A stretch of 41,729 nucleotides of DNA from an uncultured Eubacteriales bacterium (GTDB lineage Bacteria > Bacillota > Clostridia > Christensenellales > Aristaeellaceae), in assembly GCA_902790175.1 (NCBI GenBank), contig CADAQZ010000009.1, positions 1 through 41,729 on the forward strand, in the 5' to 3' direction. A program made the translations under genes and the position numbers. Shown in pieces: positions 1-41,729 of the stretch. The notes beneath the pieces were generated by a model. It saw nothing but the letters and a program-made list of their open reading frames with translations, was not told where the DNA came from and searched no databases. How positions within the stretch are numbered: position 1 is the stretch's first letter; every line of letters starts with the position of its first letter.

Positions 1-465
1 GCGGACGTGGACGTGAAGATCAAGTGGGTGAACGACCTGTACATCAACGACAAGAAGGCCTGCGGCATCCTCTGCGAGGCCAGCGTGGACTTTGAAAGCG
101 GCGGACTGGAGTACGCGGTGCTGGGCATCGGCGTGAACGTGGCCGCGATGGACTTCCCGCCGGAGCTTTCGGACATCGCCACGTCGATCGAGAACGAGTG
201 CGGCGCGCCGGTGTCCCGGAGCCGCCTGATTGCCGAGATCTGCAACCAGCTGGAGGCGCTCTACGACCAGCTTCCCACCAGCGCGTTCATGGCCGAGAGT
301 CGCGCGCGCTCGAACGTGATCGGGCGGGACGTGACGGTGATCCGCGGCCAGGAGCGCTTCGAGGCGCGGGCGCTGGACATCGACGACGCGGGGCGGCTGG
401 TGATTCGCACCGAGAATGGCGTCTCCCACGTCGGCAGCGGGGAGATCAGCTTGAAACTGAAGTGA
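1..465 (+). CDS. birA: Biotin-[acetyl-CoA-carboxylase] ligase, C-terminal part (5' end outside window)
   Basis: This enzyme activates biotin to biotinyl-AMP and transfers it to the lysine of biotin carboxyl carrier proteins in the cytoplasm. The reading frame is open from the first base, so the N-terminal part lies upstream. The visible part begins just before KIKWVNDLY, the version here of the KWPNDL signature of the ligase catalytic core. It continues through ACGILCEA and the GIGVNV motif and ends with the small SH3-like C-terminal domain (about residues 105-154). The stop at 463-465 is followed 10 bases later by bioY, so ligase and biotin uptake probably share a transcript. Whether an N-terminal DNA-binding helix-turn-helix is present cannot be seen. 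Confidence 0.93.
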   Translation, partial: ADVDVKIKWVNDLYINDKKACGILCEASVDFESGGLEYAVLGIGVNVAAMDFPPELSDIATSIENECGAPVSRSRLIAEICNQLEALYDQLPTSAFMAESRARSNVIGRDVTVIRGQERFEARALDIDDAGRLVIRTENGVSHVGSGEISLKLK

Positions 466-475
466 GGATTCGCAA

Positions 476-988
476 ATGAAAACGAAGGATATGACGCTCG
501 TCGCGGTGATGGCGGCGCTGATCTGCGTGGCGGGGCCGCTGACGGTCGCCGTCGGGCCGATCCCGCTGTCGCTGTGCAGCTTTGCGGTATACCTGGCCGG
601 GGCGGTGCTCGGAGTAAAGCGCGGCGCGCTGGCCGTGGCGCTGTACCTGCTGATCGGCGCGATCGGCGTGCCGGTGTTCTCCGGCTTTTCCGGGGGCTTG
701 CAGAAGCTGGTGGGCGTCACCGGCGGCTACCTGGCGGGCTACCTCGCCTGCGCGGCGCTGACCGGGCTGGGCGCTTCAGACGGACCGAAGTGGCGCCTTC
801 CGGCGTTCATGCTGCTGGGCACTGCCGCGCTCTACGCCGTCGGCACGGCCTGGTTCATGATCCAGACGAAAAACCCGCTGGGCGCGGCGCTGGGCATGTG
901 CGTGATCCCGTTCCTGCCCGGCGACGCGGCGAAGATCGTCGCCGCGACGCTGATCGCCCCGCCGATCCGACGGGCGGTGGATAAATAA
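476..988 (+). CDS. bioY: Biotin transporter substrate-binding S component BioY
   Basis: BioY is the membrane S component of an ECF-type vitamin transporter and captures biotin outside the cell. The 170-residue protein is almost entirely hydrophobic with about six membrane segments. It carries family hallmarks such as the GPIPLSL stretch near residue 30, the GxxGVPVF region near 60-65 and GGLQKLVGVTGGYLAGY near 74-91. The ATG at 476 lies 10 bases after the birA stop, and the stop region itself (GTGAGGA) gives the Shine-Dalgarno site. No EcfA/A'/T genes are seen in the window, so it presumably uses a shared ECF module encoded elsewhere or works alone. Confidence 0.93.
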   Translation: MKTKDMTLVAVMAALICVAGPLTVAVGPIPLSLCSFAVYLAGAVLGVKRGALAVALYLLIGAIGVPVFSGFSGGLQKLVGVTGGYLAGYLACAALTGLGASDGPKWRLPAFMLLGTAALYAVGTAWFMIQTKNPLGAALGMCVIPFLPGDAAKIVAATLIAPPIRRAVDK

Positions 989-998
989 AAAGGGCCAG

Positions 999-1032
999 AT
1001 TGCGAGGCGTCCCTTGCAGGACGCCTCGCAAT
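999..1032. repeat. Perfect 14-bp palindromic hairpin after bioY
   Basis: ATTGCGAGGCGTCC (999-1012) is followed by a 6-base loop and its exact reverse complement (1019-1032). It starts 10 bases after the bioY stop. No T-run follows on the plus strand, so it looks more like a dispersed palindrome or a 3'-end stabilising hairpin than an intrinsic terminator. Confidence 0.7.
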
Positions 1033-1060
1033 GACACTGTCGCGATGGTTGAGTCATCCG

Positions 1061-1114
1061 CCGTAGGGACGCCATACTTGGCGTCCGCGGGCGGCAATTA
1101 TGCCGCCCCTACGG
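1061..1114. repeat. Nested palindrome of the TAGGGGCGGC family
   Basis: Outer arms CCGTAGGG (1061-1068) and CCCTACGG (1107-1114) enclose two further hairpins: GGACGCC/GGCGTCC (1067-1073, 1080-1086) and GGGCGGCA/TGCCGCCC (1089-1096, 1101-1108). The layout is a potential three-way junction. Related GGGCGGC...GCCGCCC hairpins occur at 15493-15538, 18544-18562 and 24538-24556, so this is a dispersed repeat family. Confidence 0.75.
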
Positions 1115-1169
1115 TTCTGATTGCGGCCAGTGAGTTGTTTTGAGACAGCTCCTTTTGACAGGCAACATT

Positions 1170-1844
1170 TTACAGTACATACAGCAGTATGCACAGGAAG
1201 TGCAGCAGGCTCCCGATCACCACAAACACGTGAAATGCCGAGTGGGCGTAGCGGCGCTTGCGGCCGATGGCGTAGAGCACCGCGCCGATCGTGTAGGCCA
1301 CGCCGCCCCAGAGCAAGAGCCAGAAGCCGCCCTCGCCGATCAGCTGCCGCACCAGCGAAATGCGCACCACGATGCACCAGCCCATCAGCAGGTAGCAGGC
1401 CTGCGAGATCCTGTCGAACTTCTTGAGGTCCACGGCGTTGAGCGCGATGCCCGCCGCCGCCAGCGCCCAGATCACGCCGAAGATCGTCCAGCCGAGCGCG
1501 GGGCTGTGGGCGCGCAGCGTGCACAGCGCGATGGGGGTGTAGGTACCCGCGATCAGCGCGAAGATGCTGCAGTGGTCCAAGACCTGCATCACGCGCTTTC
1601 CAAAAAGCCGCGGGCTCAGGCCGTGGTAGACGCTGGAGATGCTGTAGAGGGCCAGCATGGTCAGCGCGTACACGATGCCACTGACCACGGCCCAGGCGCT
1701 GTGGTGGCGAACCCCGACGATGGGGCAGAGCACCAGCGCGAGGATACCCAGCGCGCCGCCCACGATGTGCGTGACCATGTTGGTGATCTCTTCGCCGCGG
1801 GTGTAGTCGGGCAGCTTGCGCTGGGCCAGAGGTGTGCGTTTCAT
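1170..1844 (-). CDS. Hemolysin III / TrhA family membrane protein
   Basis: A 224-residue integral membrane protein with about seven hydrophobic segments, of the hemolysin III (YqfA/TrhA) branch of the PAQR-like superfamily. Family motifs are in order: H26 in the first membrane segment, SISSVYH (residues 68-74), VLDHCSIFALIAGTYTP (88-104) and a C-terminal HSAFHVFV. The conserved Ser/His/Asp residues of this superfamily are thought to form a metal-dependent hydrolase-like site. TrhA homologues have been linked to membrane energetics and lipid homeostasis; haemolytic activity should not be assumed. A good Shine-Dalgarno (GGAGA) precedes the ATG, and a TTGACA-17-TAATAT promoter lies at 1899-1927. 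Confidence 0.9.
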   Translation of the reverse strand: MKRTPLAQRKLPDYTRGEEITNMVTHIVGGALGILALVLCPIVGVRHHSAWAVVSGIVYALTMLALYSISSVYHGLSPRLFGKRVMQVLDHCSIFALIAGTYTPIALCTLRAHSPALGWTIFGVIWALAAAGIALNAVDLKKFDRISQACYLLMGWCIVVRISLVRQLIGEGGFWLLLWGGVAYTIGAVLYAIGRKRRYAHSAFHVFVVIGSLLHFLCILLYVL

Positions 1845-1898
1845 ATCGGTCTCCTTTGAGGAAAGAATTGGAAATCATTAAATCTGGTATTGAATACT

Positions 1899-1927
1899 AT
1901 ATTACACCATGGCGGGGAAAATGTCAA
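1899..1927 (-). promoter_or_regulatory. Sigma-A-type promoter of the hemolysin III gene
   Basis: On the minus strand TTGACA (1922-1927) and TAATAT (1899-1904) are 17 bases apart, about 55 bases before the start codon. The hairpin terminator of the preceding gene ends immediately upstream. Confidence 0.75.
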
Positions 1928-1930
1928 TAG

Positions 1931-1967
1931 GAATCATGACCACCGGCTTAGCCGGTGGTCATGATTC
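1931..1967. terminator. 17-bp perfect hairpin, identical to that at 33840-33876
   Basis: GAATCATGACCACCGGC (1931-1947), loop TTA, then the exact reverse complement (1951-1967). It sits just after the stop of the leftward gene at 1982-2695 and before the next leftward promoter, where a terminator is expected. On the minus strand it is not followed by a clean U-run, so termination strength is uncertain. The same stem is reused at 33840-33876. Confidence 0.6.
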
Positions 1968-1981
1968 TATACTTTCTTTCC

Positions 1982-2695
1982 TCAGGTCTTCCGCATGTCG
2001 TCGGGGAGCGTGGTGGGCGCGGGCGTTTGGGGGCGGTCCGTCTCGCCGCCGATCGTGAACGAGAACGGCGTCTCGTCGATCTCAAGCGTGTCCTCAGCCT
2101 CGCCGGTGGCCATGTCCAGCGCGATCAGCGTGGCGCTGAGGCTGCCGGAGAAGGTGGTCGCGCCGCCCATGGTCTGGATGTCGTCGATCGCGATGGAGAA
2201 GGTCGAATCTTCCGGGTACACCGAGCCGTTCATCTGGCTGGAGAAGTAGTAAAGCTCCTGCTCCGCCTTCAGGTCGGACACGATCAGCACCACGCTGCTC
2301 TCCTCGCCGGTCAGCGCAGAGTAGTCCGGGGTGATCACCATGCCGGAAGCGGCGGTGTCCGGGAAGATCATGTACAGCTCGTAGAGCTTTGAGCCGTCGT
2401 CCAGGTAGCGGTAGAACGAGGCCTGCACCATGCCGTCCTCGATGGAGGAATACTGCGAGGAGGCGTCGAAGTCCAGCGTCACCTTCTCGCCCTTGATGTC
2501 GAGCTCGATGGACGAGCCGGAGTCGTGGTCGCGCGGGGCCTGCTCGTCGGCGTCACCGTCCACCTCGATCACGATCCTGTCCGGCAGGTCTGTGGCGTCG
2601 CCTCCCGGCAGCGTCGGCAGGGGCCGCTCCGTCTCCGCCAGCGCGGGCAATAAACATATCAGCGCCGCCATCGTCAGCGCAATCAGCTTCTTCAT
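1982..2695 (-). CDS. Secreted protein of unknown function
   Basis: I do not recognise a family. The 237-residue product begins with a classical signal peptide (MKK, hydrophobic core, cleavage likely after LPALA near residue 20). No lipobox cysteine lies at the cleavage site, so it is probably exported and released or wall-associated. The mature part is strongly acidic with a Pro-rich N terminus (TERPLPTLPGG). A beta-strand-rich body follows with alternating hydrophobic residues, and the tail is Thr/Pro-rich (TPAPTTLPDD). ATG with AGGAG upstream and a strong TTGACA-17-TAGAAT promoter at 2739-2767 support expression. It is probably monocistronic, closed by the hairpin at 1931-1967. Confidence 0.75.
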   Translation of the reverse strand: MKKLIALTMAALICLLPALAETERPLPTLPGGDATDLPDRIVIEVDGDADEQAPRDHDSGSSIELDIKGEKVTLDFDASSQYSSIEDGMVQASFYRYLDDGSKLYELYMIFPDTAASGMVITPDYSALTGEESSVVLIVSDLKAEQELYYFSSQMNGSVYPEDSTFSIAIDDIQTMGGATTFSGSLSATLIALDMATGEAEDTLEIDETPFSFTIGGETDRPQTPAPTTLPDDMRKT

Positions 2696-2738
2696 GGTCT
2701 GCTCCTTTTAGCGCGTGCGCGCCTGTGTTGATGTGCCT

Positions 2739-2767
2739 ATTCTACCGCCGCGGGCCGCGATTGTCAA
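2739..2767 (-). promoter_or_regulatory. Sigma-A-type promoter of the secreted-protein gene
   Basis: Minus-strand TTGACA (2762-2767), 17-base spacer, TAGAAT (2739-2744), ending about 43 bases before the ATG at 2695. It is close to consensus. Confidence 0.8.
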
Positions 2768-2885
2768 GGCGCACGCATGCGTGCAAAAACCACGGCTTCC
2801 ATTTTACGTTGAAAAGTGGTATAATGGCCGAGGATTTTCGTAAGTTGCATAAAAGATGCATCGATCATTCCGAAATCTTGCCGGC

Positions 2886-2929
2886 AAAAAAACAAAAGCC
2901 TCGAAAACGCTGTGTTTTCACGGCTTTTG
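2886..2929 (-). terminator. Intrinsic terminator of the tRNA operon
   Basis: On the minus strand CAAAAGCC (2922-2929) pairs with GGCTTTTG (2893-2900), with an inner GAAAAC/GTTTTC stem, followed by seven T residues (2886-2892). It lies 3 bases after the tRNA-Lys CCA. Confidence 0.85.
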
Positions 2930-2932
2930 AAA

Positions 2933-3008
2933 TGGTGACCCATTGGAGATTCGAACTCCAGACACCCTGATTAAAAGTCAGGTGCTCTACCGACTGAGCT
3001 AATGGGTC
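2933..3008 (-). tRNA. tRNA-Lys (anticodon TTT)
   Basis: This is a 76-base cloverleaf with encoded CCA. The acceptor stem GACCCAT pairs with the 3' ATGGGTC, the D-loop reads AGCTCAGTCGGTAGAGC, the anticodon loop ACTTTTAATC carries TTT, and the T-arm contains GTTCGAATC. It is the last gene of the operon. Confidence 0.97.
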
Positions 3009-3012
3009 GCAT

Positions 3013-3087
3013 TGGCTGGGGCGGCAGGGGTCGAACCTGCGAATGCGGGAGTCAAAGTCCCGTGCCTTACCGCTTGGCTACGCCCCA
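3013..3087 (-). tRNA. tRNA-Gln (anticodon TTG)
   Basis: This is a 75-base cloverleaf with encoded CCA. The acceptor stem is TGGGGCG/CGCCCCA, the anticodon loop CTTTGAC gives TTG, and the T-loop is GTTCGACCC. It is separated from tRNA-Lys by only 4 bases. Confidence 0.97.
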
Positions 3088-3135
3088 TTGCACGCGCCTG
3101 CGCCGATTCAATGGGAATCACCGCTGTGTCGGATA

Positions 3136-3198
3136 ATGATTGTCGACGTGTTCCAACGGAACCCGCCGACCTGGAAAACGATCTGTCTTCCCAATCAT
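3136..3198 (-). repeat. 63-bp three-way-junction element, copy A
   Basis: The element is bounded by ATGATT (3136-3141) and its inverted copy AATCAT (3193-3198). Read on the minus strand it holds hairpin 1 (GGAAGAC...CGTTTTCC, one G-U pair) and hairpin 2 (GTCGGCG then GTTCC, 3-base loop GTT, GGAAC, CGTCGAC with one G-U pair). It lies inside the tRNA operon between tRNA-His and tRNA-Gln, on the tRNA strand in the orientation where the wobble pairs are allowed. A second 63-bp copy with seven differences lies at 40798-40860. The same strand also reads as an open 21-codon frame; three of the seven differences are synonymous. No known RNA family is recognised. Confidence 0.75.
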
Positions 3199-3210
3199 GT
3201 CCGGTTGAAG

Positions 3211-3288
3211 TGGGGTGGGTAGTGGGGCTCGAACCCACGACCTCCAGGGCCACAACCTGGCACTCTGACCAACTGAGCTATACCCACC
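3211..3288 (-). tRNA. tRNA-His (anticodon GTG)
   Basis: The acceptor stem is GTGGGTA/TACCCAC, with an encoded G(-1) at 3288 opposite the C discriminator at 3214, the histidine identity pair. The anticodon loop TTGTGGC gives GTG, the T-loop is GTTCGAGCC, and CCA is encoded. Confidence 0.96.
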
Positions 3289-3295
3289 ATAAACC

Positions 3296-3372
<77 letters not shown>

Positions 3373-3416
3373 ATCCTTCGGCGCGAGCGGAGAACTTGTC
3401 CCGCCGACATTTGTAT

Positions 3417-3445
3417 ATTATAGCATTGTTTGCCGATTTTGTCTA
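3417..3445 (-). promoter_or_regulatory. Promoter of the tRNA operon
   Basis: Minus-strand TAGACA (3440-3445), 17-base spacer, TATAAT (3417-3422). The order of transcription is Arg, His, copy A element, Gln, Lys, terminator. Confidence 0.8.
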
Positions 3446-3519
3446 TAGATCGGCGGAAATAAACCAACATTTTACCTTGCGCGGGGCGCGATTTAAGGAG
3501 CGAAAGGAGGCGCGAAGCC

Positions 3520-4818
3520 GTGAAGAAGCGGGCGTGGATGGCGCTGGCCCTGGCGGGCATGCTGCTGGGCGCGGCGCGCGCCGAGGGGCCGCTGTGCGTG
3601 GCGACGGACGCCTTCACGGGCCTCGTCACGGAGATGGGCGAAGCGCTCCTCACCGGCGTAGAGGACGTGTTCTGCGTGCGCGAGGGCGCGCTCTACGCGG
3701 CAGGGAGCCGCGGCGCGTACCGCCTCTATGACGCAAATGGCGCAATGCTAGGGGATGCGGAATTCGCGATGATCGCCGACTCGGGCGACTGCCTGATCTT
3801 TCGGCAGGGCAGCCTCTACGGCGCGATGGATATGCATGGAAGCGTGACGCTGCCCGCGGCGTGGACGCAGCTGGCCTGGGACGGCGCGGGCGGCTTCCTG
3901 GCACTGGAGACCGACCCGTTCGACGAGAGCCCGGACGCGATCCTGCGCGTCTCGCCACAGGGCGAGGCGACGCCAACCGGCGTCATGACCTCGATGGGCC
4001 TGAGCGCGCTGGAATCGGGTCGGATGCCCGTGATGGCGTCGAACGGGCGCTACGGCGCGATCGACGCGCGGGGCGAGTGGGCGATCCCGGCGAAGTGGCT
4101 GTACCTCGGCCCGTTCGAGCGCGGCCGCGCGAAGGTCGCCGGTCCGGGCGGCATGGGCCTGATCGACGTGGAAGGCATGGAGGTCGTGCCGACGGTCTAC
4201 GACTGGCTGGAGCGCGGGGACGGCGTCATTGCCGCGGGAAATACAGGCGGCATCGACGTGCTTTCCAAAAGCGGCGAAACGCTCCTCTACCGCGTCGAGG
4301 GCGCGTATGCCGAGGCATCCGTGCTGGGGAGTTGCCTGCTCGTGCGGGACGACACCGGCGCGCGCCTCTACGACGAAAAGGGCACTGTGATCGGCACGTT
4401 CGGCGCGGACTTCGACGCCGCGCCCGGCCTGAACGGGCAGATCATCGCCACCGAAGGCGCGTGGGGCGACGCGGGCACATGGCTGATGGACCCCGACGGC
4501 AGCGCGGCGTCCGGCAAATTCCAGCGGATACTGCCGCTGGCGGGCGGTCGCTACGCCTTCATCGAGACGCCGGGCATCGCGTATTATAGCGCCGACCTCG
4601 ACCGCGTGCTGACCTCGTGGGACTACGACGGCGCGCGCTGCGGCCTGATGGACGCGAGGGGCGCGGTGCTCGTCCCTGCGCGATGGCGCGAGATCCGCGC
4701 GCTCAGTGGCGACAGGCTGCTGATGACCGGCGACGGGGAGGCGAGGCTGACCGATCTGGACGGACAAGTCGTGAAGCGCTGGGTTACGGCTGAAGGCGAA
4801 GCAGCCACAGGCGAATGA
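3520..4818 (+). CDS. Secreted WG-repeat protein
   Basis: A 432-residue exported protein with a signal peptide (residues 1-21, cleavage near ARA|EG) and several WG beta repeats. Clear units are GAMDMHG...LPAAW (about 106-120), YGAIDARGEWAIPAKW (about 177-192), GLIDVEGMEVVP (about 207-219) and CGLMDARGAVLVPARW (about 374-390). Such repeats form beta-hairpin arrays of unknown biochemical role, common in surface proteins of Clostridia. The start is GTG at 3520, chosen because AAAGGAGG (3503-3510) is ideally spaced and the signal peptide starts there. Its 3' end overlaps the convergent carboxypeptidase gene by 35 bases. Confidence 0.85.
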   Translation: MKKRAWMALALAGMLLGAARAEGPLCVATDAFTGLVTEMGEALLTGVEDVFCVREGALYAAGSRGAYRLYDANGAMLGDAEFAMIADSGDCLIFRQGSLYGAMDMHGSVTLPAAWTQLAWDGAGGFLALETDPFDESPDAILRVSPQGEATPTGVMTSMGLSALESGRMPVMASNGRYGAIDARGEWAIPAKWLYLGPFERGRAKVAGPGGMGLIDVEGMEVVPTVYDWLERGDGVIAAGNTGGIDVLSKSGETLLYRVEGAYAEASVLGSCLLVRDDTGARLYDEKGTVIGTFGADFDAAPGLNGQIIATEGAWGDAGTWLMDPDGSAASGKFQRILPLAGGRYAFIETPGIAYYSADLDRVLTSWDYDGARCGLMDARGAVLVPARWREIRALSGDRLLMTGDGEARLTDLDGQVVKRWVTAEGEAATGE

Positions 4819-5899
4819 GACGGCGGACGGACTGGCCGAAGTCGCGCCTCTCCACGTCGCTGGCGGCCACCAGCGCGCAGCGCGCGTACTCCCGCGCGTC
4901 CTGCCGGATGCGCGCCGTGCCGAGCGCCTCCCCGGCGTAGACGGGCGCTTCCACCTTCTCCGGCAGGTCGAGCGCGGTCTCTGAAAGCCTGCCGACGGGC
5001 AGCGCCGTGGCCAGCGGCGACGCCGTCACGACGTCCACCGAATCGCGCACGCCGCCCGTCACCTTCACCGACGCCACGCGCTGACCGGCGTCGAACGCGC
5101 TCTCCTCGCGGAAGTTCTCAAAGCCCCAGTCCAGCAGCTGCGTGGCCGTGTCGAACCAGGTCGGGCAGTTCAGCACCGCGCCGATCAATTCCATGCCATC
5201 GCGCTTCGCACTGAACACCAGGCAGCGCCCGGCCTTGCCGGTGTAGCCGGTCTTGCCGCCGGTCGCGCCCTCGTAGGTCTTGAGCAGCTTGTTCTTGTTT
5301 TCCAAAACCCGGCTGTACTCGTTGCCAACCCACGGGATCACCTTGCGCTGCGTGGCCGTGATGGTGCGAAAGTCCGTATTTCTCATCGCCTCGCGAAACA
5401 GCAGCGCCAGCCCCAGCGCCGAGATCTTGTGGCCGTCCGCGTCCAGCCCGTGGGGGTTGACGAAGTGCGCGTCGATGCCAAGCGCCTCGGCCTTTTCGTT
5501 CATCATCTTCGCAAATGCCGGAACGCTTCCGGCGATGTGTTCCGCCACGGCCACGGCGGCGTCGTTGCCGCTGCGCAGCATGAGCCCGTAGAGCATGTGT
5601 TCCATTGAGAGCGTCTCGCCCTCGGACAGGTACAGCGACGTGCCCTCCACGCCGTGCGCGTTCTTCCCGGCGGTGACCTTCTCGTCCAGCGCGCTGTTCT
5701 CCAGCGCCAGCAGCGTGGTCATCACCTTCGTGGTGGAGGCCATCGGGTACATGGCGTTCTCGTTCTGCCCGAACAGCACCCGCCCCGAAGCCCCGTCGAT
5801 CAATACCGCGCCCTTCGCCGCGACGGTGAACGGCTCCGACGCGCGGGCGGGGAGAGCGACGAGCAGGAACATGAGCGCCAGCGCAAATACTTTTTTCAT
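4784..5899 (-). CDS. D-alanyl-D-alanine carboxypeptidase (DacF/PBP5-type, peptidase S11)
   Basis: This low-molecular-weight penicillin-binding protein removes the terminal D-Ala from peptidoglycan pentapeptides outside the membrane. The 371-residue sequence shows a signal peptide (1-20, ARA|SE). All three serine-peptidase motifs are present: S55-T-T-K58 with the nucleophile Ser55, S110-G-N112, and K216-T-G218. After about residue 250 comes the beta-rich C-terminal domain, ending in a basic amphipathic stretch (RRLIRLWLLRLQP) that is the expected membrane anchor. GGAGG precedes the ATG. The Bacillus DacF paralogue acts in spore cortex formation, whereas DacA acts in vegetative cells; which role applies here cannot be decided. 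Confidence 0.93.
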   Translation of the reverse strand: MKKVFALALMFLLVALPARASEPFTVAAKGAVLIDGASGRVLFGQNENAMYPMASTTKVMTTLLALENSALDEKVTAGKNAHGVEGTSLYLSEGETLSMEHMLYGLMLRSGNDAAVAVAEHIAGSVPAFAKMMNEKAEALGIDAHFVNPHGLDADGHKISALGLALLFREAMRNTDFRTITATQRKVIPWVGNEYSRVLENKNKLLKTYEGATGGKTGYTGKAGRCLVFSAKRDGMELIGAVLNCPTWFDTATQLLDWGFENFREESAFDAGQRVASVKVTGGVRDSVDVVTASPLATALPVGRLSETALDLPEKVEAPVYAGEALGTARIRQDAREYARCALVAASDVERRDFGQSVRRLIRLWLLRLQP

Positions 5900-5946
5900 G
5901 CGATCCTCCGAACAGTTCTGTTTGAATCATACTGACATGGAAATCC

Positions 5947-5993
5947 AAAAACCACCCGGACGCCTCCGCTCTTTCGTAACGGAACCGTCCGGG
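5947..5993 (-). terminator. Intrinsic terminator after the DUF1836 gene
   Basis: On the minus strand CCCGGACG (5986-5993) pairs with CGTCCGGG (5955-5962). After GGT comes a run of five T (5947-5951). It separates the rqcH/DUF1836 unit from the carboxypeptidase gene. Confidence 0.75.
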
Positions 5994-6028
5994 CGCTCTC
6001 TGTCCAGAGGATATGCGGTTGTCGGGCG

Positions 6029-6532
6029 CTACTGAACCTCGCCCCGCTCGCCCTTTAGCGCGGCGGCGCAGCCGGCGGAGTAGCCGCAGGCGAGTATCGC
6101 GAAGTCCAGCGCGGTCTGCGGCGCGGCGATGCCGCCGCCCTCGCCGCACATGCTCTGTATCACGCCGGTGATGCGCTCGCTGAACGCGGCGTACAGCGCC
6201 TGCACCGTGTCGCCCTCGCCCAGCGCCAGCATCCGGCGGATGTCCTCCATGCTGCTGGTCTGCTTCAGGGCCACGATCATCGTAAGCAGCGCGATCTGCT
6301 CCCGGCTGTACTTTTTCCCGGTGGGGCGGGGGATCAGCTTGCTCTTGACGTAGTTGTTGATCATCGAGGGGGAGAGGTAGCCGTGGATGTCCTCGCCGTA
6401 TAAGGGCTCGTACATCCGCGTGATGAACGTCACCACCTGGTCCATGTACAGGCCCAGGTCGGGGATCTGCTCCCACTGTGTGGGTCGAAAGCGCCTGATG
6501 GCGCTGAGCGCGCTCTGGATCTCGCTGTTCAT
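6029..6532 (-). CDS. DUF1836 domain protein (MerR-like helix-turn-helix)
   Basis: A 167-residue cytoplasmic protein matching the DUF1836 pattern: WEQIPDLGLYMDQVVTFI near residues 20-37, then YLSPSMINNYVKSKLIP near 52-68 and the KKYSREQIALL stretch near 73-83. The middle segment resembles the winged helix of MerR-type regulators, suggesting DNA binding, but no target or ligand is known to me. The gene starts 10 bases after the rqcH stop, so both are probably cotranscribed. ATG with AGGAGG upstream (inside the rqcH end). A terminator follows at 5947-5993. Confidence 0.85.
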   Translation of the reverse strand: MNSEIQSALSAIRRFRPTQWEQIPDLGLYMDQVVTFITRMYEPLYGEDIHGYLSPSMINNYVKSKLIPRPTGKKYSREQIALLTMIVALKQTSSMEDIRRMLALGEGDTVQALYAAFSERITGVIQSMCGEGGGIAAPQTALDFAILACGYSAGCAAALKGERGEVQ

Positions 6533-6542
6533 GGTGCGCCTC

Positions 6543-8267
6543 CTATCCTTCGTTCGTCTCCCGCGCGGGCTGGACGTACAGCGTGCGCTGGTTGGTGTAG
6601 ATCACAAATCCCGGCTTCGCGCCGGAGGGCTTCTTCACGTAGCGGCGCAGCGTGTAATCCACCGGCACGCGCGAGCCCGTCCGGCCCTTCGAGTAGAGCG
6701 CCGCCAGCGACGCGGCGTAGAGGATGGTCTCCTCGTCCGGATCCTCGCCGACGATGATCACGTGGGAGCCGGGCATGTCCTTCGCGTGCAGCCAGACCTC
6801 GTTGGGCTGGGCCGTGCCGGTCAGCTTGTCGTTTTGCAGGTTGTTCTTGCCGACAAGGATCGTCCGCCCGGACGGCGCCGTGAACTTCATCGGCTTCGAC
6901 GGCGGCAGCTGCTTCATCTGGCGGCGACTGCGGTTCACCTTGCAGTAGCCGAAGCGCTCCAGTTCCTCTCGCAACTCGAAGAGCTCCGCCTCCTCGCGGC
7001 ACTTGCCGAGGTTGTCCAGCTGGCCCTCCAGGTAGTTCAGCTCCGCGGAGGTCTTTTCGATCTGCTCCGCCGCCAGCGTCTGCGCGTTGCGGGCCTTCTG
7101 GTAGAGCTTGAAGTACTTTTGCGCGTTCTGCCCGGGCGACAGCTTCTCGTCCAGCTCTACCTTTACAAGCGGCATGTTTTCGTCGTAGTAGTTCGGCACG
7201 TCCACGCTCTTTGCGCCCTTCTGCGCCAGGTGGAGGTTCGCCGTCAATAGCTCGCCCTTCAAGCGGTATTCCTCCATCCGCTGGCTGCCCAGCAGCGCCT
7301 CGTTTTGAAGCGCCAGCTTGCGCTCGCATCGCTCGATGTTCTTCTTCAGCGCTCGGTGCAGCGCCGCGCTCTTTTGCTGGAGGCGCTCGGCCATGTCGCG
7401 CGAGCGGTAGAAGCCGTCCAGCGCCTCGGAGAGCGTCGCGCAGGGCTCGCTGCGCAGGGCCGCGCGGCTCAGGTAGGGGAAGACCACGGCGTCCACCGGC
7501 GCACCCTCTTCATTGTAGAGTATGGCCGGGGCGAGGGAATCGGGGATGCGCCGCAGGCTTTCGGCGATGCTCGCGCAGGCGGCGCGCAGGTCGATCTCCT
7601 CCGAGTGCGCGTCCTCGCTGCCGGTGGCGCGAAACGCCAGCTCGCGGGACGTCAGCGCGGACATGCCGCTGACGTTGGCCGAGATCAGCTTGTGCAGCGG
7701 CCCGTTCATCCCTGCCATCGCCGCGTACAGCGCGTCCGCCTCCACATGATCGTAGGGGATCTTGCCGTGCGCCGGGGGCAGCTCGTAGCGCAGCCCGGGG
7801 AGCACCTCGCGCACCGAGGAGATGGCCTCGGTCACGCGGCGCGCGCTGTCGATGATGCGCCCGTCGCCGCCCACGAAGATCAGGTTCGAGTGCTTGCCCA
7901 TGAACTCGCAGATCAGCTTCTTGCGCGCCTTGTCGCCCAGCTCGTCGAAGTGCTCGATTTCGATCTCCAGGATGCGGTCGCTCTCCAGCGTCCGTATGCC
8001 GCACACGCGCCCGCCGGTGATGTGCTTGCGCATCAGCATGCACAGCGCCGGGGGCTCCAGCGGGTTATTCTTGCGGGTCGTGGTCAGGTGCGCGCGGGCG
8101 CAGTTGGCCGTGGCCGACAGCAGAAGCTGGTGGTTCGCGCCGCCGCTGCGGATCGTCAGTATGAGCTCGTCGCGCTCCGGCTGTATGATCTTGTTCACGC
8201 GCCCGCCCGCCAGCACGGTGTTCAATTCCCGCGCCACGAGGCCCAGCGTCAGTCCGTCCAGGGGCAT
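6543..8267 (-). CDS. rqcH: Ribosome quality control protein RqcH (NFACT family, FbpA-like)
   Basis: RqcH binds stalled 50S subunits carrying peptidyl-tRNA and recruits tRNA-Ala to add C-terminal alanine tails that mark the nascent chain for degradation. The 574-residue protein has the N-terminal NFACT-N domain with the invariant D97-R98 pair (SDRILEIEIE). A central coiled-coil follows (about 280-430), then the C-terminal NFACT-R domain (about 450-560, with GKNNLQNDKLT and NEVWLHAKDMPGSHV). I place the start at the ATG at 8267 because GGAGG lies 7 bases upstream and the family starts with MPLDGLTL; an in-frame ATG further upstream would overlap the promoter. It heads an operon with the DUF1836 gene. 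Confidence 0.94.
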   Translation of the reverse strand: MPLDGLTLGLVARELNTVLAGGRVNKIIQPERDELILTIRSGGANHQLLLSATANCARAHLTTTRKNNPLEPPALCMLMRKHITGGRVCGIRTLESDRILEIEIEHFDELGDKARKKLICEFMGKHSNLIFVGGDGRIIDSARRVTEAISSVREVLPGLRYELPPAHGKIPYDHVEADALYAAMAGMNGPLHKLISANVSGMSALTSRELAFRATGSEDAHSEEIDLRAACASIAESLRRIPDSLAPAILYNEEGAPVDAVVFPYLSRAALRSEPCATLSEALDGFYRSRDMAERLQQKSAALHRALKKNIERCERKLALQNEALLGSQRMEEYRLKGELLTANLHLAQKGAKSVDVPNYYDENMPLVKVELDEKLSPGQNAQKYFKLYQKARNAQTLAAEQIEKTSAELNYLEGQLDNLGKCREEAELFELREELERFGYCKVNRSRRQMKQLPPSKPMKFTAPSGRTILVGKNNLQNDKLTGTAQPNEVWLHAKDMPGSHVIIVGEDPDEETILYAASLAALYSKGRTGSRVPVDYTLRRYVKKPSGAKPGFVIYTNQRTLYVQPARETNEG

Positions 8268-8307
8268 ATGTAATCCTCCAAATGGTTTCAGCTTGTTTTC
8301 ATAACTA

Positions 8308-8336
8308 ATTATAATCCAAACGCGCGAATTGCGCAA
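8308..8336 (-). promoter_or_regulatory. Promoter of rqcH, sharing its -35 with a divergent promoter
   Basis: Minus-strand TTGCGC (8331-8336), 17-base spacer, TATAAT (8308-8313), about 40 bases before the rqcH ATG. The -35 lies in the palindrome TTGCGCAA (8329-8336), which also supplies the -35 of the rightward promoter. Confidence 0.7.
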
Positions 8337-8357
8337 CCGGGTTTTTTATGATAGAAT
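8329..8357 (+). promoter_or_regulatory. Promoter of the GerMN gene
   Basis: Plus-strand TTGCGC (8329-8334), 17-base spacer, TAGAAT (8352-8357), 83 bases before the ATG at 8441. It overlaps the rqcH -35 back to back. Confidence 0.65.
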
Positions 8358-8440
8358 GATGTGAGGGGCCCTCCGCCCGCATACGCCGCGCCGCGCCGGA
8401 ATACATTGAACCGAAATGGACGACGCAAGGAGGGTTCCAC

Positions 8441-9556
8441 ATGAATCTATCGGGAAATCAGCGCAGGGTTTACCTGCTGGCGCTGGCGCTGCTGGTCCTG
8501 GCGGTCGCGCTCGTGTGCGCCTGGTCGCTGTGGCTGCGGCCCGCCGTGGGCGGCGCCGACGCGCGGCCTCAATCGACGCAAGCGGAGCCTTCCGCGCAGC
8601 CGGAGGCCACGAACGCGCCCGTGAGCGCGGGCGCGGGCGGCGAATCGGAGGGCGAGGACGGGGTGCAGAAGGTGTCCACCATCGTCTACTACCAGGACAA
8701 CTACGGCTACCTCGTGCCGGTGATGTGCACCGTTCCGATGGAGGACGGCATCGCCAAGGCCACGCTGAAGATGATGGTGCAGAGCACGGGCAACGACATG
8801 CAGGCGGCGCGGCTGGGCCTGCGCACGGTGCTGCCGGAGAACACGAAGATCGACCTGGACATCCACGACGGCCTTGCGCGCATCGACCTGAGCAAGGAAG
8901 TATTGAACATGGCCGACGCCGCGGCGGAGAGCAACATGGTCTCGGCCGTCGTGCAGGCGCTGACGGAGTTTGACAGCGTGGACCGCGTGGAGTTCCTGAT
9001 CGACGGCCAGAAGCGCGAGAAGCTGACCCACGGGACGAGCGTGGCGGGCACGTTCACGCGCGGCGACATCAACCTCGAAAGCGCCGAGGCGACGATGGGT
9101 CTCACGGCCTCCGAGCCGATGACGCTCTACTTCCCGGCGGACTCGGGCGCGGTGATCGTGCCGGTGACGCGCATGGTGCGCGCCGGGGCCGACGTGAACA
9201 CCGCCGTCATGGAGCTGGCGAAGGGCCCGGCGAACGGCGACATGCTCGAAGGCGTGGTGCCCGCGGGCTGCGGCCTGATCGACGTGAAGGTGGAAGACGG
9301 CGTCGCCAAGCTGGACTTCACGGGCGAGTTCGTCAACCTCGTGCAGAATTCCGACGGCGGGCGCATGGCGCTGAAGGCGCTGGTGCTCACGTGCACGCAG
9401 TTCGACGGCATCGACAAGGTGGAGCTGTACGTGGACGGCAAGCCCTACGACGCCGCGGCGGGCGACCTGGGCGTCCCCAGCTTCATGAACATCGCAGACA
9501 ACATCGTGTACGACTACATCCAGACGCAGTCCGCGGCGATATTTGATTTTGAATAA
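8441..9556 (+). CDS. GerMN-domain protein with two GerMN repeats (GerM-like)
   Basis: A membrane-anchored 371-residue protein: short cytoplasmic N terminus, one transmembrane segment (about residues 11-30), an Ala/Glu/Pro-rich linker, then two GerMN domains. Repeat 1 is about residues 80-195 (VYYQDNYGYLVPVM, GLARIDLSKE, VEFLIDG). Repeat 2 is about 225-345 (LYFPADSGAVIVPV, GVAKLDFTGEF, VELYVDG). In Bacillus GerM takes part in sporulation and germination and docks other envelope proteins. The gene order GerM, RNase PH, RdgB, YsnB is the same as in Bacillus subtilis, which supports orthology. AAGGAGGG (8427-8434) fixes the start. Sporulation itself is not proven by this gene. Confidence 0.88.
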   Translation: MNLSGNQRRVYLLALALLVLAVALVCAWSLWLRPAVGGADARPQSTQAEPSAQPEATNAPVSAGAGGESEGEDGVQKVSTIVYYQDNYGYLVPVMCTVPMEDGIAKATLKMMVQSTGNDMQAARLGLRTVLPENTKIDLDIHDGLARIDLSKEVLNMADAAAESNMVSAVVQALTEFDSVDRVEFLIDGQKREKLTHGTSVAGTFTRGDINLESAEATMGLTASEPMTLYFPADSGAVIVPVTRMVRAGADVNTAVMELAKGPANGDMLEGVVPAGCGLIDVKVEDGVAKLDFTGEFVNLVQNSDGGRMALKALVLTCTQFDGIDKVELYVDGKPYDAAAGDLGVPSFMNIADNIVYDYIQTQSAAIFDFE

Positions 9557-9572
9557 AAAGAGTTTAGGGAGA

Positions 9573-9650
9573 AGAGTTTAGAGTTTAGATCAGTATGCGA
9601 AAGAACGCGGTAACGAATGCGAATTGGCTATTCGCTGAACTCTAAACTCT
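9573..9650. repeat. Inverted repeat of the AGAGTTTAGAGTT family
   Basis: AGAGTTTAGAGTT (9573-9585) and its exact reverse complement (9638-9650) surround a 52-base spacer in the gap between the GerMN and RNase PH genes. Further partial copies flank it. The same motif returns at 16847-16922. It is an AT-rich dispersed palindrome in an otherwise GC-rich region. The 144-base gap shows no clear promoter. Confidence 0.7.
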
Positions 9651-9700
9651 CAACTCTTAACTCTCATGACTGAAATACCATATGCAAGGAGAAGATACAA

Positions 9701-11029
9701 ATGGAAAATGTCAATCGTTCAAGCGACGCGCTTCGCATGATCCGCATCCTGCCGGACTACACGGAGATGGCCGCGGGCTCGGCGCTGATCTGCTGCGGCC
9801 GGACCAAAGTCATCTGCACGGCCTCCGTCCAGGAGGGCGTGCCCGGCTTTTTGCGCGGCAAGGGCAAGGGCTGGCTCACGGCGGAGTACGCGATGCTGCC
9901 CGGCTCCACGCCCCAGCGCAAGGCGCGTGACGGCGTGAAGAAGGACGGGCGCGGCGTGGAGATCCAGCGGCTGATCGGCCGCTCGCTGCGCGCCGCCTGC
10001 GATTTGACGCGGCTGGGCGAGCGCACGATCTACATCGACTGCGACGTGATCCAGGCCGACGGCGGCACCCGCACGGCCTCCATCACCGGTGCGTTCGTCG
10101 CGCTGTGCATCGCCGTGGACAAGCTGCTGGCGGAGGGCGCGATCGTCGATTCGCCGATCATCCGCCAGGTGGCGGCGGTATCCGCGGGCGTGATCGACGA
10201 TGTGTGCACGCTCGACCTCGAGTACGCGCAGGACAGCCGCGCGCAGGTGGACATGAACATCGTGATGACGCGCGACAGCAGGGGCGAGCTAGGCTTCGTG
10301 GAGGTACAGGGCACCGGCGAGGGCCGCTGCTACACCCGCGCGGAGCTGGACAAGCTGCTCTCGCTGGGCGAGAAGGGCTGCCTGGAGCTGATGCAGGCGC
10401 AGCTGGACGCGCTGGGCGAGCGCGCGCACGTGATCTGCAAGAAGCCGCTGCTGGCGCTGGCAAGCAACAACTTCGGCAAGCTTAAGGAGCTGAAGCAGCT
10501 GCTGGGCGAGCGCTTCGACGTGCGATCCATGCGGGAGATGGGCGTGGAGCTGGACGTGGACGAGAACGGCGAGACGTTCGAGGAGAACGCGCTGATCAAG
10601 GCGAAGGCGCTGATGGACGTCTGCCACTGCGCCACGCTGGCGGATGACTCCGGCCTGTGCGTGGAGCAGCTGAACGGTCGCCCGGGCGTGCACTCCGCGC
10701 GCTACTGCGGCGTGCACGGCGACGACGAGGCCAACAACCAGCTGCTCTTGAAGGAGCTCTCCGACAAGCCCGCGCCGCATAAGGCGCACTACGGCGCGGC
10801 GGTGGCGCTCTGCCGACCGGGGCGCGAGCCGATCGTGGTTTACGGGCGCTGTGACGGCGAGATCATCTCCGAGTATCGCGGCGACGGCGGCTTCGGCTAC
10901 GACCCGCTGTTCCTCTCGGACGACCTGGGCGTGACGTTCGCGGAGGCCGACCCCGAGGCCAAGAACGGCGTCTCCCATCGAGCGCGGGCGATCGCGAAGC
11001 TGATCGAGTCGCTGGAGGCAGAGGCGTGA
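9701..11029 (+). CDS. Fused RNase PH / XTP-dITP diphosphatase (Rph-RdgB)
   Basis: One 442-residue chain joins two enzymes usually encoded by neighbouring genes. Residues 1 to about 243 are RNase PH, a phosphorolytic 3'-5' exoribonuclease trimming tRNA ends, with FLRGKGKGWLTAEY (50-63) and the phosphate-binding GGTRTASITGA (121-131, Arg124). Residues about 249-442 are the HAM1/RdgB house-cleaning pyrophosphatase that removes XTP and dITP: ASNNFGKLKEL (254-264), FEENALIKAKA (293-303), ADDSGL (314-319), GGFGYDPLF and SHRARAI. Both active-site motif sets look intact and no stop separates them. The usual DGR near the RNase PH N terminus is not evident. AAGGAGA precedes the ATG. The YsnB gene overlaps the stop by 4 bases. 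Confidence 0.93.
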   Translation: MENVNRSSDALRMIRILPDYTEMAAGSALICCGRTKVICTASVQEGVPGFLRGKGKGWLTAEYAMLPGSTPQRKARDGVKKDGRGVEIQRLIGRSLRAACDLTRLGERTIYIDCDVIQADGGTRTASITGAFVALCIAVDKLLAEGAIVDSPIIRQVAAVSAGVIDDVCTLDLEYAQDSRAQVDMNIVMTRDSRGELGFVEVQGTGEGRCYTRAELDKLLSLGEKGCLELMQAQLDALGERAHVICKKPLLALASNNFGKLKELKQLLGERFDVRSMREMGVELDVDENGETFEENALIKAKALMDVCHCATLADDSGLCVEQLNGRPGVHSARYCGVHGDDEANNQLLLKELSDKPAPHKAHYGAAVALCRPGREPIVVYGRCDGEIISEYRGDGGFGYDPLFLSDDLGVTFAEADPEAKNGVSHRARAIAKLIESLEAEA

Positions 11030-11499
11030 CGCGGCTGGGCGTGATCTCCGACAGCCATGACCGCGGGTACTGGCTGGAGAAGTGGCTGGAGTATGCCAAG
11101 AAGCAGAAGTACGACGCCGTGTTTCACCTCGGGGACTACGACTCCGACGCACGGTGGCTCAAAAAGCGGCTGGACGCGCCAATGTTCTGCGTGGCGGGCA
11201 ACTGCGACATGTTCTCAAAGCTCCCGCGCATGGCGCGTGCCGCCTACGGGCCGCACCGGCTGCTGGCCGTACACGGGCATTTGCAGGACGTGAAGTACGG
11301 CTACGACAAGCTGTGCTGGTACACCGAGGAGCAGAATGCCACCATCGCGCTGTTCGGGCACACCCACGTGCCGTATGCCGGCATGGAGGGCGGCATCCTG
11401 CTGATGAACCCCGGTGCGCTGATGGACGGCCGCTACGGGGAATTGACGCTCGACGGCGACAGGGCCGTGCCGAGGCTGGAGACGCTGCGCGACGAATGA
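11026..11499 (+). CDS. YsnB/YfcE-type metallophosphoesterase (MJ0936 family)
   Basis: A 157-residue calcineurin-like phosphodiesterase with all metal-binding motifs: GVISDSHD near residue 5, HLGDYDSD near 35, AGNCD near 57, VHGH near 84 and FGHTHVP near 113. It matches B. subtilis YsnB in both size and position after rph-rdgB. The physiological substrate is unknown. Start GTG at 11026 overlaps the preceding TGA (GTGA), a sign of translational coupling. A 17-bp terminator hairpin follows directly. Confidence 0.9.
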   Translation: MTRLGVISDSHDRGYWLEKWLEYAKKQKYDAVFHLGDYDSDARWLKKRLDAPMFCVAGNCDMFSKLPRMARAAYGPHRLLAVHGHLQDVKYGYDKLCWYTEEQNATIALFGHTHVPYAGMEGGILLMNPGALMDGRYGELTLDGDRAVPRLETLRDE

Positions 11500-11536
11500 A
11501 GAAGGGCGGGATTCCAAATGGAATCCCGCCCTTCTT
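11499..11536. terminator. Bidirectional terminator between convergent genes
   Basis: AAGAAGGGCGGGATTCC (11499-11515), loop AAAT, and its exact complement (11520-11536), overlapping the phosphoesterase stop codon and facing the convergent csoR gene. AA-rich and TT-rich ends allow function in both directions. Confidence 0.8.
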
Positions 11537-11544
11537 CAAATAAA

Positions 11545-11877
11545 TCACATATACTTGTCTATCGCCTCACACAGATCGTCGATGGCCTTCTGGTCGCCCT
11601 CCACAGCGGCGTCCACGATGCAGTGCTTCAAGTGGTCCTGCAATATCAATTTGCCGGTGTTGTCGATGGCGGAGCGCACGGCGGCGATCTGGATGAGCAC
11701 CTCCGAGCAGTCGCGGCCCTCCTCGACCATGGCGCGGACCCGCTGCAGGTGCCCGATGGCCCGCGACAGACGGTTCAGCACCGCCTTCGTGTTCTCGTGG
11801 GTGTGGGCGTGCCCGTGATCGTGTTCGTGGGGGATGCCGTGCGCGTGCAGGTATTCGTGGTCGTGCTCGTGCGTCAT
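11545..11877 (-). CDS. csoR: CsoR-family metal-sensing transcriptional repressor
   Basis: A 110-residue all-helical DUF156 repressor. The predicted ligands C57, H82 and C86 have exactly the Cys-x24-His-x3-Cys spacing of Cu(I)-sensing CsoR (C36/H61/C65 in Mycobacterium), unlike the RcnR or CstR sets. The core runs from RLSRAIGHLQRV (36-47) to the end. The first 30 residues are unusual: eleven histidines in an HxH-type tail that could buffer metal. I prefer ATG at 11877, preceded by GAGGTGAG, over an in-frame GTG three codons upstream. No copper ATPase or chaperone gene is adjacent, so its regulon lies elsewhere. A TTGCAT-17-TATCAT promoter is at 11896-11924. Confidence 0.88.
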   Translation of the reverse strand: MTHEHDHEYLHAHGIPHEHDHGHAHTHENTKAVLNRLSRAIGHLQRVRAMVEEGRDCSEVLIQIAAVRSAIDNTGKLILQDHLKHCIVDAAVEGDQKAIDDLCEAIDKYM

Positions 11878-11895
11878 GTCGCTCACCTCGCTGCC

Positions 11896-11924
11896 ATGAT
11901 AGCAAAACGCCCGCCCAAATGCAA
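11896..11924 (-). promoter_or_regulatory. Promoter of csoR
   Basis: Minus-strand TTGCAT (11919-11924), 17-base spacer, TATCAT (11896-11901). The predicted leader is only about 12 bases. A GC-rich palindrome just upstream (CGCCCG/CGGGC around 11925-11940) could be an operator. Confidence 0.55.
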
Positions 11925-12017
11925 CGCCCGTCGCGCGGGCTGGATGTTAAGATTTTGAATAGGGATTTCCGCACGGCTGAAATCCGAACATTGGAAACAA
12001 AAATCAACACATAATTC

Positions 12018-12046
12018 GTGAAAATCTCAAACAACCGTGCTATACT
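12018..12046 (+). promoter_or_regulatory. Probable promoter of fhs
   Basis: TATACT (12041-12046) with a weak -35 GTGAAA (12018-12023) at 17 bases, in an AT-rich stretch 64 bases before the fhs ATG. Confidence 0.45.
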
Positions 12047-12109
12047 GGTCGAGTATTGTACGGTTATTTTGCCGATCAGGAAAACACGTGTTTGAAGGAG
12101 GACGCCGCC

Positions 12110-13870
12110 ATGCTCGATCCCACGATCTACAAGGACTGGCAAATCGCAGAGGAAGCCGAAAAGACGCTGCCCCCGGTGGATTACTTTCGTGAGAAGCTGG
12201 GGCTTCTGCCCGAGGAGATCATCCCCTACGGCAAGACCCCGAAGCTCGACTTCATCAAAATCATGGACCGCCTGAAGGACAAGCCCGACGGCAAGTTCAT
12301 CGAAGTGACCGCCATCACGCCCACGCCGCTGGGCGAGGGCAAGAGTACGGTGTCGCTGGGGCTGATCGAGGGCCTGGCGAAGATCGGCAAGAACGTGGGC
12401 GGCGCGCTGCGCCAGCCCTCCGGCGGGCCGACGATGAACGTGAAGGGCACCGCGGCCGGCGGCGGCAACGCGCTGCTGATGCCGATGACGGAGTTCTCCC
12501 TGGGCCTGACCGGCGACATCAACGACATCATGAACGCCCACAACCTGGCCATGGTGGCGCTGAACGCCCGCATGCAGCACGAGCGCAACTACTCCGACGA
12601 GGAGATGGCGAAGCACAACATGGGCCGCCGCCTGGACATCGACCCCAAGCGCGTGGAGATGGGCTGGGTGCTGGACTTCTGCGCGCAGGGCCTTCGCAAC
12701 ATCGTCATGGGCATCGGCGGCAACCGCGACGGCTTCCTGATGGAGAGCAAGTTCGGCATCGCCGTGGGCTCGGAGCTGATGGCGATCCTCGCCGTGGCGC
12801 GCGACCTCAAGGACCTGCGCGAGCGCATCGGCAAGGTCGTCGTGGCCTACGACCGAAAGGGTGATCTCGTGACCTGCGAGGATCTGGAGGTCGCCGGGGC
12901 GATGACCGCCTGGATGCGCAACACCATCAACCCCACGATGTGCTACACCGTGGAGCATCAGCCCGTGCTGATCCACGCGGGCCCGTTCGCCAACATCGCC
13001 ATCGGCCAGAGCTCCGTGATCGCGGACCGGCTGGCACTCAAGCTGTTCGACTACCACGTGACGGAATCCGGCTTCGCCGCGGACATCGGCTTCGAGAAGT
13101 TCTGGAACGTCAAGACGCGCCTGTCCGGGCTGACGCCGAACGTTTCCGTGATCGTGGCTACAGTCCGCGCGCTGAAGATGCACGGCGGCGGGCCGAAGGT
13201 CAGCCCCGGACGTCCTCTGCCCGAGGAGTACACGCAGGAGAACCTCGAATTGGTTGAGAAGGGCTGCGAAAACCTGTTCCACCACGTCGCGACCGTGCAG
13301 AAGTCCGGCATCGTGCCCGTGGTGTGCATCAACCAGTTCCACACCGACACCGAAAACGAGATCAACCTCATCAAGCGACTGTGCGCCGAGCGCGGCGTGC
13401 GCTGCGCGCGCTCGAACCACTGGCGCTACGGCGGCGAAGGCGCGGTGGAGCTGGCGCAGGCCGTCGTGGAGGCGTGCGAGGAGAAGCCCGAGATCAAGTT
13501 CCTCTACGACCTCGACATGCCGCTTCGCGAGCGCGTGGAGCGCATCGCCAAAGAGGTCTACGGCGCGGACGGCGTGGACTGGGCCCCGCTGGCCGTGGAA
13601 AAGGCGAAGCGCTTTGAGAGCGACCCGAAGTACGCCGACTACTGCACGATGATGGTCAAGACGCACCTGTCGCTGACGCACGACCCGGCGCTCAAGGGCG
13701 TGCCGAAGGGCTGGCGGCTGCCGATCCGCGACATCCTGGAGTACGGCGGCGCGAAGTTCCTCTGCCCGATGGCCGGGACCATCTCCATGATGCCCGGCAC
13801 GGCGTCCGACCCGGCCTATCGCCGCGTGGATGTGGACACAGAGACCGGCAAGGTCTCCGGGCTGTTCTGA
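12110..13870 (+). CDS. fhs: Formate-tetrahydrofolate ligase
   Basis: This enzyme condenses formate with THF using ATP to 10-formyl-THF, the entry step of formate into one-carbon metabolism and of the acetogenic methyl branch. The 586-residue protein contains the ATP loop TPLGEGKST (about residues 73-81), [19 protein letters not shown] (about 127-145), HGGGP and the C-terminal [16 protein letters not shown]. The segment around [15 protein letters not shown] differs from the common bacterial REPSLGPVFGIKGG form, placing it in a divergent branch. ATG at 12110 follows GAAGGAGGA with ideal spacing; upstream in-frame codons lack a site. It heads the fhs-fchA-folD run. Confidence 0.95.
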
Positions 13871-13879
13871 CATTATCAG

Positions 13880-13917
13880 CCTTCCCCTTTAGGGGAAGGT
13901 GCCCCCGCCAGGGGGGC
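13880..13917. repeat. Double hairpin between fhs and fchA
   Basis: CCTTCCCCT (13880-13888) and AGGGGAAGG (13891-13899) form one hairpin, and GCCCCC/GGGGGC (13901-13917) a second. It sits 9 bases after the fhs stop and may tune fhs versus downstream expression. No T-run follows immediately. Confidence 0.6.
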
Positions 13918-13962
13918 GGATGAGGTCGTTTTTCTTCAACATCATAAAACAAGGATATCAAT

Positions 13963-14586
13963 ATGGTAAAAGACTACACACAAGAATCCTGCCGCGATTT
14001 TATCGCCGCCCTCGTCTCCAGCGCCCCGGCGCCGGGCGGCGGCGGCGCGGCGGCGCTCGTCGGGGCCGTCGGAACGGCGCTGGGCAACATGGTCGGCGCG
14101 CTGACCGTCGGCAAGAAAAAGTACGCCGATGTGGAGGCGGAGATCTTCGCCCTGCGCGCAAAATGCGACGCGCTGCAGGCGGCGCTCATGGACCAGGTGC
14201 CCGCCGACGCCGAGGGCTTCGAGCCGTTGGCGCGGGCCTACGGCATACCCAAAGACGATCCGGACCGGCCGCGCATCCTCGAACAGGCGACGCTCGCGGC
14301 CTGCGAAGCGCCGATGCGCATCATGGCGCTCTGCTGTGAGGCCATAGAGGCCATCGCCGCGTTCGCCGAAAAGGGCTCGCGCCTGGCCGTGTCGGACGCG
14401 GGCTGCGGCGCGGCCATCTGCAAGGCGGCGCTGCTGAGTGCGTCGCTCAATGTGTTCATCAACACGAAGCCGCTCAAAGACCGCGAGGCCGCCGTGGCGC
14501 TGAATGACCGGGCCGACGCGATGCTCGATAAGTATGTCCCGATGGCCGACGCCGTGTTTGAGAAGGTGCGGGCGGGGCTGAGGTAG
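13963..14586 (+). CDS. fchA: Cyclodeaminase/cyclohydrolase family protein FchA
   Basis: A 207-residue all-helical member of the formiminotetrahydrofolate cyclodeaminase family. In clostridial one-carbon clusters this protein converts 10-formyl-THF and 5,10-methenyl-THF into each other (methenyl-THF cyclohydrolase). In histidine or purine degraders it deaminates formimino-THF. The family glycine motif APAPGGGGAAALVGAVGTALGNMVG lies at about 21-45. Context between fhs and folD favours the cyclohydrolase role. ATG at 13963; the Shine-Dalgarno (AAGGATATC) is weak. The stop is 18 bases before folD. The neighbouring FolD appears to lack cyclohydrolase residues, which would make FchA the functional cyclohydrolase here. 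Confidence 0.88.
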   Translation: MVKDYTQESCRDFIAALVSSAPAPGGGGAAALVGAVGTALGNMVGALTVGKKKYADVEAEIFALRAKCDALQAALMDQVPADAEGFEPLARAYGIPKDDPDRPRILEQATLAACEAPMRIMALCCEAIEAIAAFAEKGSRLAVSDAGCGAAICKAALLSASLNVFINTKPLKDREAAVALNDRADAMLDKYVPMADAVFEKVRAGLR

Positions 14587-14604
14587 ACGAACGGAGGGTT
14601 GCAC

Positions 14605-15492
14605 ATGTCCAAGATCCTCTCCGGCCGGGAAGTGGCGGCGACGCTTGAGGAGCGCCTGCGCGTGCGCGCGGAAGCGCTGAAAGCGCAGGGCATCGAACCG
14701 AAGCTCGCGATCGTGCGCTGCGGCGAGAACCCGTCGGACCTGTCCTACGAGCGCGGCGCGACGGCCCGCGCGGAGAAGATCGGCGTGGCGGTCGAAAAAC
14801 GCGTTTTGCCGGCAGACGTAACAAAAGACGCGTTGCTTGACGAGATCCGCGCGTTGAACGCCGACGCCTCCGTGCACGGCGTGCTGCTGTTCCGGCCGCT
14901 GGCGAAGCATCTAAAGCCATTTGAGCGCGAGATCTGTAACGCGCTGGACGCCCAGAAGGACGTCGACGCGATGACCGACCTTTCCCTGGCGGGCGTATTC
15001 GAGAACCGGCCCGAGCTGGGCTTTGCGCCCTGCACGGCGCAGGCCTGCATCGAGATGCTCGACCACTACTCAATCGGGCTCTCGGGCAGGCGCGCGGTGG
15101 TGATCGGGCGCAGCCTGGTGGTCGGCAAGCCGCTGGCGATGCTGCTGATGGCGAGAAACGCCACCGTGACCGTCTGCCACACGCGCACGCAGGACGTGGC
15201 GGGGGAGGCCCGCCGTGCGGACATACTGCTCACCTCCGCGGGCGCGCTGGGCTCATTGACGCGCGATTACGTGCGCGAGGGACAGGTCGTGATCGACGTT
15301 TCGATCAACTGGGACGCGAATAAGCCCAACGCGAAGGGCGGCCTGGGGGCCGTCGCGGGCGACGCCGTTTTCGACGAGGTCGAGCCCGTCGTCGCGGCCA
15401 TCACGCCCGTGCCCGGCGGCGTCGGCGCGGTGACCACCAGCGTGCTGCTCGGGCACGTGATCGAGGCGGCGGAGCGGCAGAACGACATCTGA
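14605..15492 (+). CDS. folD: FolD-type methylene-THF dehydrogenase with altered cyclohydrolase site
   Basis: FolD normally oxidises 5,10-methylene-THF with NAD(P)+ and hydrolyses the methenyl product. This 295-residue protein keeps the overall fold, the Rossmann motif VVIGRSLVVGKPLAMLL and TPVPGGVGAVTTSVL near the end, and the Asp of KDVD (D121). The catalytic Lys (K56 in human MTHFD1, four residues after Tyr52) is replaced: Y48 is followed by ERGA, so A52 stands there. The Gln of QLPLP (Q100) is also replaced, as the segment reads LLFRPLA. Dehydrogenase activity may persist while cyclohydrolase is lost. I chose ATG at 14605, 7 bases after GGAGG, rather than the TTG at 14599. Confidence 0.9.
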   Translation: MSKILSGREVAATLEERLRVRAEALKAQGIEPKLAIVRCGENPSDLSYERGATARAEKIGVAVEKRVLPADVTKDALLDEIRALNADASVHGVLLFRPLAKHLKPFEREICNALDAQKDVDAMTDLSLAGVFENRPELGFAPCTAQACIEMLDHYSIGLSGRRAVVIGRSLVVGKPLAMLLMARNATVTVCHTRTQDVAGEARRADILLTSAGALGSLTRDYVREGQVVIDVSINWDANKPNAKGGLGAVAGDAVFDEVEPVVAAITPVPGGVGAVTTSVLLGHVIEAAERQNDI

Positions 15493-15538
15493 TTTGTAGG
15501 GCGGCGTTGCGCCGCCCGTCTTAATTGGACCCTACAAA
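15493..15538. repeat. Nested palindrome, TAGGGGCGGC family
   Basis: Outer arms TTTGTAGGG (15493-15501) and CCCTACAAA (15530-15538) enclose GGGCGGC/GCCGCCC (15499-15505, 15511-15517). It fills the gap between folD and the DUF1576 gene, and its right end runs into the Shine-Dalgarno AAAGGAG of the next gene, so folding could mask that site. Confidence 0.75.
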
Positions 15539-15551
15539 GGAGCGCTTGCGC

Positions 15552-16847
15552 ATGAAATCCACTCGCTCTTGCGATCCTGTCCGCGTGCTGCGCACCGTGT
15601 TCTGCGCGTTCACGCTGGCCTTTCTGGTCGCGGCGCTCATTGCGCCGGATCGCTCGGACATGCTCGCGGGGCTGGGCCGCATCCTCACCGGACCGGCGCA
15701 GCTGACGAGGGACTACTGCAAACCTTCTCTTGGCGGATTGTCGGCCTCGATGCTCAACACTGCGCTCCTCGCGGCGATCTGCACGGGCCTGACGCTTCTG
15801 CCGGGCGCGCGGGTCAACGGCGTCACGGCGCTGGCGTGGTTTTTGACGGTGGGCTTCGGCCCGTACGGCATCAATCCGCTGAACCTTCTGCCGATGGTGC
15901 TCGGCGCATGGGTCTATTCGCTGATCCGGCGCGAGCCCTTCTCCAAAAACATCCACTTCGCCATGTTCGCCACGGGCCTGTCGCCGCTGATCACGCAGGC
16001 GCTATTGTACTACCCCGACGCCGCGGCGGGTCCGCGGGTCACACTCGTCGGCGCGCTGCTGGCGACGATCATCGCCGTCGCCGTGGGATGTGCGATGCCC
16101 GCGCTGTGTGCGCACTCCCCGTCGTTTCACAAGGGCTACGATCTGTACAACGCCGGGCCCGCCGCGGGGTTTCTGGGCTTTCTGATTTTCGCGGCGCTGT
16201 ACAGGACCACTGGTATCGAAGCGCCCGCCGCCGTCGCGGACCTCAGCGAGGGCCATGCGCTGTTTATCAACCTGTTCTGCGCGATCTGCTTTGCACTCTG
16301 CCTCGTCGCCGGCCTCGTCCTGAACCGCGGGCTGGGGGACTACCCGAAGCTGTTGCGCGACAGCGGATACCGGGTCGACTTCACGCAAAAGTACGGCGCC
16401 GGGTCCGTGCTGATGAACCTCGGCGCGTACGGCCTGTTTATACTTCTCTATTACAACCTGATCGGCGCGACCTTCACCGGCCCGACGATGGGCGCGGTGT
16501 TCTGCATGGTGTGCTGCTTCGCCGCGGGCGCGACGCCGCGCAACGTGTGGCCGGTCATGCTGGGTTACGGGCTGATGGGGCTTCTGCACCGGCTGGGCGT
16601 CACGGCGTTCCCCGTCAACGGCCAGGCGCTGGTCATCGGCCTGTGCTACGCCAGCGGCCTCGCGCCCATCGCGGGCACGTTCGGCCCCGTCGCGGGTATC
16701 GTCGCAGGCGCGCTCCACTGCGTGCTGGTCACCAGCGTGCCTCTCGTCCACGGCGGCTTCTGCCTCTACAACGGCGGGTTCACCGCGGGGATCGTGTGCT
16801 TTATCCTCGTGCCGGTGTTGGAACACTATAAGAGAGTTGAGAGATGA
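15552..16847 (+). CDS. DUF1576 integral membrane protein
   Basis: A 431-residue polytopic membrane protein of the DUF1576 family with about ten to twelve hydrophobic segments and two similar halves. GYDLYNAGPAAGFLGF near residue 198 is echoed by GGFCLYNGGFTAG near 400, suggesting an internal repeat as in transporters. No substrate is known. It lies directly after folD and before a 5-formyl-THF cyclo-ligase on the other strand, so a link to one-carbon metabolism is possible but unproven. ATG at 15552 is preceded by AAAGGAGCG. Upstream in-frame codons fall inside the palindrome and lack a site. Confidence 0.8.
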   Translation: MKSTRSCDPVRVLRTVFCAFTLAFLVAALIAPDRSDMLAGLGRILTGPAQLTRDYCKPSLGGLSASMLNTALLAAICTGLTLLPGARVNGVTALAWFLTVGFGPYGINPLNLLPMVLGAWVYSLIRREPFSKNIHFAMFATGLSPLITQALLYYPDAAAGPRVTLVGALLATIIAVAVGCAMPALCAHSPSFHKGYDLYNAGPAAGFLGFLIFAALYRTTGIEAPAAVADLSEGHALFINLFCAICFALCLVAGLVLNRGLGDYPKLLRDSGYRVDFTQKYGAGSVLMNLGAYGLFILLYYNLIGATFTGPTMGAVFCMVCCFAAGATPRNVWPVMLGYGLMGLLHRLGVTAFPVNGQALVIGLCYASGLAPIAGTFGPVAGIVAGALHCVLVTSVPLVHGGFCLYNGGFTAGIVCFILVPVLEHYKRVER

Positions 16848-16922
16848 GAGTTTAGAGTTTAGATTGAAGTGCGATGGAACGTCCCCACGCACCCTCACAC
16901 ATATATCTAAATTCTAAACTCT
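16847..16922. repeat. Inverted repeat of the AGAGTTTAGAGTT family
   Basis: AGAGTTTAGAGTTTAGA (16847-16863) pairs with 16906-16922 with one mismatch. It lies between the convergent ends of the DUF1576 and cyclo-ligase genes and could act as a terminator in both directions. It is the same family as 9573-9650. Confidence 0.7.
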
Positions 16923-16927
16923 CAACT

Positions 16928-17464
16928 CTAATCACTGATTATCGCGTCCACCGCGATGTCGTGCCCCTCGTCCTCGATGCGGTCCACCCGCTGGAAGGCG
17001 TAGCACAGCGCGACGGTCGGGTGGCCGGGATTCGCGGCGAGCCAGCGGTCGTAGTAGCCGCCGCCGTAGCCCAGCCGATGCCCGCGCGCGTCGAACGCCA
17101 GCCCGGGCACGAGCACGAGCGCGCCGTCGTCGTCCGCGACGGATTCATTCTCTATGGGCTCCAGTATGCCGAACGCGCCGCCCGGGGCGAGGCCGTCGAA
17201 GTCTTCCAGCCAGATGAAGCGCATCTCGCCCGCGACGATCTTCGGCACGGCCACGCGCTTGCCGTCCGCCCACGCGCGCTCGATGATCGGCCGCGTGCGC
17301 ACCTCCTGGTTGAAGGCGACGTAGGCGTAGACGGAGCGCGCCTTATGCCACTGTGACGTTTCAAACAGGCGCTCCGCGAGCCTTGCGCTCCTAGATTTGA
17401 TCTCCGTCGCCGTCAGGGCGCGCTTTTTTTCGCCCATCATGCGCCGCAGGGCCCTCTTGTCCAT
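16928..17464 (-). CDS. 5-formyltetrahydrofolate cyclo-ligase
   Basis: This 178-residue enzyme uses ATP to turn 5-formyl-THF (folinate), a storage and inhibitory by-product, back into 5,10-methenyl-THF. Signature elements are the basic N terminus KRALRRMMGEKKRAL and VYAYVAFNQEVRTRPII (about 45-61). The nucleotide-binding segment VPGLAFDARGHRLGYGGGYYDRWL is at about 119-142. The ATG has no strong Shine-Dalgarno. It is convergent to the fhs-fchA-folD run but feeds the same methenyl-THF pool. Confidence 0.93.
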   Translation of the reverse strand: MDKRALRRMMGEKKRALTATEIKSRSARLAERLFETSQWHKARSVYAYVAFNQEVRTRPIIERAWADGKRVAVPKIVAGEMRFIWLEDFDGLAPGGAFGILEPIENESVADDDGALVLVPGLAFDARGHRLGYGGGYYDRWLAANPGHPTVALCYAFQRVDRIEDEGHDIAVDAIISD

Positions 17465-17535
17465 CGCTCAACGCCTCCCCACGGGCGTATTGTAGCAGAT
17501 GCGCGGGGAAAAGGGTTTAAACCTTTGTAAATCGT

Positions 17536-17563
17536 TTGACATTTCCGGCGCGGGGCGTAAAAT
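17536..17563 (+). promoter_or_regulatory. Promoter of metA
   Basis: TTGACA (17536-17541), 16-base spacer, TAAAAT (17558-17563), only 24 bases before the metA ATG. The leader is too short for a SAM riboswitch or T-box. Confidence 0.7.
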
Positions 17564-17587
17564 ATGTAGAATAGAGGAGGGTTTGAA

Positions 17588-18505
17588 ATGCCCATCAAGA
17601 TCCCGAACAGCCTGCCCGCCACGGGCGTGCTGGAGAGTGAAAATATATTCGTCATCACCGAGAGCCGCGCCGTCAGCCAGGACATCCGCCCGCTGCACAT
17701 CCTGCTGCTCAACCTGATGCCCACGAAGATCGCCACCGAGACCCAGCTGGCCCGCGTGCTGGGCAACACGCCCTTGCAGGTGGAGCTGGAGCTTTTGCAG
17801 GTATCCTCGCACGAGTCGAAGAACGTGTCGCAGGAGCACATGCTGGCGTTCTACAAGACCTTCGACCAGATCCGCGACAACAAGTACGACGGCATGGTGA
17901 TCACCGGCGCGCCGGTGGAGCATCTGCCGTTTGAGGAAGTGGACTACTGGGACGAGCTCTGCCAGATCATGGCGTGGAGCAAGGGCCACGTGCACAGCAC
18001 GTTCCATATCTGCTGGGGCGCGCAGGCGGGCCTCTACTTCCACTACGGCATCCCGAAGGTGCCGCTGGAGAAAAAGCTGTTCGGCGTGTTCCCGCACACG
18101 GTTGAGCGCCGCAGCAGCATCCTGTTCCGCGGTTTTGACGACGTGTTCATGGTGCCGCACTCCCGCCACACCACGATACGCCGCGAGGACGTGGAGGCTG
18201 TGCCGGAACTGAAGATACTGGCGTCCTCGAAGGAGGCGGGCATCTACGCGATGGCCACCGACCAGGGCCGGCAGGTGTTCATCACGGGCCACTCCGAGTA
18301 CGACCCCGGCACGCTGGAAAAGGAGTACTTGCGCGACAGGAACGCGGGTCTGCCCATCGAGGTGCCGAAGAACTACTACCCGAACGACGACGACACCCGG
18401 CCCCCGCTGATGAGCTGGCGCGCCCACGCGAACCTGCTCTACTCCAACTGGCTCAACTACTTCGTGTACCAGAACACACCGTATGATTTGAGTGAGATTC
18501 GGTAA
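17588..18505 (+). CDS. metA: Homoserine O-acetyltransferase (MetA family)
   Basis: MetA activates homoserine for methionine synthesis. The 305-residue protein has the catalytic Cys142 in HICWGAQAG, and H235 and E237 in ITGHSEYDP complete the triad. Residue 111 is glutamate ([11 protein letters not shown]). In this family Glu111 selects acetyl-CoA and Gly111 succinyl-CoA, so acetyl transfer is predicted despite the common succinyltransferase label. GAGGAGG sits 5 bases before the ATG. No other methionine gene is adjacent. Confidence 0.94.
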
Positions 18506-18562
18506 GGGAGTAGGCAGTAGGGAGTAGGGAGTAGGAATAGCAGGGGCGGCGTTGCGCCGCCC
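18505..18562. repeat. GGGAGTA direct repeats plus GGGCGGC hairpin
   Basis: After metA, short direct repeats of GGGAGTA/GGCAGTA (18505-18540) are followed by GGGCGGC/GCCGCCC (18544-18550, 18556-18562), a member of the dispersed hairpin family also found at 1061, 15493 and 24538. Confidence 0.65.
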
Positions 18563-18582
18563 GCCTTATAGGAGAGAAACAC

Positions 18583-19134
18583 ATGAACCACGTCGGCACG
18601 CATGCGATCGAAACCGAGCGCCTGATCCTGCGGCGGTATGTCCTCGAGGACGCGCCCATGATGTTCAAGTATTGGGCAAGCGATGCGGAGGTGACGAAGT
18701 ACCTCACCTGGCCGCCGCACGCGAGCGTGGACGTCACGAAGCAGGTCATCGCCAGCTGGCTGGAATCCTATGAAAAGCCGGACACCTACCACTGGGGCCT
18801 GGTGATGAAGGACACCGGCGAGCTGTTTGGCGACATCGCGGTGGTCCGGATCGCCGAGCCCATTCTGGAGGCGGAGCTCGGCTGGTGCATGGGCAGGGCA
18901 TGGTGGGGGAACGGCTACATGCCCGAGGCGGCCCGCGCCGTGATGCGCGTGCTGTTTGACGAGGCGGGCTTCAACCGCGTCTGCGCCACGCACGACGTCG
19001 AGAACCCGAAATCCGGCCGCGTGATGCAGAAGATCGGCATGACCTTCGAGGGCGTCTCCCGCCAGGGCGACCTGAACAACCGCGGCATCGTGGACCTCGC
19101 CCGCTACGCCCTCCTGCGCGCCGATTTCACTTGA
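18583..19134 (+). CDS. GNAT family N-acetyltransferase (RimJ/RimL-like)
   Basis: A 183-residue acetyl-CoA-dependent acyltransferase of the RimJ/RimL type. Visible are the N-terminal IETERLILRRYVLEDA (9-24) and GELFGDIAVV. The acetyl-CoA loop region GRAWWGNGYMPEAARAVM is at about 103-120, and the C-terminal ENPKSGRVMQKIGMTFEG at about 145-162. Substrate unknown: ribosomal protein N termini, an antibiotic or a metabolite are all possible. GGAGAG precedes the ATG. Its stop overlaps the -35 of the next RNA promoter. Confidence 0.9.
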   Translation: MNHVGTHAIETERLILRRYVLEDAPMMFKYWASDAEVTKYLTWPPHASVDVTKQVIASWLESYEKPDTYHWGLVMKDTGELFGDIAVVRIAEPILEAELGWCMGRAWWGNGYMPEAARAVMRVLFDEAGFNRVCATHDVENPKSGRVMQKIGMTFEGVSRQGDLNNRGIVDLARYALLRADFT

Positions 19135-19159
19135 CGCGCCGCGCAAAGTACAATATAAT
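19131..19159 (+). promoter_or_regulatory. Promoter of the structured RNA
   Basis: TTGACG (19131-19136), 17-base spacer, TATAAT (19154-19159). The predicted start falls at the first bases of the long closing stem at 19164. Confidence 0.85.
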
Positions 19160-19163
19160 GATC

Positions 19164-19400
19164 GTGCGGTTTCCGCGCGTCCGTGGTTGAAAGTCGATGC
19201 CAGTCGCAGGCGAAACGATCCACGTAAGCCGGGAAAATCCCGGTGAGCATGGTGCGGCTTAGAAGTAAGTCCTGCCGATGATGTCGCATAGCGATAGGTC
19301 GAGAGGGGCAGTAGTGGGGAGGCAGAGTCCTTAGGAGCGAACCCTCCAGCAGGCGAGTGTGGGGTCAAAGACCAGGTCGGGCGCGGAAGCCGCATTTTTA
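19164..19400 (+). ncRNA. Structured noncoding RNA, probably raiA-type
   Basis: About 237 bases with its own promoter and no ORF. The ends close a 15-bp stem: GTGCGGTTTCCGCGC (19164-19178) with 19381-19395, followed by TTTTT, so the closing stem doubles as terminator. Inside are CGTGG/CCACG (19182-19186, 19220-19224), CGGGA/TCCCG (19230-19234, 19238-19242) within AAGC/GCTT, and CTGCC/GGCAG (19272-19276, 19307-19311) around TCGC/GCGA. Then come GGAGG/CCTCC (19318-19322, 19343-19347) and GGTC/GACC (19363-19366, 19370-19373). Size, stand-alone transcription and purine-rich multi-hairpin design fit the raiA RNA motif of Firmicutes, linked experimentally to sporulation and aggregation. The family name is from memory of its features, not a model search; the existence of a structured RNA is much surer. 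Confidence 0.72.
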
Positions 19401-19577
19401 TGCCTGTAAACAACCGATTTTGCACATTATCACGGCAACAAAAAAGCAATGCCGCCCATCCCGCAAACCATATTTAACCTGTTTTCACATCAAATCCCCG
19501 CCAATTTGCAGGATATAACACTCTGTGTTTCAAATGAGAAATAACGTAAAATACGCAAAAATGCGCGGCATGGGCGC

Positions 19578-19606
19578 TTGACAATGATATGATGTAATTG
19601 TATAGT
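19578..19606 (+). promoter_or_regulatory. Promoter of the liv operon
   Basis: TTGACA (19578-19583), 17-base spacer, TATAGT (19601-19606), 57 bases before the livK ATG. The AT-rich stretch 19401-19577 upstream holds no gene or recognisable riboswitch. Confidence 0.8.
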
Positions 19607-19662
19607 ATCCATTAACGATATGCGCACGCGCGCGTAGCGAATCTATCTGGGAGGAATGTAAT

Positions 19663-20802
19663 ATGAAGTTCAACAAGGCAATCGTCGCACTGATCCTCGC
19701 GATCGTGATGATCATGGGCCTGGGTTCCGCCGCGCTGGCGGACGAAGCCCTGAAGATGGGCGTCATCGGCCCGTTCACCGGCGGCGCGGCCATCTACGGC
19801 CTGGCCTGCAAGTACGGCGCCCAGGTCGCAGCGGACGAGATCAACGCCAAGGGCGGCCTGCAGATCGAGCTGCTGTGTGAGGACGACGAGCACGACGCCG
19901 AGAAGTCCGTCAACGCCTACAACACCGTGATGGACCAGGGCGCTCAGATGATCGTCGGCACCACCACCACCACCCCCTGCATCGCCGTGAGCGCCGTGGC
20001 CTTTGAGGAGCGCACGTTCATGCTGACCCCCTCCGCTTCCTCCGCGAAGGTGCCCGAGGGCAAGGACAACATGTACCAGGTCTGCTTCGAGGATCCCGCG
20101 ATGGGCATCTTCTCCGCGCAGATCATCGCCGACAACAACCTGGCCACCAAGATCGGCATCATCTACAACAACGCCGACGACTATTCCACCGGCATCTATG
20201 AGAACTTCAAGGCCAAGAGCGAGGAGCTGGGCCTGGAGATCGTCTCCACCGAGACCTTCAACGACGACACCGTGGACTTCAACGTCCAGGTGACCGCCGC
20301 CAAGGACGCCGGGGCCGACCTGGTGTTCCTGCCCATCTACTACACCCCCGCTTCCCTGATCCTGGCCACCGCCAAGAGCATGGACTACGCGCCGGTGTTC
20401 TTCGGCGTGGACGGCATGGACGGCATCCTGGCGATGGAGGGCTTCGACGCCTCCCTGGCCGACGACGTCATCCTGCTGACCCCGTTCTCCGCGTTCTCCG
20501 AGGACGAGCACACCGTGGATTTCGTGGCCAAGTACCAGGAAGTCTCCGGCGGCGACACCCCCAACCAGTTCGCGGCCGACGCCTATGACGCCGTGTACGC
20601 GCTGTACAACGCCTGCCTGGCGGGCGGCATCGACGGCTCCACCTCTCCCGAGGACGCCTGCGAGACGCTGATCGAGCAGTTCGGCACGCTGGAGTATGTC
20701 GGCCTGACCGGCGACATGACCTGGACGCCCGACGGCAAGGTCAACAAGCTGCCCAACGCCTACGTCATCAAGGACGGCGGCTATGTGGCGTTCGGCGAAT
20801 AA
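19663..20802 (+). CDS. livK: Branched-chain-type amino-acid ABC transporter, substrate-binding protein
   Basis: This extracellular periplasmic-binding-type-I protein (379 residues) delivers leucine/isoleucine/valine or a related ligand to LivHM. A signal peptide (1-26, SAALA|DEA) is followed by KMGVIGPFTGGAAIYG, the typical start of the family, and YGAQVAADEINAKGG. Oddly for a Gram-positive protein no lipobox cysteine follows the signal peptide, so membrane anchoring is unexplained. GGGAGGAATG precedes the ATG. Codons are strongly biased to C-ending forms, as expected of a highly expressed gene. A 23-bp hairpin separates it from livH. Confidence 0.93.
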   Translation: MKFNKAIVALILAIVMIMGLGSAALADEALKMGVIGPFTGGAAIYGLACKYGAQVAADEINAKGGLQIELLCEDDEHDAEKSVNAYNTVMDQGAQMIVGTTTTTPCIAVSAVAFEERTFMLTPSASSAKVPEGKDNMYQVCFEDPAMGIFSAQIIADNNLATKIGIIYNNADDYSTGIYENFKAKSEELGLEIVSTETFNDDTVDFNVQVTAAKDAGADLVFLPIYYTPASLILATAKSMDYAPVFFGVDGMDGILAMEGFDASLADDVILLTPFSAFSEDEHTVDFVAKYQEVSGGDTPNQFAADAYDAVYALYNACLAGGIDGSTSPEDACETLIEQFGTLEYVGLTGDMTWTPDGKVNKLPNAYVIKDGGYVAFGE

Positions 20803-20860
20803 GTTTCGCTGATGCATCCCGACCCCGGCGCGCGCCGGGGCCGGGTTTATGCCTGTTGGG

Positions 20861-20912
20861 AGGTAATTGACCCTGGCCAGTGCCCGCGAGCACTGGCCAT
20901 GGTCAGTTACCT
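20861..20912 (+). promoter_or_regulatory. 23-bp intercistronic hairpin between livK and livH
   Basis: Arms 20861-20883 and 20890-20912 pair with one mismatch and one G-U over a 6-base loop. There is no U-run after it. A GC-rich hairpin (CCCCGGCGCGCGCCGGGG, 20823-20840) lies just upstream. The position after a binding-protein gene suggests 3'-end protection of livK mRNA or partial attenuation, giving more binding protein than permease. Confidence 0.7.
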
Positions 20913-20952
20913 TATCATGCTTTTTTATCACTTTCGCGAGGAGTTGGAACAC

Positions 20953-21837
20953 ATGGTATCGTTCCTGCGATTTTTGATCAACGGAATCAGCCTCGGCAGC
21001 GTCTACGCCATCATCGCGCTGGGCTATACGATGGTCTACGGCATCGCCAAGATGCTGAACTTCGCCCACGGCGACATCATCATGGTCGGCGCGTACATCG
21101 CGTTCTGCGCGATGGCCTACCTGTCGCTGCCGCCGATGCTGGCGCTGCTGTGCGCGATGGCGGTCTGCACCGTGCTGGGCATCGTGATCGAGGGCCTGGC
21201 GTATCGGCCGCTCAGGCAGGCGACGAAGCTGGCAGTGCTGATCACGGCCATCGGCGTCAGCTACCTGCTGCAGAACACGGCGCTGCTCATCTGGAGCTCC
21301 AACCCCAAGGTGTTTCCCACGCTGTTTGACCTCGGTTCGATCCGGCTGTTCGACGGCAACCTGGTGATCACCAGCCAGTCGATCATCACCATCGCGGCCA
21401 ACATCGTGATCATGCTGGCGCTGACGCTGTTCACCGGGCGCACCAAGATGGGCAAGGCCATGCGCGCGGTGTCCGAGGACAAGGGCGCGGCGGAGCTGAT
21501 GGGCATCAACGTGAACCGCACGATCTCCGTCACCTTCGCAATCGGCTCGGCGCTGGCCGCCATCGCGGGCGTGCTGCTGTGCTCGACCTATCCGACGCTG
21601 CAGCCCACCACCGGCGCCATGCCGGGCATCAAGGCGTTCACCGCGGCGGTGTTCGGCGGCATCGGCTCCATCCCCGGGGCGATGATCGGCGGCCTGCTGC
21701 TGGGCGTGATCGAGATCCTCGGCAAGGCCTACATTTCCACCGAGCTCGGCGACGCCATCGTGTTCGCCGTGCTGATCATCGTGCTGCTGTTCAAGCCGGC
21801 GGGCCTGCTGGGCAAGCCGATGCGCGAGAAAGTGTGA
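20953..21837 (+). CDS. livH: Branched-chain-type amino-acid ABC transporter permease LivH
   Basis: One of two membrane subunits of the importer; 294 residues with about eight hydrophobic segments. It starts FLRFLINGISLGSVYAIIALGYTMVYGIAKMLNFAHGDIIMVGAY, as LivH proteins do. It contains the ATPase-contact motif MRAVSEDKGAAELMGINVNRT (about 173-193). ATG at 20953 is preceded by GAGGAG. The longer upstream frame passes through the large hairpin and is not used. Ten bases separate it from livM. Confidence 0.94.
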   Translation: MVSFLRFLINGISLGSVYAIIALGYTMVYGIAKMLNFAHGDIIMVGAYIAFCAMAYLSLPPMLALLCAMAVCTVLGIVIEGLAYRPLRQATKLAVLITAIGVSYLLQNTALLIWSSNPKVFPTLFDLGSIRLFDGNLVITSQSIITIAANIVIMLALTLFTGRTKMGKAMRAVSEDKGAAELMGINVNRTISVTFAIGSALAAIAGVLLCSTYPTLQPTTGAMPGIKAFTAAVFGGIGSIPGAMIGGLLLGVIEILGKAYISTELGDAIVFAVLIIVLLFKPAGLLGKPMREKV

Positions 21838-21847
21838 GGTGAGCGCC

Positions 21848-22903
21848 ATGAAGCTGAAAAAGAGCACGATCAACAACATCATCTCCTACGGCATCGTGAT
21901 CGTCGCGTTCATCATATGCCAGTCGATGATCGCCTCCGGCTCGATGACGCGCTCGCTGAAGGGCCAGATGATCCCGATCTGCGTGTACATCGTGATGGCC
22001 GTCTCGCTGAACCTGGTCGTGGGCATCTCGGGCGAACTGAGCCTGGGCCACGCGGGCTTCATGTGCGTCGGCGCGTTCTCCGGGGCCATCGTATCCTCGT
22101 GGCTGCTGGCGGCGCTGAACATGGAAAATGAGATATTGCGGCTGGTGCTTTCGATGCTGGCGGGCGGCGTGCTGGCGGGCATCGCGGGCGTGCTGATCGG
22201 CATCCCGGTGCTGCGCCTGCGCGGCGACTACCTCGCTATCGTGACGCTGGCCTTCGGCGAGATCATCCGCAACGTGCTGAACTGCCTGTACTTCTCGCTG
22301 GACGGCAAGCGCCTCTGCGTGGCGTTCAACAGCCCGAACGTCCCCGGTACCGTGGTCGTCAACGGCCCCGCGGGCACGGCGGGCATCCAGAAGATCGCGT
22401 CGTTCCCGGTGGGCTTCGCGCTGATCCTGTTCACGCTGTTCGTGGTGATGAACCTGATCAACAGCCGCTCCGGACGCGCCATCATGGCCACGCGCGACAA
22501 CCGCATCGCAGCCGAGGCCATGGGCATCAACGTCACCAAGTACAAGATGATGGCGTTCGTCACCAGCGCCGTGCTGGCGGGCATGGCGGGCGCGCTCTAC
22601 GGCCTGAATTTCTCCACCGTCGCGGCCAGCAAGTTCAAGTTCGACACGTCGATCCTTGTGCTGGTGTTCGTCGTGCTGGGCGGCATCGGCAACATCTGGG
22701 GCAGCATCATCGCGGCGGCGCTGTTGACGGTCCTGCCGGAACTGCTGCGCGCGTTTTCCGACTACCGCATGCTGGCCTACGCCATCGTGCTGATCCTGGT
22801 CATGCTGGCGACGAACAACCCGTTCATCCGCTCGCTGTTTGACCGGCTGATCCACCGCAGGAAGCCTGCCGCGCAGGCGCAGAGGGGAGGCGCATCCGAA
22901 TGA
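21848..22903 (+). CDS. livM: Branched-chain-type amino-acid ABC transporter permease LivM
   Basis: Second membrane subunit, 351 residues and about nine to ten membrane segments. Family features are NLVVGISGELSLGHAGFMCVGAF (about 58-80), VLRLRGDYLAIVTLAFGEI and the ATPase-contact loop SGRAIMATRDNRIAAEAMGINV (about 208-229). ATG at 21848 has GAGGTGAG just upstream; a GTG three codons earlier is an alternative. It overlaps livG by four bases (ATGA). Confidence 0.93.
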   Translation: MKLKKSTINNIISYGIVIVAFIICQSMIASGSMTRSLKGQMIPICVYIVMAVSLNLVVGISGELSLGHAGFMCVGAFSGAIVSSWLLAALNMENEILRLVLSMLAGGVLAGIAGVLIGIPVLRLRGDYLAIVTLAFGEIIRNVLNCLYFSLDGKRLCVAFNSPNVPGTVVVNGPAGTAGIQKIASFPVGFALILFTLFVVMNLINSRSGRAIMATRDNRIAAEAMGINVTKYKMMAFVTSAVLAGMAGALYGLNFSTVAASKFKFDTSILVLVFVVLGGIGNIWGSIIAAALLTVLPELLRAFSDYRMLAYAIVLILVMLATNNPFIRSLFDRLIHRRKPAAQAQRGGASE

Positions 22904-23763
22904 GTGAGAACTCGACCAAGAAGCGCATGCTGGACACCAAGATGGTGCCCGCGCCGAGCCACGGCATCATCCCCGAGCGCGACTACTACAGCACGCCCGT
23001 GCTGGAGGCGCGGCACCTGGGCATCGAATTCGGCGGCCTGAAGGCCGTGGACGACTTCAACCTCATCATCGGCAAGACCGAGATCGCGGGCCTGATCGGC
23101 CCCAACGGCGCGGGCAAGACCACCGTGTTCAACCTGCTGACGAAGGTCTACCAGCCCACGATGGGCACCATCATGGTCAACGGCAAGGACACCGCCGGCA
23201 TGAACACCGTGCAGGCCAACAAGCTGGGCATCGCCCGCACGTTCCAGAACATCCGCCTGTTTGGCAACATGACGGTGGAGGACAACGTGCGCATCGGCCT
23301 GCACAACCAGGTGAAGTACGGCATGTTCACCGGCATCTTCCGCATGCCCGCCTACTGGAAACAGGAGAAGAGGCAGCATGAGCAGGCGCTCGAGCTGCTC
23401 AGCCTGTTCGACATGCAGGATTTGGCCGGTGCCCGCGCGGGCTCGCTGCCCTACGGCGCGCAGCGCCGCCTGGAGATCGTGCGCGCGCTGGCGACGCACC
23501 CGTGCCTGCTGCTGCTGGACGAACCCGCGGCCGGCATGAACCCGCACGAGACCGAAGAACTGATGCGCAACATCATCAAGATCCGCGACCAGTTCCAGAT
23601 CGCCGTGATGCTGATCGAGCACGACATGAACCTGGTCATGGGCATCTGCGAGGGCATCTGCGTGCTGAACTACGGGCGGATCATCGCCAAGGGCACCGCG
23701 GACGAGATCCAGGCGAACCCGACCGTGATCGAGGCCTACCTGGGCAAGAAGAAGGAGGGCTGA
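22900..23763 (+). CDS. livG: Branched-chain-type amino-acid ABC transporter ATP-binding protein LivG
   Basis: A cytoplasmic ATPase of 287 residues with Walker A GPNGAGKT (67-74), Q-loop in RTFQNIRLF, signature LPYGAQRRLEI in place of the canonical LSGGQ, as is common in LivG, and Walker B LLLLDEPAAGMN. The H-loop is IEHDMNLVM. It carries about 30 extra residues before the usual start (MLDTKMVPAPSHGIIPERDYY), of unknown role. It is translationally coupled to livM and followed 2 bases later by livF. Confidence 0.94.
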   Translation: MSENSTKKRMLDTKMVPAPSHGIIPERDYYSTPVLEARHLGIEFGGLKAVDDFNLIIGKTEIAGLIGPNGAGKTTVFNLLTKVYQPTMGTIMVNGKDTAGMNTVQANKLGIARTFQNIRLFGNMTVEDNVRIGLHNQVKYGMFTGIFRMPAYWKQEKRQHEQALELLSLFDMQDLAGARAGSLPYGAQRRLEIVRALATHPCLLLLDEPAAGMNPHETEELMRNIIKIRDQFQIAVMLIEHDMNLVMGICEGICVLNYGRIIAKGTADEIQANPTVIEAYLGKKKEG

Positions 23764-23765
23764 GC

Positions 23766-24494
23766 ATGAGCGAATCGAATCCGGCGAAGAGCCTCCTGAA
23801 GGTCGACGACATCCACGTCTACTACGGCAGCATCCACGCCATCAAGGGCATCTCCTTCGAGGTGCGAGAGGGCGAGATCGTCACGCTGATCGGCGCAAAC
23901 GGTGCGGGCAAGTCCACCACGCTGAACACCGTGTCCGGCCTGCTCCGGCCCCGCAGCGGCCTGATCACGTTCGAGGGCAAGAGCATCGTGGGCATCGGCG
24001 CGAGCAAGGTCGTGAGCCTGGGCATGGCGCTGTGCCCGGAGGGCCGCCGCGTGTTCCAGCAGATGACCGTGCGCGAGAACCTCGAGATGGGCGGATTCTG
24101 CCGTCCGAACGACGAGATCCCGGCCTCGCTGGAGAACGTCTACAAGCGCTTTCCGCGCCTGAAGGAGCGCGAAAAGCAGGTCGCCGGGACGCTGTCCGGC
24201 GGCGAGCAGCAGATGCTGGCCATGGGCCGCGCGCTGATGAGCAAGCCGAAGCTGTTGATGCTGGACGAGCCCTCGATGGGCCTGGCGCCGATCCTGGTCG
24301 AGCAGATCTTCGACATCATCGCCGAGCTGCACGCCTCCGGCACCACGATCCTGCTCGTCGAGCAGAACGCCCAGATGGCGCTCTCCGTAGCGGACCGCGC
24401 CTACGTGTTGGGCACCGGCAAGATCACCATCTCCGGCCCCGCCCGGGACGTGCTGGCCGACGACCGCGTCCGCGCGGCGTATCTAGGCGGTTAG
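23766..24494 (+). CDS. livF: Branched-chain-type amino-acid ABC transporter ATP-binding protein LivF
   Basis: Second ATPase, 242 residues: Walker A GANGAGKS (about 43-50), Q-loop CPEGRRVFQQMTV, signature LSGGEQQMLAMGRAL, Walker B LLMLDEPSMGLAP and H-loop LVEQNAQMAL. All are canonical for LivF. AAGGAGGG sits at 23753-23760, inside the livG end. It is the last gene of the livKHMGF operon; repeats that may terminate transcription follow at 24538-24682. Confidence 0.95.
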   Translation: MSESNPAKSLLKVDDIHVYYGSIHAIKGISFEVREGEIVTLIGANGAGKSTTLNTVSGLLRPRSGLITFEGKSIVGIGASKVVSLGMALCPEGRRVFQQMTVRENLEMGGFCRPNDEIPASLENVYKRFPRLKEREKQVAGTLSGGEQQMLAMGRALMSKPKLLMLDEPSMGLAPILVEQIFDIIAELHASGTTILLVEQNAQMALSVADRAYVLGTGKITISGPARDVLADDRVRAAYLGG

Positions 24495-24537
24495 GGAACA
24501 GGCAATAGGAATGGTGGCCGCCGCGCGGCAGCCGTAG

Positions 24538-24556
24538 GGGCGGCGTTTCGCCGCCC
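24538..24556. repeat. GGGCGGCG hairpin (TAGGGGCGGC family)
   Basis: GGGCGGCG (24538-24545), loop TTT, CGCCGCCC (24549-24556), preceded by CCGTA as in the copy at 1061. It lies after livF. Confidence 0.7.
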
Positions 24557-24571
24557 GCGTATAACGATCCG

Positions 24572-24682
24572 AAAAGATCCTTCGACTGCGCCGCTTACGC
24601 GGCTTCGCTCAGGATGACAACAGAGCGGCATCCACCAACCTGTCATCCTGAGCGGAGCGGCAGCGGAGTCGAAGGATCTTTT
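24572..24682. repeat. Long GATCCTTCG/CGAAGGATC palindrome
   Basis: The left arm AAAAGATCCTTCGACTGCG... ending CTCAGGATGACA (24572-24618) is mirrored by TGTCATCCTGAGCG... ending CGAAGGATCTTTT (24641-24682). It is followed by CTTTTTC, so it can serve as terminator of the liv operon. Relatives are at 31544, 38033 and 39027. Confidence 0.8.
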
Positions 24683-24744
24683 CTTTTTCGCACGTAATTG
24701 CGGCCCTTTTTTGTGTTTTGTGCGAAGAATTAATATGTTGCCCC

Positions 24745-24773
24745 TTGATTATTTGGTCAACATGCGGTATAAC
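24745..24773 (+). promoter_or_regulatory. Promoter of the ATP synthase operon
   Basis: TTGATT (24745-24750), 17-base spacer, TATAAC (24768-24773), 48 bases before the atpI ATG. Confidence 0.65.
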
Positions 24774-24821
24774 TTAAGTAATGGTTTTATACTGGATGAA
24801 TATGGGGCAGAGGAGCAACGG

Positions 24822-25264
24822 ATGAGGAAGCCGGATGGTGCGGTGCTCAAGCAGACGGCGCGGGTCGCCGCGGGCGTGGCGGCGCTGGTGGCGCTGATGC
24901 TGGTCGTCTACGCGATCATTGGAAGGCTCAGCCTGCCGGTGGTGGCCGGCGGCGTGTACTCGGGCCTGCTGGGCGTTCTAAACTTCTTCGTCATGGGCCT
25001 GATGGTGCAGTCCATCACCGAGCGCATGGCCGAGAAGGAGCGCACGGAGCAGGAGATCGCCGACATGAGCCTGCAGATGCAGAACCGCATGAAGGCCTCC
25101 TACAACCTGCGCATGGTGGCGCTGTTCGCGCTGCTGGTGCTGGGCATCGCGGTGTTCAAGTTTGACGCGCTGGCCACGATCCTGCCCTCCGTTTTCCCGA
25201 GCATCGTCATAAGAATCCTGCAAATAGCAGAGGCCAGGAAGGCCTCCAAAGGAAGTGAAGAGCC

Positions 25265-25268
<4 letters not shown>
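24822..25268 (+). CDS. atpI: ATP synthase assembly-type protein AtpI
   Basis: A 148-residue membrane protein with four hydrophobic segments (about 15-35, 39-60, 92-112, 115-132) at the head of the atp operon, the usual place of AtpI. AtpI assists c-ring assembly and may affect Mg2+ or Na+ supply in other species. Sequence conservation is weak in this family, so the call leans on topology and position. ATG at 24822 follows AGGAG (24811-24815). Its TGA overlaps the TTG start of atpB. Confidence 0.75.
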
Positions 25269-26342
<1,074 letters not shown>

Positions 26343-26387
26343 GCCGACGGAGCCAAGCAGACACAATCTTTTCCGGGAGGAATATCC

Positions 26388-26890
26388 GTGGATAAGGTAC
26401 AGGAGTTTATCTCGATAACGCCCTGGACGATCGTCTTTCAGATCTGCAACCTGCTGATCCTGTGCGCGCTGATCCGCAAGTTCCTGTGGAAGCGCGTGAT
26501 GGCCGTGCTGGACAAGCGCCAGGCCGAGATCGACGGCATCTACAGCGCCGCCGAGGGAGACCGCGAGGACGCCGCCCAGATGAAGCGGGAGTACACCGAG
26601 AAGATGTCCAGCGCCCGTGACGAGGCCGACCGGCTGGTGAAGAACGCCGTGGACAACGCCCAGCGCCGCGGCGACGCCATCGTGGAGGAGGCCCGCAACG
26701 AGGCCACCCACATGAAGCAGAAGGCCGAGAATGAGATCGAGCAGGAGAAGCGCAAGACCTACTCCGAGCTGATGGGCGAGATCTCCGGCATGGCCGCGGA
26801 CATCGCGGGCCGCATGGTGGAGCGGGAGATCAACCCGGACGACCATCGCGAGCTGGTGGAAGAGTTTATCAAAAGCGCAGGTGAGGCGTC

Positions 26891-26894
<4 letters not shown>
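26388..26894 (+). CDS. atpF: F-type ATP synthase subunit b
   Basis: The peripheral stalk subunit, 168 residues: a single N-terminal membrane helix (about 11-30, WTIVFQICNLLILCALIRKFL) followed by a long charged, Ala-rich helix predicted to dimerise as a coiled coil. The start is GTG at 26388 with GGGAGG (26375-26380). It overlaps the GTG of atpH by four bases. Confidence 0.93.
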
Positions 26895-28971
<2,077 letters not shown>

Positions 28972-28975
28972 TACC

Positions 28976-31244
<2,269 letters not shown>

Positions 31245-31247
31245 GCC

Positions 31248-31514
31248 ATGGCGCTGATTCACCTGACGATCGTCACGCCCCAGGGCGAGTTCTACGACGA
31301 CGACGCCCAGCGCGTGGTGGTGCGCACCACCGGCGGCGACGTGGCCATCCTACCGCACCACATCGACTACTCCGCGTCGCTGGGGCAGGGCGAGGCCCGC
31401 GTGACCGACGCCGCCGGCAACGTCCGCAAGGCCCACGTCGAGGGCGGCATACTGCACGTGGCCGCCGACAAGGCGCAAATCATTACGCAGAGCTTTGAGT
31501 GGGCGGAAGGATAG
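31248..31514 (+). CDS. atpC: F-type ATP synthase subunit epsilon, short form
   Basis: Only 88 residues, against roughly 130-140 in most bacteria. The N-terminal beta-sandwich is complete (LTIVTPQGEFYDDDAQRVVVRTTGGDVAILPHHIDY through ILHVAADKAQIITQSFEWAEG). The two C-terminal helices that can insert into F1 and inhibit ATP hydrolysis are missing. The stop is clean and nothing like the missing domain follows in any frame, so this looks like a natural short form rather than a frameshift. GGGGAG precedes the ATG. Confidence 0.92.
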   Translation: MALIHLTIVTPQGEFYDDDAQRVVVRTTGGDVAILPHHIDYSASLGQGEARVTDAAGNVRKAHVEGGILHVAADKAQIITQSFEWAEG

Positions 31515-31543
31515 AACCCCGGAGACAGTCAACATTCAATATT

Positions 31544-31624
31544 AAAAGATCCTTCGCTTCGCTCAGGATGACAACATGGCGGTTACCGCAAACCTGTCAT
31601 CCTGAGCGGAGCGGAGGGTCTTTT
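31544..31624. repeat. GATCCTTCG/TGTCATCCTGAGCG palindrome after atpC
   Basis: AAAAGATCCTTCG...CTCAGGATGACA is mirrored by TGTCATCCTGAGCG...GGGTCTTTT, 30 bases after the atpC stop. Hairpin plus terminal T-run makes it a plausible operon terminator. Confidence 0.78.
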
Positions 31625-31667
31625 CCTATCGCCACAAATATGTACCCGTTTGTTCAAATCCTCTTGA

Positions 31668-31696
31668 TTGTTTGAAACCTTGTGAACGTGTATAAT
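31668..31696 (+). promoter_or_regulatory. Promoter of the L,D-transpeptidase gene
   Basis: TTGTTT (31668-31673), 17-base spacer, TATAAT (31691-31696). It is followed by a leader of about 135 bases. Confidence 0.6.
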
Positions 31697-31704
31697 AGCA
31701 ATAT

Positions 31705-31830
31705 TAAATTGGAAATATCTATAAAATCAAGAAGAAATTTCCAGCAAACGAAGCGTGTGACAGCTGGCCGTGTGATGCAACCAATCGCGGTTTGTGCGCG
31801 TCTATGGTATGCATCAAACGAGCCGGAGGG
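31705..31830 (+). promoter_or_regulatory. Structured 5' leader of the L,D-transpeptidase gene
   Basis: The leader contains a GGAAAT...ATTTCC stem, and GATGCA paired with TGCATC across about 30 bases, enclosing AACC...GGTT. The last stem ends about 12 bases before the Shine-Dalgarno. I could not match it to c-di-AMP, c-di-GMP or other riboswitch consensus sequences. Confidence 0.35.
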
Positions 31831-31836
31831 ATTCGA

Positions 31837-33831
31837 ATGAAGCAAGTCAAGTGGTTACTGTCGATAGCGCTGCTGATCGCGCTCGCCGCCTCGGCGGTGG
31901 CCTTCACCAGCGCTGAAGATACAGAAGAAGGCGCGTGGCAGGCGGACATCACGAAGCTGATGGACCCCGCGAACGCGCCCAAGCAGACCAGCATCCACTA
32001 CGACCTGGACCTGCCCGCGGACGCGCAGGTCGAGCGCCGCAGCGTGAACCAGGAGCTGGTGAGCAGCAAGGGCGACGTGCTGAACGTCGAGTTTCGCTTT
32101 GCGCTGAACGGCGACGCGATGGGCGAGGGCCAGTGGGCCACGATCGAGGACTGGCTCAAGGGGCTCGTGCTCGGCGCGGTGCAGAACGTGCGCGCGGACT
32201 CCGAGTCGCTGGCGAACGTGGTGGCTGAGCGCTATCGCGCGCAGCGCGCGTCGGCGCAGCCCGGCGAGACGGGCTTGCCCGCGTGGGCCAGCGAGGATTT
32301 GATGCTGGAGGACGTGATCGCTACCGTACCGTACTATCCGGAGCTTCGCCTGGACGTGAACGGCTCGGCCACACAGCGCCTGCAGGCGCGGCTGATCGAG
32401 CTGGGCTACCTGTCCGGCGGGGCCGACGGCTTCTACGGCGAGCGGACGCAGCAGGCCGTGCGCGAGTTGGAGGAATACGTGCGCGAGCTGGAGCAGGACG
32501 CCATCGACGCCCTGCCGAACGCCACGCCCACCCCGACGCCGACGCCCCGGCCCACGCCCACGCCGCAGGCGTACACCATCGCGTTGGCGGCGGTGACGCC
32601 CGCACCGACCCCGGAGCCGGAACCCACGCCCGTTCCCGAGCCCATGACACCCGTGGACGGCGTGGCGGACAGCATGCTGCAGGCATACCTGTTCAGCGGT
32701 GAATTCAAACCAAGCCGTGCCGACCTGCGCACCGGCGACGAGGGCAGCGCCGTCACCCGCGTGCAGCGGCGGCTTCTGAACCTCGGCTACACCACCGACG
32801 AGCCCGACGGCGTGTTCGCCGGCGGCACGGCGCGCGCGCTGCGCATCTTCCAGTACTACTGTGGCGCCGACCAGACTGGCGTGGCCGACATGGCCACCCA
32901 GGCGCGGCTGTTCTCCGCGGACGCCGCCAAGCCCGATAACGCGATGCTGACGCCGGGCTCCACCGGCGAGGCCGTGTCGAAGCTGCAAAAGCGACTGCGC
33001 GTGCTGGGTTTTGCCTCCATTGCCGTGGACGGCGGCTACGGCGCGTCCACCCAGGCGGGCGTGGAGACGCTGCAGGCGTATATGCGCGAGCTGGAGGGCG
33101 ACGCCGCCCAGGCTGCGTCGACGGACGGCGCGGAGGTGACCGTGGAGGTCAACGGCGTAGCGGACCCGATCCTGCTGGACGACTTCTACTCCGACAGCTT
33201 CCCGGCCATCCCCGCCGACATGAACAGCGGCTCCGCCGGGCGCGACGTGGTGCGCCTGCAGCGCAGGCTAACCACGCTGGAGTACTACACCGGCGCGCTG
33301 GACGGCCAGTACGGCGCGGGCACGGCGCAGGCCGTCACCGCGTTCCAGCGGCGGCACGCGCTGCCCGAGACCGGCGCGGCCGACCACGCGACGCTCGCGA
33401 CGTTGTTCGACGAGAACGCGAAGAAGGCGCTGAAGCCGTACGTGCTGAAGGTAAGCGTCGCCGACCAGCGCGTGTATGCCTACGCGCCGGACGCCAACGG
33501 CGAGTATACGGACCTGGTGCGCACAATGAAGTGCTCCACCGGCCGGAAGTCCTCGCCGACGCCCACTGGCACCTTCATTGACAGCACCGGCCCCGGCGCG
33601 CGCTGGCACTACTTCACCAAGTTCAGCTGCTGGGCGCAGTACGCCTACTATATCCAGGGCGACATCATGTTCCACTCCGTGCTGTATAACAGCAAGGGCG
33701 GCCCGGTGACCCAGAGCTCCGTCAACCACCTCGGCAGTCGCGCCTCCCACGGCTGCGTGCGCCTGAGCGTGGAGGACGCGAAGTGGATCTGGACGAACTG
33801 CCCGGCGAAGACGAAGGTGATCGTCTACTAA
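31837..33831 (+). CDS. Secreted L,D-transpeptidase with four peptidoglycan-binding repeats
   Basis: This exported 664-residue enzyme is predicted to form 3-3 cross-links or attach groups in peptidoglycan. After a signal peptide or anchor (1-26) and an unknown N-terminal domain come PG_binding_1 repeats at about 174-217, 298-360, 373-418 and 466-530. Each has the pattern V.xLQ.RL..LGY....DG.YG..T. A Thr-Pro linker (about 228-274) probably spans the wall after the first repeat. The YkuD catalytic domain is about 532-664 with SHGCVRLS and nucleophile C640. The third repeat lacks the usual C-terminal half. ATG at 31837 follows CGGAGGG; upstream in-frame codons lack a site. Confidence 0.9.
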   Translation: MKQVKWLLSIALLIALAASAVAFTSAEDTEEGAWQADITKLMDPANAPKQTSIHYDLDLPADAQVERRSVNQELVSSKGDVLNVEFRFALNGDAMGEGQWATIEDWLKGLVLGAVQNVRADSESLANVVAERYRAQRASAQPGETGLPAWASEDLMLEDVIATVPYYPELRLDVNGSATQRLQARLIELGYLSGGADGFYGERTQQAVRELEEYVRELEQDAIDALPNATPTPTPTPRPTPTPQAYTIALAAVTPAPTPEPEPTPVPEPMTPVDGVADSMLQAYLFSGEFKPSRADLRTGDEGSAVTRVQRRLLNLGYTTDEPDGVFAGGTARALRIFQYYCGADQTGVADMATQARLFSADAAKPDNAMLTPGSTGEAVSKLQKRLRVLGFASIAVDGGYGASTQAGVETLQAYMRELEGDAAQAASTDGAEVTVEVNGVADPILLDDFYSDSFPAIPADMNSGSAGRDVVRLQRRLTTLEYYTGALDGQYGAGTAQAVTAFQRRHALPETGAADHATLATLFDENAKKALKPYVLKVSVADQRVYAYAPDANGEYTDLVRTMKCSTGRKSSPTPTGTFIDSTGPGARWHYFTKFSCWAQYAYYIQGDIMFHSVLYNSKGGPVTQSSVNHLGSRASHGCVRLSVEDAKWIWTNCPAKTKVIVY

Positions 33832-33839
33832 AGAAAAAA

Positions 33840-33876
33840 GAATCATGACCACCGGCTAAGCCGGTGGTCATGATTC
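33840..33876. terminator. Bidirectional terminator, identical stem to 1931-1967
   Basis: GAATCATGACCACCGGC (33840-33856), loop TAA, exact complement (33860-33876), with AAGAAAAAA before and TTTTCTT after. It sits between convergent genes. Stem and loop equal the reverse complement of the hairpin at 1931-1967. Confidence 0.85.
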
Positions 33877-33889
33877 TTTTCTTATTAAT

Positions 33890-34738
33890 TTACTTCTCTT
33901 TCTCCACCACTTCCGCCGACTTGACCATGTAGCGCATCATGCTCTCCATCGCGCCATAGTCCTCGTAGGTGGCGCAGAAGTGGAACACGTACATCGTGCG
34001 GCCCACGGCGGTTCCGATGATAAAGCCCTTCACCTCGTGGTCGCCGGAGTAGGCGAGGTAGGTATTGCTCATGGCGGGCTTGCCGAGGAAGGTCTCCTGG
34101 TTGTTCGGCGTGCCGGCCTGGAAGGTGGCGGCCTCGTATTGCTTGTGTACCAGCCGCAGGTATTCCGTCAGCTGGTCGGTCATCGCCAGCTCGTCCGGCG
34201 TGTGCACCAGCGTCTTGGCCGTGATGGCCACGCGGGCGGGGAAGTCGCCTTCCTCCACCTTTTCGCGGAAGCAGATCGTGTACACTCCGGGCACATTCTC
34301 CCAGTGGGAGGGGTAGTTGAAGGTGAAGCCCAGCGATGTGTCCGTCAGGGCGGAGTACTGATAGGTGCTGGTGTCCACGGTGCTGGCGGACTGCGCGGGG
34401 GCGGCTTCCTCGGACGAACTGCCCTCCTCGGACGGGGACTCCTGCGCCTCGTCGCCGGACCCGTTCAGCATCGCGTCGATGCTGAAGTAGTCCTCGTCGC
34501 CGCCGGAAGTCTCGCTGCCGTCCACCGGCACGGGGGGCTCCAGCGTGGGCATGGCCTCCAGCGCAGCGCTCTGGTCCTCCTCGCCGTGATAGCCCTCGTC
34601 CGGCACCTCCGTGACCTGTGGCGCGGCGTCCGGCACGGTCTCGGGCAGGTCCTCGTTTTCGGGGGCCGACTTCCGGCAGGCGCAAAGGCCGACCGCGCAC
34701 AGCGCGAGTACGAGCGCAAGGCTCAATAGCTTCTTCAA
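33890..34738 (-). CDS. Lipoprotein of unknown function
   Basis: A 282-residue membrane-anchored lipoprotein: lipobox GLCAC|R with the modified cysteine at position 21. A long acidic, Ser/Glu/Pro-rich unstructured spacer follows (about 22-130). After it comes a globular domain starting SLGFTFNYPSHWENVPG, with later GKPAMSNTYLAYSGDHEVKGFIIGTAVGRTMYVFHFCAT. This last part resembles the PsbP/DcrB-like fold seen in many Gram-positive lipoproteins, but I cannot name a family. It starts 30 bases after the murC stop and may be cotranscribed with murC. AGGAAT provides a moderate ribosome site. Confidence 0.8.
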   Translation of the reverse strand: MKKLLSLALVLALCAVGLCACRKSAPENEDLPETVPDAAPQVTEVPDEGYHGEEDQSAALEAMPTLEPPVPVDGSETSGGDEDYFSIDAMLNGSGDEAQESPSEEGSSSEEAAPAQSASTVDTSTYQYSALTDTSLGFTFNYPSHWENVPGVYTICFREKVEEGDFPARVAITAKTLVHTPDELAMTDQLTEYLRLVHKQYEAATFQAGTPNNQETFLGKPAMSNTYLAYSGDHEVKGFIIGTAVGRTMYVFHFCATYEDYGAMESMMRYMVKSAEVVEKEK

Positions 34739-34768
34739 AGTGATTCCTCCGTAAGTGGTATGGTGCGC

Positions 34769-36163
34769 TCAGCGCTTCGTGTCGCCGTGACGTGCGATCT
34801 GTTCGTTCAGTAGGTCGATATCGCCGCAGCCGTGGCTGACCATGATGTCGCCGCTGTGCCAGTGCGCGCGCAGCCAGGCCTCGGTGTCGTCGAACGTGTG
34901 CGTCACGACGGCGTCCACGCCCCGCGCGTGCAGCGGCTCCAGCAGCATTTCGGACTTGATGTCGCCGGGGTCGGCCTCGCGCGCGCCCATGATGTCCGTG
35001 ATCAGCAGCTTGTCGGCCAGGTCGAACGTCTCGACAAACTGGTCGAACAGCGTCTTGGTGCGGGAGTAGGTGTGTGGCTGCCACACGCTCCACAGAGTTT
35101 TGTGCGGCTGCATCGAGGCGATCTTCAGCGCGTTCTTGATCTCGGCAGGGTTGTGGCCGTAGTCGGTGTAGCACTTCACGCCGTCGGTGACGCTGGTCAG
35201 TTCAAAGCGCCGGTGCGCGCCGGTGAAGCTGGCGAGCGCCTCGGAGACCTTTGCCATGTCCAGCCCGCGGATGTGGCACACGCCGATCACGGCCAGCGCG
35301 TCAAGCATGTTGGCCTCGCTGGGCACGCTCAGTCGGAAATCGCCCAGCGCAGCGCCCTCCATGACGGCGGTGAAGGACGCCCGGCCCAGCGCGTCGTAGG
35401 ACAGGTTCTCTGCCCGCAGCATGCAGTTTTCGCCCAGGCCGTAGGTCAAGTGGTTGCAGTCGGCGTTCAGGCACACGCGCCGCGCGCGCTCGTCGTCGCC
35501 CCAGGCCACGCACCAGCCGTCCTTTGGAAGCAGCGCCGCGTACTTGACAAAGGCCGATTCGATGTCGTCGATGTCCTTGTAAAAGTCGAGGTGGTCCTCG
35601 TCGATGTTGGTGATCACGGCGATCGTCGGCTTAAAGTGCAGGAAGCTGGCGTTGTACTCGCAGGCTTCGCAGATGAAGTCGTGGCCGCCGCCCACGCGCG
35701 TGGAGCCGCCGATGAAGTCCAGCTCGCCGCCGATGTGGATCGTCGGGTCCACGCCCGCCTGCATGAAGGCCTGCGCCAGCATCGATGTGGTGGTGGTCTT
35801 GCCGTGCGTGCCGCTGACGCCCACGGCGAAGGGATGCCCCGCCATCAGCTGGCCGATCAGGTCGCAGCGCTCGATCTGGGGAATGCCCAGGCGCTCGGCC
35901 TCGGCGCGCTCCGGGTTTTCCCGGGAAATGGCGGCGGAGTAGACGATCACGTCCGCGCCGTGGACGTGCTCCCGGGCGTGGCCGATGAACACGCAGATGC
36001 CGCGCTCGACGAGATGGTCCGTCTTGTGGGAGGCCGTGCGGTCAGAGCCGGTGACGGTATAGCCCAGCTCCTGCAGATACCCCGCCAGGCCGGACATCGA
36101 GCTTCCGCCGATGCCGATGAAGTGGGCCCGCTTGCCCTTGAAATCGAATATGTTGGCAGCCAT
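34769..36163 (-). CDS. murC: UDP-N-acetylmuramate-L-alanine ligase
   Basis: MurC adds L-Ala to UDP-MurNAc, the first amino acid of the peptidoglycan stem, using ATP in the cytoplasm. The 464-residue protein shows the N-terminal Rossmann motif HFIGIGGSSMSGLA (14-27), ATP loop GTHGKTTTT (118-126), NIDEDHLDFY and the C-terminal domain with YTDYGHNPAEI. The last differs slightly from the usual DDYxHHPxE. ATG at 36163 has GGAGG 7 bases upstream. The longer frame to 36310 crosses the promoter and is rejected. Confidence 0.95.
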   Translation of the reverse strand: MAANIFDFKGKRAHFIGIGGSSMSGLAGYLQELGYTVTGSDRTASHKTDHLVERGICVFIGHAREHVHGADVIVYSAAISRENPERAEAERLGIPQIERCDLIGQLMAGHPFAVGVSGTHGKTTTTSMLAQAFMQAGVDPTIHIGGELDFIGGSTRVGGGHDFICEACEYNASFLHFKPTIAVITNIDEDHLDFYKDIDDIESAFVKYAALLPKDGWCVAWGDDERARRVCLNADCNHLTYGLGENCMLRAENLSYDALGRASFTAVMEGAALGDFRLSVPSEANMLDALAVIGVCHIRGLDMAKVSEALASFTGAHRRFELTSVTDGVKCYTDYGHNPAEIKNALKIASMQPHKTLWSVWQPHTYSRTKTLFDQFVETFDLADKLLITDIMGAREADPGDIKSEMLLEPLHARGVDAVVTHTFDDTEAWLRAHWHSGDIMVSHGCGDIDLLNEQIARHGDTKR

Positions 36164-36215
36164 GCTGTTTCCTCCGTATCGCGTAAGAGCGCTCGTGCGC
36201 GCCCGTCCACCCTCC

Positions 36216-36244
36216 ATTATAGAACAAAACGGGCGATCCTGCAA
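36216..36244 (-). promoter_or_regulatory. Promoter of murC
   Basis: Minus-strand TTGCAG (36239-36244), 17-base spacer, TATAAT (36216-36221), 52 bases before the ATG. Confidence 0.7.
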
Positions 36245-36328
36245 GCGCAACCGCCGCCGCACGGGGAAATGAAGGTTAAATGTTGGCGCGCTCGATTCGA
36301 TTTTATACAAATCAGGCGAAAAGCTAAC

Positions 36329-36372
36329 ATTTCCGAATTATAATAAGATAAATGGAAAAATAATTCGGAAAT
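36329..36372 (+). promoter_or_regulatory. Paired PurBox-like operator over the purR promoter
   Basis: ATTTCCGAATTAT (36329-36341) and its exact inverted copy (36360-36372) are separated by 18 bases. Each matches the Bacillus PurBox AWWWCCGAACWWT at 12 of 13 positions, and paired inverted boxes at about 16-17 bases are the known PurR site. The -10 TATAAT (36339-36344) overlaps the first box and the second lies in the leader, which points to autorepression. Confidence 0.8.
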
Positions 36373-36384
36373 GAGGTGCCCCGC

Positions 36385-37206
36385 ATGGACAAGATCAAGC
36401 GTAACGAGCGCCTGGGCGCGTTGACGAAGATACTGACGGACACCCCCAACCGCATCCACACGCTCAGCGAGTTCTGCGAGCTGTTCGGGTCGGCCAAGTC
36501 CACCATCAGCGAGGACATCGACCTGATCAGCGCGTCCTTCGAGCGCTTCGACCTGGGCCGGGTGGAGACCGTGGCCGGGGCCGCCGGCGGCGTGCGCTAT
36601 CGCGCGATCCCGAGTCCTGAGAAGGTGAAGTGCGTGCTGGGCGACGTGGCTTCCCGCCTGTCCGAGCCCGGGCGGATGCTGCCCGGCGGGTTCCTTTACA
36701 CCTCAGACATCACCGCCGAGAGCGACATCGCGCAGCAGATGGGGCAGATCCTGGCCGCGCAGTACTACGACCGCCAGCCGCACTTCGTCCTCACGATGGA
36801 GACCAAGGGCATCCCCATCGCGCTGATGACGGCGCGGATGCTGGACGTGCCGCTGGTGATCGCGCGACGCGACAGCCGCGCCTACGAGGGCAGTGCCGTG
36901 AAGATCAACTACATCGCGGGCCTGGGCAGCGAGCGCATCGAGACGATGGCGCTCACGCGCCGCGCCGTGCAGCCGGGGCAGAGGGCGCTGATCATCGACG
37001 ACTTCATGAAGGGCGGCGGCACGCTGCAGGGCATGGTCGACTTGATGAAGGAGTTTTTGGCGGAGGTCGTGGGCGTGGGCGTGATGATCGCCACCGCGAA
37101 GCCCGAGGCCAAGCGCGTAGTTGGCGCGCAATCGCTCCTGATCCTGGAGGGCTTTGACAGCGATACGGGCCGCGCCATCGTGCATCCCGCGCCGCAGTAC
37201 CTGTGA
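36385..37206 (+). CDS. purR: Pur operon repressor PurR
   Basis: A PRPP-responsive purine repressor of the Bacillus type, 273 residues. The N-terminal winged helix (about 1-75) includes RIHTLSEFCELFGSAKSTISEDI, and the phosphoribosyltransferase-like effector domain carries the PRPP loop ALIIDDFMKGGGT (201-213). PRPP lowers DNA binding. I chose ATG at 36385, spaced 6 bases from GAGGTG; a GTG three codons upstream lies in that site. The gene carries its own paired operator. upp follows with its own promoter. Confidence 0.94.
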   Translation: MDKIKRNERLGALTKILTDTPNRIHTLSEFCELFGSAKSTISEDIDLISASFERFDLGRVETVAGAAGGVRYRAIPSPEKVKCVLGDVASRLSEPGRMLPGGFLYTSDITAESDIAQQMGQILAAQYYDRQPHFVLTMETKGIPIALMTARMLDVPLVIARRDSRAYEGSAVKINYIAGLGSERIETMALTRRAVQPGQRALIIDDFMKGGGTLQGMVDLMKEFLAEVVGVGVMIATAKPEAKRVVGAQSLLILEGFDSDTGRAIVHPAPQYL

Positions 37207-37243
37207 TGGGCGGCCTCTACATAGAATTGTGACAAAAATGTTA

Positions 37244-37272
37244 TTGATTTCGCGGCCCAAATCAGATATAAT
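37244..37272 (+). promoter_or_regulatory. Promoter of upp
   Basis: TTGATT (37244-37249), 17-base spacer, TATAAT (37267-37272), 44 bases before the ATG. No PurBox is seen here. Confidence 0.75.
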
Positions 37273-37316
37273 GTCTTGGGATTGAAATACGCAACGAATC
37301 GTGGGAGGGACGTTAC

Positions 37317-37946
37317 ATGAGCAAAGTCGTCGTCGTCGATCATCCGCTGGTCCAGCACAAGCTCACGCTGATGCGCGACAAGGATTGCGGCAACAAGGAT
37401 TTCCGGCAGCTGCTGGAGGAGATATCGATGCTGATGGCCTACGAGGTCACGCGCAAGCTGCCCCTGGAGGAAATCGAGATCGAGACCCCCATGGCCAAGT
37501 GCCGCTCCAAGATCATCGCCGGCAAGAAGCTGGGCATCGTGCCGATTTTGCGCGCGGGCCTGGGCATGGTGGACGGCGTGATGAACCTGGTGCCCACGGC
37601 GAAGGTGGGCCACATCGGCCTCTATCGTGACCCCGAGACCCACATGCCTGTGGAATACTACTGCAAGCTGCCCTATGACGTGGCCGAGCGCGACCTGATC
37701 GTCGTGGACCCGATGCTGGCCACCGGCGGCTCCTCCGTGGCCGCCATCGACTTCATCAAGAAGCGCGGCTGCAAGTCGATCACGCTGATGTGCCTGGTGG
37801 GCTGCCCCGAGGGCGTGGCCGCCGTGCAGGAGGCGCACCCGGATGTGGACATCTACATCGCCGCCATCGATGAGCGCCTGAACGAGAACAAGTACATCCT
37901 GCCCGGCCTCGGCGACGCCGGCGACAGGCTGTTCGGGACGAAGTAA
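37317..37946 (+). CDS. upp: Uracil phosphoribosyltransferase
   Basis: A salvage enzyme joining uracil and PRPP to UMP in the cytoplasm; 209 residues, the normal size. Signatures are [14 protein letters not shown] (8-21), [11 protein letters not shown] near 77-87, the PRPP site [12 protein letters not shown] near 129-140 and the C-terminal [23 protein letters not shown] precedes the ATG. It ends before a palindromic repeat that may terminate it. Confidence 0.97.
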
Positions 37947-38032
37947 AGGAACGGACGGCAGTCGTTTACGACAGGCGGGAGCGGCGATATAACACTCGCC
38001 CGTGAACGACATGTCGCACATGCCCGGTTCGT

Positions 38033-38103
38033 ACAGATCCTTCGCTGCGCTCAGGATGACAACAACGCGATGCATGTCATCCTGAACGAAGTGAAGGATC
38101 TGT
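38033..38103. repeat. ACAGATCCTTCG/CGAAGTGAAGGATCTGT palindrome
   Basis: ACAGATCCTTCG...CTCAGGATGACA (38033-38062) is mirrored by TGTCATCCTG...GGATCTGT (ending 38103) between upp and ksgA. It is the third member of the GATCCTTCG family. Confidence 0.78.
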
Positions 38104-38140
38104 TCGTTTTGATAAGCAATACGATAAAAAGAGGTTTCCA

Positions 38141-39010
38141 ATGACTGACTACGCCAATCCCTCCGCCGAGCTTCGCGCGCGCGTGGCGCTGGAGAAGTAC
38201 CGCTTCAAGAATACCCACAGCCTGGGCCAGAACTTCCTGCTGTCGGAAAGCCTGATCGGCCTGCTGCTGGACGACGCAAATATCCTGCCGGGCGACAACG
38301 TGCTGGAGATCGGCCCCGGCGCGGGCGTGATGACGCGCCTGCTGTCCCGGCGGGCCAAGCGCGTACTGGCCGTGGAGCTCGACCGGGGGTTGGAGCCGGT
38401 GCTTACAGACGTGCTTGAGGGCTGCGATAACGCGCGCGTGGTGTTCGAGGACGCGATGAAGGCCGACCTCAATGCGCTGACCCGCGAGACGTTTGGCGGC
38501 GAGCCCTGGCGCGTCGTGGCGAACCTGCCGTACTACATCACGGCGGACATGCTGCTTCGGCTGACCTCGCTGGAATGTCCGCCGGAGAGCGTCTGTATCA
38601 TGGTGCAGAGGGAGGCCGCCGAGCGCGTGATGTCCCGCCCCGGCACCAAGCAGTGGTGCGCGCTGGCGGCGGAGCTGCAATACTACGGCGAGGCGCGCGC
38701 GCTGACGGACGTGCCGCCGGAGGCGTTCGATCCGCCGCCGCACGTCACGAGCCGCTTCATCCGCATCGACTGCTGGGCCGATCCGCCCGTGAAGCCGAGG
38801 GATGACAAGCTGTTCAGGCGGCTCATCCACGCCGCGTTCGCGATGCGCCGCAAGACGCTCGCAAACAACCTGAAGGCGTCGTTCGGCCTGTCGCAGGATG
38901 AGGCGCGGGCGGTGCTTATCGCCGCGGGCGTCGACGAGCGCGTGCGCGGCGAGGCGCTGACGCTGGAAGAGCTTTGTGGTGTGGCGGACGAGATCAGTAA
39001 GAGAGGTTAG
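38141..39010 (+). CDS. ksgA: 16S rRNA (adenine1518/1519-N6,N6)-dimethyltransferase
   Basis: Methylates the two adjacent adenines in the 3' hairpin of 16S rRNA during 30S maturation, using S-adenosylmethionine. The 289-residue protein has HSLGQNFLLSE (26-36), SAM motif LEIGPGAGVMT (55-65), the acidic VELDRGL (78-84) and the catalytic NLPYYIT (128-134). The C-terminal RNA-binding helices include HAAFAMRRKTLANNL. AGAGG precedes the ATG with fair spacing. Its neighbours are not the usual rnmV partner. Confidence 0.95.
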   Translation: MTDYANPSAELRARVALEKYRFKNTHSLGQNFLLSESLIGLLLDDANILPGDNVLEIGPGAGVMTRLLSRRAKRVLAVELDRGLEPVLTDVLEGCDNARVVFEDAMKADLNALTRETFGGEPWRVVANLPYYITADMLLRLTSLECPPESVCIMVQREAAERVMSRPGTKQWCALAAELQYYGEARALTDVPPEAFDPPPHVTSRFIRIDCWADPPVKPRDDKLFRRLIHAAFAMRRKTLANNLKASFGLSQDEARAVLIAAGVDERVRGEALTLEELCGVADEISKRG

Positions 39011-39026
39011 ATAATGCCATAATAAG

Positions 39027-39123
39027 AAGATTCTTCGACTTCGGCTGCGCCTTCGCTCAGAATGACAAGAGACCGATTCGCCTGTCATCCTGAGCGGAGC
39101 GAAAGCGGAGTCGAAGGATCTTT
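39027..39123. repeat. GATTCTTCG/CGAAGGATC palindrome after ksgA
   Basis: AAGATTCTTCGACTTCGG...TCAGAATGACA is mirrored by TGTCATCCTGAGCG...GTCGAAGGATCTTT. It is the fourth copy of the family, 17 bases after the ksgA stop, ending in TTTA. Confidence 0.78.
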
Positions 39124-39173
39124 ATAAGCCTGCATAACTCAAGTGGAATGCTTCAAGAATATTTTGTTTGCCG

Positions 39174-39202
39174 TTGCAAAACGTTGCGTTCTGTGTTATG
39201 AT
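39174..39202 (+). promoter_or_regulatory. Promoter of the CBS/alarmone synthetase unit
   Basis: TTGCAA (39174-39179), 17-base spacer, TATGAT (39197-39202), 26 bases before the GTG start. Confidence 0.65.
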
Positions 39203-39227
39203 ATAGTTAAAGAGGGGAGGGATGCGC

Positions 39228-39950
39228 GTGGAACGGGGCGAGGCTTCGCGCTCGGAGCGCTTCCTGACGCTCTATAGAAAGCTGGAAGGGCTGCTGGAGA
39301 AGCGATACAGCGGCAAGAAGATGGCCTCCGGCAGCGTGGTGATGGAATACCTGCACGACGCAGACAGCGCGCCCTGGCGCACGGAGCTGGACATGTGCCG
39401 CGAGATCCGCAACCTGCTCTCCCACAACACCGACGGGGCGGGGGAACCCGTGGTGGAGCCCTCCGAGGCCGTGATGGAGACGCTTGCGCAGATCGTGGAG
39501 TACGTGCAGCGCCCGCGCCTGGCCAAGGACTACGGCACGCCCGGGGACCAGATCCTGTTCGCCCATCCCAACGACGACGCGCTGGGCGTGATGCGCCACA
39601 TGATGCGCATGGGCTATTCCCACGTGCCCGTGCGCGACCGCACCGGCCTGGTGGGCGTGTTCAGCGCCGCGAGCCTGATGCGCTACGTGGGCGACGCGGG
39701 CTTTGAGAACCTGCACGATTCGCTGCGCATCGGCGAGCTCAAGAACGCGCTGGATTTCGATGACGCGCGCAGCGAGAAGTACGCCTTTTTTGACCGGGAG
39801 GCCACGCTGACGGAGGTGCGCGAGGCGTTCGAGCGCAAGCGCGAGCGCAACAGCCGCCTGGCGGTGGCGTTCATTACCGAAGATGGAACGCAGCACAGCG
39901 ACGTGCTGGCGATGCTGACGAGCTGGGACGTGCTGAAAGACGTCCAATAA
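39228..39950 (+). CDS. CBS-domain protein with N-terminal helical domain
   Basis: A 240-residue cytoplasmic protein. The first 90 residues are helical and charged (SERFLTLYRKLEGLLEKRY, then MCREIRNLLSHN, resembling HEPN-type REIRN...H segments, which is only a resemblance). Two CBS motifs follow: QILFAHPNDDALGVMRHMMRMGYSHVPVRDRTGLVGVFSAASLMRYV and a second around EKYAFFDREATLTEVREAF...LAVAFITEDGT. CBS pairs usually bind adenine nucleotides. I chose GTG at 39228, seven bases after GGAGG, over the ATG at 39222, which sits too close. It precedes the alarmone synthetase by 25 bases, so a common unit is likely. Confidence 0.8.
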   Translation: MERGEASRSERFLTLYRKLEGLLEKRYSGKKMASGSVVMEYLHDADSAPWRTELDMCREIRNLLSHNTDGAGEPVVEPSEAVMETLAQIVEYVQRPRLAKDYGTPGDQILFAHPNDDALGVMRHMMRMGYSHVPVRDRTGLVGVFSAASLMRYVGDAGFENLHDSLRIGELKNALDFDDARSEKYAFFDREATLTEVREAFERKRERNSRLAVAFITEDGTQHSDVLAMLTSWDVLKDVQ

Positions 39951-39975
39951 AACGATCATTCGGAGGCTGCTCAAA

Positions 39976-40716
39976 ATGGAGCGAAAAATGCCGGATACCG
40001 GCACGGAGCGCATGGAAGTGCACCCCGCGAGCATGAACATCAAGGCCAACGACGCCATGGAGGAGCTCAGGCGGGAGTATGCACAGATACAGGGCGTCTA
40101 TGAGGCGGCGATCCGCGAGATCGACGCGCGGCTGGAGACGCTGGACAGCGAGTTTTCCTTCACGCACATGCACAACCCGATCCACCACATCGAGAGCCGC
40201 GTGAAGTCCTTAAGCAGCATCGTGATGAAGCTGCACAGCATGGGCTATCCCATCTCCATCTCCTGTGCGAAGAAGACGCTGCACGACATCGCGGGCGTGC
40301 GCGTGGTGTGCCGCTACGTGGACGACATCTACAAGATCGCCGACCTGCTGCTGGCGCAGGACGACATTTCGCTGATCTTCAAGAAGGACTACATCGAAAA
40401 CCCGAAGCCCAACGGCTATCGCAGCCTGCACATCGTGGTGGACGTGCCGGTGTACATCTCGCGCGGCAAGCTGTTCATCCCGGTGGAGATCCAGATCCGC
40501 ACCGTCGCGATGGACTTCTGGGCCACGCTGGAGCACGGCATCCGCTACAAGTCCTCCGACGCGGTGCCCCCGAAGATCGTGAAGGAGCTGCGCGCCTGCG
40601 CCGACGTGATCACCGAGACAGACTACAAGATGCAGGAGATATTCAAGGCTCTGCAGACGGTGAGCGACAAGGCCGAAGAGACGCCCGAGAGCATCGTGTG
40701 CGGCAAAGGGGAATAA
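39976..40716 (+). CDS. Small alarmone synthetase (RelA/SpoT domain, RelQ/YjbM-like)
   Basis: A 246-residue single-domain (p)ppGpp synthetase: transfers pyrophosphate from ATP to GTP or GDP. It has no HD hydrolase or regulatory ACT/TGS domains. Core motifs are SRVKSLSSIVMKL (about 73-85), DIAGVRVVCRYVDDIYKIADLLL (about 103-125), KDYIENPKPNGYRSLHIVV (about 136-154) and VEIQIRTVAMDFWATLEHGIRYK (about 170-192). GGAGG lies 10 bases before the ATG. A terminator hairpin follows at 40747-40778. Confidence 0.92.
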   Translation: MERKMPDTGTERMEVHPASMNIKANDAMEELRREYAQIQGVYEAAIREIDARLETLDSEFSFTHMHNPIHHIESRVKSLSSIVMKLHSMGYPISISCAKKTLHDIAGVRVVCRYVDDIYKIADLLLAQDDISLIFKKDYIENPKPNGYRSLHIVVDVPVYISRGKLFIPVEIQIRTVAMDFWATLEHGIRYKSSDAVPPKIVKELRACADVITETDYKMQEIFKALQTVSDKAEETPESIVCGKGE

Positions 40717-40746
40717 CTGTAACAGCAGCCCAGGGAGAATTGGTAC

Positions 40747-40778
40747 AAAAAAACGGGTGCGAGCATTGCTCGCACCCG
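40747..40778 (-). terminator. Intrinsic terminator of pckA, also facing the alarmone synthetase
   Basis: CGGGTGCGAGC and GCTCGCACCCG form a strong stem (40754-40778). On the minus strand it is followed by seven T (40747-40753), an ideal pckA terminator 100 bases after its stop. On the plus strand the T-run is weaker and lies several bases later. Confidence 0.85.
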
Positions 40779-40784
40779 GTGTGC

Positions 40785-40870
40785 TTTTGGCTTGTGCATG
40801 ATTAGGAAAACGGAACGTTTTCCGGGTCGGCGGGTTCCGCAGGAACACGTCGACAATCATTTTGGCTTGT
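40785..40870. repeat. 11-bp direct repeats flanking element copy B
   Basis: TTTTGGCTTGT occurs at 40785-40795 and again at 40860-40870, immediately on each side of the 63-bp element, as a target-site duplication would. Copy A has no comparable perfect flanking repeat. Confidence 0.7.
40798..40860 (+). repeat. 63-bp three-way-junction element, copy B
   Basis: ATGATT (40798-40803) and AATCAT (40855-40860) close a structure holding GGAAAACG/CGTTTTCC (loop GAA), and GTCGGCG-GTTCC, loop GCA, GGAAC-CGTCGAC with one internal mismatch. It is the same length and layout as copy A (3136-3198); the seven differences fall mostly in loops, junctions or wobble-tolerant positions. It lies between the alarmone synthetase terminator and the pckA stop, so on the minus strand it would be in the pckA 3' untranslated region. 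The plus strand has the G-U-compatible orientation. Confidence 0.75.
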
Positions 40871-40877
40871 CCGCGCC

Positions 40878-41729
40878 TTACAGCTGCGGGCCGGCGGCGA
40901 CCAGCGCCTTGCCGGCTTCGTTGGACTCGTACTTGACGAAGTTCTTGATAAAGCGGCCGGCCAGGTCCTTGGCCTTCTCGTCCCACTCGGCGGGATTGGC
41001 GTAGGTGTCGCGGGGATCCAGGATGCCGGTGTCCACGCCCTCGAGCTCGGTGGGAACCTCGAAGTTGAAGTACGGGATCTTCTTTGTGGGGGCCTTCAGG
41101 ATCGCGCCGCCCAGGATCGCGTCGATGATGCCGCGGGTATCCTTGATGGAGATGCGCTTGCCGGTGCCGTTCCAGCCGGTGTTCACCAGGTAGGCCTTCG
41201 CGCCGGACATCTCCATGCGCTTCACGAGCTCCTCGGCGTACTTGGTCGGATGCAGCTCCAGGAAGGCCTGGCCAAAGCAGGCGGAGAAGGTGGGGGTGGG
41301 CTCGGTGATGCCGCGCTCGGTGCCGGCCAGCTTGGCGGTGAAGCCGGAGAGGAAGTAGTACTTCGTCTGCTCGGGCGTCAGGATGGAGACCGGGGGCAGC
41401 ACGCCGAAGGCGTCCGCGGACAGGAAGATGACGTTCTTGGCGGCGGGGCCGGCGGAGATGGGCCGCACGTTCTTGACGATCTTGTCGATGAACTCGATCG
41501 GGTAGGAGACGCGGGTGTTCTCGGTGACGGACTTGTCGGCGAAGTCGATCTTGCCGTCCTTGTCCACGGTCACGTTCTCCAGCAGAGCGTCGCGCTTGAT
41601 GGCGTTGTAGATGTCGGGCTCGGACTCCTTGTCCAGGTTGATGACCTTCGCGTAGCAGCCGCCCTCGAAGTTGAACACGCCGTTGTCGTCCCAGCCGTGC
41701 TCGTCGTCGCCGATCAGCAGGCGCTTGGG
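40878..41729 (-). CDS. pckA: Phosphoenolpyruvate carboxykinase (ATP), C-terminal part
   Basis: Interconverts oxaloacetate and phosphoenolpyruvate with ATP/ADP. In anaerobes it often runs in the carboxylating, ATP-forming direction. The gene runs off the right edge; 283 C-terminal residues are visible. They begin at [24 protein letters not shown], which includes the metal- and phosphate-binding part of the active site, followed by [11 protein letters not shown] and [26 protein letters not shown]. The end (VAAGPQL) is normal for the family. The first in-frame start codon at 41678 is internal, as conserved sequence continues to the window edge. Confidence 0.96.

Follow-up and report, generated by a model that had tools for sequence, protein, structure and literature searches.

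Small structured repeats are common in bacteria. The sections of PMC3733652 considered here describe REPs as intergenic palindromes of 20–40 bp with GTAG or CGTC tags, present in many copies and thought to be non-autonomous mobile DNA. The element described below resembles the REP/REPIN and RAYT system of those sections in being short, intergenic, folded, present in many copies and often located downstream of genes, but differs from it as a 63-nt three-way junction with two hairpins and no constant GTAG tag. Neither a constant GTAG nor a constant CGTC tag was found in the family alignment, where CGTC occurred only as a variant of the hairpin 2 stem (CGTC or CGCC). Prokaryotic MITEs are described, in the part of PMC10969869 used here, with terminal inverted repeats and direct repeats. 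Like the Correia elements and other MITEs of that account, the present element is a small non-autonomous repeat near genes, and the sigma-70-like promoters and stable transcript folds of some Correia-type MITEs are counted as a further likeness. Unlike the MITEs described there, it has inverted ends of 4–6 bp, covarying internal hairpins and, in many copies, an exact start behind a -10 box. The streptococcal BOX elements are also modular, dispersed, folded and sometimes located in leaders, with a variable inner module; compared by description only, they differ in their boxA/B/C modules, and exact -10 placement is unmentioned in the portion of PMC3049150 considered.

The two copies of the window and their fold

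The window, i.e., the whole 41,729-nt stretch of DNA that was analysed (contig CADAQZ010000009.1 of an uncultured Eubacteriales bacterium), contains two copies of the element. Copies of the family fall into two main classes: A-type copies, such as the window copy at 40798, have an 11-nt leader and tend to follow terminator-like hairpins, while B-type copies start directly behind an extended -10 box, which usually stands again on the other side. The features of the window are as follows.

3136 to 3198, minus strand: element copy A, 63 nt; closing stem 3193–3198 with 3136–3141, hairpin 1 at 3173–3191, hairpin 2 at 3142–3170
40798 to 40860, plus strand: element copy B, 63 nt; closing stem 40798–40803 with 40855–40860, hairpin 1 at 40805–40823, hairpin 2 at 40826–40854
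40787 to 40797, plus strand: A-type leader of copy B, 11 nt, TTGGCTTGTGC
40861 to 40872, plus strand: TTTGGCTTGTCC, adjoining copy B on the right and leader-like, as read from the sequence
40755 to 40777, no strand assigned: terminator-like hairpin GGGTGCGAGC-ATT-GCTCGCACCC upstream of copy B, recognised by eye and followed by TTTT at 40785–40788
2933 to 3372, minus strand: tRNA cluster Arg-His-(copy A)-Gln-Lys, from ARAGORN and Rfam tRNA matches

The initial annotation had given two 63-nt copies at these coordinates, with ends ATGATT...AATCAT and seven differences, and all of this is exact; the differences lie at positions 7, 12, 15, 18, 27, 43 and 44. Its placement of copy A on the tRNA strand between tRNA-His and tRNA-Gln was reproduced with ARAGORN, which puts the two tRNAs at 3211–3287 and 3013–3087, respectively. 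Copy B is flanked by a RelA/SpoT-domain gene and PEPCK and lies 3' of the terminator-like hairpin; its leader recurs with small changes before other A-type copies, and its sequence was found by BLAST in seven 100% copies in the genome, copy B counted. The fold claimed for both copies, a three-way junction of a 6-bp closing stem and two hairpins, was likewise recovered, with -26.4 kcal/mol for copy A and -27.5 kcal/mol for copy B. The corresponding z values were -4.0 and -4.8, none of 200 shuffles being equally stable, and the opposite strand gave -1.3 and -4.1, respectively. Covariance model R1 scored copy A at 67.9 bits (E 2.8e-16) and copy B at 83.9 bits (E 7.5e-21).

In agreement with the view that no known RNA family is involved, Rfam 15 gave no match to the element at gathering thresholds across the window, none up to E 10 for copy A with short flanks, and none up to E 0.5 at the element coordinates in five relatives. 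Elsewhere in the window, positions 19170–19389 (plus strand) match raiA RNA (RF03072) strongly, with 197.3 bits against a gathering threshold of 101.3.

A dispersed family with covarying stems

The element had been reported as present twice, which holds within the window and not for the genome, where BLAST recovered 21 matches with copy A and 26 with copy B as the query, and covariance model R2 at least 35 (all 35 scored candidates matched). The two copies thus belong to a dispersed repeat family and are not a pair. With copy B as the query, BLAST matched 23 of 24 congeners and none of the 16 genomes of other genera in the order. A scan of the family with model R2 matched 20 of 150 genomes and 10 of 50 genera, including G001, which BLAST had missed, and G756, which looks like chance. 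In the order, model R1 matched 5 of 297 genomes: two of the same genus, G182 of the same family, and G163 and G214 with single matches. In the class, model R2 matched the own genome and gave one weak match among 391 genomes. Three likely chance matches, judged by reading to lie in coding or repetitive DNA (L302 in G214, L323 in G344 and L342 in G756), remain counted in these order, class and family tallies, and nearly all genomes compared are draft MAGs, the source genome being 87.8% complete. A sequence-pattern scan of named genomes yielded at least 107 loci, all titled uncultured Clostridiales, Clostridia or Christensenellaceae; among the matches listed, many came from deer, goat, sheep or rumen samples. 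A phage or plasmid origin was rejected: viral contigs contained no exact pattern match, and blastn found none in plasmids or phages.

The search with a covariance model and the covariation test on relatives, both proposed at the outset, gave more copies and strong covariation in all three stems. Across 62 family sequences, standard pairs occupied 96.3% of cells, and the covariation score of 0.220 exceeded that of the shuffles (0.075) and of slid partners (at most 0.030). Alignment A2 (71 distinct sequences), which was aligned to the model and so leans towards the model's structure, scored 0.397 versus 0.101 shuffled and at most 0.059 slid. Alignment A3, built from congeners and other genera with 29 distinct sequences, of which three are doubtful (L323, L342 and the fragment L339:1588–1614), scored 0.439 versus 0.111 and at most 0.060. 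In reading these controls, relatedness is kept in the slid control and is not removed by the shuffles. Neither outcome that was to count against the element, a mere two copies or stems without covariation, was obtained, given a family dispersed through the genome and its congeners and scores above both controls.

Most copies of the genus have GGAAAAC..GTTTTCC as hairpin 1; genus g23 has GGATTTTTGC..GCAAAAATCC or GGCGACCG..CGGTCGGCC there. The ends pair over 4–6 bp, with the closing-stem variants GATT/AATC, GTTT/AAAC and GATG/CATC. Hairpin 2 contains a mostly constant purine mismatch, which is G/A in 45 of the 62 sequences and A/G in 6; TTAG, GTCG/CGAC and the GG preceding hairpin 2 are likewise mostly constant. 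Compensatory changes support all three stems, the structure is maintained from genus to genus, and, as judged from these alignments, the fold is under selection. Stem covariation by itself cannot tell RNA from single-stranded DNA that is folded. The strand-specific G-U pairs invoked by the initial annotation proved partly sound: both copies do share a G-U pair (alignment A1, columns 33/71), while the strand preference is modest, since G.T cells exceed A.C cells by 27 to 14 (62 sequences, two outermost pairs omitted).

Two structural variants were also seen. At L129:3536–3692 and L142:7078–7241, in the same assembly (RUG10947), hairpin 2 carries an extension of about 90 nt or more that is alike at both loci. 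At L066:1277–1317 (G000 contig C2) a 41-bp near-perfect palindrome consists of the closing stem and hairpin 2, without hairpin 1.

Short folded repeats, together with a single Y1 transposase gene in the genome, would suit REP elements moved by a RAYT-type enzyme. That gene (PF01797; L050 1129–1914, G000 contig C44) has the palindrome-like GTGAAAAGAGAACCGTCCCCATTTCAC and its complement on its two flanks, which is a different repeat family, and the element core was not found within this locus; the arrangement thus departs from the REP/RAYT pairing. Moreover, Y1 matches occurred in 14 of 26 genomes, and the element-rich G019, G020 and G021, with 31, 25 and 21 BLAST copies, had none. A RAYT mobiliser is accordingly disfavoured, and we regard it as highly improbable. 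A composite transposon was also considered, and rejected, for contig C5, where 1.8 kb separates two identical copies; the frames between them read as ABC-transporter-like and solute-binding-like.

Empty sites, junctions and promoter boxes

It had been proposed that copy A, as an RNA, would be excised in the course of tRNA processing. This is not supported: the tRNA-operon copy is an insertion, absent from the same His-Gln spacer in 20 of 27 congener genomes searched, the operon being recovered too poorly for comparison in the other seven, sister G011 included. Furthermore, the remaining copies lie in many unrelated places, chiefly behind terminator-like hairpins or directly behind promoter -10 boxes. 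Copy B was absent from its place in five congener genomes and in G017, where the empty site reads TTTTGGGATTATCC. At L008/L274, the cleanest A-type empty site, with sister G011 lacking the element, the inserted piece comprises the 11-nt leader and the 63-mer, with no evident target duplication. L010/L268 is compatible with an empty site in G011, though noisier, and the junction of L002 compared with L270–L272 is not clean.

Another locus is the yicC promoter. Sister G011 has an exact empty site, TGATGTGGTATAATGACCGTGG, where G000 reads TGATGTGGTATAAT, element, ATGGTATAAT, GAACGTGG. Behind this TATAAT box the element occurs in 4 of 28 genomes (G000, G043, G019 and G005, the left end of the G005 array lying outside the sequence examined), each time as another subtype. 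In a single-gene tree these four genomes stand apart; the empty G011 is the 100/100 sister of G000, and G043 pairs, with weak support, with G024, which is also empty. Several gains at the yicC box explain this distribution more simply than many losses combined with subtype change. From the comparison of species, we infer that the family is mobile. The element is small, non-coding, dispersed and mobile, as MITEs are.

Placement was analysed on 143 copies, classed by text patterns into 46 A-type, 52 with a left -10 box (one with both marks), 5 with a right -10 box only and 41 in neither class (class groups of 45, 43, 41, 8, 5 and 1). For the placement counts, 31 of the 143 were omitted as inner array members, and the groups of 43, 35 and 35 sum to 113 rather than 112 because one copy has both marks; orthologous same-site copies (e.g., L103/L115 and L116/L133/L144) are counted separately, and these counts are biased by the pattern through which most loci were found. 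TANAAT ended two bases into the 63-mer in 34 of 112 outer-left copies and at each of the other offsets in no more than two; the TGn that marks an extended -10 was present in 32 of the 34, and there was a slight enrichment of -35 matches (mean 3.41 versus 2.79). Of 116 outer-right copies, 29 had TANAAT at a single fixed offset on the right, and 9 had a reverse -10 at one offset there, overlapping the common AATCATT end. Left-hand -10 placement was also seen in other genera (L331, L333, L336, L341, L343, L348 and L350). As for A-type copies, a hairpin with a T run lay within 75 nt upstream in 20 of 43, compared with 1 of 43 random places and 14 of 43 on the opposite strand, the latter control being high because such hairpins read both ways; 18 of the 20 end 14–22 nt before the element. 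Some other copies directly precede ribosome-binding sites.

Of the 43 copies with a -10 box both left and right, 39 were followed within 250 nt by an SD-preceded ORF. No gene class or pathway common to the downstream proteins was found among 20 scanned of 30 listed; 18 had a Pfam match (kinase, transketolase, Glx-tRNA synthetase, hydrogenase, Rrf2, amylase, macro domain and others) and two had none. At L071 the downstream gene encodes YicC. A T-box-like leader (70.4 bits, gathering threshold 93) lies directly behind an element array at L311:1769–1990 in G182.

The nearness of these ORFs and ribosome-binding sites, combined with stem covariation and the modest one-strand G.T excess, could suggest a functional structured RNA, a cis-acting leader or small RNA that spread in 5' untranslated regions and 3' ends, which comes near to the original idea. 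The start site lies at a spacing behind the -10 box such that the first bases after the box stay untranscribed. The covarying 5' half of the B-type closing stem falls between the -10 box and the expected start and would be missing from RNA made from that box, so that a covarying closing stem touching the -10 is hard to explain by such RNA. It points instead to a strand including the flank, either single-stranded DNA in transposition or RNA from further upstream. Together with the lack of a shared pathway among the downstream proteins and with copies private to species at several sites, this makes a functional RNA unlikely in our view.

The promoter box might itself be an 8–9 bp target-site duplication left by a conventional MITE that a DDE transposase moves. 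Repeats like TGGTATAAT do flank B-type copies on both sides, and some variant boxes are identical left and right (L139, L175), yet those of L182 and L176 differ between the sides, and the left-right match among single copies (13 of 18 versus 10.9 expected, P 0.054) is only suggestive. No duplication is evident at L008/L274, and a DDE enzyme would have no need of internal hairpins that covary. We consider this origin doubtful.

Another reading takes GGTATAAT as the crossover core of a cassette moved by site-specific recombination. This would account for the precise and repeated use of one site (the yicC promoter), for the core standing between array copies, and for arrays that mix subtypes with identical spacers (L165 and L181), but several arrays have unrelated spacers (GAACAT, GTCAATA, AAGGGGCCGTGG), and units of 70–85 bp are very short for double-stranded circles; such a cassette appears quite improbable. 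The mixed-subtype arrays with identical spacers point to recurrent insertion at a single site instead of simple duplication, and conversion between copies is a possible alternative source.

IS200/IS605-type elements transpose as a single strand, recognise hairpins and leave no target duplication. This mode would fit the A-type junction at L008. These elements differ from the present one in that no element end matched such an IS here, and one IS200-type copy (G002) lies inside an element array; more generally, an unsystematic look at IS ends turned up none that matched the element. The IS200-type copy on G002 contig C9 (L075) was inserted after ATGATT. An array beside Y1 fragments on G018 contig C53 (L080/L097), whose junction was seen in part, looks alike, and the element repeat may itself be an insertion target.

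Proposed mechanism and significance

Taken together, these sequences probably represent a new family of non-autonomous mobile repeats, with a fold that is under selection and would be recognised, by its structure, by an enzyme acting in trans. Such an enzyme would bind to the folded strand, either single-stranded DNA or an RNA copy, and a single-stranded intermediate is suggested by the covariation and the weak G.T excess (27 to 14). The folded strand would insert where DNA is opened or where insertion is harmless, and arrays would grow through repeated insertion at the same box. Insertion into a promoter would be tolerated, the -10 box remaining beside the gene; the unrelated downstream genes, some of them housekeeping by family name, together with a -10 box beside the gene, indicate that such tolerance is likely. 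On this reading, the window would contain two such landings, copy A within the tRNA operon and copy B in the interval from the RelA/SpoT-domain gene to PEPCK. The junctions of the A and B classes behave differently, and one mechanism must explain both; counted against a mobile family are the 41 of 143 copies in neither class and the five with a right -10 box only.

More tentatively, the element might use the melted -10 region of active promoters, as well as transcript ends, as single-stranded DNA exposed by transcription. The folded strand would be inserted right behind TGnTATAAT and the box left again behind it, so that genes stay on and arrays represent repeated hits. What is novel is the placement on the promoter box: searches of open-licence papers turned up no repeat family that is fixed to the exact end of an extended -10, recurs at one promoter across separate lineages and does so in several genera.

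If insertion uses DNA opened by RNA polymerase, the element would naturally report the opening of promoters and offer a testable case of transcription-coupled transposition. Otherwise, it would still give rise to duplicated promoters and to structured leaders in uncultured gut bacteria, and the covariance model built here detects it across the family.
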